From a virus, in IMG/VR virus record IMGVR_UViG_3300008116_000046, positions 1 through 58,460 of that record: 58,460 nt of DNA; one strand, 5' to 3'. Positions within the stretch are counted from its first letter, which is position 1. The number at the start of each line of letters is the position of its first letter. Positions 1 through 58,460 of the stretch are shown here, piece by piece. The position numbers and the translations under genes were made by a program. The notes beneath the pieces are model-generated. The model was given only the letters and a program-made list of their open reading frames with translations, did not search any database and was not told the origin of the DNA.

Positions 1-214
1 TGATTATGATACTCTGCTTGTGAAAGAAGTATCTGATGAAGAAGGAACAACTTATACTGATACGACAATGTGTATTCCTGTTTGGTTGTGCCCTTGGTTG
101 CAAGGATTCTTTGGCGAAGTTCCTGAGGAGATTTACATCAAAGTGCGTCCAATTAACAAAGGTCTTGAGTCTTTTGTTGCTGCTACTGGTATGAAAGGGT
201 TTTTGGATAAATAA
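1..214 (+). CDS. 3' end of an unrecognised protein gene
   Basis: The reading frame is open from base 2 to the TAA at 212-214, giving the last 70 residues of a protein whose start lies left of the window. The fragment is acidic at first (KEVSDEEG), then rich in Trp and Pro (PVWLCPWLQGFFGEVPEEIY), and ends TGMKGFLDK. No family is recognised. A GTG at 20 could act as an internal start, but no ribosome site precedes it, so a 5' truncation by the window edge is the simpler reading. Confidence 0.6.
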   Translation, partial: DYDTLLVKEVSDEEGTTYTDTTMCIPVWLCPWLQGFFGEVPEEIYIKVRPINKGLESFVAATGMKGFLDK

Positions 215-229
215 CTAGAAAAGATTACA

Positions 230-388
230 ATGAAACCAACACCAAGAGAACTACAAGAAACATATCAAACCTACGAAAGTCTTGTAGAACATTTAACATC
301 AGAAGGTTATGCTGATGATAGAGAATCTGCAGATAAAATCATCGCTGGTATGAGTGAAACTTGGTACAATTTTATAGTTAAAGAATGA
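230..388 (+). CDS. Small hypothetical protein (52 aa)
   Basis: A 52-residue acidic, probably helical protein starting MKPTPRELQETYQTYESLVE. It begins 15 bases after the preceding stop and its TGA overlaps the ATG of the next gene (ATGA), which suggests one operon with coupled translation. No known domain is recognised. Confidence 0.6.
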   Translation: MKPTPRELQETYQTYESLVEHLTSEGYADDRESADKIIAGMSETWYNFIVKE

Positions 389-564
389 AATTTCCTTTTG
401 ACCACATAGTAAAAGTACCAGAAAAAGAAGTTTGGTTAAGATGCGAGAGTGCTATTACTGCTATGGGTATTAGCACTCTTATGAATAAGTTTTATCCAGG
501 ATTCACTGCAAAAATATGCAGTGAAGATTACTTAAATACACTGAAGAACCAGTTGGCGAACTGA
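385..564 (+). CDS. Small hypothetical protein (59 aa)
   Basis: 59 residues starting MKFPFDHIVKVPEKEVWLRC, with two Cys separated by about 25 residues. It overlaps the previous gene by 4 bases. The end (NTLKNQLAN) is followed within 30 bases by a promoter-like element. Function not recognised. Confidence 0.6.
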   Translation: MKFPFDHIVKVPEKEVWLRCESAITAMGISTLMNKFYPGFTAKICSEDYLNTLKNQLAN

Positions 565-594
565 CCACTGACCTCCCCAAGGGCACCGATCCTG

Positions 595-603
595 TGCTAT
601 GAT
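595..603 (+). promoter_or_regulatory. Early promoter, extended -10
   Basis: TGCTATGAT: an extended -10 (TGn) joined to TATGAT at 598-603, 24 bases before the ATG at 627. No clear -35 is seen at 16-18 bp upstream. The same TGC-TATGAT form recurs at 6397 and 20536 with good -35 boxes. Confidence 0.5.
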
Positions 604-626
604 TACTAGGTAATCGAAAGAGATTG

Positions 627-845
627 ATGGAAGTCCTTGAATTCACTGACTCTTCTGCTATTGCAAAGATTCAGTTTGATGATGAGCAAAGTCAAGTTGG
701 TGTAGCATATACCTATAAACCAGAACACTTTTATGTTTTTGGTTGTGAAGACCTTGATTATGTTCGCCTTCACATCAAAACTGTCGAGAGTGTGGGTAAG
801 TTCATTGCCCAGATGAGAAAAGAAGGAACATTGCAAAGTATTTAA
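627..845 (+). CDS. Hypothetical protein (72 aa)
   Basis: First gene after the promoter at 595. The ATG at 627 is chosen over an in-frame TTG at 624; the GAAAGAG at 616 gives a weak ribosome site. The 72-residue product starts MEVLEFTDSSAIAKIQFDDE and has alternating hydrophobic residues, as expected for a small beta-rich fold (QVGVAYTYKPEHFYVFGC), then a helix (VESVGKFIAQMRKEG). It resembles the KTR/PH-like small proteins often found in phages (inference). Its TAA overlaps the next ATG. Confidence 0.65.
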   Translation: MEVLEFTDSSAIAKIQFDDEQSQVGVAYTYKPEHFYVFGCEDLDYVRLHIKTVESVGKFIAQMRKEGTLQSI

Positions 846-1021
846 TGGAAGGATTTATAGTTGGGGATGGTAGTTATGCTGCCATCCCTTTTGGTACAAA
901 GGGATTCATTATTATTCATAATGGACAACAACTCGAACGTCTTTGTAAAACTGAAGAAACTGCAAGAAAATACATCAACGACCACAAGAAGGGTAAGTCA
1001 GTAGCAAAACTTCCATTGTGA
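845..1021 (+). CDS. Hypothetical protein (58 aa)
   Basis: Starts at a TAATG junction with the previous gene, so translation is probably coupled. The 58 residues begin MEGFIVGDGSYAAIPFGTKG and end in a basic tail (HKKGKSVAKLPL). No domain recognised. Confidence 0.6.
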   Translation: MEGFIVGDGSYAAIPFGTKGFIIIHNGQQLERLCKTEETARKYINDHKKGKSVAKLPL

Positions 1022-1069
1022 CGGTCTTTTGACTGGCACATAGATCTCCCATATGGGCACCGGATGCCC

Positions 1070-1075
1070 TATACT
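1070..1075 (+). promoter_or_regulatory. Early promoter -10 (TATACT)
   Basis: TATACT inside the string GGATGCCCTATACT. The same context (GATGCCCTAT) occurs before -10 boxes at 7734 and 9782, which supports a shared promoter type. No consensus -35. Confidence 0.45.
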
Positions 1076-1101
1076 ACATTTGTTGATTTGAGGAACCTAC
1101 C

Positions 1102-1506
1102 ATCTCTACTCGCGGAAGAATTGGAATTGAACTTAAGAATGGTTCTATTCTTTCAGTATATCATCACTGGGACTCATATGAATCTTGGTTGGGTCGGATT
1201 CTAAAAACTCATTACAACACCCGCCAGAAAGTTTCAGAACTTATTGATGGCGGAGATATGAGTTCTTGTTGGACTGATAATCGTTGGGATGATAGTGCTG
1301 ATGGTTCTTATGGTCCTCAATACTATTCCCAGCGGGGTGATGATTCCCCTCCTCGTCTAGATGAGAATCTATCAGAGTATCTACGCATTAGAACTAGTGA
1401 AGAGTATCATTATCTCTTCACTCAATCTGGCGAATGGGTTTGTTATGATATGCATAATGACCTCCCCAACCTGATTGAAATTCCCACCGCAGCATTGATG
1501 GTATGA
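1102..1506 (+). CDS. Hypothetical protein with apparent ATC start (134 aa)
   Basis: The frame that ends at 1506 is open back to a TGA at 1084-1086 and contains no ATG, GTG or TTG before the TTG at 1189. Coding character clearly continues upstream: residues read STRGRIGIELKNGSILSVYH directly before WDSYESWLGRILKTHYNT. The best start is ATC at 1102, eight bases after GAGG, in exactly the place an ATG would have. Starting at 1189 would remove about 29 well-formed residues. The C-terminal half is acidic with Trp and Tyr (ISSL-type small phage protein, family not recognised). Its TGA overlaps the next ATG. Either ATC is used, or the base is a sequencing or mutation event from ATG. Confidence 0.6.
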   Translation: MSTRGRIGIELKNGSILSVYHHWDSYESWLGRILKTHYNTRQKVSELIDGGDMSSCWTDNRWDDSADGSYGPQYYSQRGDDSPPRLDENLSEYLRIRTSEEYHYLFTQSGEWVCYDMHNDLPNLIEIPTAALMV

Positions 1507-1667
1507 TTGAACTTCTTGCATCTGCACTTATTGCATCTTCTAATCAATCAGAAAAAATCAATAAGTTTTGTGCTTATGTTGTAGGAATTCCATATGCATC
1601 TGATAATTTTACAGATGAAGAATGGAGTCGTTTTGTTTATTGCCGCGAACACTTGAGAATTAACTGA
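1503..1667 (+). CDS. Small hypothetical protein (54 aa)
   Basis: 54 residues starting MIELLASALIASSNQSEKIN, overlapping the previous gene by 4 bases (ATGA). Mostly helical composition with a C-terminal WSRFVYCREHLRIN. No family recognised. Confidence 0.6.
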   Translation: MIELLASALIASSNQSEKINKFCAYVVGIPYASDNFTDEEWSRFVYCREHLRIN

Positions 1668-1669
1668 TT

Positions 1670-1852
1670 ATGAAAGCTCTGGGTCTTGTATTTGGAGTTG
1701 TTGTTCTTGTAACAGCAAGTCTCTTAATTGAAGCGTGGTTGCTTGGCATCATTCTTCCTTGGTTTGATGTATCATTGACATTCTGGCAAAACTTTACTAT
1801 CATTGTTCTCGCTAATATGATTTTCAAAAACACTGGAGTTTCTTCTAAATGA
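1670..1852 (+). CDS. Small membrane protein, two transmembrane segments
   Basis: 60 residues with two hydrophobic stretches: about residues 3-28 (LGLVFGVVVLVTASLLIEAW) and about 38-52 (FWQNFTIIVLANMIF). It starts two bases after the previous stop and its stop overlaps the next ATG. It is the first of five consecutive short membrane-type genes (1670-2596). Confidence 0.65.
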   Translation: MKALGLVFGVVVLVTASLLIEAWLLGIILPWFDVSLTFWQNFTIIVLANMIFKNTGVSSK

Positions 1853-1971
1853 TTACTACGATTATGGCAGGATTTGCCTTTGGTTATTGTGTAATGGATA
1901 TTATCCAAAACTATCGTGCTCGTCGCACTATGAATGAACTGCTGAAATCTACTCTGGAGAATGACAAATGA
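1849..1971 (+). CDS. Very small protein with hydrophobic N-terminus (40 aa)
   Basis: MITTIMAGFAFGYCVMDIIQ then a basic helical tail (NYRARRTMNELLKSTLENDK). The first 20 residues could span or sit in a membrane. ATGA overlaps on both sides place it firmly in the membrane-gene operon. Confidence 0.55.
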   Translation: MITTIMAGFAFGYCVMDIIQNYRARRTMNELLKSTLENDK

Positions 1972-2372
1972 CACAAGACAACACTATGCGGAACGCCACT
2001 ATTATTGGTGTTTCGTTCATTCTCTCTCTGTTTATCATCAATGCTGTAGTTGGTCCACTCTATAATGTGTGGGCTCAATCTCTACAAGGTAAAGCAGAAC
2101 TTCAGAAAGCAGAATATACCCGACAGGTGGCAGTTCTTGAAGCCCAAGCAAAGAAAGATTCTGCACAACAACTTGCCGATGCTGAAGTGATCCGTGCTCA
2201 AGGTGTTGCCAAGGCAAACCAGATCATCGGCAACTCCCTCAAAGATAACCGTGAGTATCTTCAGTATCTGTATATCACTGGTCTTGAGGAAGGTGCAAAC
2301 AAAGGTAATGTGACCATCTATGTTCCCACTGAGGGTGGTATGCCTGTTCCTACTCTTCAAATGAATAAATGA
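1968..2372 (+). CDS. SPFH/prohibitin-like membrane protein (134 aa)
   Basis: Residues about 10-32 form one transmembrane segment (IIGVSFILSLFIINAVVGPLY). It is followed by a long charged helix rich in Ala, Glu, Gln and Lys (about 40-85, for example EAQAKKDSAQQLADAEVIRA), the pattern of the C-terminal coiled coil of SPFH/Band-7 proteins. The tail EYLQYLYITGLEEG...VTIYVPTEGGMPVP also resembles the end of that family. The main SPFH fold is absent because the protein is only half the usual length. It probably assembles in the inner membrane; a role in host membrane remodelling or lysis control is inference. Confidence 0.6.
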   Translation: MTQDNTMRNATIIGVSFILSLFIINAVVGPLYNVWAQSLQGKAELQKAEYTRQVAVLEAQAKKDSAQQLADAEVIRAQGVAKANQIIGNSLKDNREYLQYLYITGLEEGANKGNVTIYVPTEGGMPVPTLQMNK

Positions 2373-2494
2373 ACTATAAGCACATTGTTGCTGGATTGAT
2401 TGGTATTTCACTCATTGCTGGGTGGAATATCTTTCTTGCTCAACGTGATGAAAAACTTTATTCCAAATATTATTATTCTAACGTCAAAAGATAG
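2369..2494 (+). CDS. Single-span small membrane protein (41 aa)
   Basis: MNYKHIVAGLIGISLIAGWN followed by IFLAQRDEKLYSKYYYSNVKR: one hydrophobic segment near residues 5-24 and a Lys/Tyr-rich tail. ATGA overlap with the SPFH-like gene upstream suggests it is co-translated with it. Confidence 0.6.
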   Translation: MNYKHIVAGLIGISLIAGWNIFLAQRDEKLYSKYYYSNVKR

Positions 2495-2503
2495 TCTAAA
2501 AAT

Positions 2504-2596
2504 ATGACTTTTATTCTTGGTATGGGAGTTGGTATTCTTTTGACTATAGGAACTGCACTCATAGTCGCCAGCGACATTGACAAAGACGACAATTAA
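2504..2596 (+). CDS. Tiny membrane protein (30 aa)
   Basis: MTFILGMGVGILLTIGTALI then VASDIDKDDN: one transmembrane segment with glycine spacing and an acidic tail. Last of the five membrane-type genes. It is small enough that its reality depends mainly on context and the clear hydrophobic/acidic layout. Confidence 0.5.
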   Translation: MTFILGMGVGILLTIGTALIVASDIDKDDN

Positions 2597-2628
2597 TTCT
2601 AAACTTAAGAGGTAATTTACAAAAACAA

Positions 2629-2859
2629 ATGAAGTATCTGTACATTGTTGACTACTGGGTTCCTTTTCCTTCTTCTGAGTATGGCGGACTAATCAATGTT
2701 ATTGCCGAAAATGATATTGAGTGCCACGATATTCTACGAGACTCAGATGATTATGATGACCGATACGAAAGTAAAATTATGGAGCGTGTAGTTGCTGCTC
2801 CTCGTTTTGCTCTTGCAAATGAAGAAGAATCTAAAATTGTTGAACACTTTACCACCTGA
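2629..2859 (+). CDS. Hypothetical protein (76 aa)
   Basis: Acidic protein starting MKYLYIVDYWVPFPSSEYGG with a VIAENDIECHDILRD segment; the layout (beta strand, then a helix with Asp/Asn) is like small phage proteins of the 'VIxAxxxxEA' type. The ATG follows AGAGGTAATTTACAAAAACAA, where AGAGG is a distant ribosome site. No function recognised. Confidence 0.65.
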   Translation: MKYLYIVDYWVPFPSSEYGGLINVIAENDIECHDILRDSDDYDDRYESKIMERVVAAPRFALANEEESKIVEHFTT

Positions 2860-2861
2860 TT

Positions 2862-3029
2862 ATGACACATAATATTGCTCATACCAACAAGATGTTGTTT
2901 GACCTAAAGCAAATGTATCAAACAAGGATTTCCTCTCTCCAAGATAAAATCAATGAACAAGAGCAAGAAATTGCTAAACTTAAGACATTGATTTCTCTTC
3001 TAACTATTGATAGGGAATATGATTGCTAA
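2862..3029 (+). CDS. Small coiled-coil protein (55 aa)
   Basis: Residues about 12-48 form a continuous amphipathic helix (FDLKQMYQTRISSLQDKINE then QEQEIAKLKTLISLL), with leucine/isoleucine spacing of a coiled coil. It lies two bases after the previous stop. Likely a small oligomeric protein; function unknown. Confidence 0.6.
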   Translation: MTHNIAHTNKMLFDLKQMYQTRISSLQDKINEQEQEIAKLKTLISLLTIDREYDC

Positions 3030-3032
3030 TTT

Positions 3033-3269
3033 ATGTCTTATGATCCAAAAGTTAATGACTATGTAAAGTGGTCTAAAGGTGTTGAGGGTTGGGTTTATTT
3101 CAAAAGCAAAGAATACATTACGATCGAATACTCTGTCCGACCAAAGGATGAGGTGAATTATGGGTGCTGCTCTATTCACGCAAATGAAAGATTGCTTGTT
3201 CTTTGTTATAATGAGGATTGGAATAAATTAGAATATGTTAGATCAAGACAATCAATTTATGAAAAGTAG
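3033..3269 (+). CDS. Hypothetical protein (78 aa)
   Basis: Starts MSYDPKVNDYVKWSKGVEGW with VYFKSKEYITIEYSVRPK: short beta-rich fold of the kind seen in small SH3-like phage proteins (the 'DYVKW..GVEGWVYF' turn is typical). Two Cys at CCSIH. It overlaps the next gene by 35 bases if that gene starts at 3235. Confidence 0.6.
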   Translation: MSYDPKVNDYVKWSKGVEGWVYFKSKEYITIEYSVRPKDEVNYGCCSIHANERLLVLCYNEDWNKLEYVRSRQSIYEK

Positions 3270-3534
3270 GAAAACTCTATTTCGTCTCATTGCCAAAGCA
3301 CTAGGTGAAAAAGCAAGTAAATGTGATAAGGAAGCAGATAAAGTAGCAATTATCCGCTTCCTTATGTTTCTTTCCATCTTTATTACCAACGGGTTTATTG
3401 TCTTCAATGCAATAAGAACTCATATTATCCAGGCAGAACCTAAACCCGTCAGGTGTATTATCGAATCTTCTGTTCTTCCAGCATATCAGACTCCACAACC
3501 AAAGGAATTGAATACTTCTTTTGAATACGAGTAA
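3235..3534 (+). CDS. Small membrane-anchored protein (99 aa)
   Basis: A basic N-terminal half (MKSRKTLFRLIAKALGEKAS) is followed by one transmembrane segment at about residues 42-61 (RFLMFLSIFITNGFIVFNAI) and a polar tail with Pro. The ATG at 3235 has GAGGATTGG about 14 bases upstream; a second ATG at 3259 is possible and would reduce the overlap with the previous gene. Function unknown. Confidence 0.6.
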   Translation: MLDQDNQFMKSRKTLFRLIAKALGEKASKCDKEADKVAIIRFLMFLSIFITNGFIVFNAIRTHIIQAEPKPVRCIIESSVLPAYQTPQPKELNTSFEYE

Positions 3535-3535
3535 A

Positions 3536-3543
3536 TATAAATA
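3536..3543 (+). promoter_or_regulatory. T4-type late promoter (TATAAATA)
   Basis: Exact match to the T4 late promoter box, 26 bases before the ATG at 3569. It marks the downstream gene as probably late and dependent on a gp55-like sigma factor. Confidence 0.7.
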
Positions 3544-3568
3544 TTCTTATAGTGCCCCCAAAATACAA

Positions 3569-4198
3569 ATGAATTCAAAAGATTTCCACACTTTGCAAGA
3601 AGCATATTTGAGTGTTTATGAATCACAGTCTCTAGAAGAGGGTCTTCGTTCTGCTGTAAAGAGACTTCTTGGTGGTAAGAAAAAAGAAGTAAAAGCATCC
3701 GAACCTGAAAGTAGAGGTGCATATCTTCGTAGAAGATATAATGTCGGGCCAGAAAGATCAGATACTTCTGCAAAGAGACAAATCTTAGATAGATCTCGTG
3801 CAAGAAAGGATAGAGACGAAGCAAAGTATGGTGATTCTGTATATACTAAAAAAGTCGCTCAACAATCTGCAGATGCACACGACCGTTATTTGAGAGCAGG
3901 TTATAGTAAGTATGGCGCTGATCTGAAGCATGGTCGTGGTAGTAAAGCAGCAAAAAGAGCAGCAGCACTTCAAAGAGAAAATCTTGAATGGATTGTAGAT
4001 ACTCTAGTTAATGAAGGGTATGATCTTTCGTCATACACTTGGAATGATATGTATGAAATCTGTACTGAGGAATTGGCAGATCTTTATGATGTCCTTTTCA
4101 ATCATCTACTTGATGAAGGATATGCCGAAACACAAGAAGCAGCAGAAGCAATTATGGAGTGTATGAGTGAAGAGTGGGTTGATAGTATTTTAAAATAA
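3569..4198 (+). CDS. Basic late protein, cyanophage virion-type (209 aa)
   Basis: The ATG at 3569 lies just after a perfect late promoter; an in-frame TTG at 3521 would place the promoter inside the gene. Residues about 20-145 are strongly basic and Arg/Lys-rich (SAVKRLLGGKKKEVK, AYLRRRYNVGPERS), and the last 65 residues are acidic and helical (WIVDTLVNEGYDLSSYTW, AEAIMECMSEEWVDSI). This split layout and the 'LNEGYDLS.YTWDDMYEI' tail are familiar from cyanophage late proteins of unknown function, perhaps packaged in the virion (inference). It is followed by a bidirectional terminator. Confidence 0.65.
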   Translation: MNSKDFHTLQEAYLSVYESQSLEEGLRSAVKRLLGGKKKEVKASEPESRGAYLRRRYNVGPERSDTSAKRQILDRSRARKDRDEAKYGDSVYTKKVAQQSADAHDRYLRAGYSKYGADLKHGRGSKAAKRAAALQRENLEWIVDTLVNEGYDLSSYTWNDMYEICTEELADLYDVLFNHLLDEGYAETQEAAEAIMECMSEEWVDSILK

Positions 4199-4213
4199 AA
4201 CCCGAATAATAAA

Positions 4214-4237
4214 AAAGGAGGGGTAAAACCCTCCTTT
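4214..4237. terminator. Bidirectional intrinsic terminator
   Basis: AAAGGAGGG (4214-4222) pairs with CCCTCCTTT (4229-4237) around a 6-base loop; A-run on the left and T-run on the right let it work in both directions. It sits between the convergent genes ending at 4198 and 4242. Confidence 0.85.
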
Positions 4238-4241
4238 AATA

Positions 4242-4445
4242 TTATTTGGAACTTACGAAATCATTGATGATTTGTGCTTGTTCCAGGACTTTATCTAAAG
4301 TTGGAAACTCTGGATAATCTATTTTTACTGTATTCTCTGAATTATCATTCCAAACACGAGCAGTGTCATATTCAATACTAAACTGATCGTTCATCATAGC
4401 ATATGCTTGCTTGAAGACTTCGAAGCGAAGTTCGTAAGGTGTCAT
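4242..4445 (-). CDS. Hypothetical protein, only minus-strand gene (67 aa)
   Basis: MTPYELRFEVFKQAYAMMND and onward; the 'MTPYElRFe.f..A..m' start is a recognisable small protein found in many cyanophages, of unknown function. On the minus strand an AGGAGA lies eight bases before the ATG, the best Shine-Dalgarno in this part, and TATAAT/TATTATAC strings lie 40-60 bases further upstream. The convergent terminator at 4214 supports expression from this strand. Isolated antisense position suggests its own regulation. Confidence 0.8.
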   Translation of the reverse strand: MTPYELRFEVFKQAYAMMNDQFSIEYDTARVWNDNSENTVKIDYPEFPTLDKVLEQAQIINDFVSSK

Positions 4446-4500
4446 AGGTATTCTCCTAATGTGTGTGATGTGTGAGTATAATACTCAACATTTATTATAC

Positions 4501-4508
4501 AATAAATA
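4501..4508 (+). promoter_or_regulatory. Late promoter-like box (AATAAATA)
   Basis: AATAAATA 20 bases before the ATG at 4528, in the same form as boxes before gp25, gp8, gp18 and other late genes here. Confidence 0.5.
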
Positions 4509-4527
4509 ATCAAAAAGTCAAGAGATA

Positions 4528-4752
4528 ATGAAAACTTTTCAGCAATTTCAAGAAAATATAGAACAACTTAGAAAAGGTCTTGAAACTCTTGAACGTCAAT
4601 CTGCACCAAGAGAAAGACTTGCTGCAAGAAGAGCAGCAGCAAGACAAAGAAGTAGAACTCTTGCATCAGATTTTCAACGAAGACAAAAAGAAAAGATGCG
4701 AGCACAAAGAGAAAGAATGCAGAAAGAGGAATTGCAGACTGGGACACTTTAA
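4528..4752 (+). CDS. Arg/Gln-rich coiled-coil protein (74 aa)
   Basis: MKTFQQFQENIEQLRKGLET then long runs of Arg, Ala, Gln and Glu (RERLAARRAAARQRSRTLAS). It is a single long basic helix, probably DNA- or protein-binding. It begins MKTFQQF, a start shared with many cyanophage late proteins. The stop codon lies inside a GGGAC/GTCCC hairpin (4741-4762). Probably late, from the box at 4501. Confidence 0.65.
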   Translation: MKTFQQFQENIEQLRKGLETLERQSAPRERLAARRAAARQRSRTLASDFQRRQKEKMRAQRERMQKEELQTGTL

Positions 4753-4762
4753 GAACCGTCCC
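4741..4762 (+). terminator. Terminator-like hairpin overlapping gene end
   Basis: GGGAC (4741-4745) pairs with GTCCC (4758-4762). The stem starts inside the coding region of the gene ending at 4752. No T-run follows, so its strength is uncertain. Confidence 0.4.
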
Positions 4763-4792
4763 TCACCCCTTCCCAGACCCCCCAGGATGGTG

Positions 4793-4798
4793 TATGAT
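4793..4798 (+). promoter_or_regulatory. Early promoter -10 (TATGAT)
   Basis: GGTGTATGATAC 27 bases before the ATG at 4825, matching the extended -10 type used through the left region (TATGAT). Confidence 0.5.
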
Positions 4799-4824
4799 AC
4801 TTAAGTTCAGATGAGGACAGGTCA

Positions 4825-4959
4825 ATGGACGATTTTGATGATTTTCAAATTGAAGAGATTTCTGGTTTTGATTTTGCAGAGGCATCATTTGATGGACTCT
4901 TCGATGAAGATGAAGACCAAGCATTCAATACTTTTTTGAAGAGCAATTACGATTATTGA
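4825..4959 (+). CDS. Small acidic protein (44 aa)
   Basis: MDDFDDFQIEEISGFDFAEA and onward: about one third Asp/Glu, rich in Phe. GAGGACAGG just upstream gives a ribosome site. It could mimic DNA or bind a host protein, but this is inference from charge only. Joined to the next gene by TGATG. Confidence 0.6.
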   Translation: MDDFDDFQIEEISGFDFAEASFDGLFDEDEDQAFNTFLKSNYDY

Positions 4960-5192
4960 TGTTTGCTTCTATTCTTATTCGTCATCATTTTAATAACCTT
5001 GCAACTATGACACCCGATACATACAATTTTACTGGAGATGCTGTCACAATCCTTGGTTTTGTTGGTGTTGTTTCGGCGCTTGTTATTGTTAATGTTGCTT
5101 TCCGTAGGTTCTTCAATAGTCCTTACAATGTTCGCGTAAATACTCAATCCAACAACGAAACCCCCGAACTTTATACCGAAACCAATGACTGA
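4959..5192 (+). CDS. Small membrane protein (77 aa)
   Basis: Starts MFASILIRHHFNNLATMTPD; one clear transmembrane segment at about residues 27-48 (AVTILGFVGVVSALVIVNVA) followed by basic RRFFNSPYNVRV. It overlaps the previous stop by one base and the next gene by eight bases. Confidence 0.65.
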   Translation: MFASILIRHHFNNLATMTPDTYNFTGDAVTILGFVGVVSALVIVNVAFRRFFNSPYNVRVNTQSNNETPELYTETND

Positions 5193-5376
5193 TACTGTAA
5201 ATGTTCTTCCGCACCTTCAAGAACTTCAACAAACTTGGAGGCGGCAAGATTTCAATCTGACTCAATCTCAAAAAGAACAATATGAAATGCTCCTTCAAGC
5301 AAGGCGAGAACGAGTAAAATACTTTTATGATAATGGTCTAGTCTCAAAGGGTCGCACTAAGACGGACACTCCCTGA
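5185..5376 (+). CDS. Hypothetical protein (63 aa)
   Basis: MTDTVNVLPHLQELQQTWRR and onward: a helical, Gln-rich protein ending DNGLVSKGRTKTDTP. Overlaps the membrane protein gene upstream. No family recognised. Confidence 0.6.
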   Translation: MTDTVNVLPHLQELQQTWRRQDFNLTQSQKEQYEMLLQARRERVKYFYDNGLVSKGRTKTDTP

Positions 5377-5392
5377 ACTGGCACAAGAGGGG

Positions 5393-5421
5393 TTGCGGGG
5401 TGCCCCAAACCCTGCTATATT
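5393..5421 (+). promoter_or_regulatory. Sigma-70-like early promoter
   Basis: TTGCGG (5393-5398), 17-base spacer, TATATT (5416-5421) with an extended TGC before it. Thirty bases upstream of the gene at 5451. Confidence 0.65.
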
Positions 5422-5450
5422 ACATATGTTCCTGAGAAACGAACCACCCA

Positions 5451-5636
5451 ATGGTTATTGATCAAACCAATAGTCTCCAAAAAAACTATAACTTTGATCT
5501 TCTACAAGATATTTGTAGCACTCGCATTGAAACTGCAAACTTCTTCCTTGGAATCTACGAAACTCTTGATGATTATGAAGTAGAGAGTGAATACTACCGC
5601 GAAGAGATTGCACAGTATAAACTTTATGACGTGTGA
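5451..5636 (+). CDS. Small acidic protein (61 aa)
   Basis: MVIDQTNSLQKNYNFDLLQD and onward, ending EIAQYKLYDV; acidic and Tyr-rich. First gene after the promoter at 5393; the ribosome site is weak (no clear GGAG). The sequence after the stop begins the next terminator/promoter element. Confidence 0.6.
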   Translation: MVIDQTNSLQKNYNFDLLQDICSTRIETANFFLGIYETLDDYEVESEYYREEIAQYKLYDV

Positions 5637-5662
5637 CAGTCTTTGAACCGGCACAGGACCTC

Positions 5663-5691
5663 TTGACCTGCTGCCGGTTTCCTGCTACAAT
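5663..5691 (+). promoter_or_regulatory. Sigma-70-like early promoter
   Basis: TTGACC (5663-5668), exact 17-base spacer, TACAAT (5686-5691) with TGC extension: one of the best consensus matches in the window. Serves the gene at 5718. A GCCGG hairpin (CCGGCA/TGCCGG around 5648-5677) overlaps it. Confidence 0.75.
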
Positions 5692-5717
5692 ACATTCATA
5701 CAAAACAAACCAACTTT

Positions 5718-5861
5718 ATGAAGTACGTTGTTGAACTTTATGTTGGAGGAAAGGTCTTCAAAGAAGAAGTGCAGGCAGTAAATCCAAAAGATGCGCGAGA
5801 AACTGCTCTTGCAAGAAATCCCACAGCAAAAGTAGTGGGTGTTAATGTATCTTTCAAGTGA
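5718..5861 (+). CDS. Small beta-alpha-beta protein (47 aa)
   Basis: MKYVVELYVGGKVFKEEVQA then VNPKDARETALARNPTAKVV. The pattern (strand, turn, strand, helix DAR.TAL.RNP, strand VVGVNVSF) is that of the widespread very small 'A..p.dAR..A' phage proteins. Function unknown. It lies 27 bases after a strong early promoter. Confidence 0.7.
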   Translation: MKYVVELYVGGKVFKEEVQAVNPKDARETALARNPTAKVVGVNVSFK

Positions 5862-5866
5862 GTTCA

Positions 5867-6142
5867 ATGACTACTGACTTCGCCAATTCAAATCTTTCTA
5901 AGATTCGCCCCAAACTTCGCACTCAGGGAGTTGTTTCTGGCAATTTCGGGAAAGCAAAGGTAAAATCAGGTTCTTCTCTTAAAGAACTTGGCAATACCAA
6001 TGTTAAAGTAGTTAAATGTGCTACTCAAGATGAGTATCTCACTCGTCTTTACAAAGCATTTGACGCAACTGAAGATCCTAAACTAAAGAAGTTTATTTAC
6101 ACCGAAATCCGCAAAATCCACGTTCAACGAGGTGAATGGTAA
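5867..6142 (+). CDS. CpcT/NblA-neighbour type hypothetical protein, CRISPR-unrelated (91 aa)
   Basis: A small basic protein of unknown family. It starts MTTDFANSNLSKIRPKLRTQ; Lys/Arg-rich first half (KAKVKSGSSLKELG), then a helical second half (EYLTRLYKAFDATEDPKLKK) ending VQRGEW. The ATG at 5867 is chosen over a GTG at 5858. Basic charge suggests nucleic-acid binding, which is inference. It joins the next gene at TAATG. Confidence 0.55.
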   Translation: MTTDFANSNLSKIRPKLRTQGVVSGNFGKAKVKSGSSLKELGNTNVKVVKCATQDEYLTRLYKAFDATEDPKLKKFIYTEIRKIHVQRGEW

Positions 6143-6321
6143 TGAGTGAAATACGAACTGGAATACTGGCAGAGTGTGATATTCGCAGAGCAGTGAAACA
6201 ACACTTGCTTGATTGTTTGAAACGTCCAGAATACTATAATTATCCTCACGCCGATCTTGTTGCAGATTATACCAAAAAGATCAAAGATATTGATGAATTT
6301 CTAGAGAAGTTTGATAAGTAA
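6142..6321 (+). CDS. Hypothetical protein (59 aa)
   Basis: Starts MSEIRTGILAECDIRRAVKQ, two amphipathic helices (residues about 10-27 and 40-58) with HADLVADYTKKIKDIDEFLE at the end. An earlier in-frame ATG at 6136 is possible; 6142 gives a TAATG junction with the previous gene. Confidence 0.6.
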   Translation: MSEIRTGILAECDIRRAVKQHLLDCLKRPEYYNYPHADLVADYTKKIKDIDEFLEKFDK

Positions 6322-6346
6322 TTTTTGAGTGTATAACTAATACTAC

Positions 6347-6370
6347 TGTGCCACCTTTTGAAGTGGCACA
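6347..6370 (+). terminator. GTGCCAC-type hairpin terminator
   Basis: TGTGCCAC (6347-6354) pairs perfectly with GTGGCACA (6363-6370). First strict copy of the hairpin that separates transcription units through the left region. Confidence 0.6.
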
Positions 6371-6376
6371 ATAACC

Positions 6377-6405
6377 TTTACGGGGCGCGGTCAGCGTGCT
6401 ATGAT
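6377..6405 (+). promoter_or_regulatory. Sigma-70-like early promoter
   Basis: TTTACG (6377-6382), 17-base spacer, TATGAT (6400-6405) with TGC extension. Twenty-seven bases before the gene at 6432. Confidence 0.65.
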
Positions 6406-6431
6406 ACATTCATCAAGTCAAGGAGGTCTCA

Positions 6432-6575
6432 ATGGTTATTAAAAATCAGATTCTTATGGACACTTATGGAGAGTTTGCTTTGAATTATCTTGGAATTGAT
6501 CTTGAGGATTATATTGAACTCATTAGCGATTATGATGTCAAAGATGAGGAACTTGATTACTCCTTGAGCGTTTGA
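6432..6575 (+). CDS. Small acidic protein (47 aa)
   Basis: MVIKNQILMDTYGEFALNYL and onward; acidic second half (EDYIELISDYDVKDEELDYS). Strong ribosome site AGGAGG nine bases before the ATG. Single-gene unit between a promoter and a hairpin. Function unknown. Confidence 0.65.
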   Translation: MVIKNQILMDTYGEFALNYLGIDLEDYIELISDYDVKDEELDYSLSV

Positions 6576-6579
6576 TACA

Positions 6580-6601
6580 TAGACCGCCGCAGTTCGGTCT
6601 A
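6580..6601 (+). terminator. Hairpin TAGACCG/CGGTCTA
   Basis: Perfect 7-bp stem (6580-6586 with 6595-6601) just after the stop of the 47-aa gene and directly against the late promoter at 6600. Probably ends the early transcript. Confidence 0.5.
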
Positions 6602-6607
6602 TAAATA
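6600..6607 (+). promoter_or_regulatory. T4-type late promoter (TATAAATA) before tRNA-Ala
   Basis: Exact TATAAATA, 11 bases before the tRNA gene. Suggests that the tRNA and following genes can be transcribed late. Confidence 0.6.
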
Positions 6608-6617
6608 TAAACTGTTC

Positions 6618-6688
6618 GGGGAATTAGTTAAACGGTATAACGGGTGCTTTGCAAGCACTTATTAGGAGTTCGATTCTCCTATTCTCCA
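6618..6688 (+). tRNA. tRNA-Ala (anticodon UGC)
   Basis: 71-base cloverleaf: acceptor GGGGAAT/ATTCTCC (6618-6624/6681-6687) with the G3:U70 wobble that identifies alanine tRNAs; D-stem GTTA/TAAC; anticodon stem GGTGC/GCACT with loop TTTGCAA, anticodon TGC; T-arm AGGAG-TTCGATT-CTCCT; discriminator A. The CCA end is not encoded. Confidence 0.93.
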
Positions 6689-6728
6689 TTGGGAATTACA
6701 TTCCCAAATTACCCACTCACATTTTACT

Positions 6729-6911
6729 ATGTCTGTCGAACTGATTGAATTCGCTGCTGAGATCGCTGATACCAATCCTGAGGGTGCTCAACTGATTATC
6801 AATCTCACCAAGGCAGAGACTGGTGCAGAAATCCTTGAAGCACTTGATAGTTATGATTCTGCATTGATTGAAAACTGTGTTCAATCTGTAGAAAACGCTG
6901 TTGCTGTCTGA
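6729..6911 (+). CDS. Hypothetical protein (60 aa)
   Basis: MSVELIEFAAEIADTNPEGA and onward; an acidic, all-helical protein ending ENCVQSVENAVAV. It lies between the two tRNA genes. No clear Shine-Dalgarno; leader ACTCACATTTTACT. Function unknown. Confidence 0.6.
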   Translation: MSVELIEFAAEIADTNPEGAQLIINLTKAETGAEILEALDSYDSALIENCVQSVENAVAV

Positions 6912-6950
6912 GTTCTAATTCAAATTCAAATCAACTAACTAATTTTTATT

Positions 6951-7202
6951 ATGGCACGTCGTTGCAACTCTGCTTCCCGTCAAGTGGTTGAAAATCTTCA
7001 AGATCAACTTGTTGAGTATTTTCAAGAAAATGTCCTTGATGATTGTGATTACCGAGATATGACTGGTTCCGAACTTCTTGAGGCACTGGTTGGTACTTTC
7101 CGAGAACTAGAAAGTGAAATTCAAAAGAAACTGAACCCTCTTCAGTTTGTACTCAACAAACTGGAACCGAAAGATATCAATTCTCAGCACATTGATGTTT
7201 GA
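6951..7202 (+). CDS. Hypothetical protein (83 aa)
   Basis: MARRCNSASRQVVENLQDQL and onward; helical, with an acidic middle (FQENVLDDCDYRDMTGSELL). The last part (LNPLQFVLNKLEPKDINSQH) looks like a partner-binding helix. Followed by an intrinsic terminator at 7209. Function unknown. Confidence 0.65.
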   Translation: MARRCNSASRQVVENLQDQLVEYFQENVLDDCDYRDMTGSELLEALVGTFRELESEIQKKLNPLQFVLNKLEPKDINSQHIDV

Positions 7203-7208
7203 ATAATT

Positions 7209-7229
7209 GGGAGCACTGCTCCCTTTTTT
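7209..7229 (+). terminator. Intrinsic terminator with T6
   Basis: GGGAGC-ACT-GCTCCC (7209-7223) followed by TTTTTT (7224-7229): a canonical Rho-independent terminator just before tRNA-Arg. Confidence 0.85.
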
Positions 7230-7231
7230 AT

Positions 7232-7303
7232 GGGCACATAGTTAAGCGGATATAACCTTCGCCTTCTAAGCGAATGTCCCTGGTTCGATTCCAGGTGTGC
7301 CTG
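7232..7303 (+). tRNA. tRNA-Arg (anticodon UCU)
   Basis: 72-base cloverleaf: acceptor GGGCACA/TGTGCCT (7232-7238/7296-7302, first pair G-U); D-stem GTTA/TAAC; anticodon stem TTCGC/GCGAA with loop CTTCTAA, anticodon TCT at 7265-7267; T-arm CCTGG-TTCGATT-CCAGG; discriminator G. CCA not encoded. It reads AGA codons, which are common in the AT-rich late genes. Confidence 0.93.
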
Positions 7304-7324
7304 CTACTCTTTATTCATTCAAAA

Positions 7325-7576
7325 ATGACTATTCTTCATATCGAAAGCATTTTCCAAGACGAATTTGGTATTGTGAATGTTAATGCAATAATTGAAGATA
7401 TGGTTGTGATTATTCCACAAACTTATAACTATCCCGCAGAATATGGATCTGCATTGTGCGAAGCATCATTTGAACTTGACGAAGATGAAACTCTTCCTGA
7501 TAAGGAATCGGATCTAATCCAATTCCTTGAGAAACTTAATTTGGATTGGATTATCATAGATACTAGCGATTACTGA
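7325..7576 (+). CDS. Small acidic protein (83 aa)
   Basis: MTILHIESIFQDEFGIVNVN and onward. Strands then an acidic helical tail (ESDLIQFLEKLNLDWIIIDT). The start at 7325 is chosen because an earlier in-frame ATG at 7274 lies inside tRNA-Arg. Function unknown. Confidence 0.65.
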   Translation: MTILHIESIFQDEFGIVNVNAIIEDMVVIIPQTYNYPAEYGSALCEASFELDEDETLPDKESDLIQFLEKLNLDWIIIDTSDY

Positions 7577-7584
7577 GTAAAACA

Positions 7585-7728
7585 ATGAAGGATCTAACGC
7601 TAGATGAAATGCTTGAGATTGCTGCAGAAAGAGAAGCAGCGAACGAAGCACTACTAAAACAACATCAAGAGGGTGATGCTAGGGACAGTTCTTCAAGTGT
7701 CCCTACAGACCCCCACAGCGCCCTCTGA
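7585..7728 (+). CDS. Small helical protein whose end covers a hairpin (47 aa)
   Basis: MKDLTLDEMLEIAAEREAAN then EALLKQHQEGDARDSSSSVP. The first 30 residues form an acidic helix; the Ser/Pro-rich tail is encoded by the GGGACA/TGTCCC hairpin and the promoter-like stretch (CCCCCACAGCGCCCTCTGA). The tail is therefore probably shaped by the DNA element rather than by protein function. Confidence 0.55.
   Translation: MKDLTLDEMLEIAAEREAANEALLKQHQEGDARDSSSSVPTDPHSAL
7682..7703 (+). terminator. Hairpin GGGACA/TGTCCC inside gene end
   Basis: GGGACA (7682-7687) pairs with TGTCCC (7698-7703). It takes the place of the GTGCCAC hairpin in the unit-separating cassette. Confidence 0.45.
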
Positions 7729-7733
7729 TGCCC

Positions 7734-7739
7734 TATCAT
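7734..7739 (+). promoter_or_regulatory. Early promoter -10 (TATCAT)
   Basis: TATCAT in the context CTGATGCCCTATCAT, the same as CTGATGCCCTATAAT at 9782. Serves the gene at 7762. Confidence 0.45.
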
Positions 7740-7761
7740 AGTCCTATGAGACATCAAGGCA

Positions 7762-7887
7762 ATGACTACACCAAATTGGCAACACAATTCAGGAAAGGAT
7801 AAAACTACAAAAGGAACTTGCAAGGGGAAACTCAAAGCAAGGAAACAGGCATTACAATCACTCAAACGCAAACTGAACATTAAGTAA
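7762..7887 (+). CDS. Small Lys-rich protein (41 aa)
   Basis: MTTPNWQHNSGKDKTTKGTC and onward to LKRKLNIK: about one quarter Lys/Arg. Very basic, probably RNA- or DNA-binding by charge (inference). TAATG junction with the next gene. Confidence 0.5.
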   Translation: MTTPNWQHNSGKDKTTKGTCKGKLKARKQALQSLKRKLNIK

Positions 7888-8276
7888 TGAAAGATCAAGT
7901 TCTTGATTTGATTCAACAATACTGCGATATTCTTCGCACCAATTTCCAAACTTATTCAATTAAACAACACCAGAACAAAATTGAAGTCGGTGAAAATGTA
8001 GAGTATCACCGAGAGCAGATTGATAAATTGTCTGAAGGTGAAGGTCTATACAGATACTACTTTGAAAAAGGAAGAAAGTACGCACGGATCATAATGCAAA
8101 CGCCAGAAGGACAAAGAAGTGCTCACGCATTTGTAGATATGAATACTGCTGATGTATATAAAGCAGCATCTTGGAAAGGTCCAGCAAAAGGTATTCGTTA
8201 TAATCTCCTTGATGATAAATCAAAGGAAGAAATGTATAAACGTGCAGATTGGTCTGGCGGACATCTATACGCCTGA
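7887..8276 (+). CDS. Hypothetical phage protein (129 aa)
   Basis: MKDQVLDLIQQYCDILRTNF and onward. The first half is helical; the second half contains GRKYARIIMQTPEGQRSAHA and FVDMNTADVYKAASWKGPAK, which resembles a conserved small phage protein family with a 'Ga.fvd..tGdvyk.asWkgPakg.RfNL' signature near the end, known from many phages but without assigned function. Complete and intact. Upstream overlap TAATG. Confidence 0.7.
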   Translation: MKDQVLDLIQQYCDILRTNFQTYSIKQHQNKIEVGENVEYHREQIDKLSEGEGLYRYYFEKGRKYARIIMQTPEGQRSAHAFVDMNTADVYKAASWKGPAKGIRYNLLDDKSKEEMYKRADWSGGHLYA

Positions 8277-8292
8277 GGACACTTGTTCTAGT

Positions 8293-8316
8293 GGCACTGT
8301 AATCTCCCACAGTGCC
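8293..8316 (+). terminator. Hairpin GGCACTGT/ACAGTGCC
   Basis: Perfect 8-bp stem (8293-8300 with 8309-8316), 17 bases after the previous stop and 12 bases before a TATAAT box. Unit-separating cassette. Confidence 0.6.
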
Positions 8317-8327
8317 CTCTGATTCCC

Positions 8328-8333
8328 TATAAT
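8328..8333 (+). promoter_or_regulatory. Early promoter, perfect -10 (TATAAT)
   Basis: CTGATTCCCTATAAT; perfect -10, 23 bases before the ATG at 8356. The -35 position falls in the terminator hairpin and has no consensus. Confidence 0.6.
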
Positions 8334-8355
8334 ACAAAGACACAAGCAAACCAAA

Positions 8356-8958
8356 ATGTTTCCCCCAATTCTTGTCGAGGTTGTTTCTTTTTTGAATGGC
8401 ATAAATGTCGATATCAGTGAAAATCATGAAGATGGGCGTGTGAATAGTATTCATGATGAAAAAACTGTTATTGATATTCTTGAAGAAAAATATGGAAAAG
8501 AAAATGTCATTAGACCTAAAGTAAGGGATTGGTGGGATGTAAAACTTTTTGGTTATGTTACAAACATCAAATCTTCCAAGTTTGGATCTGCTGCAGATAA
8601 TTTCACTTCTAAAGCATCTGTTGTTTATGCTCTGACTGATCTCGATGAGAGTGAGGTTAAAAAACATACTTGGAAGCAATTTGAATCTGCATTGAAGAAT
8701 CATAGTAATGCTGACAATAATAGAGATTATTACATTCTAGCTCTTAACAAAGTTACAAATGAGGTACATCTTGCTTCTTTGAAGACTTTGGCTAAGATTA
8801 CTTCTAATGGTAGTAATCTGCTTTTTCAAATTGAGTGGCGTCGGAATACCAAACCTGTTTATCGTACTCATCGACAAGCATATGAGTTTCTGGTAGAATG
8901 CTACAAACAATCCGTTCGTAAAAAGATCAGCGCCCATGATGGATTTGAGTCGCTTTGA
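8356..8958 (+). CDS. Putative restriction-endonuclease-like protein (200 aa)
   Basis: Unrecognised by full family, but the layout suggests a PD-(D/E)xK nuclease: a helical N-terminus with DEKTVIDILEEKYGKENVIR (about 35-53), then DWWDVKLFGYVTNIKSSKFG (58-77), in which D61 and K72 sit as the D...xK pair of such nucleases with N70 in place of the usual acid. The next stretch (ASVVYALTDLDESE) and the C-terminal FQIEWRRNTKPVYRTH are like type II restriction enzymes. The gene overlaps the downstream DNA methyltransferase by 23 bases, a typical restriction-modification arrangement. Alternative: a nuclease-like protein that only binds DNA. Confidence is moderate because the motif is degenerate. Confidence 0.5.
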   Translation: MFPPILVEVVSFLNGINVDISENHEDGRVNSIHDEKTVIDILEEKYGKENVIRPKVRDWWDVKLFGYVTNIKSSKFGSAADNFTSKASVVYALTDLDESEVKKHTWKQFESALKNHSNADNNRDYYILALNKVTNEVHLASLKTLAKITSNGSNLLFQIEWRRNTKPVYRTHRQAYEFLVECYKQSVRKKISAHDGFESL

Positions 8959-9721
8959 GTTGCAACTAGGTAATTGTCTGGAACTCATGAAAGAGATTCC
9001 AGACAATTCTATTGATTTTATCTGTTGCGATCCTCCTTATGGGACTACAAGCATCAAATGGGATGAGGTAATTGACTTCCATAAAATGTGGGAACAATAT
9101 GAAAGAATTATCAAACCAAAAGGAATAGTTTGTTTATTTGGTTCTCAACCATTTTCTGCACAACTTATTTGTTCTAAAATTGATTGGTTTAGATATGAAT
9201 TAGTTTGGAACAAAAACAAATGTGGTTCTCCTGGTCTTGCAAAACACAGACCTATGAAAACGCACGAAAATATCCTTATTTTTTCAAAAAAACCTGGTGG
9301 AACTTATAATCCACAAATGGAAAGGGGAGAACCATATTCAAGAACATCAAAAAACCCAGAAGGATATGTTGGAAAAAAGAATGATCACAATTATGGTCTA
9401 AAACCAAGAAAATCTTTCACAAATGAAGGGACAAGATATCCAAAATCAATCTTAAACATCTCTAGAGATTTTAGTGCTCAACAACAGGTTCATCCAACAC
9501 AAAAACCAGTTCCTCTTCTTGAATGGTTGATTAAAACATATTCAAATGAAAATGAGACTGTATTAGATAATTGTATGGGAAGTGGAAGTTGTGGAGTTGC
9601 TGCAATAAATCTTAACCGCAAATTTATTGGAATAGAAATGGATCCCAATTATTTCAAAGTTTCTGAAGATAGGATAAAAATTGCATCAAATGCGAAACCT
9701 TTAGATAGTTTTTTTGAATGA
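8936..9721 (+). CDS. DNA methyltransferase, beta class (N6-adenine or N4-cytosine)
   Basis: 261 residues in beta-class order: catalytic motif IV CDPPYGT at 31-37 near the N-terminus, FSKKPGGTYNP at about 116-126, HPTQKP at 186-191, then SAM-binding motif I DNCMGSGSCG at 211-220 and IGIEMD at 231-236. All key parts are present, so the enzyme should be active; it transfers methyl from S-adenosylmethionine to adenine or cytosine amino groups. The region between (VGKKNDHNYGLKPRKSFTNE) is probably the target-recognition part. ATG at 8936 or 8939. Overlap with the nuclease-like gene suggests joint expression; alone it would protect phage DNA against host restriction. Confidence 0.88.
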   Translation: MMDLSRFELQLGNCLELMKEIPDNSIDFICCDPPYGTTSIKWDEVIDFHKMWEQYERIIKPKGIVCLFGSQPFSAQLICSKIDWFRYELVWNKNKCGSPGLAKHRPMKTHENILIFSKKPGGTYNPQMERGEPYSRTSKNPEGYVGKKNDHNYGLKPRKSFTNEGTRYPKSILNISRDFSAQQQVHPTQKPVPLLEWLIKTYSNENETVLDNCMGSGSCGVAAINLNRKFIGIEMDPNYFKVSEDRIKIASNAKPLDSFFE

Positions 9722-9729
9722 CTACCAAG

Positions 9730-9751
9730 GTGCCAGTCGTAGCACTGGCAC
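9730..9751 (+). terminator. GTGCCAG-type hairpin terminator
   Basis: GTGCCAG (9730-9736) pairs with CTGGCAC (9745-9751), followed at once by the GAGCAC promoter element. Confidence 0.6.
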
Positions 9752-9758
9752 AGTAAAA

Positions 9759-9787
9759 GAGCACAGACCCCCCTGATGCCCTATAAT
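9759..9787 (+). promoter_or_regulatory. GAGCAC-class early promoter
   Basis: GAGCAC (9759-9764), 17-base spacer, TATAAT (9782-9787). One of six copies of this promoter form; the only one with a 17-base spacer and a perfect -10. Confidence 0.65.
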
Positions 9788-9813
9788 ACAGGGACACAAG
9801 CAAAGGAGACCTG

Positions 9814-10065
9814 ATGATTGTTTCTGAAGTGTTCCATTACACTACTTCCCGTTGGGATTGGCACGATTGTAATGTGAATCAGATGTGGATTGAAGAGATT
9901 GAAGAATCTCCTGATTGCTACCGTTATATTGCTGTTGCTTACAATCCTCGCAAGGATGCAAGTATGGTGATGAGTGAACCTCGTTGCTATGCTGATACCT
10001 TGAACTGGGTTCGTATTTGGTGCAACTCTTTCTGCATCCTTCCTGAGTTCTCTGTTGCTGTTTGA
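9814..10065 (+). CDS. Hypothetical protein (83 aa)
   Basis: MIVSEVFHYTTSRWDWHDCN and onward. Compact alpha/beta look with SMVMSEPRCYADTLNWVRIW. Good ribosome site (AGGAGA, eight bases before the ATG) behind the GAGCAC promoter. No family recognised. Confidence 0.65.
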   Translation: MIVSEVFHYTTSRWDWHDCNVNQMWIEEIEESPDCYRYIAVAYNPRKDASMVMSEPRCYADTLNWVRIWCNSFCILPEFSVAV

Positions 10066-10071
10066 TTGATT

Positions 10072-10254
10072 ATGACTTACACGCAACAAATTAACATTTT
10101 AATTGCACAAACTCTTGAGAAGTTGCAAGAGTTAAATCCAGAACGTTATGGTGTTTGGTATAGCAAACTGTATCCTCCTTTTGGTGATAAAGAGAACTGG
10201 AATATAAAAACTCTCCACACACTTGAACAACTGTTGATTGATTACGCTAACTGA
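10072..10254 (+). CDS. Small helical protein (60 aa)
   Basis: MTYTQQINILIAQTLEKLQE and onward; a helix, then YGVWYSKLYPPFGDKENWNI, then an acidic helix (LEQLLIDYAN). Starts six bases after the previous stop. Function unknown. Confidence 0.6.
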   Translation: MTYTQQINILIAQTLEKLQELNPERYGVWYSKLYPPFGDKENWNIKTLHTLEQLLIDYAN

Positions 10255-10256
10255 TT

Positions 10257-10562
10257 ATGACTATCACCTTCCCCCGTCTGTCTGCTGGAATCTACGAGAT
10301 TCAAAAGAATTCTAACACAGTTGGTTTCATCCGTAAAGCAAATGCTACTAAATGGATTGTTGCTGATGTTGTAGATACTCCTCAACACGTCTCTAAAACC
10401 CTCAAAGATGCAAAGGATGCTTGTATCAATCTAATCATCTTTGATAAGGTAGTTGACAAGATCTCTGATAGTAAGTACAATACCTTTGTCGAGGTTGATA
10501 GGAATGATCTAGGTACTTCTAAGGTATTCAAAGAACCAACTCTAGATCCTATCTTATTCTGA
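10257..10562 (+). CDS. Hypothetical protein (101 aa)
   Basis: MTITFPRLSAGIYEIQKNSN and onward. The first 60 residues look like a small beta-meander with a helix (GFIRKANATKWIVADVVDTP, HVSKTLKDAKDACINLIIF), a pattern of small phage proteins of unknown function. The tail (LGTSKVFKEPTLDPILF) is non-globular. Confidence 0.6.
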   Translation: MTITFPRLSAGIYEIQKNSNTVGFIRKANATKWIVADVVDTPQHVSKTLKDAKDACINLIIFDKVVDKISDSKYNTFVEVDRNDLGTSKVFKEPTLDPILF

Positions 10563-10611
10563 GTGCCACTTGTGGAACCGTCCAGCATCTCTCCCAAACC
10601 CACGGGAGGGG

Positions 10612-10620
10612 TGCTATACT
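10612..10620 (+). promoter_or_regulatory. Early promoter, extended -10 (TGCTATACT)
   Basis: TGC followed by TATACT (10615-10620), preceded by a CCCAAACCCACGGGAGGGG stretch with no -35. Twenty-seven bases before the helicase ATG. Confidence 0.5.
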
Positions 10621-10646
10621 GTATGAATACAAACGTTAATTGATTG

Positions 10647-11879
10647 ATGCTGACTCTTCTTCCTTATCAACAACGTGCCCTTGATGCTGTGCAGAAAGCA
10701 ATCAGGGGTTCTGTGTATATTCCTACTGGTGGTGGGAAGACTGTTGTGATGATGGAAGATGCCCGTCAACGTGTTCTTAATGCACTAGAACCGATGACGT
10801 TTGTTGTTGTTGCACCTCGAATCCTGCTTGCAAATCAACTCTGTTCAGAGTTCGAAGAATATCTCAAAGACCAGAATGTTGCTTATATGCACGTTCATAG
10901 TGGAGAAACTCATCATCAATCCTCTACACGTTCAGCAGTCATTGCAGAATATAATGACACTGCAATCGGAAGTGGTAAGCATCAGTTCATCTTCACCACT
11001 TACAATTCAATTCAACGGGTGAATGATGCAGATATTAACATTGATGTTGTGTATTTCGATGAAGCACATCACTGTGTGAAACCATCTAACTTTGTGGGTA
11101 TTGCTCACACTTCAGCAGTTGCAAATAATGCTTATTTCTTCACTGCAACTCCGAAGTTCAATAACAGCAAGGAGTCGATGAACAATACTGATGTGTATGG
11201 TAATAATATCATCAGTATTCCTGCACAAGAACTGATTGAGGCAGGTAGTATCATTCCTCCTCGGGTTGTGCCTTATGAAGCACAAACTATCCGCACCAAA
11301 GAGAATGCACCTTTTGTAGATGCAGAGAACATTGTAGGTATTCTCTCAGAGATTTCTGATTGTGATGCACCCAAAGTTCTTGTTGCTGCTCCCAGCACCA
11401 AAGTAATTTGGGCAATGTTCACTGAGAGTGATTTGCTGCAACAACTCAATGATATGGGTTATACCATTATGCACATCACATCTAAGCACGGTGCATATAT
11501 TGATAAGAAGAAAGTATCCCGTGAGGTATTCTTTGACACAATGAATGAGTTTGGTGCTGACCCTGACAAGAAGTTCATTGTGTTTCACTATTCGATTATG
11601 AGTGAGGGTATTAGTATTCAAGGTCTTACGCATTGCATTATGCTTCGCAATCTTCCTATGATTGAAATGTGTCAGACTATTGGTAGGGTTATTCGAGTTC
11701 ATAAGGATGATCGAAAAGCAATCGCATCTGGTGAAATGAAAGCAGGGGAGTTTGCTTTCTACAAGAAACCATTTGGAACTATCACTATTCCTGTGAATAA
11801 CAACTATGGAGATAGGATTGCTCGGCAACTTCAGAGTGTCATTGACACTGTATTTGTCAAAGGTGAGGTTGTTGCATAA
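10647..11879 (+). CDS. DEAD/DEAH-box helicase, UvsW-like superfamily 2
   Basis: 410 residues with the SF2 motifs in order: Walker A PTGGGKT at 26-32, VVAPRILLANQ (motif Ia) at about 54-64, DEAH at 138-141, TATPK (motif III) at 166-170, and QTIGRVIR (motif VI) at 343-350. An ATP-driven DNA or RNA unwinding enzyme. T4 UvsW is longer (over 500 aa) and has an N-terminal DNA-binding domain; here the Walker A motif is only 26 residues from the start, so that domain is missing. It may act in branch migration, recombination-dependent replication or in an anti-restriction role. The ATG at 10647 is chosen over a TTG at 10644. Confidence 0.85.
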   Translation: MLTLLPYQQRALDAVQKAIRGSVYIPTGGGKTVVMMEDARQRVLNALEPMTFVVVAPRILLANQLCSEFEEYLKDQNVAYMHVHSGETHHQSSTRSAVIAEYNDTAIGSGKHQFIFTTYNSIQRVNDADINIDVVYFDEAHHCVKPSNFVGIAHTSAVANNAYFFTATPKFNNSKESMNNTDVYGNNIISIPAQELIEAGSIIPPRVVPYEAQTIRTKENAPFVDAENIVGILSEISDCDAPKVLVAAPSTKVIWAMFTESDLLQQLNDMGYTIMHITSKHGAYIDKKKVSREVFFDTMNEFGADPDKKFIVFHYSIMSEGISIQGLTHCIMLRNLPMIEMCQTIGRVIRVHKDDRKAIASGEMKAGEFAFYKKPFGTITIPVNNNYGDRIARQLQSVIDTVFVKGEVVA

Positions 11880-11905
11880 ATCTCTATACACTACAATCGA
11901 ATATA

Positions 11906-12070
11906 ATGCCATTCTCAAAGAAGTTTCCCAAATCAGGTGAAACAAAACATATCAGAGTTCCAGTTGTTTATGCTGACCTAGTATTAGAACTTATGGAACT
12001 CTTTGAATCTAGATTTGAACCTGATAAGGGGAAACATCTACTGAAGAAATACATAAGCAATCTCAGTTGA
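11906..12070 (+). CDS. Small ribbon-helix-helix-like protein (54 aa)
   Basis: MPFSKKFPKSGETKHIRVPV then VYADLVLELMELFESRFEPD. The pattern of a short strand (KHIRVPV) followed by two helices fits the ribbon-helix-helix fold of small DNA-binding regulators; this is inference. It follows the helicase by 26 bases. The next cassette begins 15 bases after the stop. Confidence 0.5.
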   Translation: MPFSKKFPKSGETKHIRVPVVYADLVLELMELFESRFEPDKGKHLLKKYISNLS

Positions 12071-12085
12071 GATTCAGTTGGGACT

Positions 12086-12107
12086 GTGCCACTTGTAGGG
12101 GTGGCAC
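12086..12107 (+). terminator. GTGCCAC hairpin terminator
   Basis: GTGCCAC (12086-12092) pairs with GTGGCAC (12101-12107). Followed by ACTAAAAGAGCACAGACCCC. Confidence 0.6.
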
Positions 12108-12114
12108 ACTAAAA

Positions 12115-12142
12115 GAGCACAGACCCCAAAATCTGGTATAGT
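12115..12142 (+). promoter_or_regulatory. GAGCAC-class early promoter
   Basis: GAGCAC (12115-12120), 16-base spacer, TATAGT (12137-12142). The leader TTGAGGAAGACCTCCAATG can fold (TTGAGG with CCTCCAA), hiding the only ribosome site, GAGGAAG, before the ATG at 12169. Confidence 0.6.
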
Positions 12143-12168
12143 AGTTCTATGGTTGAGGAAGACCTCCA

Positions 12169-12336
12169 ATGACTTACGTTCCACACATTCCACATAACAT
12201 TCCTTATTTGCGAGTTCCTGAGAATCGTGTGAATCTTGTTTCTGATTGGTATTCCAGGAAACAAGATCATCCAATGAACTTTCCTGCTTATGCTTATTGG
12301 ATTCAAGAGTGTGAGAATGATGGGAGTGATTACTGA
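12169..12336 (+). CDS. Small hypothetical protein (55 aa)
   Basis: MTYVPHIPHNIPYLRVPENR and onward; Pro- and Tyr-rich with SDWYSRKQDHPMNFPAYAYW. Probably a compact fold with no regular helix. Unknown function. First gene of the GAGCAC-driven unit that runs to about 13976. Confidence 0.6.
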   Translation: MTYVPHIPHNIPYLRVPENRVNLVSDWYSRKQDHPMNFPAYAYWIQECENDGSDY

Positions 12337-12339
12337 TTG

Positions 12340-12534
12340 ATGACTAACACTAACACAATGCTCGATAAAGTTCTTATGGTTGAAGAATTGCTGAACGAAA
12401 AGCAACTTAATGCTCTCCGTGACATTCTCTACTTCTACAAGGAGTTTGAGAATGAGTTGTATAACTATCCTCCTGAAGATACACTCTTCACTAAAACTCA
12501 ATTCGAAATCTTCGACATTTTTGACATCAAATGA
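12340..12534 (+). CDS. Small acidic helical protein (64 aa)
   Basis: MTNTNTMLDKVLMVEELLNE and onward; ends FEIFDIFDIK. The end overlaps the next gene by four bases (ATGA). Confidence 0.6.
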   Translation: MTNTNTMLDKVLMVEELLNEKQLNALRDILYFYKEFENELYNYPPEDTLFTKTQFEIFDIFDIK

Positions 12535-12761
12535 CTTTCATTGAAGCACTCATCGCATCTGGTTATGTATTTGATGATGAGAATTATGATGGTTGTTATG
12601 TAAAACAAGACTCGGAAGGTTTCATTCACTGTTATCAGGAAAATGTGGAGGATGAGACTGATAAGGAGTGGAATTATGTTAAGATGACAGAAGATTTCGA
12701 TGTTATCATTGAAACTAGTGTCAATGTTGATGACAACTGCCTTCCCAATTCTGCACAATGA
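12531..12761 (+). CDS. Small acidic protein (76 aa)
   Basis: MTFIEALIASGYVFDDENYD and onward; one helix, then a beta-rich acidic part with two Cys (GCYVKQDSEGFIHCYQENVE). Overlaps both neighbours by ATGA. Unknown function. Confidence 0.6.
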   Translation: MTFIEALIASGYVFDDENYDGCYVKQDSEGFIHCYQENVEDETDKEWNYVKMTEDFDVIIETSVNVDDNCLPNSAQ

Positions 12762-12967
12762 CTTCAATCTCTTTTACTTCTGGTGAGTTGCTAGACATTA
12801 TCTCTGCACTTGAAGAAAAGGAAAATCTTGCTTACCTTGTGGATTATGACCCAGGACTTGCTGCTTATTATATGAATCTTGGAAATCAATTCCAACGGAT
12901 TTATGATAAGTTGCAGGATTTTGTTCCTGAGAACCGAGTTGCCAACCTTGTCCTTGCTGTGAATTGA
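12758..12967 (+). CDS. Small helical protein (69 aa)
   Basis: MTSISFTSGELLDIISALEE and onward; a helix of the sort often seen in small phage proteins, with 'LE.KE.LAYLvDYDPGLA' and a C-terminal RVANLVLAVN. ATGA overlap upstream; TGATG overlap downstream. Confidence 0.6.
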   Translation: MTSISFTSGELLDIISALEEKENLAYLVDYDPGLAAYYMNLGNQFQRIYDKLQDFVPENRVANLVLAVN

Positions 12968-13239
12968 TGACTATGCAAATCCACAATCTGATTATTCTTT
13001 CTACTGCTCACCTGCATCCATTGGAAGCAGCAAAGATTGATGAGTATGCTTATGTTGGAAACAAAGAATGTGCTCTTGTTTCTACTGTTTCAGAGATGAG
13101 GGATTTCTATTATAAGGGTGGATTGGTTTGCTTGTGCGACCTGTTGAAATTGGTGCAAGAAAGGTATAATGTAAAATATGTACTTTTTGACCCCGATGCA
13201 GATACTAATAATGATGAGTTCAAGTATTATGATTGGTGA
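12967..13239 (+). CDS. Hypothetical protein (90 aa)
   Basis: MTMQIHNLIILSTAHLHPLE and onward. Reads as a small alpha/beta protein: ECALVSTVSEMRDFYYKGGL and a C-terminal VKYVLFDPDADTNNDEF with clustered Asp. Unknown family. Confidence 0.6.
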   Translation: MTMQIHNLIILSTAHLHPLEAAKIDEYAYVGNKECALVSTVSEMRDFYYKGGLVCLCDLLKLVQERYNVKYVLFDPDADTNNDEFKYYDW

Positions 13240-13245
13240 ATCTCT

Positions 13246-13422
13246 ATGAACTACCTTTGTTTGGTTGATGGTGTGGTAGAATACGGGAGCACCAGTCTCT
13301 CTGACTTCGCACACTATCAGTTGGTGTATGCTGAAAACCACAGTGATGCTGATGTTCAGTATCTTACTCTAACTGATGAAGAGTATTCTAACTTGTTCCC
13401 TGTAGAAGATGATGAAACCTAG
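13246..13422 (+). CDS. Small acidic protein (58 aa)
   Basis: MNYLCLVDGVVEYGSTSLSD and onward to the acidic DEEYSNLFPVEDDET. Overlaps the next gene by 14 bases. Unknown. Confidence 0.6.
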   Translation: MNYLCLVDGVVEYGSTSLSDFAHYQLVYAENHSDADVQYLTLTDEEYSNLFPVEDDET

Positions 13423-13594
13423 ATTCCGTGTTGTATTAGAAAGAGCAATCGAGGATGGTGCAAGGTATGGATACCACCGTGCCTTTAAGCATACTTCAGA
13501 ACCACACGATGATGCTGTTATTGATAACATCGTAACTGAAATCTTTAACTCACTCGACACTTGGTTTGAGGACGTAAATGATGTTGAAAACTAA
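13409..13594 (+). CDS. Small hypothetical protein (61 aa)
   Basis: MMKPRFRVVLERAIEDGARY then GYHRAFKHTSEPHDDAVIDN. Basic N-terminal helix, acidic C-terminal helix (EIFNSLDTWFEDVNDVEN). ATG at 13409 or 13412; both overlap the previous gene. Resembles small phage proteins with a 'RAiedGi.yGyhRA.KH' core; function unknown. Confidence 0.65.
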   Translation: MMKPRFRVVLERAIEDGARYGYHRAFKHTSEPHDDAVIDNIVTEIFNSLDTWFEDVNDVEN

Positions 13595-13595
13595 A

Positions 13596-13976
13596 ATGAA
13601 CCCTGAAGTGAAGCAGAAGTGGATTGGTGCTCTGCGTTCTGGTAAATACGAACAAGGCACTGAGAAACTCCGCAGTGTGAGTGGTTATTGTTGCCTTGGT
13701 GTTCTGTGTGACCTTTACGCACAAGAACACAATACTGAATGGGAGTTTAGAGGTAATGAAGAAACAAATCTTCAACCTCAAGACTATTGGTATTTTGATA
13801 AGGAAAGTGAGTTTCTACCTGAATCAGTAATGAATTGGGCGAAACTGTTCCGCAATCCTATGTTGCGTATTGAGGATGATGATGAAATGTTTGAAGTTAA
13901 TGAAGAGGTCTCTACGCTGAATGATGAAGGTTATAGTTTCTCTACGATTGCGGACCTAATTGAAGCACAGATGTGA
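13596..13976 (+). CDS. Conserved phage protein with YCCLGVLCD motif (126 aa)
   Basis: MNPEVKQKWIGALRSGKYEQ then GTEKLRSVSGYCCLGVLCDL: this 'W..ALRSG.Y.QG...L......YCCLGVLCDLY' start is a well-known conserved phage protein of unknown function. The rest (SVMNWAKLF, LNDEGYSFSTIADLIEAQM) also fits that family. ATG at 13596 lies two bases after the previous stop and matches the family start; in-frame ATGs at 13578 and 13581 would overlap. Complete. Two conserved Cys may bind metal. Confidence 0.8.
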   Translation: MNPEVKQKWIGALRSGKYEQGTEKLRSVSGYCCLGVLCDLYAQEHNTEWEFRGNEETNLQPQDYWYFDKESEFLPESVMNWAKLFRNPMLRIEDDDEMFEVNEEVSTLNDEGYSFSTIADLIEAQM

Positions 13977-13995
13977 GTGAGACCAAGGTTGAGAT

Positions 13996-14017
13996 GTGCC
14001 ACTTGTACCACTGGCAC
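13996..14017 (+). terminator. GTGCCA hairpin terminator
   Basis: GTGCCA (13996-14001) pairs with TGGCAC (14012-14017) around CTTGTACCAC; followed by ACTAAAAGAGCACAGACCCC. Confidence 0.6.
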
Positions 14018-14024
14018 ACTAAAA

Positions 14025-14052
14025 GAGCACAGACCCCAAAACCTGGTATATT
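14025..14052 (+). promoter_or_regulatory. GAGCAC-class early promoter with leader hairpin
   Basis: GAGCAC (14025-14030), 16-base spacer, TATATT (14047-14052) with TGG extension. The transcript starts with a GGGGTGGTGAGGGATGG leader that can pair GTGG with CCAC; the following gene has no Shine-Dalgarno. Confidence 0.65.
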
Positions 14053-14106
14053 AAAGGGGTGGTGAGGGATGGACCCAATCCACTCTGTTCTCTATTCTCT
14101 ACAACA

Positions 14107-14436
14107 ATGGAACTGACTAATTCTTTCCCCCCTGCGGATGCAATGGTAAAGAAAATCCAAGAGTTTAATTATGTGAAGTTTGGAGATAATGTAGTTAAGT
14201 ATTCTATTACTGCTTGTGCTATTGTAGTTGCTGTAAGTTCTTATCTTTGGACTGCATTTCAACTGTGGTGGGATGATAATGGTGAAGCAACGCAAGTTAA
14301 TCTCATTCGCTTTGTTGTGAATGTAATTGATTTCATTGCTGCGATTGTGATTGCTACTCCCAAAGTTTATCGCTGGGTGAAACTGAATAGCAATCGCCTG
14401 GTTGATTCCCTCTTCTTCCAATACACTTTCGCTTGA
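14107..14436 (+). CDS. Small membrane protein, two transmembrane segments (109 aa)
   Basis: MELTNSFPPADAMVKKIQEF then two hydrophobic segments at about residues 33-53 (SITACAIVVAVSSYLWTAFQ) and 66-86 (IRFVVNVIDFIAAIVIATPK), with a WWDDNGE loop between. Inner-membrane protein. ATG at 14107 has no Shine-Dalgarno, only a pyrimidine-rich leader; a GTG at 14059 in frame is inside the leader hairpin. Function unknown; could affect membrane state or superinfection (inference). Confidence 0.65.
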   Translation: MELTNSFPPADAMVKKIQEFNYVKFGDNVVKYSITACAIVVAVSSYLWTAFQLWWDDNGEATQVNLIRFVVNVIDFIAAIVIATPKVYRWVKLNSNRLVDSLFFQYTFA

Positions 14437-14438
14437 TT

Positions 14439-14693
14439 ATGGCACGCACACTTCAACTACTCAAAGAATCTGTTGAGAGACTGATTTCTGAACAAGGTGC
14501 AGATGCTCCTGTTGCTGCATTTATTTTCACTCAGGAAGATGTATTTGAGATGGATGAAAATCTAGACCAACATCATCTTCCTTTGGATAAAGCAGAGCAA
14601 GTTCTAGATGAAATTGATTCTCTAGATTATATCTACGAACAAATCTTTGAGTGTATTGACGACCAAATTACTATGCTCAAGGTGAAATCTTGA
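14439..14693 (+). CDS. Acidic helical protein (84 aa)
   Basis: MARTLQLLKESVERLISEQG and onward. Mostly helical, acidic, with DADAPVAAFIFTQEDVFEMD. It begins two bases after the membrane gene's stop. Unknown. Confidence 0.6.
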   Translation: MARTLQLLKESVERLISEQGADAPVAAFIFTQEDVFEMDENLDQHHLPLDKAEQVLDEIDSLDYIYEQIFECIDDQITMLKVKS

Positions 14694-14700
14694 CGCTGAT

Positions 14701-14722
14701 GTGCCACTAATCCTTGTGGCAC
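14701..14722 (+). terminator. GTGCCAC hairpin terminator
   Basis: GTGCCAC (14701-14707) pairs with GTGGCAC (14716-14722), just after the stop at 14693. A second hairpin CCCCC/GGGGG (14738-14750) follows next to the promoter. Confidence 0.6.
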
Positions 14723-14750
14723 ATTACACGCCCCAAACCCCCGCTGGGGG

Positions 14751-14759
14751 TGCTACAAT
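14751..14759 (+). promoter_or_regulatory. Early promoter, extended -10 (TGCTACAAT)
   Basis: TGC then TACAAT (14754-14759). No GAGCAC or TTGACA at the right distance; the CCCCC/GGGGG hairpin occupies the -35 zone. Confidence 0.5.
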
Positions 14760-14786
14760 TACGAAGTAATCAAGGTTAAACACCAA

Positions 14787-15182
14787 ATGACTGCAACTCA
14801 AGTGGAACTCAAGTCTGAAACTCAAGATTTCATTGCTGAACTTGTTGAGAACTCTTACTCTGAAGAGGACATCTATGATTTCATTGAAGAGCAAGGTGAA
14901 GATAATCTTGTAAATTTCTATGAAGAGTATTGTGAGTTTGGCGAATCGTATTCTTATGATGCTGTAGATGCTTTTGTTGCTGAGTTTGGTATTCAGAGCA
15001 TTTCTGGTTTTGATGATGCTTATCGCGGTGAGTATTCCTCTAAAGCAGACTATGCAGAACAGTTTGTAACTGACTGTTATACCACTGATTTGCCTGGTTT
15101 TGTTGAGGTTGATTGGGAAGCAACTTTTGACAATATGGATTGTGTGTATGTTGATGGATTTGTGTTCGATACGCAATTCTGA
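14787..15182 (+). CDS. Antirestriction ArdA-like acidic protein (131 aa)
   Basis: Very acidic: MTATQVELKSETQDFIAELV, then EEDIYDFIEEQGEDNLVNFY and GIQSISGFDDAYRGEYSSKA. The string 'FVAEFGIQSISGFDDAYRGEYSSKADYAEQFVtDcy' resembles the ArdA antirestriction family (a DNA-mimic dimer that blocks type I restriction enzymes), which is rich in Asp/Glu and shows a similar 'F.daY.GeY.s..dfA.....' core. It is shorter than ArdA (about 165 aa), and the match is by eye. Start ATG at 14787, no strong Shine-Dalgarno. Confidence 0.6.
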   Translation: MTATQVELKSETQDFIAELVENSYSEEDIYDFIEEQGEDNLVNFYEEYCEFGESYSYDAVDAFVAEFGIQSISGFDDAYRGEYSSKADYAEQFVTDCYTTDLPGFVEVDWEATFDNMDCVYVDGFVFDTQF

Positions 15183-15226
15183 TCCAATAGTTTCTCAATT
15201 TTAATTCACTTCAACTTAATCACTCA

Positions 15227-15475
15227 ATGAAACTTCAATCTAAAGATGGCAACATGGTGGTGGATTTCTACCCCATTCAAACTCCGATGGGTAATGTATC
15301 CGAAGAGTGGTTTCTGAAGACTTTGACCTTTATGGGTCAAAGTCAATCCAAGAAGTTTCTCAATCGAATTGAGATGAATCTTGAGGTTGAAGAGTATCTC
15401 AATCACACTATTCCGTATGAAGTTGTAGATTTCAATATGATTCCGCAACTTGCTAATCCTTTTGCTGAGGTTTGA
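15227..15475 (+). CDS. Hypothetical protein (82 aa)
   Basis: MKLQSKDGNMVVDFYPIQTP and onward; a beta-rich start then an acidic helix (RIEMNLEVEEYLNHTIPYEV). Its stop overlaps the next ATG (TGATG). Unknown. Confidence 0.6.
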   Translation: MKLQSKDGNMVVDFYPIQTPMGNVSEEWFLKTLTFMGQSQSKKFLNRIEMNLEVEEYLNHTIPYEVVDFNMIPQLANPFAEV

Positions 15476-15609
15476 TGATTACTCTTGTGATTGGTGGAGT
15501 TATTGTCTCTGCCTTTTTGATTCTTTTTTACCTTGAAGATAAAGATGGTGGTGGTCTTTATGACCCCGATCCATCTGCATCTTATCGACACAAAAAATCA
15601 AACAAATGA
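15475..15609 (+). CDS. Small single-span membrane protein (44 aa)
   Basis: MITLVIGGVIVSAFLILFYL then EDKDGGGLYDPDPSASYRHK: one transmembrane segment at residues 3-20 and a polar tail. Coupled at both ends. Confidence 0.6.
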   Translation: MITLVIGGVIVSAFLILFYLEDKDGGGLYDPDPSASYRHKKSNK

Positions 15610-15740
15610 GAATTGCATTTCTGATTGCTACTCTTGCTCTTGGTCTTCGCTTTGGTTTGGTTGCACACGCAACAACCAATGAATATCAAGAACAACAAGC
15701 AGAAATGTTCTGTCAAGCAAACTCTAACTACTGCAAGTGA
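15606..15740 (+). CDS. Small secreted or lipid-free signal-peptide protein (44 aa)
   Basis: MRIAFLIATLALGLRFGLVA then HATTNEYQEQQAEMFCQANS ending NYCK. The first 20 residues look like a signal peptide cleaved after AHA; the short mature part has two Cys that may form a disulfide. Possibly exported to the periplasm. Overlaps the previous gene by ATGA. Confidence 0.55.
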   Translation: MRIAFLIATLALGLRFGLVAHATTNEYQEQQAEMFCQANSNYCK

Positions 15741-15940
15741 TGAAATTTCAACTTGAAAAAATTGTGTTTGATTTTGATGATTCTGCTTCCTATGATAAGG
15801 AACCTGAATACTTTCAAACAATTATTGATGAAACTATGGACACCATTTGGGAGGTAGATGATGAAGAGGATCTTGTAGATGAGATCAGTGATGCAACGGG
15901 TTGGTGTATTAAATCTATTGTCTATTCTGAAACTTACTGA
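15740..15940 (+). CDS. Small acidic protein (66 aa)
   Basis: MKFQLEKIVFDFDDSASYDK and onward; acidic, with IWEVDDEEDLVDEISDATGW then CIKSIVYSETY. Looks like a small alpha/beta fold with a conserved 'isd.tGwci..i.y' end that is often found in cyanophage small proteins. TGATG start. Confidence 0.65.
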   Translation: MKFQLEKIVFDFDDSASYDKEPEYFQTIIDETMDTIWEVDDEEDLVDEISDATGWCIKSIVYSETY

Positions 15941-15951
15941 ATCCTACTGAA

Positions 15952-16137
15952 ATGACTGAAATCAACCGTCAAGAACTTGTTGAAGCATACATTGACCGTG
16001 TGCTTGATAATATGAGCACCAAAGATTTGATTCGGATTGTTGGAGACCAACTGGAAGAGGATCTTTCTACTTACAGTGATGATGAACTTCTAACTGAAGT
16101 TGAAGAATACTATCCTGAACTGCTGGAATCTGCCTGA
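15952..16137 (+). CDS. Small acidic helical protein (61 aa)
   Basis: MTEINRQELVEAYIDRVLDN then MSTKDLIRIVGDQLEEDLST. The pattern '..rqeLv..yid.vldnMs.kdL..iv.dql...l..y.deELl.Eve.yyPelLe' is a recognised small protein found across cyanophages; function unknown. Complete. Confidence 0.7.
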   Translation: MTEINRQELVEAYIDRVLDNMSTKDLIRIVGDQLEEDLSTYSDDELLTEVEEYYPELLESA

Positions 16138-16140
16138 TTC

Positions 16141-16401
16141 TCAACAGTTTCAGATGGACCGTCGATGAGATTGCGGTCAATGACCTAGGGCACCTGGACC
16201 CCAGATTGCAGGAAAATCCCAAATCAACAGTTTCACACGAGACTGCAATGGGACTGCATCCTGCGGTGGGGGGTGCCTGGATTGCAGGTGGAATTGAAGA
16301 AAACTCAAAGTTCTTCAACGGTCTCATTATGTGTCCCGCATAGGACTCAGGGGGGTTGGTGCTTCCTAGCAAAATCCAGTCCCACCGAGTCCAACTATGC
16401 G
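16141..16401 (+). ncRNA. Structured RNA, probably non-coding (novel candidate)
   Basis: No gene fits in 16138-16514. The segment is more GC-rich than its surroundings and holds at least five clean pairings: CAGTTTC 16145-16151 with GAGATTG 16167-16173; GGCACC 16189-16194 with GGTGCC 16272-16277; TGCAGGA 16207-16213 with TCCTGCG 16259-16265; TCCCA 16217-16221 with TGGGA 16249-16253; CAGTTTC 16228-16234 with GAGACTG 16239-16245; TTGAAGAA 16294-16301 with TTCTTCAA 16311-16318; CGCATAGGACTC 16337-16348 with GAGTCCAACTATGCG 16387-16401. The second to fifth nest into one long arm. The CAGTTTC hairpin and the CCTGG...GATTGCAGG string each occur twice. It ends directly against the cassette hairpin at 16404. 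Family not recognised. Confidence 0.65.
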
Positions 16402-16403
16402 AT

Positions 16404-16425
16404 GTGCCACTTGTACCACTGACAC
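16404..16425 (+). terminator. Cassette hairpin with one mismatch
   Basis: GTGCCA (16404-16409) against TGACAC (16420-16425): the same hairpin as at 13996 with a C-A mismatch, so a weaker stem. Confidence 0.45.
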
Positions 16426-16432
16426 ACTAAAA

Positions 16433-16460
16433 GAGCACAGACCCCAAAAGGTGCTATATT
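16433..16460 (+). promoter_or_regulatory. GAGCAC-class early promoter with leader hairpin
   Basis: GAGCAC (16433-16438), 16-base spacer, TATATT (16455-16460) with TGC extension. The leader GGGTGGAAGGGGTCAGACCC then ACC folds as GGT/ACC plus GGGT/ACCC. Confidence 0.65.
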
Positions 16461-16514
16461 AAGAGGGTGGAAGGGGTCAGACCCACCTACAAACGTCCAA
16501 CTAACTTAATTACA

Positions 16515-16712
16515 ATGACTGTTGATTTCTCCAAGGATGTTATGCTCGGTATGCTCCGCAAGGGTGCTACTGGTACTCAACTCCTGGATATTCTGAATAC
16601 CCTGGTTCCCGATCAAACTGAACTCACCCGTGAGTATGTTTGTGATCAACTGGGAATCGCTGATTGTCCCGAGAATGATGATGAGATTGCTGCTTATATG
16701 GCGGCGGTCTGA
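16515..16712 (+). CDS. Small phage protein (65 aa)
   Basis: MTVDFSKDVMLGMLRKGATG then TQLLDILNTLVPDQTELTRE. Helical, acidic at the end (CPENDDEIAAYMAAV). The start is preceded by the GGTGGAAGG leader and has no Shine-Dalgarno within 20 bases. Resembles the small cyanophage 'mLrkGatGdqLL.iLd.i' proteins; function unknown. Confidence 0.7.
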   Translation: MTVDFSKDVMLGMLRKGATGTQLLDILNTLVPDQTELTREYVCDQLGIADCPENDDEIAAYMAAV

Positions 16713-16723
16713 GTTTAATTTGG

Positions 16724-16741
16724 GGGGAGATTTTTCTCCCC
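16724..16741 (+). terminator. Terminator-like hairpin GGGGAGA/TCTCCCC
   Basis: GGGGAGA (16724-16730) pairs with TCTCCCC (16735-16741) around TTTT, 11 bases after the stop at 16712. No T-run follows. Confidence 0.5.
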
Positions 16742-16772
16742 TCTGTGGTTAAGTTCTTTACTCTCAACTCCA

Positions 16773-16958
16773 ATGTTTGTTGCTTGCCCTGTTACTTTCA
16801 CTCTTGAAGATGGAGAGTGGTTTGATGAACTTGAAGATGCAAAAGAAGATGCGCTTGATTGGAGTGTTGAACTCTCTGGTGAGAATGTGATTGTTTATGA
16901 AGCAATCGAAGGTAATTATGGTTATGACTTCAAACCTGTAAGTTCTATTTGTGCTTGA
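16773..16958 (+). CDS. Small acidic protein (61 aa)
   Basis: MFVACPVTFTLEDGEWFDEL then EDAKEDALDWSVELSGENVI. A beta strand, an acidic helix and another strand (VIVYEAIEGNYGYDFKPV): the same 'ed.k.eAldwsvelg..v.vye' plan as many cyanophage small proteins, function unknown. TGATG overlap with the next gene. Confidence 0.65.
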   Translation: MFVACPVTFTLEDGEWFDELEDAKEDALDWSVELSGENVIVYEAIEGNYGYDFKPVSSICA

Positions 16959-17107
16959 TGAGAACCAAAACTCTCACATTCAAGGCACCAGATAAGATGA
17001 GGACTATAATTCTTATCTTTGCAGTTGCATTTGTATTCTCTCCTGGAGTGCGAAATGCAACTGCAAATACTCTTTACACTGTTGCTGACCTCATTTCCAC
17101 CAAATGA
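16958..17107 (+). CDS. Small membrane or exported protein (49 aa)
   Basis: A basic start (MRTKTLTFKAPDKMRTIILI), a hydrophobic stretch (IILIFAVAFVFSPGV) and an Ala/Asn-rich part with an AxA site (RNATANTLYT). A second ATG lies at 16997 and gives a more typical signal peptide. Exported or membrane protein; function unknown. Confidence 0.5.
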   Translation: MRTKTLTFKAPDKMRTIILIFAVAFVFSPGVRNATANTLYTVADLISTK

Positions 17108-17289
17108 CTGTTGCTGAATTTATTGAAAAACTCAAAGAGTTTCCACTTGATCAAGAAGTAAGAATTACTGATGAATACAGGTATAACTTTTATCAAGGTG
17201 ATTTTGAATTCCAACTCTTTGAGGAGGTAAATGGTTCTACCTTTGTGGATATTGGTGTTGGTGGATTTGATGAGTTTGATGACGATTAG
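17104..17289 (+). CDS. Small phage protein (61 aa)
   Basis: MTVAEFIEKLKEFPLDQEVR then ITDEYRYNFYQGDFEFQLFE. The plan 'mTV.efi.kLkefP.d.eV.i.....' is that of a very widespread small phage/bacterial protein of unknown function, here complete. Overlaps the next gene's start by 11 bases. Confidence 0.75.
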   Translation: MTVAEFIEKLKEFPLDQEVRITDEYRYNFYQGDFEFQLFEEVNGSTFVDIGVGGFDEFDDD

Positions 17290-17854
17290 CAAGGACTCTT
17301 TAATGGACATTTACTCTCACCTCAAAGAAAGAAATGTCAATATGAGTCTTCATCGACCAATCATTGATGAAGAGAATTGTATTGCAACTTATCTGCTTTA
17401 TAATCTCTCTGGTCAAATTGTAGGTTATCAGCAATACAATCCACTTGGTGATAAGAAAATCAATAATAAACCACAAGCAAAGTATTATACTTATGTGAGC
17501 AAGAATAAAAGTTCTGTTGTTCTTTATGGTCTTGAGAGTCTGGATATATCTGATGGTGTGATTTATGTAACTGAAGGCATCTATGATGCAATGCGACTCA
17601 CAAATAAAGGTCAAACTGCACTTGCAACTCTCACAAATAGTCCATCCAAAGATGTAATCAATCAACTCAAACTTCTGAATCGACCTATTGTTGTTGTTTG
17701 TGACAATGATGATGCAGGACGCAAACTTGCAAAGTGTGGCGATTATGTAGAAGTTGTTGAGGGTGCAAAAGACCTATCAGAAGCACCCGAATCTTATGTC
17801 AATCACCTGATTGAAAAGTATGGTGGTGTGCCACTTGTACCGCTGGCACAGTAA
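17279..17854 (+). CDS. Stand-alone Toprim-domain protein (191 aa)
   Basis: The C-terminal two thirds is a Toprim fold: IYVTEG at 95-100 supplies the catalytic Glu and VVVCDNDDAG at 138-147 supplies the Asp-x-Asp metal site. The N-terminal part (about 30-85) resembles the region before Toprim in phage primases (YNLSGQIVGYQQYNPLGDKK). No zinc-finger or helicase part is present, so it is a trimmed primase/helicase relative, perhaps handling DNA ends or RNA-DNA hybrids. ATG at 17279 overlaps the previous stop; 17303 is an alternative. The last ten codons run through the GTGCCA/TGGCAC hairpin, giving a GGVPLVPLAQ tail. Confidence 0.75.
   Translation: MTISKDSLMDIYSHLKERNVNMSLHRPIIDEENCIATYLLYNLSGQIVGYQQYNPLGDKKINNKPQAKYYTYVSKNKSSVVLYGLESLDISDGVIYVTEGIYDAMRLTNKGQTALATLTNSPSKDVINQLKLLNRPIVVVCDNDDAGRKLAKCGDYVEVVEGAKDLSEAPESYVNHLIEKYGGVPLVPLAQ
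17828..17849 (+). terminator. GTGCCA hairpin inside the Toprim gene end
   Basis: GTGCCA (17828-17833) pairs with TGGCAC (17844-17849). The stop of the Toprim gene is at 17854, so the hairpin is translated. Confidence 0.55.
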
Positions 17855-17856
17855 AT

Positions 17857-17884
17857 GAGCACGGTGCCCAAAATGTGGTAGATT
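17857..17884 (+). promoter_or_regulatory. GAGCAC-class early promoter with leader hairpin
   Basis: GAGCAC (17857-17862), 16-base spacer, TAGATT (17879-17884) with TGG extension. Leader GGTGGAGGGAGTGAGTCCC forms GGGA/TCCC with flanking GG/CC. Confidence 0.6.
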
Positions 17885-17935
17885 AAGAAGGTGGAGGGAG
17901 TGAGTCCCGCCCGAGTCCAATTCTTCATTTTTATT

Positions 17936-18610
17936 ATGGATCGCACTCAAGTTATTGCAAAGATTCAGTCCATTCTGAAACTGCAAGAAAATACCACTTT
18001 TGATGGTGAGGCATCCGCTGCCGCTGCAATGATTGATAAACTGTGCAAACAGTATGGTATTACAATCAATGAGGCAACTGAAACTCAAGTTATTGATGAG
18101 GAGTTTTTCACTTTCAAGCGTGTTAATGCTGCACTGAGTCTTCTGCTTAATGCTGTTGCAAACTTCTATGATGCAAAAGCATATCTGAAGAATGGTGATA
18201 CTAAATCCATTCAGGTAATCGGTTCTGAGGCACAACAAATCCAAGTGCGACTCTATTATGATTACCTGGTGCAAGTGATGGAGAAAGAAGCAGAAGTTGC
18301 ACATCAAGCAGAGAAAGTTCTTTCTTCTCTGACTGGTATTACTGTTTCCCGCAGTTTCAAGATTAACTTCCGCAAGGCATTTGCTGAGAAAGTATCTTTG
18401 CGACTGCAAGAAATGAAACAGGAAGAGGGTCGAGTTCACGATGATGCTGATGCAGTGAAAAACAAACTCTCTGCTATGCGATTCGGACGTGCAAAGAAAA
18501 TGAATGGTGCAAGCGGTGCTGGTGCTTATGCTGGTTCTAATGTTGGTGCTGGTGTTTCTTTGAACCGTCAAGCATCTGGTTCTGTTGCAAAGCAACTGTG
18601 TGGGGTATAG
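17936..18610 (+). CDS. DUF2786-like protein (224 aa)
   Basis: Begins MDRTQVIAKIQSILKLQENT then TFDGEASAAAAMIDKLCKQY: this 'i.KI..lL.la......EA..A...a..L...y.i' start is the DUF2786 signature, a family of unknown biochemical function. The middle and C-terminal part (IGSEAQQIQVRLYYDYLVQV, AFAEKVSLRLQEMKQEEGRV) follows the associated partner domain. The tail is Gly/Ala-rich (GASGAGAYAGSNVGAGV). ATG at 17936 is chosen because an upstream in-frame GTG at 17891 is in the leader hairpin. No Shine-Dalgarno. Followed directly by another unit. Confidence 0.7.
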   Translation: MDRTQVIAKIQSILKLQENTTFDGEASAAAAMIDKLCKQYGITINEATETQVIDEEFFTFKRVNAALSLLLNAVANFYDAKAYLKNGDTKSIQVIGSEAQQIQVRLYYDYLVQVMEKEAEVAHQAEKVLSSLTGITVSRSFKINFRKAFAEKVSLRLQEMKQEEGRVHDDADAVKNKLSAMRFGRAKKMNGASGAGAYAGSNVGAGVSLNRQASGSVAKQLCGV

Positions 18611-18671
18611 ACCCCCACTATGTGGGACGCATATAATTGTACTCTTAATCATTCTTTTCTGAGATTAAAAA

Positions 18672-19001
18672 ATGGAAATGCAACTTTCGATTGGTGAGTG
18701 TCAAGTGATGTGGGTTATTGGTGCTGCTGAGCGACTCGCAACCCTGGGACTACTTTCTCCCGATATTCCGATGCGACTTAGTGCTGAAGCAGTGGATCTT
18801 TTTATGGAAATTGATCGGGATGTTAATTTGCTCTTCCCGAATGATTTTGAAGTTGCAAGCATCTTCCGCGAAATTGCATCTAGGCACAATGAACATGAAG
18901 TTGATGAAGCAAATACCAATCAAATTGTACATCTGATTCTTGAGTATAAGAATAATCGCACGGAACTGGTGAAGTATGCACTCTCGCACCAACTCACCTG
19001 A
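18672..19001 (+). CDS. Hypothetical protein (109 aa)
   Basis: MEMQLSIGECQVMWVIGAAE and onward; helical, amphipathic, with ATLGLLSPDIPMRLSAEAVD in the first half. No recognised domain. The leader carries TCTGAGATTAAAAA and no good ribosome site. A second ATG is at 18678. Confidence 0.6.
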   Translation: MEMQLSIGECQVMWVIGAAERLATLGLLSPDIPMRLSAEAVDLFMEIDRDVNLLFPNDFEVASIFREIASRHNEHEVDEANTNQIVHLILEYKNNRTELVKYALSHQLT

Positions 19002-19016
19002 GTCCAATGATACGCT

Positions 19017-19038
19017 GTGCCACTTGTACTGGTGGCAC
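19017..19038 (+). terminator. GTGCCAC hairpin terminator
   Basis: GTGCCAC (19017-19023) pairs with GTGGCAC (19032-19038), followed by ACTAAAAGAGCACGGGG. Confidence 0.6.
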
Positions 19039-19045
19039 ACTAAAA

Positions 19046-19073
19046 GAGCACGGGGTCCGAAATGTGGTATTCT
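19046..19073 (+). promoter_or_regulatory. GAGCAC-class early promoter with leader hairpin
   Basis: GAGCAC (19046-19051), 16-base spacer, TATTCT (19068-19073) with TGG extension. Leader GGGTGGAGGGAGCAGG... ends in TCCCACC; inner CAG/CTG pairing. Confidence 0.6.
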
Positions 19074-19130
19074 TAAAGGGTGGAGGGAGCAGGTCGCACT
19101 GTCCCACCTAAGTCCCATTCTTAATTGTTT

Positions 19131-19703
19131 ATGACTTCTTTCACTGTTGTTAAAAAGGGCGAAGAGATTCAGTTTGATTCTGCTTTCGCAGATGTAAATG
19201 AAGCAAAAACCTATTTGCTTCAGAAAATGTCTTACAATGACTTCGCAATGAATCTTGTTGAGGCAAAGAAAGTCTCTGCAAAGCAAATTGCTTGGATGCA
19301 CTATCTTGCAACTCAAGATGTCATTGATTCTCAAACTCCTGTTGAGTTTGGTCCTTACAAGCAACTGGTGAATAAGATGTATGACACAATGACTGCTAAA
19401 AAGTTTCAGGTGCGCCTGCCTGGAATGACTCTGAGCACGGTAAATAAAGGTGCAAACATTGGTTGTGTTTATGTCTTCGAGAATGGCAAATATGTTGGTA
19501 AGATTACTTCCACTGGTGATCTGAAAGGTGATGCGAGTGAGGATGTGCTGAATATGCTGGAGGATGCAAATGATAATCTCCTGCAACTGGCGAAGATTTA
19601 TGGTCATCAGACTGGCACTTGTTCGATTTGTGCTCGCACTCTGAATGATCCTCTCTCTGTGCAGATGGGAATTGGTCCTGTTTGTGCTAAGCGCCTTGCC
19701 TAG
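19131..19703 (+). CDS. DUF6011-like zinc protein (190 aa)
   Basis: Ends GTCSICARTLNDPLSVQMGI then GPVCAKRLA: the 'G.CsiCgR.LtdP.Sv..GiGP.Ca' C-terminus is the DUF6011 zinc-binding motif seen in many phage and plasmid proteins. The N-terminal 150 residues resemble a single-stranded-nucleic-acid handling domain (helices plus MTLSTVNKGANIGCVYVFEN), but the role is unknown. ATG at 19131 follows the leader hairpin without a Shine-Dalgarno; an in-frame ATG at 19125 also exists. Complete. Confidence 0.75.
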   Translation: MTSFTVVKKGEEIQFDSAFADVNEAKTYLLQKMSYNDFAMNLVEAKKVSAKQIAWMHYLATQDVIDSQTPVEFGPYKQLVNKMYDTMTAKKFQVRLPGMTLSTVNKGANIGCVYVFENGKYVGKITSTGDLKGDASEDVLNMLEDANDNLLQLAKIYGHQTGTCSICARTLNDPLSVQMGIGPVCAKRLA

Positions 19704-19739
19704 TTTCTAATTCATCTGTCCCACATAACAACAACTCCA

Positions 19740-19988
19740 ATGTTCGATCAACTTATTTTTGAAGCACACCCTATTCCTGGTGCAATTCAAGCAAGGTATA
19801 AGTTCAGCAATGATTGGAGTATTTCTGTTGTTTCTGGACTTCCTGGAAGTGGATTATATGGTAATGTGACTGATAATACATATGAAGTTGCAATCTTCCG
19901 CCCGAATGGAAATATGACTGAAGATGTAATTGGTTGGAATACAAAAGCAGAAGTTTCTGCAATGATGAGAGTTTTGGTTCAACTGTAA
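19740..19988 (+). CDS. Hypothetical protein (82 aa)
   Basis: MFDQLIFEAHPIPGAIQARY then KFSNDWSISVVSGLPGSGLY. A beta-rich fold ending in a helix (TKAEVSAMMRVLVQL). The 'G.qA...F.ngy..SVv.g...yg' plan is shared by small phage proteins of unknown function. Confidence 0.65.
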   Translation: MFDQLIFEAHPIPGAIQARYKFSNDWSISVVSGLPGSGLYGNVTDNTYEVAIFRPNGNMTEDVIGWNTKAEVSAMMRVLVQL

Positions 19989-20008
19989 ATCTTTATCACT
20001 CACTAAAA

Positions 20009-20227
20009 ATGTCTAAAACTCATCGCAACTACGGCAATCATTATCCCTATCGCAAACCGAAAACATTCAATGAGCGCAAACAGTTGGAAACCTTGTTGCA
20101 CGATGATGAAGTTGAATTGAGTAATCGCGAAAAGGCAAAAGTCAATAATCTTCCCACTGTTTATGATGATATTGTAAAGAGTGGATTTTATGAAGAATAT
20201 AACTGGAAACACTACTGGGATTGTTAA
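20009..20227 (+). CDS. Small basic protein (72 aa)
   Basis: MSKTHRNYGNHYPYRKPKTF then NERKQLETLLHDDEVELSNR. Basic, His/Tyr-rich start and a helical body. The start is chosen at the ATG following the previous stop; an earlier in-frame ATG (19934) lies inside the previous gene. A recognised cyanophage small protein type ('KPRtFnE.kQL..L'); function unknown. Confidence 0.65.
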   Translation: MSKTHRNYGNHYPYRKPKTFNERKQLETLLHDDEVELSNREKAKVNNLPTVYDDIVKSGFYEEYNWKHYWDC

Positions 20228-20233
20228 ACACAC

Positions 20234-20467
20234 ATGAAAATCACAACAATGCAAACTCTTTCACATTTCATTGAAGAACTGGAAGCAGATTTGAATGATC
20301 TTGCAATTCAAATGAATGATGAAGTTGATGCTCATTGTTTGGATGATAATGATGATGATGGTTGGCATGAAACTCATATGGAGCAATTAAATGATGAGTA
20401 TGAAGAGAAACAAGAACATCTGAGTAATCTTAAAACTCTGTTGAGTTCTCTACGCGCTTATGAGTGA
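20234..20467 (+). CDS. Very acidic coiled-coil protein (77 aa)
   Basis: MKITTMQTLSHFIEELEADL and onward; Asp-rich centre (DAHCLDDNDDDGW) and a helical end (EEKQEHLSNLKTLLSSLRAY). Two helices in a coiled coil. Function unknown. Confidence 0.6.
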   Translation: MKITTMQTLSHFIEELEADLNDLAIQMNDEVDAHCLDDNDDDGWHETHMEQLNDEYEEKQEHLSNLKTLLSSLRAYE

Positions 20468-20515
20468 CCGAGGCATACATCAGGGATGCTGATGGGTAGA
20501 AGAACCGTAAACCCC

Positions 20516-20544
20516 TTGACAAGCGCCCAGATCCGTGCTATGAT
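20516..20544 (+). promoter_or_regulatory. Strong sigma-70 promoter
   Basis: TTGACA (20516-20521), exact 17-base spacer, TATGAT (20539-20544) with TGC extension: the best consensus match in the window. Confidence 0.8.
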
Positions 20545-20568
20545 GAACGAAGTTCAGAGGATGAGACA

Positions 20569-20745
20569 GTGACCACTGCACAACGGATGGAGAAAAAGTT
20601 TTTCATTAACTTCATTCAACTTGTTAATGAAGTACAAAGTGCAAAGACTCAACTTCCTTCTCAAGCAAAGTCTTACAAAAAGTCCGCCTGGGTGAAGCAG
20701 ATTTCAAATCCCAAGCAAAAAGCAGATGCACTGTCCCGCGTTTAA
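20569..20745 (+). CDS. Small basic protein (58 aa, GTG start)
   Basis: Starts at GTG 20569, nine bases after AGAGG, or at ATG 20587 (MEKKFFINFIQLVNEVQSAK). Basic and helical (QAKSYKKSAWVKQISNPKQK). The GTG start gives a normal ribosome spacing to AGAGG, so I prefer it. Function unknown; possibly nucleic-acid binding. Confidence 0.6.
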   Translation: MTTAQRMEKKFFINFIQLVNEVQSAKTQLPSQAKSYKKSAWVKQISNPKQKADALSRV

Positions 20746-20778
20746 GTTTTAATTCTCTCAACACTCAAACAAACAACA

Positions 20779-21006
20779 ATGATGTCTACTTTCACTCAAG
20801 TTCAAAACTTCATCATTAACTATCTGGAGAGTGGATATGATATGTACGATGGAATGCAAGATCCTATCACTGCCAGTGATGTATCAACTTGGTGTGGTTA
20901 TGCTTCTTTTGAGGATAATATGAAAGAAATTGCAGATGCTGTTGAGGATCTTTCTCTGATGGAGGATGTTGCTAAAGCAGTCAATCTGTACTTTAATTTG
21001 ATCTAA
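20779..21006 (+). CDS. Acidic helical protein (75 aa)
   Basis: MMSTFTQVQNFIINYLESGY then DMYDGMQDPITASDVSTWCG. Mostly helical and acidic. Two adjacent ATGs; no Shine-Dalgarno. Function unknown. Confidence 0.6.
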   Translation: MMSTFTQVQNFIINYLESGYDMYDGMQDPITASDVSTWCGYASFEDNMKEIADAVEDLSLMEDVAKAVNLYFNLI

Positions 21007-21044
21007 CTCTTTCTTCTTTCTTCACCAACACTCACTCAAACAAA

Positions 21045-21206
21045 ATGATCATTAAGTACACTTTCGACATTGAAACCCAACAACCTGCTTATGCAATTTG
21101 TAATGATAATCACCAATGTGGATATGTAACTTATGACATCACAAAAGCAATCAAAGCAGTTCAATGTAAAGACTTCGATCAAGTTCAACAACTCATCAAT
21201 GCCTGA
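21045..21206 (+). CDS. Small protein (53 aa)
   Basis: MIIKYTFDIETQQPAYAICN and onward; strand-rich start and two Cys. First gene of a run of eight tiny genes that ends at 22299, most of them linked by overlaps of one to a few bases. Function unknown. Confidence 0.55.
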   Translation: MIIKYTFDIETQQPAYAICNDNHQCGYVTYDITKAIKAVQCKDFDQVQQLINA

Positions 21207-21207
21207 A

Positions 21208-21405
21208 ATGACTGATTTTGTAATGGTTCAATCTATTGCTGAAATGATTACACAATCTGCAACTGATCCTCAAACAGTTATTAACATTCAAGAGATGCAC
21301 AAACATCCTAAAGGTGCAGAAACTCTTCGATTGATTGTAAGAGATAACATTGCAGGTGCAGGTGATGTTATTGCTAATGCACTTTTGAATAAAGTAAGCA
21401 ACTGA
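21208..21405 (+). CDS. Small helical protein (65 aa)
   Basis: MTDFVMVQSIAEMITQSATD then PQTVINIQEMHKHPKGAETL. Starts one base after the previous stop. All-helical and possibly amphipathic. Function unknown. Confidence 0.55.
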   Translation: MTDFVMVQSIAEMITQSATDPQTVINIQEMHKHPKGAETLRLIVRDNIAGAGDVIANALLNKVSN

Positions 21406-21406
21406 A

Positions 21407-21586
21407 ATGATTTCTCTTCCTAATCCAATGATTGATTCTGTAGAACTTCATTCCACTCTTTTTGAACTCTGCAAAGAGAATGATGAATTACTCGAACAAA
21501 TTCTAGATGAATATGTAAGTTCTCTTAACAATGATGAATTGAATCATCTAGAAGACTTCCTGGTAAACAACTTTGGCAATGACTGA
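21407..21586 (+). CDS. Small acidic helical protein (59 aa)
   Basis: MISLPNPMIDSVELHSTLFE and onward, ending DELNHLEDFLVNNFGND. A two-helix acidic protein. Its last eight bases overlap the next gene. Confidence 0.55.
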   Translation: MISLPNPMIDSVELHSTLFELCKENDELLEQILDEYVSSLNNDELNHLEDFLVNNFGND

Positions 21587-21749
21587 GGACAAAATGTACA
21601 ATCAAGTTCAGATTACTTATCAAACTCCCTATGGCAATCAAGAATGGAGGTTTCAATCTTTCCCTAATGTAAGAGAAGCACAATCAATGGTTGATTTTTA
21701 TAGGTCTTGTGGTTCGCCTGCTAAACTTGTAGAAGATAATGATGACTGA
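21579..21749 (+). CDS. Small protein with a two-strand and helix fold (56 aa)
   Basis: MTEDKMYNQVQITYQTPYGN then QEWRFQSFPNVREAQSMVDF. The plan strand-strand-helix-strand (YQVqi.y.TpyGnqeW.f.sfPnv.eAqsMvdFY...g.PAkLV) is a widespread small cyanophage protein of unknown function. Overlaps both neighbours. Confidence 0.6.
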   Translation: MTEDKMYNQVQITYQTPYGNQEWRFQSFPNVREAQSMVDFYRSCGSPAKLVEDNDD

Positions 21750-21885
21750 ATTGATTTTTAGATTCACTCTTGAAGAACTCAATGTCCTTCAAGATATTCT
21801 TTCATTCTTTGATGGCAATGATTATGAAGATGATTTAGATGTAGAGAATTATCAGTCCCTATTCAACAAGGTAATGTCTAACTGA
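21742..21885 (+). CDS. Small acidic helical protein (47 aa)
   Basis: MTELIFRFTLEELNVLQDIL then SFFDGNDYEDDLDVENYQSL. ATG at 21742 (an adjacent ATG at 21739 is possible). Helix plus acidic helix. Coupled to both neighbours. Confidence 0.55.
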   Translation: MTELIFRFTLEELNVLQDILSFFDGNDYEDDLDVENYQSLFNKVMSN

Positions 21886-21968
21886 TGAAAAAGAAAACTA
21901 AAATCAATCTGCTGTCAAAAGCAATCAACGGTAAAGAACTTCTCATTATCCTAAACTCCCTGAAATGA
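21885..21968 (+). CDS. Tiny basic protein (27 aa), tentative
   Basis: MKKKTKINLLSKAINGKELL ending IILNSLK. TGATG start and ATGA end fit the overlapping row of genes exactly, which is the main reason to list it. It could be only a spacer that keeps ribosomes on the message. Confidence 0.35.
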   Translation: MKKKTKINLLSKAINGKELLIILNSLK

Positions 21969-22165
21969 TTCTCCTTCAAAAACAAGATTACGGTTGCATC
22001 TTTACGATTGACCCTGATTCAAAAGAATTGTATTATGCTCCTATCTACAAAGACAATACTGTAAATCTAAATGAATTTGCACCTGTTGATCTTGCTGATG
22101 TAGATGATGAGTATGATGTACTCACAATTCAAAAAGAACTGATTCAACTTACTATTAACAACTGA
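21965..22165 (+). CDS. Small acidic protein (66 aa)
   Basis: MILLQKQDYGCIFTIDPDSK then ELYYAPIYKDNTVNLNEFAP. The plan 'mil.qk.dyGciF.idpdskeLyyaPi..dntvnl.eF..vd' is a common cyanophage small protein, function unknown. Overlaps both neighbours. Confidence 0.65.
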   Translation: MILLQKQDYGCIFTIDPDSKELYYAPIYKDNTVNLNEFAPVDLADVDDEYDVLTIQKELIQLTINN

Positions 22166-22299
22166 TGAACGATTCAACACTTGATCTTTTCTGCCAGCAT
22201 GAAGATGAAAATTATGCTGATGAATATGCAATGGAGATTGAAAGGAAATGTGCTGAATTAGAAATTACTGTCGATTATTACTTGATGGAGTTTATTTAA
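22165..22299 (+). CDS. Small acidic protein (44 aa), last gene of the run
   Basis: MNDSTLDLFCQHEDENYADE then YAMEIERKCAELEITVDYYL. Acidic helix with three Cys/His. Ends directly before the long gene-free region. Confidence 0.55.
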   Translation: MNDSTLDLFCQHEDENYADEYAMEIERKCAELEITVDYYLMEFI

Positions 22300-22375
22300 G
22301 TTGTTATATTAAATGTATTAAAAAACATATGTAAGTGTTTTGAATTGCTGATAAATATCTGATTCTTATCACTTA

Positions 22376-22425
22376 TTAAAACCCTTATAAACTCCTATAA
22401 ATTAAGTTCTTAAAACCCTTATAAA
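22376..22425 (+). repeat. Direct repeat TTAAAACCCTTATAAA x2
   Basis: Exact 16-base copies at 22376-22391 and 22410-22425, 34 bases apart. Each ends in a TATAAA late-promoter-like core, with a third TATAAAT between them (22396-22402). Confidence 0.75.
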
Positions 22426-22654
22426 TGCTGGTTTTTGTAGTGATCTTGGGCTGTATTCTATCACAACACCACTGTTTTGTCAATACCCCCCGGACACTCC
22501 AAAAACTGGCACACCCTGATAAGAATCACAAACGCTCTGAGACACCTCTATATGCCTCCACAGCACGCTTATAAACACTCTCAGGGGTGAGACTACCGAA
22601 TAGCACTGATTCGCTCTTATTTTAGTTAGGGTTTCATAACACAAAATGAAACCT

Positions 22655-22662
22655 TATAAATA
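22655..22662 (+). promoter_or_regulatory. T4-type late promoter (TATAAATA)
   Basis: Exact TATAAATA directly after the GGTTTCAT/ATGAAACC hairpin. No gene starts for more than 600 bases downstream, so it would transcribe the 72-bp array. Confidence 0.6.
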
Positions 22663-22934
22663 AATCATCTATTTGAATTCATTAGAGCAGCTCTTGAACT
22701 TTCCTACGGGACCAAAAAGGTAACAATCTGACAGAAGACAATAGAACTTACACATTATGAGAGATTGATTATTATCAAAGAGGGAGTTAGAACACGGTCT
22801 CCGGCACAATAAAATCGTTAAGATGATTATATCTTAGAAATCCAAACAGCGGCACATTCGAATAAATCAGCATTCTCTGGATGATAAGTTTTCTATGCAA
22901 AACTTTGAAATTTGTGAGAAGGTTTTGTTGTGTT

Positions 22935-23250
22935 TATTCGTTATTAGATAAGACACCGTACAGAACCATCAGAATCAAACAGACAATGAGATTACATCTC
23001 AGAACTTGTTCGTGATTAGATAAGATTCGTACAGAGATTTGATAATGCGAACTGATGAGAATTAAGAACTCATAAGTTTGTTCGTGATTAGATAAGATTC
23101 GTATAGAGCATAACAATATAACACTGCTGTTATATTCTAATCTGATAATTCATTCGTGTTTAGATAAGATTCGTATTGGAGAATTGGTTGTATAAGTCTT
23201 CCGCGCACTTACAGATAGAAAGTATTCGTGTATAATTAAGATTCGTTGTA
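22935..23250. repeat. Array of five boxes at exact 72-bp spacing with interposed hairpins
   Basis: Boxes with consensus TTCGTGATTAGATAAGATTC begin at 22937, 23009, 23081, 23153 and 23225: four spacings of exactly 72. The first is degenerate at its 3' half (GACACC for GATTCG) and the last at its middle. Between them the sequence differs, but each interval holds an inverted repeat: TGAGAT/ATCTCA (22987-23001), ATGAG/CTCAT (23055-23073), AATATAACA/TGTTATATT (23115-23136) and TAAGT/ACTTA (23193-23211). The minus strand reads a short peptide motif (RILSNHE) in one frame but stops interrupt it, so it is not coding. Function unknown: candidate tandem structured RNA or iteron-like protein-binding array. 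Confidence 0.8.
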
Positions 23251-23329
23251 GGGAATAACTTGACGGGTAGAGTAGGGTCTGGTAGAATTCAACAGTAGAG
23301 TTTATTCGTTCCTCCGTTCTTTCTCTCTT

Positions 23330-23497
23330 ATGGCAACTGCTTCTCTCACAGCACAAAAGAATAAGTATCGCATCACGTTAGAACTCAACGTGAATGAAGA
23401 TTTTAATCCACATCAGATTAACTGGAACAAACTCTTTGAACTTGATCGTAATGAACAGGTGAAGAGTTATGTAGAAGATCTCAACGTGCGTTGGTAA
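23330..23497 (+). CDS. Small protein between two repeat arrays (55 aa)
   Basis: MATASLTAQKNKYRITLELN then VNEDFNPHQINWNKLFELDR, ending VEDLNVRW. It begins with a mixed strand (KYRITLELNVNEDF) and then a helix, a layout like a small protein that pairs with nucleic acid or another subunit. The ATG follows a partial array box (TTTATTCGTT, 23301-23310) and the pyrimidine-rich leader CTCCGTTCTTTCTCTCTT. Its position alone between the two arrays is striking. No family recognised. Confidence 0.6.
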   Translation: MATASLTAQKNKYRITLELNVNEDFNPHQINWNKLFELDRNEQVKSYVEDLNVRW

Positions 23498-23990
23498 TTA
23501 GAATACTCTTCAAATCGCCCTAAGTGTATTATACTCAGCGTCAGTAAGGTACATCGCCTGATAGATGTTTCGTTTATTATTATTACTTTGTCTGATTGTT
23601 TATATCACTTGGGGCAACTTAATTCTTTATAGTTATTATTGTTCGTCGTTAATTGGCAGCAGTTCGTATAAAGAATAGGCAGTTCTTTATGTATAAGTAG
23701 GGTTTTTGTTGGGAGTTAGTGTAAAGAACTGCGTTGTTTTATAGTAATAACGCAGTGATTGGGGGCAGTTAGTATAAACAATGACGAATAATGATAGTTA
23801 TTCGTTGTCAGTTGTTTATTCGTTATAGCAGTTATTATGTTTTATTGTTAATTGTTTATATTTTGCGTTGCCCCCCGTTATGAAAAATCGATAAGTCCCT
23901 AACCTACAGTGTATGTCTTTTTCGACCTCTATCTCACTCTCATAAAAAAAAAAATTTCCCAGAAAAAAATGGCACCAAAAAGCAAATAAA
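23498..23990. other. Gene-free segment around the 53-bp array
   Basis: No coding frame is convincing. Its middle carries the 53-bp array described separately; both flanks are T/A-rich and simple (runs such as TTATTATTACTT). The right end has AAAAAAAAAAATTT and ATGGCACCAAAAAGC, a seven-codon frame that I do not count as a gene. Confidence 0.6.
23622..23830. repeat. Array of three boxes at 53-bp spacing with competing hairpins
   Basis: AGTTCGTATAAAGAA (23661), AGTTAGTGTAAAGAA (23714) and AGTTAGTATAAACAA (23767) are spaced 53 and 53 bases apart, each after a TTGG/GGGC-like string. ATTCTTTATA 23622-23631 pairs with TATAAAGAAT 23667-23676; ATAAAGAA 23668-23675 also pairs with TTCTTTAT 23683-23690; GCAGTTCTTT 23679-23688 also pairs with AAAGAACTGC 23723-23732; ACTGCGTT 23728-23735 also pairs with AACGCAGT 23749-23756; ACAA+CGAATAA 23778-23791 pairs with TTATTCGTTGT 23798-23808. 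Each successive hairpin uses bases of the one before, so they exclude each other. Confidence 0.75.
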
Positions 23991-24131
23991 ATGAAACACC
24001 GCCCATATTGGAGTTTCTGGAAAGTAGTCTTTGCGGGGTGGCTGATACGCTATCCGGGGAAAATGCTGAAAATCTTTGGCGTTCCGCTTGGAATTCTGAC
24101 TGTTATGATATATAATGCAGTGACCAAATAA
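23991..24131 (+). CDS. Small membrane protein (46 aa)
   Basis: MKHRPYWSFWKVVFAGWLIR then YPGKMLKIFGVPLGILTVMI and YNAVTK. Basic N-terminus, two short hydrophobic stretches (WKVVFAGWLI and FGVPLGILTVMIY). A typical small cyanophage membrane protein found near late genes. Function unknown. Confidence 0.6.
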   Translation: MKHRPYWSFWKVVFAGWLIRYPGKMLKIFGVPLGILTVMIYNAVTK

Positions 24132-24153
24132 AAAATTCCCGAAAAATTTTTTT

Positions 24154-24354
24154 ATGAGAAATCAAGAAAAGATATATCACATATATGCAAAGGATAAGTG
24201 CATATATCACAGTCTTCCAGAGGAAAAATTTTCTGAGGTCTGGGAGATGCTACACAGGATGGTTGATTTGCTTGGGAAAGACATAAACAAAGATGATTTA
24301 CAATATGAATCTTTGTTTGTGAATAAAGAGGTTGTATTAAATTCTTCTCATTGA
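24154..24354 (+). CDS. Small hypothetical protein (66 aa)
   Basis: MRNQEKIYHIYAKDKCIYHS and onward: strand-turn-strand then a helix (SEVWEMLHRMVDLLGKDINK), ending YESLFVNKEVVLNSSH. The 'q.YhIyakdkCi.hsLpeeeF...W..L..mv.ll' layout is that of a small conserved cyanophage protein of unknown function placed just before the baseplate genes. Confidence 0.65.
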   Translation: MRNQEKIYHIYAKDKCIYHSLPEEKFSEVWEMLHRMVDLLGKDINKDDLQYESLFVNKEVVLNSSH

Positions 24355-24403
24355 CAATCGAATATATACAGTGTTAATATTGAAATGAAGGTTTATTAAC
24401 TTT

Positions 24404-25174
24404 ATGGCAAAAGGATTTACAGTAAAAGCAAAGGCACCAACAACATCTCAAGAACAAGAATGGGATTATGATGCTATTAAAGAGAGAATGAGAGGTAAAA
24501 GTATTGTCTTCTGTTTGCCCGGAAGAGGTTGCTCTTTTATTTTCCTCAAAGCATTTGTACAGTTGTGCTTTGACATCGTTCAAAATGGAATGAGTATTCA
24601 GATTTCTCAAGACTACTCATCAATGGTTAATTTCGCCCGTTGCAAATGTCTTGGAGCAAATGTTCTAAGAGGACCAAAGCAAATTCCTTGGGATGGAAGA
24701 CTTCAATATGATTATCAACTTTGGATTGATAGTGATATTGTTTTTGATTCTAACAAATTCTGGCAACTCTGTGATGTTGCTTTCCCTGCAGAAGGAGAGG
24801 AGCGTGAAATTGTCGCTGGTTGGTATGCAACTGAAGACGGACACACAACCTCTGTCGCGCACTGGTTGGAGGAAGATGACTTCCGCAAGAATGGTGGAGT
24901 TATGAATCATGAGACTGTAGAGTCCATCTCCAAGCGCCGTAAGCCATTCACTGTAGACTATACAGGTTTTGGTTGGGTTATGATTAAAAATGGAGTTTTT
25001 GAAAATCTTGAATATCCTTGGTTTGCTCCTAAGATGCAAGTCTTTGAATCTGGTGCAGTGCAAGATATGTGTGGGGAAGATGTTTCATTCTGTCTTGATG
25101 CAAAGGAAGAGGGATTTGAAATCTGGTGCGATCCTCGTATTAGAGTTGGTCATGAGAAAACTCGTATTATCTGA
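24404..25174 (+). CDS. GT-A-type glycosyltransferase-like protein (256 aa)
   Basis: Metal-binding DSD motif at 109-111 (QLWIDSDIVF), an acceptor-loop-like VDYTGFGWVMIKNGVFE at 184-200, GEDVSFCLDAKEEGFEIWCD at 224-243 with the catalytic-type acidic GED and a downstream His250. This order is that of GT-A glycosyltransferases, which use a nucleotide sugar and a divalent metal. It may decorate tail or baseplate proteins, or DNA; the location directly upstream of the baseplate genes suggests virion glycosylation (inference). Complete, ATG at 24404. Family assignment by motif only. Confidence 0.7.
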   Translation: MAKGFTVKAKAPTTSQEQEWDYDAIKERMRGKSIVFCLPGRGCSFIFLKAFVQLCFDIVQNGMSIQISQDYSSMVNFARCKCLGANVLRGPKQIPWDGRLQYDYQLWIDSDIVFDSNKFWQLCDVAFPAEGEEREIVAGWYATEDGHTTSVAHWLEEDDFRKNGGVMNHETVESISKRRKPFTVDYTGFGWVMIKNGVFENLEYPWFAPKMQVFESGAVQDMCGEDVSFCLDAKEEGFEIWCDPRIRVGHEKTRII

Positions 25175-25326
25175 TGGAAACAACTTACAATCTTTTATAT
25201 AAAGGGCGTAAAATTTATAAAGATCTTACTGCAGAAGAATGTAGTGAGATCTTACAAGACTTCTCTGAACGTTATTTTTCAGGGGAAGACATTGATCCAA
25301 ATTTAATTGAACTGGAGGAAATTTAA
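25174..25326 (+). CDS. Small acidic protein (50 aa)
   Basis: METTYNLLYKGRKIYKDLTA then EECSEILQDFSERYFSGEDI. Strand-turn-strand start, then a helix. TGATG link with the glycosyltransferase-like gene; ends with a GGAGG just before the next start. Confidence 0.6.
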   Translation: METTYNLLYKGRKIYKDLTAEECSEILQDFSERYFSGEDIDPNLIELEEI

Positions 25327-25327
25327 A

Positions 25328-25471
25328 ATGGCAACTAAAGGTGGAAGTAATAAGGTTAATTTTGAACCTGGAGCACCTAAGAAGACCAGACAGGGCCGTT
25401 CTGCTCGTACATTGCTAAGTGCAACTTCTCGTAATGGACGTAAGAAAAGGTATCGCGGTCAAGGAAAATAA
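25328..25471 (+). CDS. Small basic protein (47 aa)
   Basis: MATKGGSNKVNFEPGAPKKT then RQGRSARTLLSATSRNGRKK ending RYRGQGK. Rich in Lys/Arg/Gly/Ser, unstructured by composition. A recognised short cyanophage protein ('sk.Tr.GsS.rTl...t.rNGrKkYRGQGK'), suggested to bind nucleic acid. GGAGG eight bases upstream. Confidence 0.7.
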   Translation: MATKGGSNKVNFEPGAPKKTRQGRSARTLLSATSRNGRKKRYRGQGK

Positions 25472-25477
25472 AATAAA

Positions 25478-25693
25478 ATGCTACAATTAAATCCCCAAAT
25501 CCCAGTCTTTACTCCTAAAGGTAAAGGTTGGGCTTTTTTTGTAATTGATCGTTCTCAAGAGCATGATTTAGAGTGGGTTGTGTTCCTAGATAGTAATGGA
25601 GAGTGTTGGACTTTTAAAAATTCTGATGTCAGAATACAAAAAAATTATACTTTAAATCGACACAATACTAACATTTTTGAGAACTCGGGATAG
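25478..25693 (+). CDS. Small hypothetical protein (71 aa)
   Basis: MLQLNPQIPVFTPKGKGWAF then FVIDRSQEHDLEWVVFLDSN. Beta-rich; 'lnPqIPV.TPKGkGwA..vIDyg.EhdL.WvvFlDdnGE.WtfkN..VR' is a known small conserved cyanophage protein of unknown function near the late module. Complete. Confidence 0.75.
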   Translation: MLQLNPQIPVFTPKGKGWAFFVIDRSQEHDLEWVVFLDSNGECWTFKNSDVRIQKNYTLNRHNTNIFENSG

Positions 25694-25736
25694 CAACCCC
25701 GTAAAAAGTTCTGATTTTCAATAATCAGGAGCTAAA

Positions 25737-25991
25737 ATGACCAAAAAAGTCGATAAAGATCAAAACTTCATGCAAAGTAAATGGGGAACTCAATATTTGG
25801 CAAGTGAATATGGGTGGGAAAGTAAAATCTCATCTCAGAAAATGCTTCGCGAGATCTCAAATGATGATCTTACTCCAAAAAAGCATGATTTTTTTCATCA
25901 AAACGAACTCCATTCAACAATTCGCAATGATAATGACTATGATGATTGGGAATATGGAACAGAGCCAATTTATGAGACAAAAAATCTATAA
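25737..25991 (+). CDS. Small late-region protein (84 aa)
   Basis: MTKKVDKDQNFMQSKWGTQY then LASEYGWESKISSQKMLREI. Acidic and Asn/Asp-rich, ending YDDWEYGTEPIYETKNL. Preceded by AGGAG ten bases before the start. Function unknown. Confidence 0.6.
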   Translation: MTKKVDKDQNFMQSKWGTQYLASEYGWESKISSQKMLREISNDDLTPKKHDFFHQNELHSTIRNDNDYDDWEYGTEPIYETKNL

Positions 25992-25997
25992 TAAATA
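25990..25997 (+). promoter_or_regulatory. Late promoter-like box (AATAAATA)
   Basis: AATAAATA 20 bases before the gp25 ATG, in line with boxes before gp8, gp13, gp15, the 690-aa gene and gp18. Confidence 0.6.
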
Positions 25998-26017
25998 ATA
26001 TTAAATTTTAATTTAAT

Positions 26018-26419
26018 ATGCCTTTAGAACGAGTAAGTAGTGGTTTTAAAGATATAAGTATGTCATTTCAGGCTAATCCTCTGAACAATGACCTTATTGG
26101 AATTAAAAATGAAACTGCAATTGCTCGTTCTATAAGAAATATTGTTTTCACTCAACCTGGAGAAAAATTTTTTAATCCCTTTTTTGGTTCTCAAGTAAAA
26201 AGATCGTTATTTGAAAACTTTGATGATCTTACATCTACTACAATTAAAGATGAAATAGAAAATTCTATTCGAAATTATGAACCAAGAGTCGAATTAATTG
26301 ATGTTAGTGCTGTCCCAGATTATGATAATAATACTTTTAACGTAACAATAATCTATAGAATTATTGGTGCAGATGTACAACCACAACAGTTAGAATTTGT
26401 ATTACTGCCTTCTAGATAA
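26018..26419 (+). CDS. gp25: Baseplate wedge protein gp25
   Basis: 133 residues. MPLERVSSGFKDISMSFQAN then LIGIKNETAIARSIRNIVFT and QPGEKFFNPFFGSQVKRSLF: the 'D.....N.p..gDl....ne.AI.qSi.NIl.T.pGEr...P.fGs.v...LFE' pattern is the gp25-like/GPW family. T4 gp25 is about 130 aa, so it is full length. It builds the baseplate wedge near the sheath start. Followed without a gap by gp6. Confidence 0.92.
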   Translation: MPLERVSSGFKDISMSFQANPLNNDLIGIKNETAIARSIRNIVFTQPGEKFFNPFFGSQVKRSLFENFDDLTSTTIKDEIENSIRNYEPRVELIDVSAVPDYDNNTFNVTIIYRIIGADVQPQQLEFVLLPSR

Positions 26420-28330
26420 ATGACATTAACAAATTTTTCAAATTTAGATTTCGATCAGATCAAGACAACACTAAAAGATTATTTGAGATCAAACTCAAAT
26501 TTTACTGACTATAATTTTGAAGGATCTAATTTATCTACAATTTTAGATGTATTAGCATATAATACCTATATTACTTCATATAATGCAAATATGGTTGCAA
26601 ATGAGGTTTTTATAGATAGTGCGACATTAAGAGAAAATGTTGTTGCTCTTGCGAGAAACATTGGATATGTTCCAAGATCCAAAAAATCAGCAAGAGCAAC
26701 AGTAAGTTTTTTTGTAGATCTTTCAAACTCGAATATACAAAGTTCTACAATAACTCTTAAAAAAGGAATAGTATCTTCAAGTTCAAACACATTTTCAAAC
26801 CAATCATTTGTATTTTCAATCTTAGAGAATATTACAAAACCAATTTTTAACGGCATTGCATCTTTTGAGGATATTAAAATCTATGAAGGTTCATTGATTA
26901 CTACTAACTTTACATATAACACTAATAATTTAAATCAAAGATTTATTTTACCCAATCCTGGCATTGATACTGATTTGCTTTCTGTCTCTGTGGATAGAGA
27001 TGGTGTCAAATCAAATTATATGCTTCATAAAAATATACTAGACATAGATAATAATTCCAAAGTATTTTTCATACAAGAAGTAGAAGATGAAAGATATGAA
27101 ATAATTTTTGGCGATGGTGTATTTGGAGAATCTCTGCAAAATGGAGATCAAATAGAAGTTTCTTATATTGTATCCAATGGAGAATCTGGAAATGGAATAT
27201 CTCAATTTTCTTTTTCTGGAACATTGTCGTCTTCAAATAACCAAAATATTACCTCTGGAATTTCTTTATTATCAACTGGGCTAATTTCGTCTGGTGGAGA
27301 GGATATAGAAGAGATTGAATCCATTAAAAAATACTCAGGAAGGATATACGCATCTCAAAATAGAGCCGTAACATCAAATGATTACGAATCTCTTATTAAA
27401 ACTGTAGTATATCCAGAAACAGAATCTATTTCTGTTTTCGGTGGAGAAGAATTGATTCCCCCTCAGTATGGAAAAGTCTTCATTAGTATTAAGCCAAGGA
27501 CTGGAGATTTTCTACCAAATTTAATCAAAGAAAATATAAAATTAAAGTTAAAGCAATATTCTGTTGCAGGAATAGTTCCCGAAATTCTAGATTTAAAATA
27601 TCTTTACGTAGAGACAGATTCTAAAATTTATTATAATCCAAATTTATCTTCAGGGTCAGAACAGGTATTAACTGCAATTAATTATAATGTAAATAAGTAT
27701 GCAAAATCCACTGAGTTGAATAAGTATGGGGCGAGATTTAAATATAGTAAATTTTTAAAAATTATAGATGACAGTCATAGTGCAATTACATCTAACATTA
27801 CAAAAATTTCTATTCGTAGGGATTTAAGAATAGTAGCAAATTCTTTTGCAACATATTCAATTGGATTCGGCAATCAATTTCATATTTCGGATCTGAACGG
27901 TTTCAATATTAAATCTACTGCATTTAGAATATCTGGGGTACAAGAAGACCTCTACTTATCAGACATACCAAACACTGATAGGGAAACAGGGATCATATTC
28001 TTCTTTAGTCTGCCAAATAAATCCTCAACTAACCCAACTATTGTTAGGAGAAGTGCTGGAACTATAGATTATAAAAAAGGTATAATTAATTTAAATCCAT
28101 TAAATATAATATCTACTGAAAAAATAATAAATGGACAACCGACTATTCAAATATCTGCAATTCCAAAATCAAATGATGTAATTGGATTGCAGGATTTATA
28201 TTTGCAACTAGATATTAATAGCAGTTTATTTGAAATGGTAGTTGATGAAATTTCTTCTGGAGCAGATCCTTCAGCATCAAACTATATTGTATCTTCAAGC
28301 TATGGTAATGGAAATTTAGTAAGATCTTAA
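26420..28330 (+). CDS. gp6: Baseplate wedge protein gp6
   Basis: 636 residues, close to T4 gp6 (660). Starts MTLTNFSNLDFDQIKTTLKD then YLRSNSNFTDYNFEGSNLST, and contains ILDVLAYNTYITSYNANMVA, the conserved 'lldlLayNt.yn..y.n...NE.fldsA..R.nvv..a..lGY.P.s...A' of gp6. The end (about residues 330-440, YAESISVFGGEELIPPQYGK) also fits. It is a core part of the baseplate wedge. Starts immediately after gp25 TAA, so it may rely on coupled translation. Confidence 0.9.
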   Translation: MTLTNFSNLDFDQIKTTLKDYLRSNSNFTDYNFEGSNLSTILDVLAYNTYITSYNANMVANEVFIDSATLRENVVALARNIGYVPRSKKSARATVSFFVDLSNSNIQSSTITLKKGIVSSSSNTFSNQSFVFSILENITKPIFNGIASFEDIKIYEGSLITTNFTYNTNNLNQRFILPNPGIDTDLLSVSVDRDGVKSNYMLHKNILDIDNNSKVFFIQEVEDERYEIIFGDGVFGESLQNGDQIEVSYIVSNGESGNGISQFSFSGTLSSSNNQNITSGISLLSTGLISSGGEDIEEIESIKKYSGRIYASQNRAVTSNDYESLIKTVVYPETESISVFGGEELIPPQYGKVFISIKPRTGDFLPNLIKENIKLKLKQYSVAGIVPEILDLKYLYVETDSKIYYNPNLSSGSEQVLTAINYNVNKYAKSTELNKYGARFKYSKFLKIIDDSHSAITSNITKISIRRDLRIVANSFATYSIGFGNQFHISDLNGFNIKSTAFRISGVQEDLYLSDIPNTDRETGIIFFFSLPNKSSTNPTIVRRSAGTIDYKKGIINLNPLNIISTEKIINGQPTIQISAIPKSNDVIGLQDLYLQLDINSSLFEMVVDEISSGADPSASNYIVSSSYGNGNLVRS

Positions 28331-28334
28331 AAAA

Positions 28335-31300
28335 ATGTCAGAAACCAGAATTAAATTCTCTAATATTGTCGAAAATCAACTTCCAGAATATATTAAAGAG
28401 GAATTTCCTCTTTTTTCAGAATTTTTAACGCAATATTATATTTCTAATGAATATCAAGGATCTCCTGCAGACTTGATTCAGAATATTGATAGATATACTA
28501 AAATTGACAACTCTGCAGAGAATGTAAGTGATGTAATTTTAAAGGAAGATATATCGTTTCTTGATGAGGTAATCACTGTTGATTTGGAGAAAAATCCAAC
28601 AGGAACTCAAGGATTTCCAAAATCATACGGATTATTACAAATTGATGACGAAATCATCACCTATAAAGAAACATCCCAAGATTCTTTCATTGGATGTGTT
28701 AGAGGATTTAGTGGCATTGTTTCTTATGAAGCAGAAGGATCTTCAGATGAAGTATTATTTAAAACTTCACTATCAGACACTCATAAATCTGGTTCAAAAA
28801 TAATTAATTTAAGTGTATTATTTTTAAATGAGTTCTTAAAAAAAACTAAATATCAACTTTTACCGGGATTTGAAGAAAAGAATTTATATTCTGCGGTTAA
28901 TGAAAAACTTTTTATCAAACAGGGACATGATTTTTATTCTTCAAAGGGAACAGACGAATCTTTTAACATATTATTTAAATGTCTTTATGGGCAAAGTGTA
29001 AAAATTATAAGACCAAAAGATTACTTATTTAAGCCGTCAGATGCTCAGTATAATGTAACCTATGATTTTGTCGTAGAATCTATAGACGGAAATCCATTAG
29101 ATTTGGTGAATTCTACTTTATATCAAGATGAATATGAATATGGAAATTATGCAAAATCATATGCTCCGATTACAAGTGTAGAAACACTTATCACAAAATC
29201 TGGCGAAAAATATTATAAATTAAGCGTAGATGCAGGATACTCCAGAGATATTAGCGTAGATGGTTCTGTTTATGGCGAGTTTTCAATTCACCCCAAAACT
29301 AAAGTAATTGATGATCATTCAGAACTATCAGACGTGATTACTGTAGACTCGACATTAGGATTTCCTAAAAATGGACATTTAAGTGTTGAGTATACAGATG
29401 GAACTTCTGGAATAGTTTCATACACATCAAAGTCAGTAAATCAATTTTATGGGTGTTTTAGTGTAAATGGAAGTAGTATTGGATCAATTTCAAATGGTTC
29501 TAAAGTATCAATAAACACCTTTGCGTATGGAAGTTCCCTAAATTCAGAAGTAATAAAGGTTAAAATTAATTCTATATTGAATCAAGTAGAATTAAAAAAT
29601 AACCCTGATAATTTTTATCATAACCCCAATACAAAAATATCAGTTAAATCTTTAGGATTTAATGAGGATAATAATTTTGCGTTCAATAATTGGATTTTCA
29701 ATACTTCCCCAACTTATAATAATTGTTCGGTAGAATTGACAAATTCTCAAGAGAAAAAATACACTATAACCACAAAATCAAATAATATTATAAGAAAAGG
29801 TGATTTTGTAGAAATTAAAAATATAAACTCTAATGTGAAAGTAGATGAAGTATTTAATAAAACCTCATTTTCGATCAAAGGAATTGATCTATCACCAAAT
29901 GTTCTATATTCAATAAGAAGAAAAATATCTAAGGTAAATATACAATCATCAAAGTACTCTAATCTATTAAAAATTTCATCAGATGTACAAAATATATACG
30001 AAAAAGATAATCAATTAATAGTTGCAACAAATTCTTTACCGAAGTATGAGGATTTGCCTTTAAGTACTAATGACTTTTCAGTCACTGGCAATTTTATTGG
30101 AATTAGTACAATACAAATAGAAGGTGGTCATTATTTTGAGAGCGGAGATATAGTATATTTCACTCCAGCAAATAATGAGAAAGCCCAAAATTTACTTGAG
30201 GAAGGAATTTATTTCGTAAACAGACAAAACGATACTCAAATTAACTTGGGTAAAAGTAGATCATCAATTTATAAATCAGATTTTGTTGAATTAAATTTAG
30301 ATGAAAATTCTACCTATGATGATGCAGACGGGTGCAAAATAGAATTTTTTAATTTTGCTTCAAAGTCCCTAAATGCTCAAAAACTACTTAGAGTAATTCC
30401 TACACCAACAAACGACAGTAATGATTATGAGTCTTTTCCTGGAGCAATTGGAATATTAATAAACGGAACAGAAATATTCAATTATAAATCTACGGATAAA
30501 ATATATTATGGACAAATTGAATCTATAGAGATATTGTCTTCTGAAAATGATTATGATGTAATAAATCCACCCATTTTAAAAGTAGAAGATTCTTTAGGAA
30601 GTGGAGTATCTGGATATTGCTCGGTTGAGGGAATCTTAGCAGATATTGAAGTTATAGATCCTGGATTTGATTACGTAGAAACACCCATAATATCCATTAC
30701 AGGAGGAAACGGCACCGGTGCCAATGCTGTAGCAAATATCAAGTTAGTTGACCATGAAGTCTTATTTGACGCTCAAAAAAATGTAACCACAGGAAATTCA
30801 ACTGCATCAAAAATAGGGTTTTCTACTTATCATAAATTTAGAAATGGCGAAAGAGTAATTTACAAGACTAATGGATATTCTTCAGTTGGAGGCATATCTA
30901 CTAATGCTTCATACTATGTGTCAGTAAAATCACCAACAGAGATTCAACTTCATTCTAATATAGAACAATTTAATTCTGGAATTGCAATATCTTTTACTTC
31001 TCTGGGAGTAGGGGAACATAAAATTTTAGCATATGATAAAAAAATTACTGTAGGATCTATTAGTATTATCGATCCAGGAAGCGGATATCAAAATAAAAAA
31101 AGAACTACTTCTTCTTCTGGGATTAGTACTTTCTCTGGATATGGAGCAATTTTTATAGAAAACCATGGATATGAATCTGGAGAAATATTAAAATATTCAG
31201 TGGAAGGAACTGCGATTTCTGGTTTATCTACAAATAAAGAATACTTCATAACAAAACTGAATGAAGATCGTTTTACTCTTTCGGAAGTTGGCGTAGGAAT

Positions 31301-34300
31301 TACAGAGAAAGATTTTTATTACAAATCAGCACAGTATATTAAATTTAATTCTGTTGGGGTTGGTACTCATATTTTCAATTATCCAGAAATAAATGTAAGT
31401 GTTATTGGAGAAATTGGAGTATCTACTGTAGGTGGATCAATAACAAAGGATGTTTTTAAATCTAGAGTAAATCCAAAGTTTAGAGGAAAAGTTTCTTCTA
31501 TTCATCTTAACAATAAAGGAACTAATTATGGATCTCCGGATATTTTAAATTTCAATAGATTACCTGAAATTTCTTTAGAATCTGGTTCTGGAGCAGTGTT
31601 AAGTCCTATCATAAAAGAAGGAAGAATAGTAGATGTCTCCATTATTTCCTCAGGACAGGATTATAACTCTTCTCCCGTCATTTCAGTGATAGGTGATGGA
31701 ATTGGTGCAGTTTTAAATCCAATAGTAAGTGGAGGATCTATAATTTCTGTTAAAGTTATAGAAAGTGGATTTGGGTATAGTCAAAGCGGAACACAAATAA
31801 CTGTGCTAGCAAATGGCAGCGGAGCTAAATTATATCCAAAGATTCAAACATGGACTATCAATTTAGTAGAAAGATTTTTAAAATCTTTTAGTCAGTTAGA
31901 TGATGGCGCATTATTTAAATCAATTTCTAAAGAAGATGAATTGCAGTATGGACATTTGTATTATCCAAGAAAATTTAAGGAAATTTTGAATGATAATACA
32001 AATCCAAATATTTTATCACACTCTCCTTTAATAGGATGGGCATACGATGGAAATCCCATATATGGTCCTTATGGATATAATAAAAAAAATGGTAGTGGTG
32101 GAATAGTTCAATTAAACTCAGGATACTTACTAAAAACATCTGCTCAAAATAATAGACCAGAATTTCCATTAGGATTTTTTATAGAAGATTATGAGTATAA
32201 AAACAAAAATGATGAAAATTGTCTCGATGAGTACAATGGAAGATTTTGTATTACTCCAGAATTTCCCCTAGGAGTATATGCTTATTTTTCTACATTAGAT
32301 TTAACTACATCTAGCGAATTTAATGGATATAAAAAACCAAAATTCCCATATTTTGTAGGAAATTTCTACCGCTCAAAACCAAATGGATTTAATTTTGTTT
32401 CAGGTTCAACTCAAGAAAAACTTGATTTGAATGAAATCGAATGTTTAAGAAATACAAATTCTTATGGATTGGATGATAAAAATATTATCTATGAATATTT
32501 GAATACTCAAGATTATAAAATACAATTCTCTGAAGTTAAATCCATTTCTCCGGGATATATTGAAAAGGTAGAAATATTAAATTCAGGAGAAAATTACCGG
32601 GTAGGAGATAATATAATATTTGATAACCAAGGAACATCTGGTTATAATGCTGCCGCAAAAGTCTCTAAAGTTTTTGGAAAAGCGATACAAAATATAAGTG
32701 TAACAACGACTAGTGTTAGTAATGTTGAATTCTATCCAGATTTTAGAAATAATTCATTTTTAGGAATTTTTAAAGACCCACATCAGTTTAAAGATGATGA
32801 AGTAGTAACAATATCTGGATTGAGTACTACAACTTATACTTTTGATGGATTGCACTTAATTGAGGTCCCAAGCAATTTCTTAGTACTAAGAGAAAATGTA
32901 GGTAGTGTTTCTTCCACGGGAATAGTAACTTATTTTTCTGTCTCTGGTAATATTGATAATTTTAAATCTAACGACATTTTAGGAATAGGAACTGAAAAAG
33001 TTAGAGTTTTAAATGCTGATAATTTATCTTCTAGAATAAGAGTTTTAAGGTCTGTTTACGGAACTGTTGGTTCTGCCCATTCAGCACTGGAGGTATTAGA
33101 GGAAAAATCAAGAAAAATAATATTCCAAAATCAATATTCGCCAAAATTCGAATATAAACTAAATGATGAACTCTATTTTAATCCAAAAGATTCTTTAGGA
33201 TTGGGTGTTGGAATTGGATATACTTTAAATTTTTCAAATCCAGGAAGTGGAGCAACAACATTGTTAATTCCAAGCAAATCAGTTTATTTTCCAAATCATG
33301 GATTAAAAACTGGAGATGAGTTAATATATTCTTCCAATGGAGGATCTACCATACAAGTCTCTATAAATGGATCTTCAAATTTTTCTTTATCCAATAATAC
33401 AAAACTTTTTGTAGCAAAGATTTCTGATGATATTATAGGAGTTTCGACGGTTAAGGTAGGAATTGGTAGTACAGGTGGATTTGTTGGGATTACTAGTGCA
33501 ACAAAAAATTCTACAACTTTGTATTTTTCTGGTATAGGAACTGGAACTAATCATAGTTTTAAAACCAATTATGAAAAAATATATGGAACGGTGTCAAAAA
33601 ATGTTGTTACTGTATCCACATCAAGCACTCATGGATTAACAACTAATGACATAGTATCCATAGATGTAAATCCAAAGACATCAACATCAGTAATTGTAAA
33701 ATATGATGATCAAAAAAGAAGAGTTATTATAAATCCAAAGAATTTTATATCTTCAGGAGTTAGTACTTTGAATAGTACTATTACTATTGATGATCACAGA
33801 TTTGTCACAGGGCAAAAAATAATTTACAAAACAGATACCTCAACACAAAATTTAACCAATAATGAAATTTATTACATTTTAGTTTTAGATGAAAATACTA
33901 TAAAATTATGTGATTCTTATTATGACTCTATTTCTCCAGACCCAAAAACAATAAAAATAACTTCTGTTTCTAATGGATCGATTTCCCCAATTAATCCGTT
34001 AATAAAATTATATAAAGAATCTGATGTTACTTTTGATTTATCGGATTCTTCTCTAGCATATACAGCAAATAACAATCAATATTCAGCCTTTAAATTTGAA
34101 CTTTATACTGACCCATATTTTAAAAATGTTTTCAATAAAACAGAAGAATATGAAGAATTTAATATTATTCAAGAAGGAACTGTTGGAATTAGTCAGAATG
34201 CAAAGGTCATTTTAAACATAAAGAGTGATTTTCCTGACAAATTATATTATCGATTAGTTCCAGTATTTACTGATGGAATTGTTTATCCAGAAAATAAAAG

Positions 34301-37300
34301 AGAAATTATAGTTGATAATTTATTAATAGAGTCAAATAATACCTTAGATTTATTGAGAAGTGGTTATATAGGAAATTACCCCGTTTTTGTTGGTGTTGGT
34401 TCTACTTCTTCTTTCGAGTACTTATTACCCAATAAACCAGAGGTTGTTTCGTATTCATCAACAATATCATCATTAAGTTATAGTACAAATTCTATCAGTG
34501 CTTTTGGTCCCATTTCAGAGATAAAGGTAGTTGATCCTGGGAAAAATTATTACTCTTTACCAAGAATTTCGAAAATAAATTCAATTAATGGAAAAGATGC
34601 TTTATTGGAAGGTTTTAGTGAGTCTATTGGAAAAATAAAAGGATATAAAATTAATAATATAGGATTTGATTTTTCTTCTGATACCACTTTAGTGCCAAAA
34701 AATTATCCTATACTAGTAGTAAAATTAGAATCTTTATATTCTATCGATACAATAACAGTTTCCTCCTTTGGAATAAATTATAATACTCCACCAAAATTGT
34801 TAGCAATAGATAGCAAAACTAATGAAGTTATACAAGATTTGGATTTGGAGTATTCCCTAAACAACACTGTCGTAAAAATAGTAAAAAATACTTCTACTTT
34901 GAGTGGGTTGATTCCAAAAATAATACCAATAGAAAATAACAATGGATTTAAAATAAACTCCATAGAGTTTAATTCTACTACCAAACTTGTTACAATTACT
35001 TTTCCATATACTGGAGATTTTCCATTCTCTCTTAATGATAAAATACTTATTGAAAATGCAAAGGTTTCTGACAGTGAAAGTAAAGGATATAATTCCGAAA
35101 ATTACAATTATGAACTATTCACTATAGAGCAATTAACCGTAGATGTTGGATTGGGTCAAGGAACATTAACCTATAGTTTAAAAGATTACTTAGAATCTGG
35201 AGAAGATCCTGGTGTTTTTGATAATATTAATTCTGTGGGTAGAATTATTCCGGAAAAATATTTCCCTTCATTTACTATTACGTTAAAAAGAGGTCAATAT
35301 TTAGTTGGAGAAAATATTAAATCAGAGTCATCACAAGAAAAAGAAGGTTATGTATCTGATTGGGACGAATATTCGGGTCTTTTAACTATTTCAAATCCAA
35401 CTAAGGAATTTCAAATTGGTGAAGTAATTCAGGGAGAATCTACTGGGGCAAAATCAAAAATTTTAAACATATACAAAACAGATTCTACAACTAATATTTC
35501 TTCAAAAACAAAGTTGAATAAAGGATGGAAACAAAATAGTGGATTTTTGAATGATGATATTCAAAAAATTCAAGATAGTTTCTATTATCAAAATTTTTCA
35601 TATTCAATAAAATCAAAAGTAGATTATGATACTTGGAAAGACTCTGTTTTAACTTTAAATCACCCCAAAGGGTTCAAAGTTTTTTCTGATTATCAATTAG
35701 AATCTACTCAATATGCTGGAATATCAACAACTAAACCATCTGATCTTTCCGTTACATTAGATATTTTTAGCAAATCGGATTTTAATACTTATTATTTTGA
35801 TCTTTCTTCAGAAAATATCTTCAATATAGACTCAAAATTAGTCTCAAATGAGATTATATTTAAAAATAAAGTAGTACAAGATTATATTTTATCATTCGGA
35901 AATAAAGTTCTTAGCATAGATGATATAAGTTCTCAATTTGATAGTAGTGATAATGTATCTAAAAAAGATTTTATTTTAACCAGTAACGATTATCCGATAT
36001 TTAAGAGAGTTTTTAAAGGAAATGATCAGTCTATCGTAGATACTACATCAGATACTATAGAAATAGAAAATCACTTTTTTGTTACTGGGGAAAAAATTTC
36101 CTACTTTAATGGAACAAATTCAGTATCCAATTCAATTGGAATTGCTTCTACTTACTTTGGAGTGGGAATAGGGACGACAAATAAATTACCAAATGAACTA
36201 TATGTAGTAAAAATAGACGATAATAAAATAAAGATATCGCGAAATGCAGAAGATGCGTTAAATTCTACACCAAAAACTTTAGATATCACTAGTGTCGGTA
36301 TAGGAACAACTCATTATTTTTCTTGCTTTAATCAAAATTCTAGAGTATTAATTTCTATAGATGGAATTATTCAATCTCCAATTACAATAACATCAGTGAA
36401 AAGTTCATTGTCTCAAAATATTTCAATATCGACAGATTTTGTTTATGCTACAGGAATTTCTTCATTTTTTAATGGAGATTTTATAAAAATTGATGACGAA
36501 ATAATGAAAATTAATTCCGTAGGTATTGGATCTACAAATTTAATAAAAGTAGATCGATCTTTATTAGGAACAGATCCAGAATCACATTCTCAAGGATCAA
36601 TAATTACAAAAATTATTGGAAACTATAACATAAATGAAAATACTATCAATTTTGCATCACCCCCTTTATCACTAGTAGATCCTTTAGACGCATTCTTAAC
36701 ACAAAAATCGAAATTCCACGGAAGATCTTTTATAAAATCTGGCAATCCTGACCAAAATAAAGATACATATAGCAATAATTATATTTTTGACGATATTTCA
36801 GATTCTTTTACTGGTATTTCCAGTGGATTTATTCTTAAAAACAATCAAACGAATGTTTCTGGAATATCAACAGATAATATAATGTTATTAATTAATAACA
36901 TTCCCCAGATACCATCAATAACAACAAACGAAATAACTCTAACAAATAATTATTATTTGTCTGAAGGATCTGGTGTTACTACAGTATTTTTTGTGGGTTC
37001 CAATAACATTCCAAATCAAACTGACATTAACACTGGGAATTTGCCCACAAAAGGAGTTATAGTATCTGTTGGATCTAGCGATAGTCTTGGATATCAACCA
37101 TTAGTTTCTGCGGGGGGCACTGTTATTGTTTCAATATCTGGAACGATTTCCTCAGTTTCAATTGGAAATAGTGGATCTGGATATAGATCAGGAATACAAA
37201 GTCCGATTAGGGTTGGTGTTATAACTCAATATGAACAAGATAATAAAATTACTTATATTGGAATAGCAACAGTAAGCAAAGGAAATATAGTTGGGGTATC

Positions 37301-39185
37301 TATAACTAATCCAGGATCTGGATACTCCCAATCTAATCCTCCTATATTAACTATTGATGACCCTCTACCTTATTCAAATATTCCACTCATTTATTCATCA
37401 CAGTCATCTGGCATAGGAACTCAAGCAAAAATTGATGTTATTGTTGGAAATGGATCCAGTATAATAAATTTTGAAATAAAGAACTTTGGTTATAACTATA
37501 AAAAAGGAGATATTTTAACTATTCCTATTGGTGGTACTATAGGAATTCCTACAGATACAACTAAACAATTTAAAGAATTTAATATTTTTGTTGAAGAAAT
37601 AAGATCCGATAAGTTCTCAGGATGGTTTATTGGTGGAATTAAAGTACTTGATAATATAAGTGGTCTTTTCGATGGGGTTAGAAAAAGATTTCCATTGTCT
37701 ATAGGAAATCAAAGATATTCTTTGATTTCTAACCAAGGATCAAAAATAAACCTTGAAAATAACCTACTAGTGTTCATAAATGATGTTTTGCAAGTTCCTG
37801 GCGAATCTTATAGTTTTACAAAAGGAGATAAAATAATTTTTAATGAAGCACCTAAAGGAAAATCTTCAGATAATGTAATTTCTGGAGATACTTGCAAAAT
37901 TCTTTTCTATACCGGAAATTCTGTTTATGACACAAATACAGTTGATGCTATAGAAACCATTAAAGAGGGCGATGAACTACAACTTTCATACGATATTTTT
38001 TCAAATCAACCACAAAGTTTAGAACAAAATAAAAGAACAATAACTACTTTATACTCAAATTCAGCAGAAACTGAATTATATTTTGGAGAAGGAATTTCAC
38101 AAGATCAAACTCTATATCGCCCAACATTTTGGAGAAAACAAACTGAAGATAAACTTATAGATTTTCTTATTGTTTCTAAAAATAGAGTAACTTATGAACC
38201 TGCAATATATCCAAGCGCATATATTATAAATTCAGTTGGTGTAAATTCAACCACTGTTTATGTTGATAATATAAGACCATTTTTCAATTCCCCCAAAGAA
38301 TCATCTACCGGCAATTTAAATTTCCAATATGAAGTGACTTTATTATCCAATGACACAACAGAATTTGCCAGAGCATCTTCTGTTGTATCTTCAGCAGGAA
38401 CAGTTACTTCAATTAATATTACGGATGCAGGTAGTGGTTATGTGTCTGCACCTTCTGTTATTTTAGAATCCCCAGTTGGTCTAGGAACTACTTTTAGAGC
38501 TTCGGCATCTTCGTCAATTAATGGAGGAAAAATATCAAATATTACAGTGACTTATGGCGGAAGTATGTATGAAACCACAAATCCACCTCAAGTTTTAATT
38601 GAACCACCTTCAATTAAAAAAGAAAAATGTATTGTATCTGATTATTTTGGAGATCATGGAATTATTACGGGTATTGCAACTACATCAATAGTTGGTGTTG
38701 CTGTTACTGGATTGGTATTTGATTTGTTCATACCAAATAATTCTTATCTTAGAAATAGTTCCATAAGTGGAACTGCAACTACTATAAGCGGAATTAAAAC
38801 CGGAGACTATTTCGTTGTTTATAATTCTAAAGTTGGAAATGGAGTAACTTCCTTAAATTCTACAGGAAGCATAGTTGGGGTCGGAACTTCAAGGTTAGAT
38901 AATGTTTATATCGCACGGTCAGTTTCTGTTGGGTCATCTTTTGTTCCTAGTGGAGGACAATCTTCAGTATTAAAAGTTGTAGTCAGTCTAGCGTCGTATA
39001 ATAATCTAACCGGATTAGGATTTAGTGATTTTTATGGAGAGTATAGTTGGGGTAAAATAGATCTACAACAAAGATCTTCTTCCAATGAATATTCCTCATA
39101 TAGAAATAATGGTATCATTGGATTGAGTACTAGTGCGGTTGTTATAAGATCCAATCCACTAAGATATGTTGGGTACGTTACGTAA
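28335..39185 (+). CDS. Giant baseplate/tail protein in gp7 position, with YHYH domain (3616 aa)
   Basis: The N-terminus (LPEYIKEEFPLFSEFLTQYY, residues 14-33, and a following FIGCVRGFSGI segment) matches the cyanophage protein that takes the gp7 position between gp6 and gp8. At about residues 1200-1245 lies YPRKFKEIL...LIGWAYDGNPIYGPYG, the YHYH-domain signature. The rest is beta-rich and repetitive, with many 'GSGY' units (for example SIIDPGSGYQNKK, VIESGFGYSQSG, ITNPGSGYSQSNPP, NITDAGSGYVSAPSV), so it probably forms long beta structures around the baseplate. T4 gp7 is only 1032 aa. It starts four bases after gp6. Exact assembly role is inference. Confidence 0.8.
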   Translation: MSETRIKFSNIVENQLPEYIKEEFPLFSEFLTQYYISNEYQGSPADLIQNIDRYTKIDNSAENVSDVILKEDISFLDEVITVDLEKNPTGTQGFPKSYGLLQIDDEIITYKETSQDSFIGCVRGFSGIVSYEAEGSSDEVLFKTSLSDTHKSGSKIINLSVLFLNEFLKKTKYQLLPGFEEKNLYSAVNEKLFIKQGHDFYSSKGTDESFNILFKCLYGQSVKIIRPKDYLFKPSDAQYNVTYDFVVESIDGNPLDLVNSTLYQDEYEYGNYAKSYAPITSVETLITKSGEKYYKLSVDAGYSRDISVDGSVYGEFSIHPKTKVIDDHSELSDVITVDSTLGFPKNGHLSVEYTDGTSGIVSYTSKSVNQFYGCFSVNGSSIGSISNGSKVSINTFAYGSSLNSEVIKVKINSILNQVELKNNPDNFYHNPNTKISVKSLGFNEDNNFAFNNWIFNTSPTYNNCSVELTNSQEKKYTITTKSNNIIRKGDFVEIKNINSNVKVDEVFNKTSFSIKGIDLSPNVLYSIRRKISKVNIQSSKYSNLLKISSDVQNIYEKDNQLIVATNSLPKYEDLPLSTNDFSVTGNFIGISTIQIEGGHYFESGDIVYFTPANNEKAQNLLEEGIYFVNRQNDTQINLGKSRSSIYKSDFVELNLDENSTYDDADGCKIEFFNFASKSLNAQKLLRVIPTPTNDSNDYESFPGAIGILINGTEIFNYKSTDKIYYGQIESIEILSSENDYDVINPPILKVEDSLGSGVSGYCSVEGILADIEVIDPGFDYVETPIISITGGNGTGANAVANIKLVDHEVLFDAQKNVTTGNSTASKIGFSTYHKFRNGERVIYKTNGYSSVGGISTNASYYVSVKSPTEIQLHSNIEQFNSGIAISFTSLGVGEHKILAYDKKITVGSISIIDPGSGYQNKKRTTSSSGISTFSGYGAIFIENHGYESGEILKYSVEGTAISGLSTNKEYFITKLNEDRFTLSEVGVGITEKDFYYKSAQYIKFNSVGVGTHIFNYPEINVSVIGEIGVSTVGGSITKDVFKSRVNPKFRGKVSSIHLNNKGTNYGSPDILNFNRLPEISLESGSGAVLSPIIKEGRIVDVSIISSGQDYNSSPVISVIGDGIGAVLNPIVSGGSIISVKVIESGFGYSQSGTQITVLANGSGAKLYPKIQTWTINLVERFLKSFSQLDDGALFKSISKEDELQYGHLYYPRKFKEILNDNTNPNILSHSPLIGWAYDGNPIYGPYGYNKKNGSGGIVQLNSGYLLKTSAQNNRPEFPLGFFIEDYEYKNKNDENCLDEYNGRFCITPEFPLGVYAYFSTLDLTTSSEFNGYKKPKFPYFVGNFYRSKPNGFNFVSGSTQEKLDLNEIECLRNTNSYGLDDKNIIYEYLNTQDYKIQFSEVKSISPGYIEKVEILNSGENYRVGDNIIFDNQGTSGYNAAAKVSKVFGKAIQNISVTTTSVSNVEFYPDFRNNSFLGIFKDPHQFKDDEVVTISGLSTTTYTFDGLHLIEVPSNFLVLRENVGSVSSTGIVTYFSVSGNIDNFKSNDILGIGTEKVRVLNADNLSSRIRVLRSVYGTVGSAHSALEVLEEKSRKIIFQNQYSPKFEYKLNDELYFNPKDSLGLGVGIGYTLNFSNPGSGATTLLIPSKSVYFPNHGLKTGDELIYSSNGGSTIQVSINGSSNFSLSNNTKLFVAKISDDIIGVSTVKVGIGSTGGFVGITSATKNSTTLYFSGIGTGTNHSFKTNYEKIYGTVSKNVVTVSTSSTHGLTTNDIVSIDVNPKTSTSVIVKYDDQKRRVIINPKNFISSGVSTLNSTITIDDHRFVTGQKIIYKTDTSTQNLTNNEIYYILVLDENTIKLCDSYYDSISPDPKTIKITSVSNGSISPINPLIKLYKESDVTFDLSDSSLAYTANNNQYSAFKFELYTDPYFKNVFNKTEEYEEFNIIQEGTVGISQNAKVILNIKSDFPDKLYYRLVPVFTDGIVYPENKREIIVDNLLIESNNTLDLLRSGYIGNYPVFVGVGSTSSFEYLLPNKPEVVSYSSTISSLSYSTNSISAFGPISEIKVVDPGKNYYSLPRISKINSINGKDALLEGFSESIGKIKGYKINNIGFDFSSDTTLVPKNYPILVVKLESLYSIDTITVSSFGINYNTPPKLLAIDSKTNEVIQDLDLEYSLNNTVVKIVKNTSTLSGLIPKIIPIENNNGFKINSIEFNSTTKLVTITFPYTGDFPFSLNDKILIENAKVSDSESKGYNSENYNYELFTIEQLTVDVGLGQGTLTYSLKDYLESGEDPGVFDNINSVGRIIPEKYFPSFTITLKRGQYLVGENIKSESSQEKEGYVSDWDEYSGLLTISNPTKEFQIGEVIQGESTGAKSKILNIYKTDSTTNISSKTKLNKGWKQNSGFLNDDIQKIQDSFYYQNFSYSIKSKVDYDTWKDSVLTLNHPKGFKVFSDYQLESTQYAGISTTKPSDLSVTLDIFSKSDFNTYYFDLSSENIFNIDSKLVSNEIIFKNKVVQDYILSFGNKVLSIDDISSQFDSSDNVSKKDFILTSNDYPIFKRVFKGNDQSIVDTTSDTIEIENHFFVTGEKISYFNGTNSVSNSIGIASTYFGVGIGTTNKLPNELYVVKIDDNKIKISRNAEDALNSTPKTLDITSVGIGTTHYFSCFNQNSRVLISIDGIIQSPITITSVKSSLSQNISISTDFVYATGISSFFNGDFIKIDDEIMKINSVGIGSTNLIKVDRSLLGTDPESHSQGSIITKIIGNYNINENTINFASPPLSLVDPLDAFLTQKSKFHGRSFIKSGNPDQNKDTYSNNYIFDDISDSFTGISSGFILKNNQTNVSGISTDNIMLLINNIPQIPSITTNEITLTNNYYLSEGSGVTTVFFVGSNNIPNQTDINTGNLPTKGVIVSVGSSDSLGYQPLVSAGGTVIVSISGTISSVSIGNSGSGYRSGIQSPIRVGVITQYEQDNKITYIGIATVSKGNIVGVSITNPGSGYSQSNPPILTIDDPLPYSNIPLIYSSQSSGIGTQAKIDVIVGNGSSIINFEIKNFGYNYKKGDILTIPIGGTIGIPTDTTKQFKEFNIFVEEIRSDKFSGWFIGGIKVLDNISGLFDGVRKRFPLSIGNQRYSLISNQGSKINLENNLLVFINDVLQVPGESYSFTKGDKIIFNEAPKGKSSDNVISGDTCKILFYTGNSVYDTNTVDAIETIKEGDELQLSYDIFSNQPQSLEQNKRTITTLYSNSAETELYFGEGISQDQTLYRPTFWRKQTEDKLIDFLIVSKNRVTYEPAIYPSAYIINSVGVNSTTVYVDNIRPFFNSPKESSTGNLNFQYEVTLLSNDTTEFARASSVVSSAGTVTSINITDAGSGYVSAPSVILESPVGLGTTFRASASSSINGGKISNITVTYGGSMYETTNPPQVLIEPPSIKKEKCIVSDYFGDHGIITGIATTSIVGVAVTGLVFDLFIPNNSYLRNSSISGTATTISGIKTGDYFVVYNSKVGNGVTSLNSTGSIVGVGTSRLDNVYIARSVSVGSSFVPSGGQSSVLKVVVSLASYNNLTGLGFSDFYGEYSWGKIDLQQRSSSNEYSSYRNNGIIGLSTSAVVIRSNPLRYVGYVT

Positions 39186-39191
39186 TAAATA
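39184..39191 (+). promoter_or_regulatory. Late promoter-like box (AATAAATA)
   Basis: AATAAATAAATAAATAA between the giant gene stop and the gp8 ATG (39214). Confidence 0.55.
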
Positions 39192-39213
39192 AATAAATAA
39201 AACCTCATAAAAA

Positions 39214-40764
39214 ATGTCGGCAATTATAACTGATCAATTTAGAATATTAAATGCTAAAAATTTTTTGAGTTCAATTTCTTCCACTCAAGATTCATACTAT
39301 ACCTTTGTAGGTCTACCAAACCCATCAGAGGTATTATCTACTTGGGATTCAGATCCCCCTTCCCACAAAGATAGTTTTAATGATGAGAATATTTGTTGGG
39401 AAACAATGATCTCATTGAAAAAAATTAATAGTAATGATGTTAGATTAGTAATACCAAAAATAACTTGGTCTTCTGGAAGAGTTTATGATTATTATAGACA
39501 TGATTATACAATTTCAAATCGTCCTGAAATATCAGATTCTTCTACTTTATATACTTCATTTTTTTACGTATTAAATAGCGATTATCGTGTCTATATTTGC
39601 CTAGAGAACGGGACAAATCCAGAAAATGAAAAAGGGAAACCCTCATTAGATGAACCAACATTTGTAGACTTAGAACCAAGACCAGCCGGATCTAGTAATG
39701 ATGGGTATATTTGGAAATATTTGTATACAATAAAACCTTCAGATATTGTAAAATTCGAATCCACAGATTATATACCAGTTCCTTCGGATTGGGAATCAAA
39801 TGTAGAAAATGCTGCGATTAAGAATAATTCAACAGATGGGTCAATTAAAACTATAATTATAACAAATAGAGGTGTCTCTGTAGGATCTGGAAATCAAATT
39901 TACAAAAATGTTCCTATAAAAGGAGATGGAACTGGGGCAGAATGCACAATAGTAACTAATTCAGAACAAAAAGTAGAATCAATAACAATAACAAATCAAG
40001 GATCAGGATATACCTTTGGCAGTGTTGATTTAATTGCGGGTGGAATAACCACTTTTGATACTAGACCGACATTTGACGTTATAATTCCACCTAAAGGAGG
40101 TCATGGATTTGATATTTACAGAGAATTGGGGGCATTTAATGTATTAATTTATTCTAGATTGGAAAATGATGTTCAAAATCCAGATTTTATAACAGGAAAC
40201 CAAATTGCAAGAGTTGGAATTATTAACAGACCAAGAGCATCTAATGGTTCTATATTATCATCAGATAAGGCAAGTGCTACTTACGCATTAAAATTAACCG
40301 GTTCTTCATACAATACCGCATCTTTTACTCCAGATTCTGTAATAACGCAAACAATAGGAACCGGAGTTACTGCAGCAGGAAGAGTAGTTAGTTACGATCA
40401 AAACACGGGTGTTTTAAAATACTGGCAAGATAGATCTATAGCAGGAATTAACACTGACGGTTCTCAACAAACAAATCCCATATATGGATTTAATTTGAAC
40501 GAATTTACAAGTTCAATATCATCTGGAGGTAGTTTAACAATTACTGGAAATACTGGAGGAACTTTGAATATTGATTCTGGATTTACTGGCATAGATACAA
40601 CAATAAATAATAAAAAATACTATTTGGGACAAAGTTTTGTTGGCGGAGTTGCTCAACCAGAAGTTCAAAAATATTCTGGAAATATAATTTATGTTGATAA
40701 TAGGCCATCTATTACCAGATCAACAAATCAAAAAGAAGATATTAAAGTCATTTTGCAGTTTTAA
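39214..40764 (+). CDS. gp8: Baseplate wedge protein gp8
   Basis: 516 residues. MSAIITDQFRILNAKNFLSS then TQDSYYTFVGLPNPSEVLST; VYDYYRHDYTISNRPEISDS and YVLNSDYRVYICLENG. The motif 'sssii.dqFrilna..F..s......sYY.FiG......' with 'YDyyRHDYt' matches cyanophage gp8, which forms a dimer in the wedge. T4 gp8 is 334 aa; this copy is longer because a GSGY-type unit (ITNQGSGYTFGSVDLIAGG, near 250-270) and other loops are added. Confidence 0.87.
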   Translation: MSAIITDQFRILNAKNFLSSISSTQDSYYTFVGLPNPSEVLSTWDSDPPSHKDSFNDENICWETMISLKKINSNDVRLVIPKITWSSGRVYDYYRHDYTISNRPEISDSSTLYTSFFYVLNSDYRVYICLENGTNPENEKGKPSLDEPTFVDLEPRPAGSSNDGYIWKYLYTIKPSDIVKFESTDYIPVPSDWESNVENAAIKNNSTDGSIKTIIITNRGVSVGSGNQIYKNVPIKGDGTGAECTIVTNSEQKVESITITNQGSGYTFGSVDLIAGGITTFDTRPTFDVIIPPKGGHGFDIYRELGAFNVLIYSRLENDVQNPDFITGNQIARVGIINRPRASNGSILSSDKASATYALKLTGSSYNTASFTPDSVITQTIGTGVTAAGRVVSYDQNTGVLKYWQDRSIAGINTDGSQQTNPIYGFNLNEFTSSISSGGSLTITGNTGGTLNIDSGFTGIDTTINNKKYYLGQSFVGGVAQPEVQKYSGNIIYVDNRPSITRSTNQKEDIKVILQF

Positions 40765-40770
40765 CGAATC

Positions 40771-43700
40771 ATGTCACAACAAACAAATTTAAATGTATCC
40801 CCATATTTTGATGATTTTGACGCAAACAATGACTATTATAAAGTCCTATTTAAACCAGGATATCCCGTACAGGCGAGAGAATTAACCACACTCCAATCAA
40901 TTCTACAAAACCAAATAGAAAAATTTGGGCAGCATTTCTTTAAAGATGGCGCAAAGGTAATCCCTGGAAATACTTTTTATAATAACTTTTATGAATGCGT
41001 AGAATTAGAAAATACTTATTTGGGAATCCCAGTATCTTCTTATGCAGATCAATTGGTAGGTTCTACAATAACAGGTCTAACTTCTGGAATAACTGCTGTA
41101 GTAAACCAAGTTTTACTTCCCCAAAATTCTGAAAGAGGAAACTTAACATTATACCTCAATTATCTCCAATCCAGTACAGTTGGGTCTGGAACTAGATTTG
41201 TTGAAGGAGAACAACTCTCTTCAAATAATATTGTAATTTCTCAATTACTAGGAACTTCTAATATTCCAGTAGGAGAACCGTTTGGGATAACTGTCTCTAG
41301 AAATTGTACCTCAACAGGATCTTCATTTTCTGTCAACGATGGTATATATTTTATTAGGGGACATTTTGTAAGGGTAAGTAAAGAAACCTTGATATTGGAT
41401 CAATATTCATTTACCCCCAACTATAGAATTGGTTTTTTTGTAAATGAGCAAATTATAAACTCAGATTTAGACGAAGAATTAAATGATAATTCTCAAGGAT
41501 TTAATAATTATTCTTCTCCAGGTGCAGATAGATTAAAAATCACTGTTTCTTTATTTAAAAAAAGTTTAGATGACTTTGAGGATACTAATTTCATTGAATT
41601 AGCAAGAGTAAGATCTGGTGTTATTAAATACTCTTCTGATAAGTATACTCAATACAGTGGTTTGGCAGAAGAATTTGCCAGAAGAACATATGATGAATCT
41701 GGAGATTATTATATAAAACCTTTTGATGTTGTTTTGAAAAATTCATTAAATGATAAACTTGGTAATAGTGGAATATTCAATTCCACCGATTTAACTGATG
41801 GTGGATCAGTGCCTTCAGATGATCTTGCTTTATATCAAATTTCTCCCGGAAAAGCATATGTAAGAGGTTATGAACTCGAAGTCATAAGCAGTTCTCTTAT
41901 TGATGTCCCTAAACCAAGAGAAACAAAAACACTAGAAAATCAAACTATCGTATATAATACCGGACCAACATTTAAACTAAATAGAGTTTATGGTTCTCCG
42001 AAAGTTGGAATTGGAAATAATTATGTCCTTAGTCTCAGAGATTCTAGAGTTGGTAACACAGGAATAACTTCAGAAGGAAAAGAAATTGGTGTTGCGCGAG
42101 TATATGATTTTAGACTAGAATCTGGATCATATGACAGCAATAACCCCAACCTCAATGAATGGAATATATCATTATATGATATTCAAACAACTACAGAAAT
42201 AACTTTAAATGAAGCAATAACATTAAGTACTCCTACTTTTGTTAAAGGGAAGAATAGTGGAGCTACTGGATTCTTAAAAACCTCCGTAAGTAATAGTACT
42301 TTAATGGTTCTCTATCAAACAACAGGAGAATTTTCAAATTTTGAGACTCTGATTTTTGATGGAGATGAGACAATCAGCAGAATTTGTAGGAATGTAATTT
42401 CATATGGAATTTCTGATGTTAGATCAGTATATGGAACAGTAGGAACAGGAAAGACTTTCTCTGCTGATGTCATCCAAACAACCAAATTTAATGTTGGAAT
42501 TGCTAGCATAGTACCAAACAATTCTTCTATTATCATTACAAGTACAAATCCTCTTTTCTCTGGAAAAAATGTAAAGGTTGGAGAAATAATAAAATATACA
42601 AATCCACAAAAGTTGTCTTTGCCTTATTATGCAAAAGTCAGTGGGATTAATACTGCATCCATAGAAGCGGTAGGAGTTACTTCCGTATCAAATTTTATAG
42701 AAGGTGGTATCCCATCAAGTAACATTATTGTGAATGATTTAGAAATATTAACAACTTCTTTAGTATCATCACAAGATAATACTTTATACTCAAAATTATC
42801 AAAAAGTAATATTTCCAATGTTGATTTAACAAATTCTACATTAACAATTAGAAAAAGTTTTGATAATCAAATAATAACTTCAGATAAATTGATAGTTTCT
42901 TTAAGTGATCCAGACGAATCATTTTTGCCATTTGATGAAGAAAGATATACTTTAACAAATTCAAATGGAACTATACAAACATTGACTAAAGATAAGTTTT
43001 CTATTAATGGAAATACTTTAACAATTAGTAATATTTCATTTGATTTGGGTGGATCTACTTTAGTTGCTACTATTAGAAAAAGCAAACCAAAAGAAAAAAT
43101 CAAAAAGAAAAATAGAATCAATTATACAATTATTGACAAGTCAATACTAGAAGGTTCTGGTACTGGACAAGATACAATAAACAATGGACTAGTGTATGGA
43201 AATTATCCTTATGGAACAAGAGTTGAGGATGATCTAATTTCTCTAAATTATCCAGATGTAATTGAAATTCATGCAATATTTGAATCTAAGGGAACTTCCG
43301 CTGCCAATTCCCCATCATTGTTACTTTCTTCAATAGGAAGTCAGAGTGGAAAAACTTCGGATCTAATAATCGGAGAGAAAATTATAGGCGAGTCTAGTGG
43401 ATCGGTTGCAATTTTAGTAGAAAGAAAAACAGATTCTGAAATTAGATATATTTCAAAAAATAATATTTCGTTCAGAATTGGAGAAACCTTATTGTTTGAA
43501 GAGTCTAACATTAAGTGTATTTTAGCATCTTCGGATTCTGATAGTAATGACATTACTACTCATTACTCATTCAATTCTGGACAAAGATCAACTTTCTATG
43601 ATTACTCTACTGTAGTAAAGAAATCTAACTTTAATTCTCCAACCAGACAATTAAAAATATATTTTTCCAATGCATATTATGATTCTTCAGATGAAGGAGA

Positions 43701-46700
43701 TATAACAACAAGAAACTCTTATTTTGAATGTGATTATTCAAAAGAAATAGCAGTCGTTGACAATACTAGAGTGACTGATATTATTGATATTAGACCAAGA
43801 GTTTCTCCTTATACTGCAACAATTGATACTAGATCTCCACTAGAATTTTATGGAAGATCATTTACTACATCCGAAAATTCTTCTAAAAATTCTTTAGCAT
43901 CTGATGAATCTATTGTATTAAATGACTCTTTCTATCTCGGAAGAGTAGATACTATCTATTTGAGCAAAAATGGAACTTTACAAACAAAGTTAGGAGCATC
44001 TGCAGAAAATCCAGAAAGACCAGTTCCAATAGATGATTCTTTAGAAATCGCGACTATTAATTTACCACCATATCTTTACAATGCTTCAGATGCAGTTATA
44101 AATCTCACTGAACATAAAAGATATCGAATGCATGATATTAAAGTGTTGGAAGATAGAATAAGAAATCTAGAATACTATACAAGCCTTTCTCTTCTTGAAT
44201 CAAAAACTTCAAATCTTTTAATTCAAGATTCTAACGGATTGAATAAATTTAAATCTGGATTCTTTGTAGATAATTTTTCTGACGATAAGGCACCTATTCA
44301 AGATCTTTCATTTGGAAGAAATAACTCTATAGATCCATCATCACAAGAATTAAGACCCAACATAGATACACAAAATATCAATTTACTTCCATTTAATGAT
44401 AAAATAATTTCCGTAGATGATGATAACTCCATAGAAGGAGAAAATGTAGTTATTAATGATGGTATTATCACATTAAGATACACGGATACTATATGGAGAA
44501 GTCAAGATATAGCTACTAGGACAGAAAGTGTAACGCCTTTTATCTTAAATTACTGGAAAGGATCAATAGAACTTACTCCATCAACAGATACTTGGTTTGA
44601 TTCCCCAGTACTATTGGAAGCAGAAAACTTTATTGCTGATGTTGGAGATGCCGATTTATACAAAAAAGTGTATAATCTAAATGAATCTGGGGCATTAGTT
44701 ACTTATAATAATTGGCAAACTACATGGTCAGGAACTCCTGATAGAAAGACTGAAGAGAATAAAACCAATTTAAGGCAAGTGACTTATCAGGGATGGACCA
44801 CAAATACTAGAATATACAATGAAAAAACTATTACTACTTTTGAAACTGGAACCACTTCAAGAACAGGGACTAAAATTTCACTAGATCCTTCTATCGGATC
44901 TCCAATAAGTGTAGGACAAAGAGTGGTTAAAAGGGATAATTCCCAATTTATAAGGTCTAGAAATATTCAATTTGAAGGAAAGGGACTTCTTCCAGGAACG
45001 GAAGTAAAGGCATATTTTGATGGTGTTGATGTTACAAATAATTGTTTTCCAAAATTACTTGAAATAGAAATGGTTTCTGGTACAGGAAAGTTCCAGATTG
45101 GAGAAAATATCATTGCTAGTTTTAATAATGGCACTACTTTGCAGCATAATGCAACATTAAGAGCTTGTCATCCAAGACATAAATCTGGTCCTCATGCAAT
45201 TATAAATGAAAATGATTTTAAAACTTACTTCAAAATTAATCCCTACACAAATGTAGAAATTCCAAACAATTATAGCGAGACATCTGATATTTTAAACATA
45301 GATACTTATCTTTTATCAGATACATCTTCTTCGAGTTATGGTGGAATTGTTTTCCCTAATATGATTCTAGAAGGTGCTACTTCTAAGGCAAAAGCTAAAG
45401 TTCTTCGTACAAGATTGAAAGTAGATTACAGTTCCGTTGTTATGGGTAGTTTCTTTATATACCCAGCAAAAGACTCATTGGTTAAATTTGGCACAGGAAC
45501 AAAGACATTTAAATTGTCAGATCAATCCTCAACAGATGCGCAAGAAAACTTTACTGCAAGTGGATTTGTAGAAACTATCCAACCTACCACAATTTCAGTA
45601 AGAACCTATAAATTAGCATCAAGGGAAATATTAGAAACTGGGCAAACTCAAGAAAGAGTTCTTAAAACAGATATAACCCAAGAAACTGTATCTAGAACTT
45701 CTGTCGATAATACCCCACCGCCTCCACCACCGCCATCATATAGTTATAGTCCCCCTCCACAACCAGCGGCACCTGCAGCACCTGCAGCACCTGCAGCACC
45801 CGCAGCACCCGCAGCACCCGCAGCACCAACACAAATAAACTATGATGGACCAGTTTATGCTCAAGGTGCTCAGCAAAGATTAGTAGAGGCAGCAGCTGCT
45901 GTTGGATTAACTGGAGGACTAAGAAGTGTAGCAGAACAACTTGGAATTAACAACTTTGAAAGAGGTGGAGGAGGAAATGTATCCAAAGAATTGGGAGATA
46001 AAATTACAAATAGACTTGTAGGGAAAGGAGCAAATATTTGTGCGAGAGATCCTTTAGCTCAATCATTTACTGTAGGTTCAAAGGGAGTATTTTTGAGTAA
46101 GTGTGTTATTTACTTCAATTCCAAGCCATCAACTGATGGTCTTACTGTAGATTTTGAACTTAGATCTATGTCAAATGGATACGTATCCAGCGGTCCAAAA
46201 CCATCAGATTATATTTTAGATGGTTCTCAAATTTCAAAATTACCATCTGAAGTTAATATTTCAAATGATGGTTCAGTAGGAACTGAATTTAGATTCAAGC
46301 ATCCCATTTATTTGGAGGGAAATAAAGAATACGCGATAGTTTTATTATCACAATCTCCAGATTATTCGGTATTTATTTCAAGAGTTAATGAAACTGATTT
46401 AATTACAAATTCATTTGTATCAAATCAAGAAGATTTTGGATCCTTGTTCAAATCCCAAAATTCAACAACTTGGGAACCAAGTCAATGGGAAGATTTAAAA
46501 TATCAACTTTGGAGAGCAGATTTTGTTAGATCTGGTTTTGTTAATTTCTATAATCCAAAACTAACTAATGAGACTTTAAATTATTCTAAAAAATTATTCC
46601 CAGATTCAGTTATACTAAATTCCAGAAAGCTTAGAATTGGATTAGCATCATCTCTACCAAGCAATTCGGGACTAGTAATAGGAAACACTATTTTACAATC

Positions 46701-48480
46701 AAATTCAAAAGGTGTTGGAAATTATGTCGGAAGTGCAGGATCTGCTTTTGGAGCACTAAATCTAATAAATTCTGGCATAGGATATACTCCATCTTCGGGA
46801 AGCCTTGTATTTTCTAACGTAAATTTAGAAACTATTACGGGAGATGGAAGAAATGCGTCAGCAACTATTTTTATAACTAACGGAAAAGTATCTTCAGCTC
46901 TTATTAGCAACGGTGGAATAGGATATAAGATTGGCGATGTTCTCGGAATTTCGTCCGGATCATTAAATGTGGGGTCTGGGGCAAGAGTTTCTATATCAAG
47001 CATATCTTCAGTAAATGAAATAATAGTAGATAATGTCCAGGGAGACTTTATAGTTTCTGGAACACCATCGCTTCAATATAAAAATGATGTTGGTTCAACT
47101 GTCAATTTAAATATTGCAGCAAGTAATATAATTACAGTTTCTGATGGTTTGCATGTAAAAGTAAATCAAAAAAATCATGGGATGCATTCATCCCAAAATT
47201 ATGTAATTATTTCTGGCGTTGAGAGTGATATAAAACCAACAAAACTATCTCAAAATATTGTTGCTAGCACAATAACCTCCGGAGGTTCGATATATGTAGA
47301 TGACTCCAGCTACTTCCAATCTTTTGAAAATGTTGGAGTAGCTTCAACAAATCCAGGTTATTTGCTTATTGGAAATGAGATAATACCATACGAATCTACC
47401 TCAAATGGAGCAATTAATGGATTAATAGTAAAACCTGAAAAAGATTATGAAGTGGGAACTTTGGTTTATAAGTATGAATTGGGCGGAGTGTCTCTAAGAA
47501 GAATCAATAAGCAACATAATTTATCTCTTGTTGATACTTCAATTATTAAGGATCCAATAGAATTTGATTCATATCACGTTAAACTTGATATGTCTTCTGC
47601 TGGAATTGATAGATCTGTAGAGACCTCTTTACCAAAACTCTATATAAATGAATCTAAATCATCGGGAGGATTAAATATTTCTGCCTCCAAAAATATACAA
47701 TTTGAACTAATTCAACCAATAATCCCAAACACTACAGTCACTGGAACATCAATAAGTGGAGTAATTAGAACTACTCAAGGAACAAGTATAAATGGTAATG
47801 AATCTTCTTTCATAGATGTTGGTTTTGAACCAGTTTCAATATACGAAAATAATTATCTAGATTCCCCAAGGATCATCTGTTCAGATGTAAATGAGGTTCA
47901 GAATTTACTAGGAGAAAAATCATTCAACTTGAGAGTCAATTTATCTTCTACTGATAGTTTATTAAGTCCCACGATTGATGCAAGAGCATCATCAATTACT
48001 CTGGTTACAAATAGAGTCAATGATGTTATAGATGACTATGCACAGGATAATAGGGTTAATAGTCCAATTGATGATCCAACTTCATTTAAGTACATTTCGA
48101 AAGAGGTTCAATTAGAAACTTCCTCTACATCTATAAAAATTATATTAGATTCTCATTTGACTTCAAGTTCAAATATTCGCGCTTTTTATGCAATTAGCGA
48201 TAATCCTAATTTCTCGCCAATATTCATACCATTCCCCGGATATTTGAATTTAAACAAATATAAAGAAGTTATAAATTTTGAAGATAGTGACGGTCTTCCG
48301 GACAACTATATTTTACCTTCAACATTATCAACATTTAATAATGTTGATTTTAGAGAATGTACATTTACCGCAAATAATTTACCATCTTTCCGTTATTTCA
48401 GAATAAAACTAATAGGAACATCGAGCAGTCAAGTTCATGTTCCTAGAATTAAAAACCTAAGAGTTCTTGCTCTTGCATAA
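40771..48480 (+). CDS. Very large DUF4815-type tail protein (2569 aa)
   Basis: The N-terminus (MSQQTNLNVSPYFDDFDANN then YYKVLFKPGYPVQARELTTL and LQSILQNQIEKFGQHFFKDG) is the DUF4815 start known from cyanophage virion proteins in this gene position. At about residues 1645-1690 lies a poly-Pro run (PPPPPPPSYSYSPPPQP) and six or more AAP repeats, a flexible or collagen-like hinge. After it, ARDPLAQSFTVGSKGVFLSK starts another beta-rich domain. The protein ends IKNLRVLALA. Likely a baseplate or tail fibre component acting near host contact (inference). T4 gp9/gp10 are much smaller (288 and 602 aa). Confidence 0.75.
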   Translation: MSQQTNLNVSPYFDDFDANNDYYKVLFKPGYPVQARELTTLQSILQNQIEKFGQHFFKDGAKVIPGNTFYNNFYECVELENTYLGIPVSSYADQLVGSTITGLTSGITAVVNQVLLPQNSERGNLTLYLNYLQSSTVGSGTRFVEGEQLSSNNIVISQLLGTSNIPVGEPFGITVSRNCTSTGSSFSVNDGIYFIRGHFVRVSKETLILDQYSFTPNYRIGFFVNEQIINSDLDEELNDNSQGFNNYSSPGADRLKITVSLFKKSLDDFEDTNFIELARVRSGVIKYSSDKYTQYSGLAEEFARRTYDESGDYYIKPFDVVLKNSLNDKLGNSGIFNSTDLTDGGSVPSDDLALYQISPGKAYVRGYELEVISSSLIDVPKPRETKTLENQTIVYNTGPTFKLNRVYGSPKVGIGNNYVLSLRDSRVGNTGITSEGKEIGVARVYDFRLESGSYDSNNPNLNEWNISLYDIQTTTEITLNEAITLSTPTFVKGKNSGATGFLKTSVSNSTLMVLYQTTGEFSNFETLIFDGDETISRICRNVISYGISDVRSVYGTVGTGKTFSADVIQTTKFNVGIASIVPNNSSIIITSTNPLFSGKNVKVGEIIKYTNPQKLSLPYYAKVSGINTASIEAVGVTSVSNFIEGGIPSSNIIVNDLEILTTSLVSSQDNTLYSKLSKSNISNVDLTNSTLTIRKSFDNQIITSDKLIVSLSDPDESFLPFDEERYTLTNSNGTIQTLTKDKFSINGNTLTISNISFDLGGSTLVATIRKSKPKEKIKKKNRINYTIIDKSILEGSGTGQDTINNGLVYGNYPYGTRVEDDLISLNYPDVIEIHAIFESKGTSAANSPSLLLSSIGSQSGKTSDLIIGEKIIGESSGSVAILVERKTDSEIRYISKNNISFRIGETLLFEESNIKCILASSDSDSNDITTHYSFNSGQRSTFYDYSTVVKKSNFNSPTRQLKIYFSNAYYDSSDEGDITTRNSYFECDYSKEIAVVDNTRVTDIIDIRPRVSPYTATIDTRSPLEFYGRSFTTSENSSKNSLASDESIVLNDSFYLGRVDTIYLSKNGTLQTKLGASAENPERPVPIDDSLEIATINLPPYLYNASDAVINLTEHKRYRMHDIKVLEDRIRNLEYYTSLSLLESKTSNLLIQDSNGLNKFKSGFFVDNFSDDKAPIQDLSFGRNNSIDPSSQELRPNIDTQNINLLPFNDKIISVDDDNSIEGENVVINDGIITLRYTDTIWRSQDIATRTESVTPFILNYWKGSIELTPSTDTWFDSPVLLEAENFIADVGDADLYKKVYNLNESGALVTYNNWQTTWSGTPDRKTEENKTNLRQVTYQGWTTNTRIYNEKTITTFETGTTSRTGTKISLDPSIGSPISVGQRVVKRDNSQFIRSRNIQFEGKGLLPGTEVKAYFDGVDVTNNCFPKLLEIEMVSGTGKFQIGENIIASFNNGTTLQHNATLRACHPRHKSGPHAIINENDFKTYFKINPYTNVEIPNNYSETSDILNIDTYLLSDTSSSSYGGIVFPNMILEGATSKAKAKVLRTRLKVDYSSVVMGSFFIYPAKDSLVKFGTGTKTFKLSDQSSTDAQENFTASGFVETIQPTTISVRTYKLASREILETGQTQERVLKTDITQETVSRTSVDNTPPPPPPPSYSYSPPPQPAAPAAPAAPAAPAAPAAPAAPTQINYDGPVYAQGAQQRLVEAAAAVGLTGGLRSVAEQLGINNFERGGGGNVSKELGDKITNRLVGKGANICARDPLAQSFTVGSKGVFLSKCVIYFNSKPSTDGLTVDFELRSMSNGYVSSGPKPSDYILDGSQISKLPSEVNISNDGSVGTEFRFKHPIYLEGNKEYAIVLLSQSPDYSVFISRVNETDLITNSFVSNQEDFGSLFKSQNSTTWEPSQWEDLKYQLWRADFVRSGFVNFYNPKLTNETLNYSKKLFPDSVILNSRKLRIGLASSLPSNSGLVIGNTILQSNSKGVGNYVGSAGSAFGALNLINSGIGYTPSSGSLVFSNVNLETITGDGRNASATIFITNGKVSSALISNGGIGYKIGDVLGISSGSLNVGSGARVSISSISSVNEIIVDNVQGDFIVSGTPSLQYKNDVGSTVNLNIAASNIITVSDGLHVKVNQKNHGMHSSQNYVIISGVESDIKPTKLSQNIVASTITSGGSIYVDDSSYFQSFENVGVASTNPGYLLIGNEIIPYESTSNGAINGLIVKPEKDYEVGTLVYKYELGGVSLRRINKQHNLSLVDTSIIKDPIEFDSYHVKLDMSSAGIDRSVETSLPKLYINESKSSGGLNISASKNIQFELIQPIIPNTTVTGTSISGVIRTTQGTSINGNESSFIDVGFEPVSIYENNYLDSPRIICSDVNEVQNLLGEKSFNLRVNLSSTDSLLSPTIDARASSITLVTNRVNDVIDDYAQDNRVNSPIDDPTSFKYISKEVQLETSSTSIKIILDSHLTSSSNIRAFYAISDNPNFSPIFIPFPGYLNLNKYKEVINFEDSDGLPDNYILPSTLSTFNNVDFRECTFTANNLPSFRYFRIKLIGTSSSQVHVPRIKNLRVLALA
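45715..45835 (+). repeat. Poly-Pro and AAP hinge-coding repeat
   Basis: CCGCCTCCACCACCGCC is followed by GCAGCACCT/GCAGCACCC units repeated seven times from about 45767 to 45829, coding Ala-Ala-Pro. Three units use CCT and the next three CCC, which looks like recent slippage expansion. GC-rich within an AT-rich gene. Confidence 0.85.
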
Positions 48481-48483
48481 ACT

Positions 48484-48711
48484 ATGAAATATATTAAAGT
48501 AAAAGATAATAGTGATTTGGTAAGAGATGTTACCACAAATTCCATTATTAATACAAATGTAAATGAATATCAAAGATACTTATCTATGAAAATGGATAGA
48601 GATGCTGAGAGTAAAAAATTACAGAATTTTGAAAATGATTTGAATAATATTAAAGATGATATCAATGAAATAAAATCTCTACTAAGGAGTTTAATAAATG
48701 AATCCCGATGA
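48484..48711 (+). CDS. Small coiled-coil late protein (75 aa)
   Basis: MKYIKVKDNSDLVRDVTTNS then IINTNVNEYQRYLSMKMDRD, with KKLQNFENDLNNIKDDINEI at the end. The 'MKyikvkdn..LvRd..s.aIiN.N..ey..yl..k' start is conserved in cyanophages in this position. The second half is a coiled coil. Overlaps the next gene by 14 bases. Confidence 0.75.
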   Translation: MKYIKVKDNSDLVRDVTTNSIINTNVNEYQRYLSMKMDRDAESKKLQNFENDLNNIKDDINEIKSLLRSLINESR

Positions 48712-48880
48712 AATTAAATTGGAAAATTTGAGCAAAAGTTTTGAATATTTTAAATATTCCTCAGAAATAGATTCTATAGATGATATTGATAAATTAAAAG
48801 ATATTGCAAAATGTTATTATAAATTGTATTTAAAACAACAAGAAGTTGTTTTAAACCTTTCGTCTATGAATTTTTCATAA
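48698..48880 (+). CDS. Small helical protein (60 aa)
   Basis: MNPDEIKLENLSKSFEYFKY and onward; acidic helix then KLKDIAKCYYKLYLKQQEVV. The layout 'F.YekisreIdsi.d.e.Lk.iak.yykLYlkqqE.v' is a small conserved cyanophage protein beside gp13. Function unknown. Confidence 0.65.
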   Translation: MNPDEIKLENLSKSFEYFKYSSEIDSIDDIDKLKDIAKCYYKLYLKQQEVVLNLSSMNFS

Positions 48881-48883
48881 ATA
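48876..48883 (+). promoter_or_regulatory. Late promoter-like box (CATAAATA)
   Basis: CATAAATA overlaps the previous stop, 20 bases before the gp13 ATG; ACGAGG gives the ribosome site. Confidence 0.6.
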
Positions 48884-48902
48884 TTTTTACGAGGTAATAA
48901 AA

Positions 48903-49751
48903 ATGGCACAACCATCTACCAGGCAAGAATTAATAGATTACTGTAAAAGAAAACTTGGTGCCCCAGTTTTAGAGATAAATGTTGCTGACGAGCAAATTGA
49001 AGACTTGGTAGATGATGCTATACAATTTTTTCAAGAAAGGCATTTTGATGGCGTTTATCCCACATTCTATAAGTATAAAGTCACATCACAAGACATCGCT
49101 AGAGGAAGAGCAAGAGGATTAAATCAAAACTCTGTAGGTATTGTCACTACCACAGTATCAACTAATATAGTAGGAACTGCTGCTACATTTTCTTATGAAG
49201 AGAATAGCAATTACTTGCAAGTTCCGCCCAATGTTATAGGAGTAAATAAAATTTTCACCTTTGATGGTGCTAATACTATTACCCACAATATGTTTAGTGT
49301 TAAATATCAACTATTTTTAAATGATATTTATTATTGGGGAACTACTGAACTTTTAAGTTATGCAATGGTAAAAACATATTTGGAAGATTTGGATTTCTTA
49401 TTAAATACACAAAAACAGATAAGATTTAATAAGAGGCAAGATAGGTTGTATTTGGATATTGATTGGGGATCAGTAACAGAAAATCATTATTTTATTATAG
49501 ATTGTTATTCAACTTTAGATCCAAATGATTATTCAAGAGTTTGGAATGATTCATTCATAAAACCATATTTAACTTCTTTGATTAAAAGACAATGGGGACA
49601 AAATATGATGAAATTCACCGGAGTTAAACTTCCAGGTGGAGTGGAATTGAATGGAAGACAAATGTATGATGATGCTCAAAAAGAGATTGATATTTTAATG
49701 GAGAAGATGTCAAATACTTATGAGCTCCCTCCACTAGATATGATTGGTTAA
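48903..49751 (+). CDS. gp13: Neck protein gp13
   Basis: 282 residues, near T4 gp13 (309). MAQPSTRQELIDYCKRKLGA then PVLEINVADEQIEDLVDDAI and QFFQERHFDGVYPTFYKYKV: the conserved gp13 start 'tR..l.dYclRrLGaPVieINVd..QieDrvddAlq.fqeYH.D'. It joins the head to the tail with gp14. A short extra loop (about residues 78-100, SVGIVTTTVSTNIVGTAATF) has GS-like repeat character. ATG follows ACGAGG by nine bases. Confidence 0.92.
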   Translation: MAQPSTRQELIDYCKRKLGAPVLEINVADEQIEDLVDDAIQFFQERHFDGVYPTFYKYKVTSQDIARGRARGLNQNSVGIVTTTVSTNIVGTAATFSYEENSNYLQVPPNVIGVNKIFTFDGANTITHNMFSVKYQLFLNDIYYWGTTELLSYAMVKTYLEDLDFLLNTQKQIRFNKRQDRLYLDIDWGSVTENHYFIIDCYSTLDPNDYSRVWNDSFIKPYLTSLIKRQWGQNMMKFTGVKLPGGVELNGRQMYDDAQKEIDILMEKMSNTYELPPLDMIG

Positions 49752-49753
49752 TT

Positions 49754-51160
49754 ATGTTAAATCCATTTTTTCTACAAGGTTCCAAATCAGAGCAGGGTCT
49801 CATACAAGACTTAATTAATGAGCAATTGAGGATGTATGGAATAGAAGTTTATTATCTACCAAGAAAATATATAACAGAAAAAAAGGTAATTAGAGAGGTT
49901 ATTGAATCTGAATTTTCAAATGCATATCCAATAGAAGCTTACCTAGACAATTTTGAAGGTTATGGTGATAACACAACAATATTATCTAAATTTGGAATAC
50001 AAGCACTTAATGAAATTAATTTAATAATTTCTAGAGAGAGATTTAAAACTTATATTTCTCCATTAATAGAGAACATACCAAATATTAAATTATCTACAAG
50101 ACCTAAGGAAGGAGATTTAATTTATTTCCCTCTCGGGGATAGAATTTTTGAAATAAAATATGTCGAGCACGAAAAACCTTTTTATCAACTTCAAGGACTA
50201 TATACCTATCAGTTAAAATGCGAATTGTTCCGCTACGAAGATGAAATTATTGATACTGGAATAACAGATATTGATGACAATATAAATGGAAGTATAGGAG
50301 GAGATGTATCTCCAATTGGTCCAATACAAAAACTCCAAATGATAGGGGTGGGCATAACTGCAACCGCAAGCACTGGAATAGTAAATGGTGGAATTAGATT
50401 TATAACGGTAACCAATAGAGGAGGAGGTTATACTGGCATACCTGCCGTTGGAATTTCTTCTGCCCCAGCAAATACACAATCTGCTTCTGCAATCGCTAAG
50501 ATGATTGGAGGAATAGTCGTATGTAACGACAATACAAATCCATCCGCACAATCAGTACAAAGTGTTGAAATTACAAACCCAGGATATGGATATACTACAA
50601 CTCCTGGAGTTAGATTTATTGGTGGTGGTGGCAATGGAGCAACCGCAAAAGCAACTCTAGGAGATGGAATAGTAGGAATTATTACTATTACTAATTCGGG
50701 TTCAGGTTATGTAAATCCACCAACAATAACTTTTACTGGCATTTCATCAGTTTCTGCAGCAGCAACAGCAGTTGTTTCCGCTGCTGGATCAATTACTTCT
50801 ATTAGAATCACGAATGCCGGTCTTGGATATACACAGACACCAACAATTGTCATTGGTACTCCTTCAATTAATTCGAGTGGAAGTTTTATATTCAACGAAA
50901 TTGTAACAGGAAATCAAAGTGGAGTAACTGCTAGAGTTAGATCTTGGAATTCTATTACAAATGTGTTAGAGGTTTCTAATGTAAATGGACAATTTAATCC
51001 AGGAGAAAACATAGTAGGAACTGCATCAAGTGCTTCTCATTATTTGAGAAGAGTAGAAACCCTTTCGGTTAAAGATGGTTTTACAAATAATGACGAAATT
51101 GAAGATGAAGCAGATGAAATAATAGATTTTAGTGAAAGAAATCCCTTTGGGATGCCATAA
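49754..51160 (+). CDS. gp14: Neck protein gp14 with inserted beta repeats (468 aa)
   Basis: The first 165 residues (FFLQGSKSEQGLIQDLINEQ, RMYGIEVYYLPRKYITEKKV) are the typical gp14 N-terminus. Then residues about 210-380 hold at least four units ending in GYT-P: ITVTNRGGGYTGIPAVGISS, ITNPGYGYTTTPGVRFIGGG, ITNSGSGYVNPPTITFTGIS, ITNAGLGYTQTPTIVIG, separated by Gly/Ala turns such as GGGGNGATAKATL. T4 gp14 is 256 aa, so about 200 residues are added. Ends in acidic DEIEDEADEIIDFSERNPFG, the normal gp14 C-terminus. Confidence 0.87.
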   Translation: MLNPFFLQGSKSEQGLIQDLINEQLRMYGIEVYYLPRKYITEKKVIREVIESEFSNAYPIEAYLDNFEGYGDNTTILSKFGIQALNEINLIISRERFKTYISPLIENIPNIKLSTRPKEGDLIYFPLGDRIFEIKYVEHEKPFYQLQGLYTYQLKCELFRYEDEIIDTGITDIDDNINGSIGGDVSPIGPIQKLQMIGVGITATASTGIVNGGIRFITVTNRGGGYTGIPAVGISSAPANTQSASAIAKMIGGIVVCNDNTNPSAQSVQSVEITNPGYGYTTTPGVRFIGGGGNGATAKATLGDGIVGIITITNSGSGYVNPPTITFTGISSVSAAATAVVSAAGSITSIRITNAGLGYTQTPTIVIGTPSINSSGSFIFNEIVTGNQSGVTARVRSWNSITNVLEVSNVNGQFNPGENIVGTASSASHYLRRVETLSVKDGFTNNDEIEDEADEIIDFSERNPFGMP

Positions 51161-51163
51161 ATA
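51156..51163 (+). promoter_or_regulatory. Late promoter-like box (CATAAATA)
   Basis: CATAAATA at the end of gp14, about 45 bases before the gp15 ATG; AAGGAAAG precedes that start. Confidence 0.5.
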
Positions 51164-51208
51164 GAAAATAATCAATCAATTTATTAATATAGTAAGGAAA
51201 GTTAAAGT

Positions 51209-52210
51209 ATGTTTGAATATTTTTATCACGAAATTTTAAGAAGGACAGTTATTGCATTTGGTTCTTTGTTTAATGATATTAGTATCAAGCATACTGACAA
51301 CAATCAGAATGTAAAGAGTGTAATAAAAGTACCTCTTGCATATGGACCAACTCAAAAATTTCTTGCAAGATTAGAGCAATCGCCAGACTTGAACAAACCG
51401 GTTCAAATTACTCTGCCAAGAATGTCTTTTGAATTTACGGGATTAACATATGATTCCTCAAGAAAGGCGACAACGACTCAGACATTCACTATGAAATCGT
51501 CTTCAAATGGGACAGAAACTAAGAAGGCATATTTGCCAGTTCCATATAATATGCAATTTGAACTTAGTATTATGTCCAAATTGAATGATGATGCATTGCA
51601 AATCATTGAACAAATTTTACCATATTTTCAACCAGCATATGCTATGTCTGTAGAATTGGTGGAAGATATTGGAGAAAAAAGAGATATTCCTGTGGTTTTA
51701 GAAAGCATTAGTATGCAGGATGATTATGAAGGAAACTTTCTTACAAGAAGGGTGTTGTTATATACTTTAAGATTTACAGTAAAAACTTATCTTTTTGGAC
51801 CAGTTTCTTCCGCAACAAAAGATATTATCAAAAAAGCAACTATTGGTTATATTGCAGGCGATACTACAAATTCTCCAATACGAGAAGTTGTTTATTCTGC
51901 CCAACCAAGAGCAATTAAAAACTACACAGGCAACGTTCTGACTACATTAACTAAAGATATAAGTGCAGAGGATATATTAATTCAAGTCAATGATTCATCT
52001 TCTATACTCCCCAATACATATCTTGATATTGAAGGGGAAGAGGTGTTTGTAAAAATTATTTCAGCAAATACTTTGACTGTAGAAAGAGGAAGAGACGAAA
52101 CAACAGTTACTTCTCATCTAATTGGAGCAGAAGTAAAATCTATAACCTCATCTGATAATTTATTGGTAGAAGATGGTGACGATTTTGGTTTTAGTGGTTC
52201 AAATCTATAA
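51209..52210 (+). CDS. gp15: Tail sheath stabiliser gp15 with C-terminal extension (333 aa)
   Basis: Residues 1-230 match gp15: MFEYFYHEILRRTVIAFGSL, FNDISIKHTDNNQNVKSVIK, VPLAYGPTQKFLARLEQSPD, PYFQPAYAMSVELVEDIGEK. It caps the tail tube and sheath at the head end. T4 gp15 is 272 aa. The extra C-terminal part (about 240-330) contains a compact beta module with ANTLTVERGRDETTVTSHLIGAEV-like features, also seen in the giant protein (see findings). Complete. Confidence 0.87.
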   Translation: MFEYFYHEILRRTVIAFGSLFNDISIKHTDNNQNVKSVIKVPLAYGPTQKFLARLEQSPDLNKPVQITLPRMSFEFTGLTYDSSRKATTTQTFTMKSSSNGTETKKAYLPVPYNMQFELSIMSKLNDDALQIIEQILPYFQPAYAMSVELVEDIGEKRDIPVVLESISMQDDYEGNFLTRRVLLYTLRFTVKTYLFGPVSSATKDIIKKATIGYIAGDTTNSPIREVVYSAQPRAIKNYTGNVLTTLTKDISAEDILIQVNDSSSILPNTYLDIEGEEVFVKIISANTLTVERGRDETTVTSHLIGAEVKSITSSDNLLVEDGDDFGFSGSNL

Positions 52211-52215
52211 AATTT

Positions 52216-52650
52216 ATGAAAATGACAAAAAAATTCGATGGTTTGAATGAAACGTTTAATACTAGCGCAGAGATTGTATCTAAAAAAATAGACAGCAATA
52301 CAGAAAATATTGAAATATCTACAAATACTATTTCTGATGATATAAAAAAAGATTACATTTATACTAGAGGAAATTTATACTCTCTTATAGAAAAGGGTCA
52401 AGAAGCTATTAATGGGATCCTGGAATTGGCTCAGGAAAGTGAGATGCCGAGGGCATATGAAGTTGCTGGACAACTCATTAAAAGTGTCGCTGATGCAACG
52501 GACAAATTAATGGAACTGCAAAAAAAATTAAAGGATATTGAAGAAGATAAACCAAAAGGACCAACAACAGTGAATAATGCCTTGTTTGTAGGATCTACGG
52601 CAGAATTAGCAAAATTTTTAAAACAACAATCCCAAGAAACTGTAGAGTAA
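52216..52650 (+). CDS. gp16: Small terminase subunit gp16
   Basis: 144 residues. After an acidic/polar start (KKFDGLNETFNTSAEIVSKK) it has KKDYIYTRGNLYSLIEKGQE then AINGILELAQESEMPRAYEV and AGQLIKSVADATDKLMELQK: the conserved gp16 central coiled coil ('D..y.R..lydli.kgqeAi.gil.va.ese.pRayEVagqLiK...d'). It selects DNA for packaging and directs gp17. ATG at 52216 or 52222. Confidence 0.88.
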   Translation: MKMTKKFDGLNETFNTSAEIVSKKIDSNTENIEISTNTISDDIKKDYIYTRGNLYSLIEKGQEAINGILELAQESEMPRAYEVAGQLIKSVADATDKLMELQKKLKDIEEDKPKGPTTVNNALFVGSTAELAKFLKQQSQETVE

Positions 52651-52656
52651 TAAATA
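52649..52656 (+). promoter_or_regulatory. Late promoter-like box (AATAAATA)
   Basis: AATAAATA overlaps the gp16 stop, 22 bases before the next ATG. Confidence 0.55.
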
Positions 52657-52678
52657 TAAAAAGGTACTTCTCAATTCA

Positions 52679-54751
52679 ATGTCTAGATTGAAATCTCATA
52701 AAACAGTTGAGCAAATTGCGAAGAAACATCGTCTTGACGTTTCTTTTATACAAAAGCAACTTGATATGGGAGAGCCTATTGAGCATGAACATACTCAAGA
52801 TCACAATCTTGCCAGAAATATTGCCCTTCAACATCTTGACGAAATACCAGATTATTATACTCGTTTGAAAAAAATGGAGTCATCTGCAAAAAAAGAACAT
52901 AAAAAGTTCAAAGATGTAAAAGAAGAAAATAAATCTGGCGATAAAGGATTGCGCGATTGGTTTAATAAATCAAGCGGAAGAGATCCAAAAACCGGAAGAA
53001 AAGTTAAAGGGTGGGTTCAAATTGGCGGTCCTTTTGCTGGTGCTCCATGCGCTCGTCAAGAAGGACAAACTTCCACACCAAAATGCGGAAGTTCTAAAAT
53101 GGCAACAAATTTATCACCAGAAGAGGAAGAAAAGGCATTTAGAAGAAAAAACAAGCAAGATTCAAATCAACCACAGAAAAGAAACGCTGCAAAACCAACT
53201 AACGTAAGAACTGAAGAGATGGATTTACAGGAAAAGAAAAAAGAAGGTAAAAAAGACGCCTGCTATCATAAAGTAAAATCTAAATATGATGTTTGGCCAA
53301 GTGCATATGCTTCTGGAGCACTTGTCAAATGTCGCAAAGTTGGTGCAGCAAACTGGGGAACCAAATCGGAGGAAACTATGCACGAAGAAGAAAGATATTG
53401 TCCTTTATGCGATAAAAGAGAAACAAGATCCGAGTGCTCTTATGGAGAGAAAGCATGGGATAAAGTTTCTGTTAAAGATGAAGAATATTCAATGGCAAGA
53501 TCAGAACTCAAAACCATTGAGAATGCAGTAAAGAGACTTAAAGCAAAAGTTGGCAAAGGAGAAGGTGATTTGGAAGCATGGGTACAATCAAAGATCACTA
53601 AAGCAGCAGATTATATTGATACTGCAGCGGACTACATTGCAAGCGGAGAAATGACAACTGAAAATGTTGAGCGTGGTCCCATTTTGCCCATGAAAGAAAA
53701 AGGTAAAAGAGTTTTTGCTAAAGGTCAACAACCAAGACCAACAGGAGCAAAACTTCCAAAAATCAATAAAGAAGAAACTTTAGTCGATAAAATTCTAGGC
53801 GAACTTCAAGAAGAAGATCCTTGTTGGAAAGGATATACTCAAGTTGGAATGAAGAAAAAGGGGGGAAAGCAGGTTCCAAATTGTGTTCCTTCAAAAGGAT
53901 ATGAGGAAGAAGTTGTTCGTGAACGTGCGGATTTTTGGCATCCAGACCCAGAACAAGATCGCAAACTAGGTGGACCTGGAGCAAATCAACGGGCCCGTGA
54001 AGATAGTATTGCATCTAAATCTACTTCTACTTCAAAATCTGATAATAAATTAAGACCAGGTGAGTCTTATATGCAATTTGCTAAGCGCAAAGCAGCGGAA
54101 AGAATGAAGGAAGATGTAACAATCGAGGATGCCGATGGAAATACTTTTGCCGAAATAATTGATATAATAAAACCAGAACCAATTAAAGGATTTAAGTCCC
54201 AAGTAAGTGAGGCAACAAGACTCCAAGCACAAACTGGAAATGTAATCGCCGTCACTCTTTCTTGGAGAGGGAAATATTATTCTCTTAAAATGTTTTTCCC
54301 TCAAGTTAAGACTCCAACAAGAAAAGAAATCAATGATGAACTTCAAAAAGTTTATCCAGGTTCTAATGTAGTTTATCATTCAATCTCAGAAATTCAACCC
54401 GGACAACCATTGATTCAAGCGTTTGGTCCTCAAGGAGGTAGTTCCGCTAAACCAGGTTCAAATATAAACTACGTCAAACCAATGGGAGAAGAAGTTGAGT
54501 TGGAAGAAGAAGGTCCCCCTCTGTCTGTAGGTAGGGGAGAAAAACTTCCTGTAAGTAGAGGTGGAGGTCTTACTAAAAAGGGAAGAGAAAAATATAATCG
54601 TGCTACGGGATCTAATTTGCAGGCACCTGTAACTGGAGATGTAAAACCTGGTAGTGCAGCAGCAAAAAGACGTAAAGCATTTTGCTCTCGTAGTAGAAGT
54701 TGGGATGGAGAAAGAGGATTAGCAGCAAGAAGACGTTGGAATTGTAATTAA
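52679..54751 (+). CDS. Multi-module protein between terminase genes (690 aa)
   Basis: By eye it contains several small phage modules in order: a DUF5661-like helical part (residues 1-75: KHRLDVSFIQKQLDMGEPIE, ALQHLDEIPDYYTRLKKME); a DUF5872-like part (about 86-180: GLRDWFNKSSGRDPKTGRKV, GWVQIGGPFAGAPCARQEGQ, TPKCGSSKMA); a Cys/Trp part (KDACYHKVKSKYDVWPSAYA, about 192-230); a zinc-finger-like CPLCDKRETRSEC (about 241-253) followed by a long helix; PCWKGYTQVGMKKKGGKQVP (about 380-400); and a Lys/Arg-rich end with AAAKRRKAFCSRSRSWDGER. Such modules are common in cyanophage virion proteins. Its place between gp16 and gp17 suggests a packaging or capsid-internal role (inference). Confidence 0.7.
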   Translation: MSRLKSHKTVEQIAKKHRLDVSFIQKQLDMGEPIEHEHTQDHNLARNIALQHLDEIPDYYTRLKKMESSAKKEHKKFKDVKEENKSGDKGLRDWFNKSSGRDPKTGRKVKGWVQIGGPFAGAPCARQEGQTSTPKCGSSKMATNLSPEEEEKAFRRKNKQDSNQPQKRNAAKPTNVRTEEMDLQEKKKEGKKDACYHKVKSKYDVWPSAYASGALVKCRKVGAANWGTKSEETMHEEERYCPLCDKRETRSECSYGEKAWDKVSVKDEEYSMARSELKTIENAVKRLKAKVGKGEGDLEAWVQSKITKAADYIDTAADYIASGEMTTENVERGPILPMKEKGKRVFAKGQQPRPTGAKLPKINKEETLVDKILGELQEEDPCWKGYTQVGMKKKGGKQVPNCVPSKGYEEEVVRERADFWHPDPEQDRKLGGPGANQRAREDSIASKSTSTSKSDNKLRPGESYMQFAKRKAAERMKEDVTIEDADGNTFAEIIDIIKPEPIKGFKSQVSEATRLQAQTGNVIAVTLSWRGKYYSLKMFFPQVKTPTRKEINDELQKVYPGSNVVYHSISEIQPGQPLIQAFGPQGGSSAKPGSNINYVKPMGEEVELEEEGPPLSVGRGEKLPVSRGGGLTKKGREKYNRATGSNLQAPVTGDVKPGSAAAKRRKAFCSRSRSWDGERGLAARRRWNCN

Positions 54752-54768
54752 TTTTTTAGAGGTTCGTT

Positions 54769-56418
54769 ATGGCAAATAATGATGTTTATCTTGGTAATCC
54801 GCTATTAAAAAAAGCGAATACCACTCATGAATTTACTGAAGAGCAAATTATTGAGATTGCAAAATGTATGGAAGATCCCGTATATTTTGCAAAAAATTAT
54901 GTAAAAATTGTAACCCTTGATCATGGATTGCAACCTTTCAAGCTGTATCCTTTTCAAGAGAAACTTGTAAGAAGATTCCACGAGCACAGATTTAATATCT
55001 GCAAAATGCCCCGTCAGACGGGAAAAAGTACTACTGTAGTATCTTTCCTATTACATTATGCCGTGTTTAATGATAATGTGAATATTGGCATTCTTGCAAA
55101 CAAAGCAGCAACAGCAAGAGAACTCTTAGACAGACTGCAGACCGCTTATGAAAACTTGCCGAAGTGGATGCAACAAGGAATTATATCGTGGAACAAGGGT
55201 TCCTTGGAACTGGAGAATGGAAGTAAAATCTTGGCTGCTTCTACTTCTGCTTCTGCAGTTCGTGGTATGTCATTCAATATTCTATTTTTGGACGAATTTG
55301 CGTTCGTTCCCAATCACATCGCAGATTCATTTTTTGCATCAGTATATCCGACAATTACTTCAGGTAAAAACACAAAAGTAATTGTTGTATCTACCCCACA
55401 CGGTATGAATCATTTCTACCGAATGTGGCATGATGCTGAGAAAGGAAAAAATGAATATATTTTTACGGATGTTCATTGGAGTGAAGTTCCAGGAAGAGAC
55501 AATGAATGGAAAGCACAGACTATTGCAAACACTTCAGAACAACAATTTAAAGTTGAATTTGAATGCGAATTTTTGGGATCGGTAGATACTCTTATTGCAC
55601 CATCAAAACTTAGAAGTCTCGTTTATGACCACCCTAAGACCCGTAGTGCAGGTTTAGATGTATATGTAGATCCTATTGAGAACCATGACTATTTGATCAC
55701 TGTGGATGTTGCTAGAGGGGTTGGAAATGATTATTCAGCATTCACTGTTGTTGATATAACTGAGTTTCCTCATAAAGTAGTTGCAAAGTACAGAAATAAT
55801 GAAATTAAACCGATGCTTTTCCCAAGTATAATTGATGAAATTGGGAAGAGTTATAACGAAGCATATATTTTGTGTGAAGTTAATGACGTTGGAGATCAAG
55901 TAGCAAGTATTCTTCAATATGACTTAGAATATAAAAATCTTCTAATGTGCTCTATGAGAGGTAGAGCTGGTCAGATTGTTGGACAAGGATTTAGTGGTAA
56001 GAAAACCCAACTTGGAGTAAAGATGTCCAAGACAGTAAAAAAAGTTGGGTGCCTCAATCTTAAAACTATGATTGAAGAGAATAAATTATATTTAAACGAT
56101 TATGAGATAATTTCAGAATTAACTACATTTATTCAGAAACATAATTCATTTGAGGCGGAAGAGGGATGCAACGACGACCTCGCAATGTGTCTGGTGATTT
56201 ATGCTTGGTTAGTTGCACAAGATTATTTTAAAGAACTTACAGATCAAGATGTGAGAAAAAGATTATATGAAGAGCAGAGAAATCAAATAGAACAAGATAT
56301 GTCTCCGTTTGGGTTTGTATCTGACGGATTAGATAGTGGTAGTTTTATTGATAATGATGGGGATAGGTGGTATGTTGATGAATATGGAGACAGGTCTTAT
56401 ATGTGGGAATATATGTAA
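54769..56418 (+). CDS. gp17: Large terminase subunit gp17
   Basis: 549 residues (T4 gp17 is 610). ATPase: PRQTGKST at 81-88 (Walker A), ILFLDE at 171-176 (Walker B), VIVVSTPHG at about 204-212 (motif III). Nuclease: TVDVARGVGNDYSA (D313 region), ILCEVNDVGD (E370) and EEGCNDDLAMCLVIY (Asp pair near 465-475), matching the three acidic residues of gp17. It drives DNA into the prohead and cuts concatemers. GAGGTTCGTT gives the ribosome site before ATG at 54769. Its stop overlaps the start of the next gene (TAATG). Confidence 0.95.
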   Translation: MANNDVYLGNPLLKKANTTHEFTEEQIIEIAKCMEDPVYFAKNYVKIVTLDHGLQPFKLYPFQEKLVRRFHEHRFNICKMPRQTGKSTTVVSFLLHYAVFNDNVNIGILANKAATARELLDRLQTAYENLPKWMQQGIISWNKGSLELENGSKILAASTSASAVRGMSFNILFLDEFAFVPNHIADSFFASVYPTITSGKNTKVIVVSTPHGMNHFYRMWHDAEKGKNEYIFTDVHWSEVPGRDNEWKAQTIANTSEQQFKVEFECEFLGSVDTLIAPSKLRSLVYDHPKTRSAGLDVYVDPIENHDYLITVDVARGVGNDYSAFTVVDITEFPHKVVAKYRNNEIKPMLFPSIIDEIGKSYNEAYILCEVNDVGDQVASILQYDLEYKNLLMCSMRGRAGQIVGQGFSGKKTQLGVKMSKTVKKVGCLNLKTMIEENKLYLNDYEIISELTTFIQKHNSFEAEEGCNDDLAMCLVIYAWLVAQDYFKELTDQDVRKRLYEEQRNQIEQDMSPFGFVSDGLDSGSFIDNDGDRWYVDEYGDRSYMWEYM

Positions 56419-56648
56419 TGGATCTAGATAAACAAATAAAACTTGGACATTTGTTGTTAGTAGATAGAAAATGTAGAGTTTGTGGGGAGGTTAAGAATTT
56501 AATAGATTCTTTTTATAGGACAAGAAAAGACAGGGGACCGGTTACATCTTCATACTCATATGAGTGTAAAGAATGTACCATAAAAAGAATTTGTAGTAGA
56601 AAAAATATAATAGAAAAAAATTTAAAATGGGAATATCCTGATTGGTAA
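56418..56648 (+). CDS. Small zinc-finger protein (76 aa)
   Basis: CRVCGEVKNLIDSFYRTRKD and then YECKECTIKRICSRKN: two CxxC pairs in the layout 'C..Cg..K.l..FY......r......s.Ck.C' of HNH-associated or treble-clef zinc proteins. No HNH catalytic part is visible within 76 residues, so it may be a stand-alone zinc DNA-binding protein or a relic of a homing endonuclease. The start at 56418 overlaps gp17 stop (TAATG), so it is probably translated with gp17. Confidence 0.65.
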   Translation: MDLDKQIKLGHLLLVDRKCRVCGEVKNLIDSFYRTRKDRGPVTSSYSYECKECTIKRICSRKNIIEKNLKWEYPDW

Positions 56649-56687
56649 ATATTCACGTCAGGTTTCCCCTGTGTAAAGTATATTTTT

Positions 56688-56695
56688 AATAAATA
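56688..56695 (+). promoter_or_regulatory. Late promoter-like box (AATAAATA)
   Basis: AATAAATATTTTTT, 35 bases before the gp18 ATG; ACGGAGA supplies the ribosome site. Confidence 0.6.
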
Positions 56696-56730
56696 TTTTT
56701 TAGATAAACTGAGACTTTACGGAGAAAAAC

Positions 56731-58460
56731 ATGGCGACTCCTCAATTATCTCCAGGCGTACTCGTCAGAGAGGTTGATTTAACAGTAGGAAGAGCTGATA
56801 ATGTTTTAGATAATATTGGTGCGATTGCAGGACCTTTTCCAATCGGACCAGTTGATTACCCAATTGATATCACTACAGAGCAAGACTTAATCAACGTATT
56901 TGGAAAACCACTCTCGACAGATTCCCAATACGAATACTGGATGAGTGCATCATCATATCTTTCATATGGTGGCGTTCTAAAGGTCGTAAGAACTAGTGGC
57001 ACATTACTAAACAATGCAAACGCAGGTGTTGGTGCAGCATCAACCGCTTCTTTGGATATTGACAACTACGACGATTACATCAACAATCACTCAGAAGGAA
57101 ACAACTTCACTTATGCTGCAAAGAACCCAGGTTCTTGGGCAAACAACATGAAGGTTTGCTTCATTGATGATTATGCTGACCAAACTATTGGCATTGCTAC
57201 AACCAATCCTTCTGCTTTAGGAGCATTGATTGGATATGGTGTTACTACAGCTTTAACAAATGCCACTTTACCTGGGGCAGGTTCTACGTCAGTATTTAAT
57301 GGATACTTAAAGGGAATTATTGTTGGCGTAACAACAGATGCTACGAATAGCAATTCCACTATCGATGTCAAAATTCTTTCCAGAGTTTCTGTTGGCGGAA
57401 CAGAAACAAGAATTAGTTATGCAGAAGGAAGCACTTATGCGGCATTTGCTTCTGGCAATTCTTTAAGATTCGTCAATAATTCTGGAGCAACGCAGTCTGG
57501 TATTGCAACAGTAGCATCAATTTCAGACTGGTATAATGACCAAACTCTTGGTTTAACTAATACTACAATTTATTGGAAATCAATCGCTCCAAAACCAGGA
57601 ACAACAAGATATGCATCTGAAAGAAATTCACATAATGATGAACTTCATGTTGTAGTTGTTGATGATCTTGGAACTATTACCGGAAATCAAGCAACACTTC
57701 TTGAAAAGCATATTGGTCTTTCTAAAGCATTAGACGCTGTTTCTGCCGTAAATTCTCCACAGAAGATATGGTATGAGCAATATCTTGCAGACTTCTCTTC
57801 TCAGATTTATGCAGGAGGAAATCCATCAAGCGCAGTCGATTCTCATTGGGGAACATCACCAAGAGCAACTGGTTTTACAACATATTCTGGCGTTCCATCT
57901 GCTTCATTTGCAGTAGTTCCAACTGCAAATGGTCTATGGGGTCTGAATGCACAGGACGTAACTTTCAGTGCTATTGGAAATAAGACTTATACCTTAACTG
58001 GTGGTGTTGATTATTCTGCCTCGGGTGGAATGAAGCCAACGTTAGGAAATCTTGTGACCTCATACAATTTATTCTCAAATAAGGATGAGGTTCAAGTTGA
58101 TTATCTGATTATGGGTCCAGGAATGGATTCAGTATCAGATTCCCAAGCAAAAGCTGGTTATTTAATCTCACTTGCAGAGCAAAGAAAAGACTGTATTGCT
58201 GTGATTGGACCCCATAGGTCTGATTTAATTGGTATTACTAATACTACAACACAGACAAATAATCTTATTAAGTTCTTTAGTGGAGTCAATAGTTCTTTAC
58301 CATCTTCATCTTATGCAGTATTTGATAGTGGATATAAGTACACATATGATAGATTCAATAACAAGTTCGTCTATGTTCCTTGCAATGCTGATGTTGCAGG
58401 TCTAATGTGCCGCACCAATATCGTTGCATATCCTTGGTTCTCTCCTGCTGGACAGCAAAG
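56731..58460 (+). CDS. gp18: Tail sheath protein gp18 (5' part)
   Basis: ATG at 56731 is followed by an open frame of 576 complete codons to the window edge. MATPQLSPGVLVREVDLTVG is the sheath start ('SPGV.v.E.D.t'), and KALDAVSAVNSPQKIWYEQY, DYLIMGPGMDSVSDSQAKAG and CIAVIGPHRSDL fit the gp18 body and the conserved linking domain. This protein contracts to drive the tube through the host envelope. T4 gp18 is 659 aa, so roughly 80-100 residues are missing on the right. GGAGA six bases upstream. Confidence 0.93.
   Translation, partial: MATPQLSPGVLVREVDLTVGRADNVLDNIGAIAGPFPIGPVDYPIDITTEQDLINVFGKPLSTDSQYEYWMSASSYLSYGGVLKVVRTSGTLLNNANAGVGAASTASLDIDNYDDYINNHSEGNNFTYAAKNPGSWANNMKVCFIDDYADQTIGIATTNPSALGALIGYGVTTALTNATLPGAGSTSVFNGYLKGIIVGVTTDATNSNSTIDVKILSRVSVGGTETRISYAEGSTYAAFASGNSLRFVNNSGATQSGIATVASISDWYNDQTLGLTNTTIYWKSIAPKPGTTRYASERNSHNDELHVVVVDDLGTITGNQATLLEKHIGLSKALDAVSAVNSPQKIWYEQYLADFSSQIYAGGNPSSAVDSHWGTSPRATGFTTYSGVPSASFAVVPTANGLWGLNAQDVTFSAIGNKTYTLTGGVDYSASGGMKPTLGNLVTSYNLFSNKDEVQVDYLIMGPGMDSVSDSQAKAGYLISLAEQRKDCIAVIGPHRSDLIGITNTTTQTNNLIKFFSGVNSSLPSSSYAVFDSGYKYTYDRFNNKFVYVPCNADVAGLMCRTNIVAYPWFSPAGQQ

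What the first reader, a model, noticed from the sequence alone, without database searches (positions are those of the whole stretch)
22935..23250. Exactly 72-bp periodic array of a conserved box with variable hairpins
Boxes matching TTCGTGATTAGATAAGATTC start at 22937, 23009, 23081, 23153 and 23225, four successive spacings of exactly 72 bases without gaps. The linear box is conserved, while the 48 bases between copies have diverged but keep an inverted repeat in every interval (TGAGAT/ATCTCA, ATGAG/CTCAT, AATATAACA/TGTTATATT, TAAGT/ACTTA). Conserved single-stranded box plus changing but preserved pairing is what a tandem structured RNA looks like. 72 bp is also close to seven DNA turns, so an iteron-like array that loads a protein on one DNA face is the rival idea (replication origin or packaging site). 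It stands at the border between early-type and late genes and has a TATAAATA box upstream. I do not know a described family like it.
Basis: partly seen in the sequence, partly recalled or inferred. Interest (0 to 1): 0.88.

Follow-up and report, generated by a model that had tools for sequence, protein, structure and literature searches.

The report
Phage promoter array of spaced boxes
A T4-like virus of cyanobacteria carries five copies of one short DNA word, spaced exactly 72 letters apart, whose last copy is built into a gene switch (promoter); related viruses keep the words and the even spacing although the DNA between has changed almost completely, so it looks like a row of docking sites for an unidentified DNA-binding protein rather than a folded RNA.

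Summary
The array is real. Five copies of TTCGTGATTAGATAAGATTCGTA lie at 22937+72n, and about 30 non-identical relatives in IMG/VR contigs share it. All sit at one locus of T4-like cyanophages, just upstream of the same 55-aa gene (phrog_12516). Spacing is mostly 72, but 69-71 or 73 in other lineages, and nearly uniform within an array. Orthologous 72-nt units keep box (0.89) and length while spacer identity falls to ~0.40, near chance.

The structured-RNA reading fails: 85 distinct units give no consensus structure, inverted repeats are barely above shuffles, and the array is not coding.

The last box is different: in nearly every lineage TTCGT(G/T) abuts TATAAT, in register with the array, with TTGACA or a weaker -35 17 nt upstream. 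It is a sigma70-type promoter. Sister phages carry other word arrays at the same locus (CTAGATTC x14; ATCTCGACGAG), again with a copy inside the promoter.

Best reading: a lineage-specific operator array feeding an early promoter, bound by an unidentified protein. Main rival: initiator-binding sites of a replication origin; DnaA boxes cluster at this locus in several relatives, though not in the window. A second array (GCAGTTAGTATAAAGAA, 53 bp apart) lies beyond the gene. Binding protein, sign of regulation and transcripts are inferred.

The parts
22937..22959 (+). box 1 (degenerate: TTCGTTATTAGATAAGACACCGTAC)
23009..23031 (+). box 2, TTCGTGATTAGATAAGATTCGTA (consensus)
23081..23103 (+). box 3, consensus
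23153..23175 (+). box 4, one mismatch (TTCGTGTTTAG...)
23225..23247 (+). terminal box TTCGTGTATAATTAAGATTCGTT; contains the -10 hexamer of P1, with TTCGT on both sides
   Evidence: TTCGT(G/T)TATAAT in register with the array in nearly all relatives
23208..23236 (+). promoter P1: CTTACA-17-TATAAT; in relatives the -35 is TTGACA, TTTACA or a poor match
23260..23288 (+). promoter P2: TTGACG-17-TAGAAT, also at about -58 to -71 in relatives without the array
23330..23497 (+). 55-aa gene (phrog_12516, unknown function) always found downstream of the array
22655..22662 (+). TATAAATA, late-promoter-like, followed by a conserved non-coding block (22683-22745)
   Evidence: NATAAATA late promoter of cyanomyoviruses: PMC2984593
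22455..22483 (-). conserved minus-strand sigma70-type promoter TTGACA-17-TAGAAT; in array phages the array lies between it and P2
23659..23781 (+). second spaced array: GCAGTTAGTATAAAGAA boxes at 23659, 23712, 23765 (53 bp apart)
23784..23805 (.). invariant palindrome ACGAATAA-N6-TTATTCGT (inverted TTCGT words)

Best explanation
The array is a cis-acting DNA element: a row of direct, asymmetric binding sites (two TTCGT words 17-18 bp apart with TTAGATA between) for one sequence-specific DNA-binding protein. The sites lie about seven helical turns apart and lead into an early, host-sigma70-type promoter (P1) whose -10 hexamer is built into the last site. I propose that the protein fills the sites cooperatively and, by covering the -10 of the last site, shuts off or times P1, and with it the 55-aa gene and whatever is read through. 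Shown here: the conserved box, the even spacing, the promoter in register, the single locus, the fixed neighbour gene, the lack of conserved RNA structure or coding, and replacement by other word arrays at the same locus in sister phages. Inferred: that a protein binds, that binding is cooperative, that the effect is repression rather than activation, and that the protein is phage-encoded.
For: The box core is invariant while orthologous spacers drop to ~0.40 identity without length change (box 0.89; L001 vs L007, 4 of 4 spacers equal length). Spacing is nearly uniform within each array but differs between lineages: 72 x65, 69 x17, 70 x11, 71 x8, 73 x2. The terminal box is TTCGT(G/T)TATAAT across lineages, with TTGACA-17 in L010, L199, L197, L244 and L245 and TTTACA/CTTACA-17 in others. 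The array is at a single locus in 8 records including one of 156 kb. It precedes the same gene in every array checked. A gene-anchored survey finds different word arrays at the same place: CTAGATTC x14 in L252-L256, with a copy inside TTGACA/TTGACC-17-TAACAT/TATACT, and ATCTCGACGAG in S-SRM01 inside TTGCAT-17-TATAAT. TTCGT is 15 against 0.56 expected in the region. In marine relatives the locus is a compact divergent promoter pair without the array.
Against: No binding protein was identified. P1 has a poor -35 in some lineages (ATCATA, GATACT), which would fit activation better than repression. In L237 the hexamer is TATAAG, and in L198 the terminal box reads TATAAATA. In L087 and L202 strong promoters lie upstream of the array, so it is probably also transcribed. 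Spacings of 69-70 are not a whole number of turns at 10.5 bp.
Confidence: 0.5

Rival explanations
1. The array is the initiator-binding part of a phage replication origin: iteron-like sites for an initiator or helicase-loading protein, beside an AT-rich stretch and a divergent promoter pair that could supply primer RNA, as at T4 origins (own knowledge).
For: Exact cyanobacterial DnaA boxes TTTTCCACA cluster at this locus in S-SM2, G001/L216, L233, L241, L251, L247 and L257. In S-SM2 two of the three exact boxes of the 190-kb genome lie 21 bp apart here, and the cluster is the genome's densest in S-SM2 and in G001. The minus-strand sigma70 promoter is conserved. AT-rich 22275-22350 is in the top 2-5% of the window. 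Origin iterons are known to be lineage-specific (own knowledge). A single theta origin was predicted for Syn9 (PMC2984593).
Against: The detrended GC-skew minimum is not at the locus (121 kb in S-SM2 against locus 58 kb). The window itself has no DnaA box within 1 mismatch in 1.3 kb. The array is missing from marine relatives that keep the locus and gene. No iteron initiator gene is known in T4-like phages (own knowledge).
Confidence: 0.27
2. The array acts as RNA: a transcribed row of linear boxes that titrates an RNA-binding protein or a small RNA (a sponge), or a tandem structured RNA.
For: A TATAAATA promoter and, in L087 and L202, strong sigma70 promoters lie upstream of the array in the same sense. 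The array is strand-specific in orientation relative to the gene. Spacer inverted repeats show a slight excess.
Against: No consensus structure and no covariation over 85 units. No Rfam family at gathering threshold. A linear RNA motif gives no reason for uniform spacing, nor for a -10 hexamer in register in the last box.
Confidence: 0.13
3. The array is a packaging (pac-like) site, recombination site or other DNA-metabolism site.
For: One array per record, in single orientation.
Against: It is far from the terminase genes (in S-SM2 gp16/gp17 lie ~31-37 kb away). The promoter in register is unexplained. T4-type headful packaging uses no such array (own knowledge).
Confidence: 0.04
4. The array is a degenerate CRISPR-like mini-array (repeat ~36, spacer ~36).
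For: Period 72 and a conserved segment of about 36 nt.
Against: The repeat is conserved only in its central 24 nt; spacers are inherited position by position between phages; no cas genes were seen among the proteins searched nearby; the box has no match in 84,980 prokaryote genomes.
Confidence: 0.02

Closest known systems
Cluster A mycobacteriophage operators/stoperators (L5 gp71-type repressor sites; PMC9283540, PMC6550527)
   Same: Many asymmetric sites for one phage protein, with promoter control
   Different: Stoperators are spread over the whole genome of temperate phages; here the sites form one evenly spaced array at one locus of a T4-like phage family regarded as lytic, and no repressor gene was found
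Iteron origins with promoter-embedded initiator sites (plasmid rep systems, own knowledge)
   Same: Direct asymmetric repeats, lineage-specific words, one copy in a promoter
   Different: Iterons usually sit ~21-22 bp apart; here 69-73. The neighbouring gene also exists in phages without the array and has no known initiator fold
Q-protein binding element in lambdoid late promoters (own knowledge)
   Same: A phage-specific word inside the promoter, different in each lineage
   Different: A single element, not a 4-6-site array; no Q homologue seen
T4 / cyanomyovirus late promoters (NATAAATA; PMC2984593)
   Same: In L198 the last box runs into TATAAATA
   Different: In most lineages the hexamer is TATAAT with a 17-nt spacer to TTGACA-like -35, a sigma70 type

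Membership tests
Tandem structured RNA | conserved secondary structure with compensatory changes | tested here: not met
   RNAalifold 0.0 over 85 units; z -0.58 / -0.33
Tandem structured RNA | member of a curated RNA family | tested here: not met
   no Rfam hit at gathering threshold; relaxed search gives only chance-level hits
Operator array of a phage regulator | conserved linear site repeated at a promoter it overlaps | tested here: met
   terminal box carries TATAAT in register
Operator array of a phage regulator | a cognate DNA-binding protein | tested here: inconclusive
   no regulator among 20 window ORFs scanned; the 55-aa protein has no Pfam family or PDB fold match
Cluster A stoperators | sites dispersed over the genome | tested here: not met
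   only the array sites in 8 records of 43-156 kb
Replication origin (oriC-like / iteron) | initiator boxes and AT-rich stretch at one locus | tested here: inconclusive
   DnaA boxes in several relatives, none in the window
Replication origin (oriC-like / iteron) | composition-skew switch at the locus | tested here: not met
   detrended GC-skew extremes elsewhere
Replication origin (oriC-like / iteron) | replication starts there | not testable with these tools
   needs marker-frequency data
CRISPR array | near-identical repeats with acquired, non-inherited spacers | tested here: not met
   spacers orthologous between phages; repeat edges degenerate
Protein-coding tandem repeat | open frame through all units, unit length a multiple of 3 | tested here: not met
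   stops in all frames across relatives; spacings 70, 71 and 73 occur

The most novel reading that the evidence does not exclude
A previously undescribed nucleoprotein switch of freshwater T4-like cyanophages: two evenly spaced site arrays (about 72 bp upstream and 53 bp downstream) flank one small gene and together form a phage-specific initiation or shut-off complex. Its recognition words turn over wholesale between lineages while spacing, promoter register and locus stay fixed, possibly coupling early transcription to replication start.
Probability: 0.25. Interest if true: 0.8.

Novelty: new variant of a known kind. Interest (0 to 1): 0.62.

Why it matters
Cyanomyoviruses lack T4's MotA and AsiA, and how they time early and middle transcription is unclear (PMC2984593). 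A conserved cis-element with a built-in promoter, at one locus and with quickly changing words, is a concrete handle on that question, and the DnaA boxes at the same place make a replication start there testable. The even spacing kept through near-complete spacer turnover points to a protein complex that measures DNA length.

Tried and rejected
Structured RNA: no consensus fold, no credible Rfam match. Small stem inside the box (GATA-N7-TAT): looked at by eye in the unit alignment; compensatory in one lineage of first units but broken in other units, so not claimed. Coding repeat: rejected. CRISPR-like array: rejected. Host transcription-factor or chromosomal site: box absent from 84,980 prokaryote genomes. 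Plasmid origin: no match. DNA search in phage isolates: no match. Structure of the 55-aa protein: pLDDT 81 but pTM 0.52, and no PDB fold match. GC-skew search for the origin: no signal at the locus. A TTGAC/TATAAT scan alone is weak (14 found, 11.9 expected); conservation across relatives is what supports P1 and P2. Pfam/PHROG scan of 20 upstream ORFs for a regulator: DNA methylase, helicase and Toprim-like hits, no transcription regulator. Literature searches found no description of such an array.

Full report
What the window is. Genes downstream of the array are a baseplate wedge protein (26018-26419, phrog_261) and its large neighbour (26420-28330), and the order glycosyltransferase-like gene, small genes, gp25, gp6 matches Synechococcus phage S-SM2 (Kyanoviridae). 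The window is therefore part of a T4-like cyanomyovirus. Megablast against isolates gives only short matches to S-PM2 and others, so it has no close isolate.

Observation. Five boxes at exactly 72-bp steps are present as described, with self-identity 0.54 at lag 72 and no box match in 100 shuffles. Boxes 2-4 are near-perfect; the outer two are degenerate. The inverted repeats in the intervals are real but little above shuffled sequence.

Relatives. A scan of IMG/VR with a 16-base core of the box returned 100 stretches of DNA, about twenty with arrays; a degenerate pattern returned 45 stretches, including further array lineages. The chain finder lists 32 non-identical arrays. The 72-bp lineages have 5 boxes (sometimes 4); other lineages have spacings 69-70-69, 69x4, 70x3-71, 71-71, 70-71, 72-69 and 73-72. 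A gene-anchored survey adds variant boxes: L242 TTCGTGATTAATAAGTCTTCGTA every 69-70 bp, and L244 TTCGTTATTAGATAAGATTTCGTA with six copies. The two TTCGT words of a box always sit 17-18 bp apart. Between orthologous units of distant 72-bp lineages (L001 vs L007) box identity is 0.89 and spacer identity 0.41 (shuffle-like value 0.30), yet all spacers keep the same length. Length is therefore under constraint while spacer sequence is nearly free. In 8 records of up to 156 kb the box occurs only in this array, and every array checked is followed by the same 55-aa gene.

Anatomy. The last box is never a plain copy. In nearly every lineage it reads TTCGT(G/T)TATAAT, in step with the array, and 17 nt upstream stands TTGACA (L010, L197, L199, L244, L245), TTGACT (L238), TTTACA/CTTACA (window, L209, L213, L214) or a poor match (L224 group, L235). 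The array thus ends in a sigma70-type promoter, P1, whose -10 lies where the ordinary boxes have ATTAGAT, with TTCGT words on both sides in most lineages. Exceptions are L237 (TATAAG) and L198, where the last box runs into TATAAATA, a late-promoter sequence. A second promoter, P2 (TTGACG-17-TAGAAT), follows and is also found in relatives without the array. Marine relatives have a compact locus: a minus-strand sigma70 promoter at about -133, P2 at about -58, and no array. In array phages the array lies between these two promoters.

Other words at the same place. Phages L252-L256 lack the TTCGT box but have 14 copies of CTAGATTC-like words upstream of the gene, one between the -35 and -10 of its promoter. 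The isolate S-SRM01 has ATCTCGACGAG repeats there, again one inside the promoter. Three different words in the same position, each with a copy inside a promoter, is the strongest argument for regulator-binding DNA whose specificity turns over between lineages. It argues against a conserved RNA.

RNA tests. Eighty-five distinct units gave no consensus pair in RNAalifold; single-unit folding is only slightly better than shuffled sequence on either strand. Rfam gave no match at the gathering threshold, and only chance-level hits at relaxed E-value.

Origin test. TTTTCCACA, used as the cyanobacterial DnaA box (papers on it), occurs in pairs or triplets just beyond the minus-strand promoter in several relatives and almost nowhere else in those loci. 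In S-SM2 two of three genome-wide exact copies are there, 21 bp apart. The window and others (L218, L224) lack them although they have the array, and GC skew gives no turning point at the locus. The locus may be an origin in some lineages; the array itself is not tied to it by these data.

Second array. Downstream of the gene lies GCAGTTAGTATAAAGAA in three copies exactly 53 bp apart in many relatives (73 in L245 and L250; 53,53,73,73 in L244), then an invariant palindrome ACGAATAA-N-TTATTCGT and an inverted partner of the box. 53 and 73 are close to five and seven turns, which hints at helical phasing there; the 69-70 spacings upstream do not fit that simply.

Conclusion. I read the finding as an operator-type array with a promoter built into its last site (0.5), ahead of an origin-type initiator array (0.27). 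The binding protein, its sign of action and the transcripts are not shown. Sequence counts come from related phages and are not independent events.

Noticed in passing
window 23659-23805: Second evenly spaced array (GCAGTTAGTATAAAGAA, 53 bp apart, three copies) and an invariant palindrome ACGAATAA...TTATTCGT downstream of the 55-aa gene, conserved in many relatives; a long-range pairing with TTGTTTATATTTTGCGTTGC is conserved but without real covariation.
   Followed up: partly
window 22455-22483 (minus strand): Strong minus-strand sigma70-type promoter with no gene to serve on that strand; conserved in most relatives including marine isolates, pointing to an antisense or primer RNA.
   Followed up: partly
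S-SM2 58063 and 58084; G001 (L169 record) 36400 and 36421: Pairs of exact DnaA boxes TTTTCCACA 21 bp apart at the orthologous locus, the densest cluster in each record.
   Followed up: partly
L253 2190-2480, L256 2160-2450: A different word array (CTAGATTC/CGAGATTC, 14 copies, irregular 10-46 bp spacing) upstream of the same gene.
   Followed up: partly
L188 (S-SRM01) 3750-3970: ATCTCGACGAG repeats upstream of and inside the small ORF at the same locus.
   Followed up: no
window 22655-22745; L197 6320-6480: Conserved non-coding block after TATAAATA (GAGCAGCTCTTGAACTT..CTACGGGACC..GGTAACAATCTGACAG); in relatives followed by a hairpin GAACAGGGTTTAA..TTTCCCGATGTGCC with one compensatory G-C to A-T change.
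   Followed up: partly
window 22780-22845; L205; L198: Another conserved non-coding stretch, GAGGGAGTTAGAACACGGTCTCCGGCACAATAAAATCGTTA, of unknown nature.
   Followed up: no
window 8936-9721: DNA methylase (PF01555, E 5e-34) in the early-gene part.
   Followed up: no
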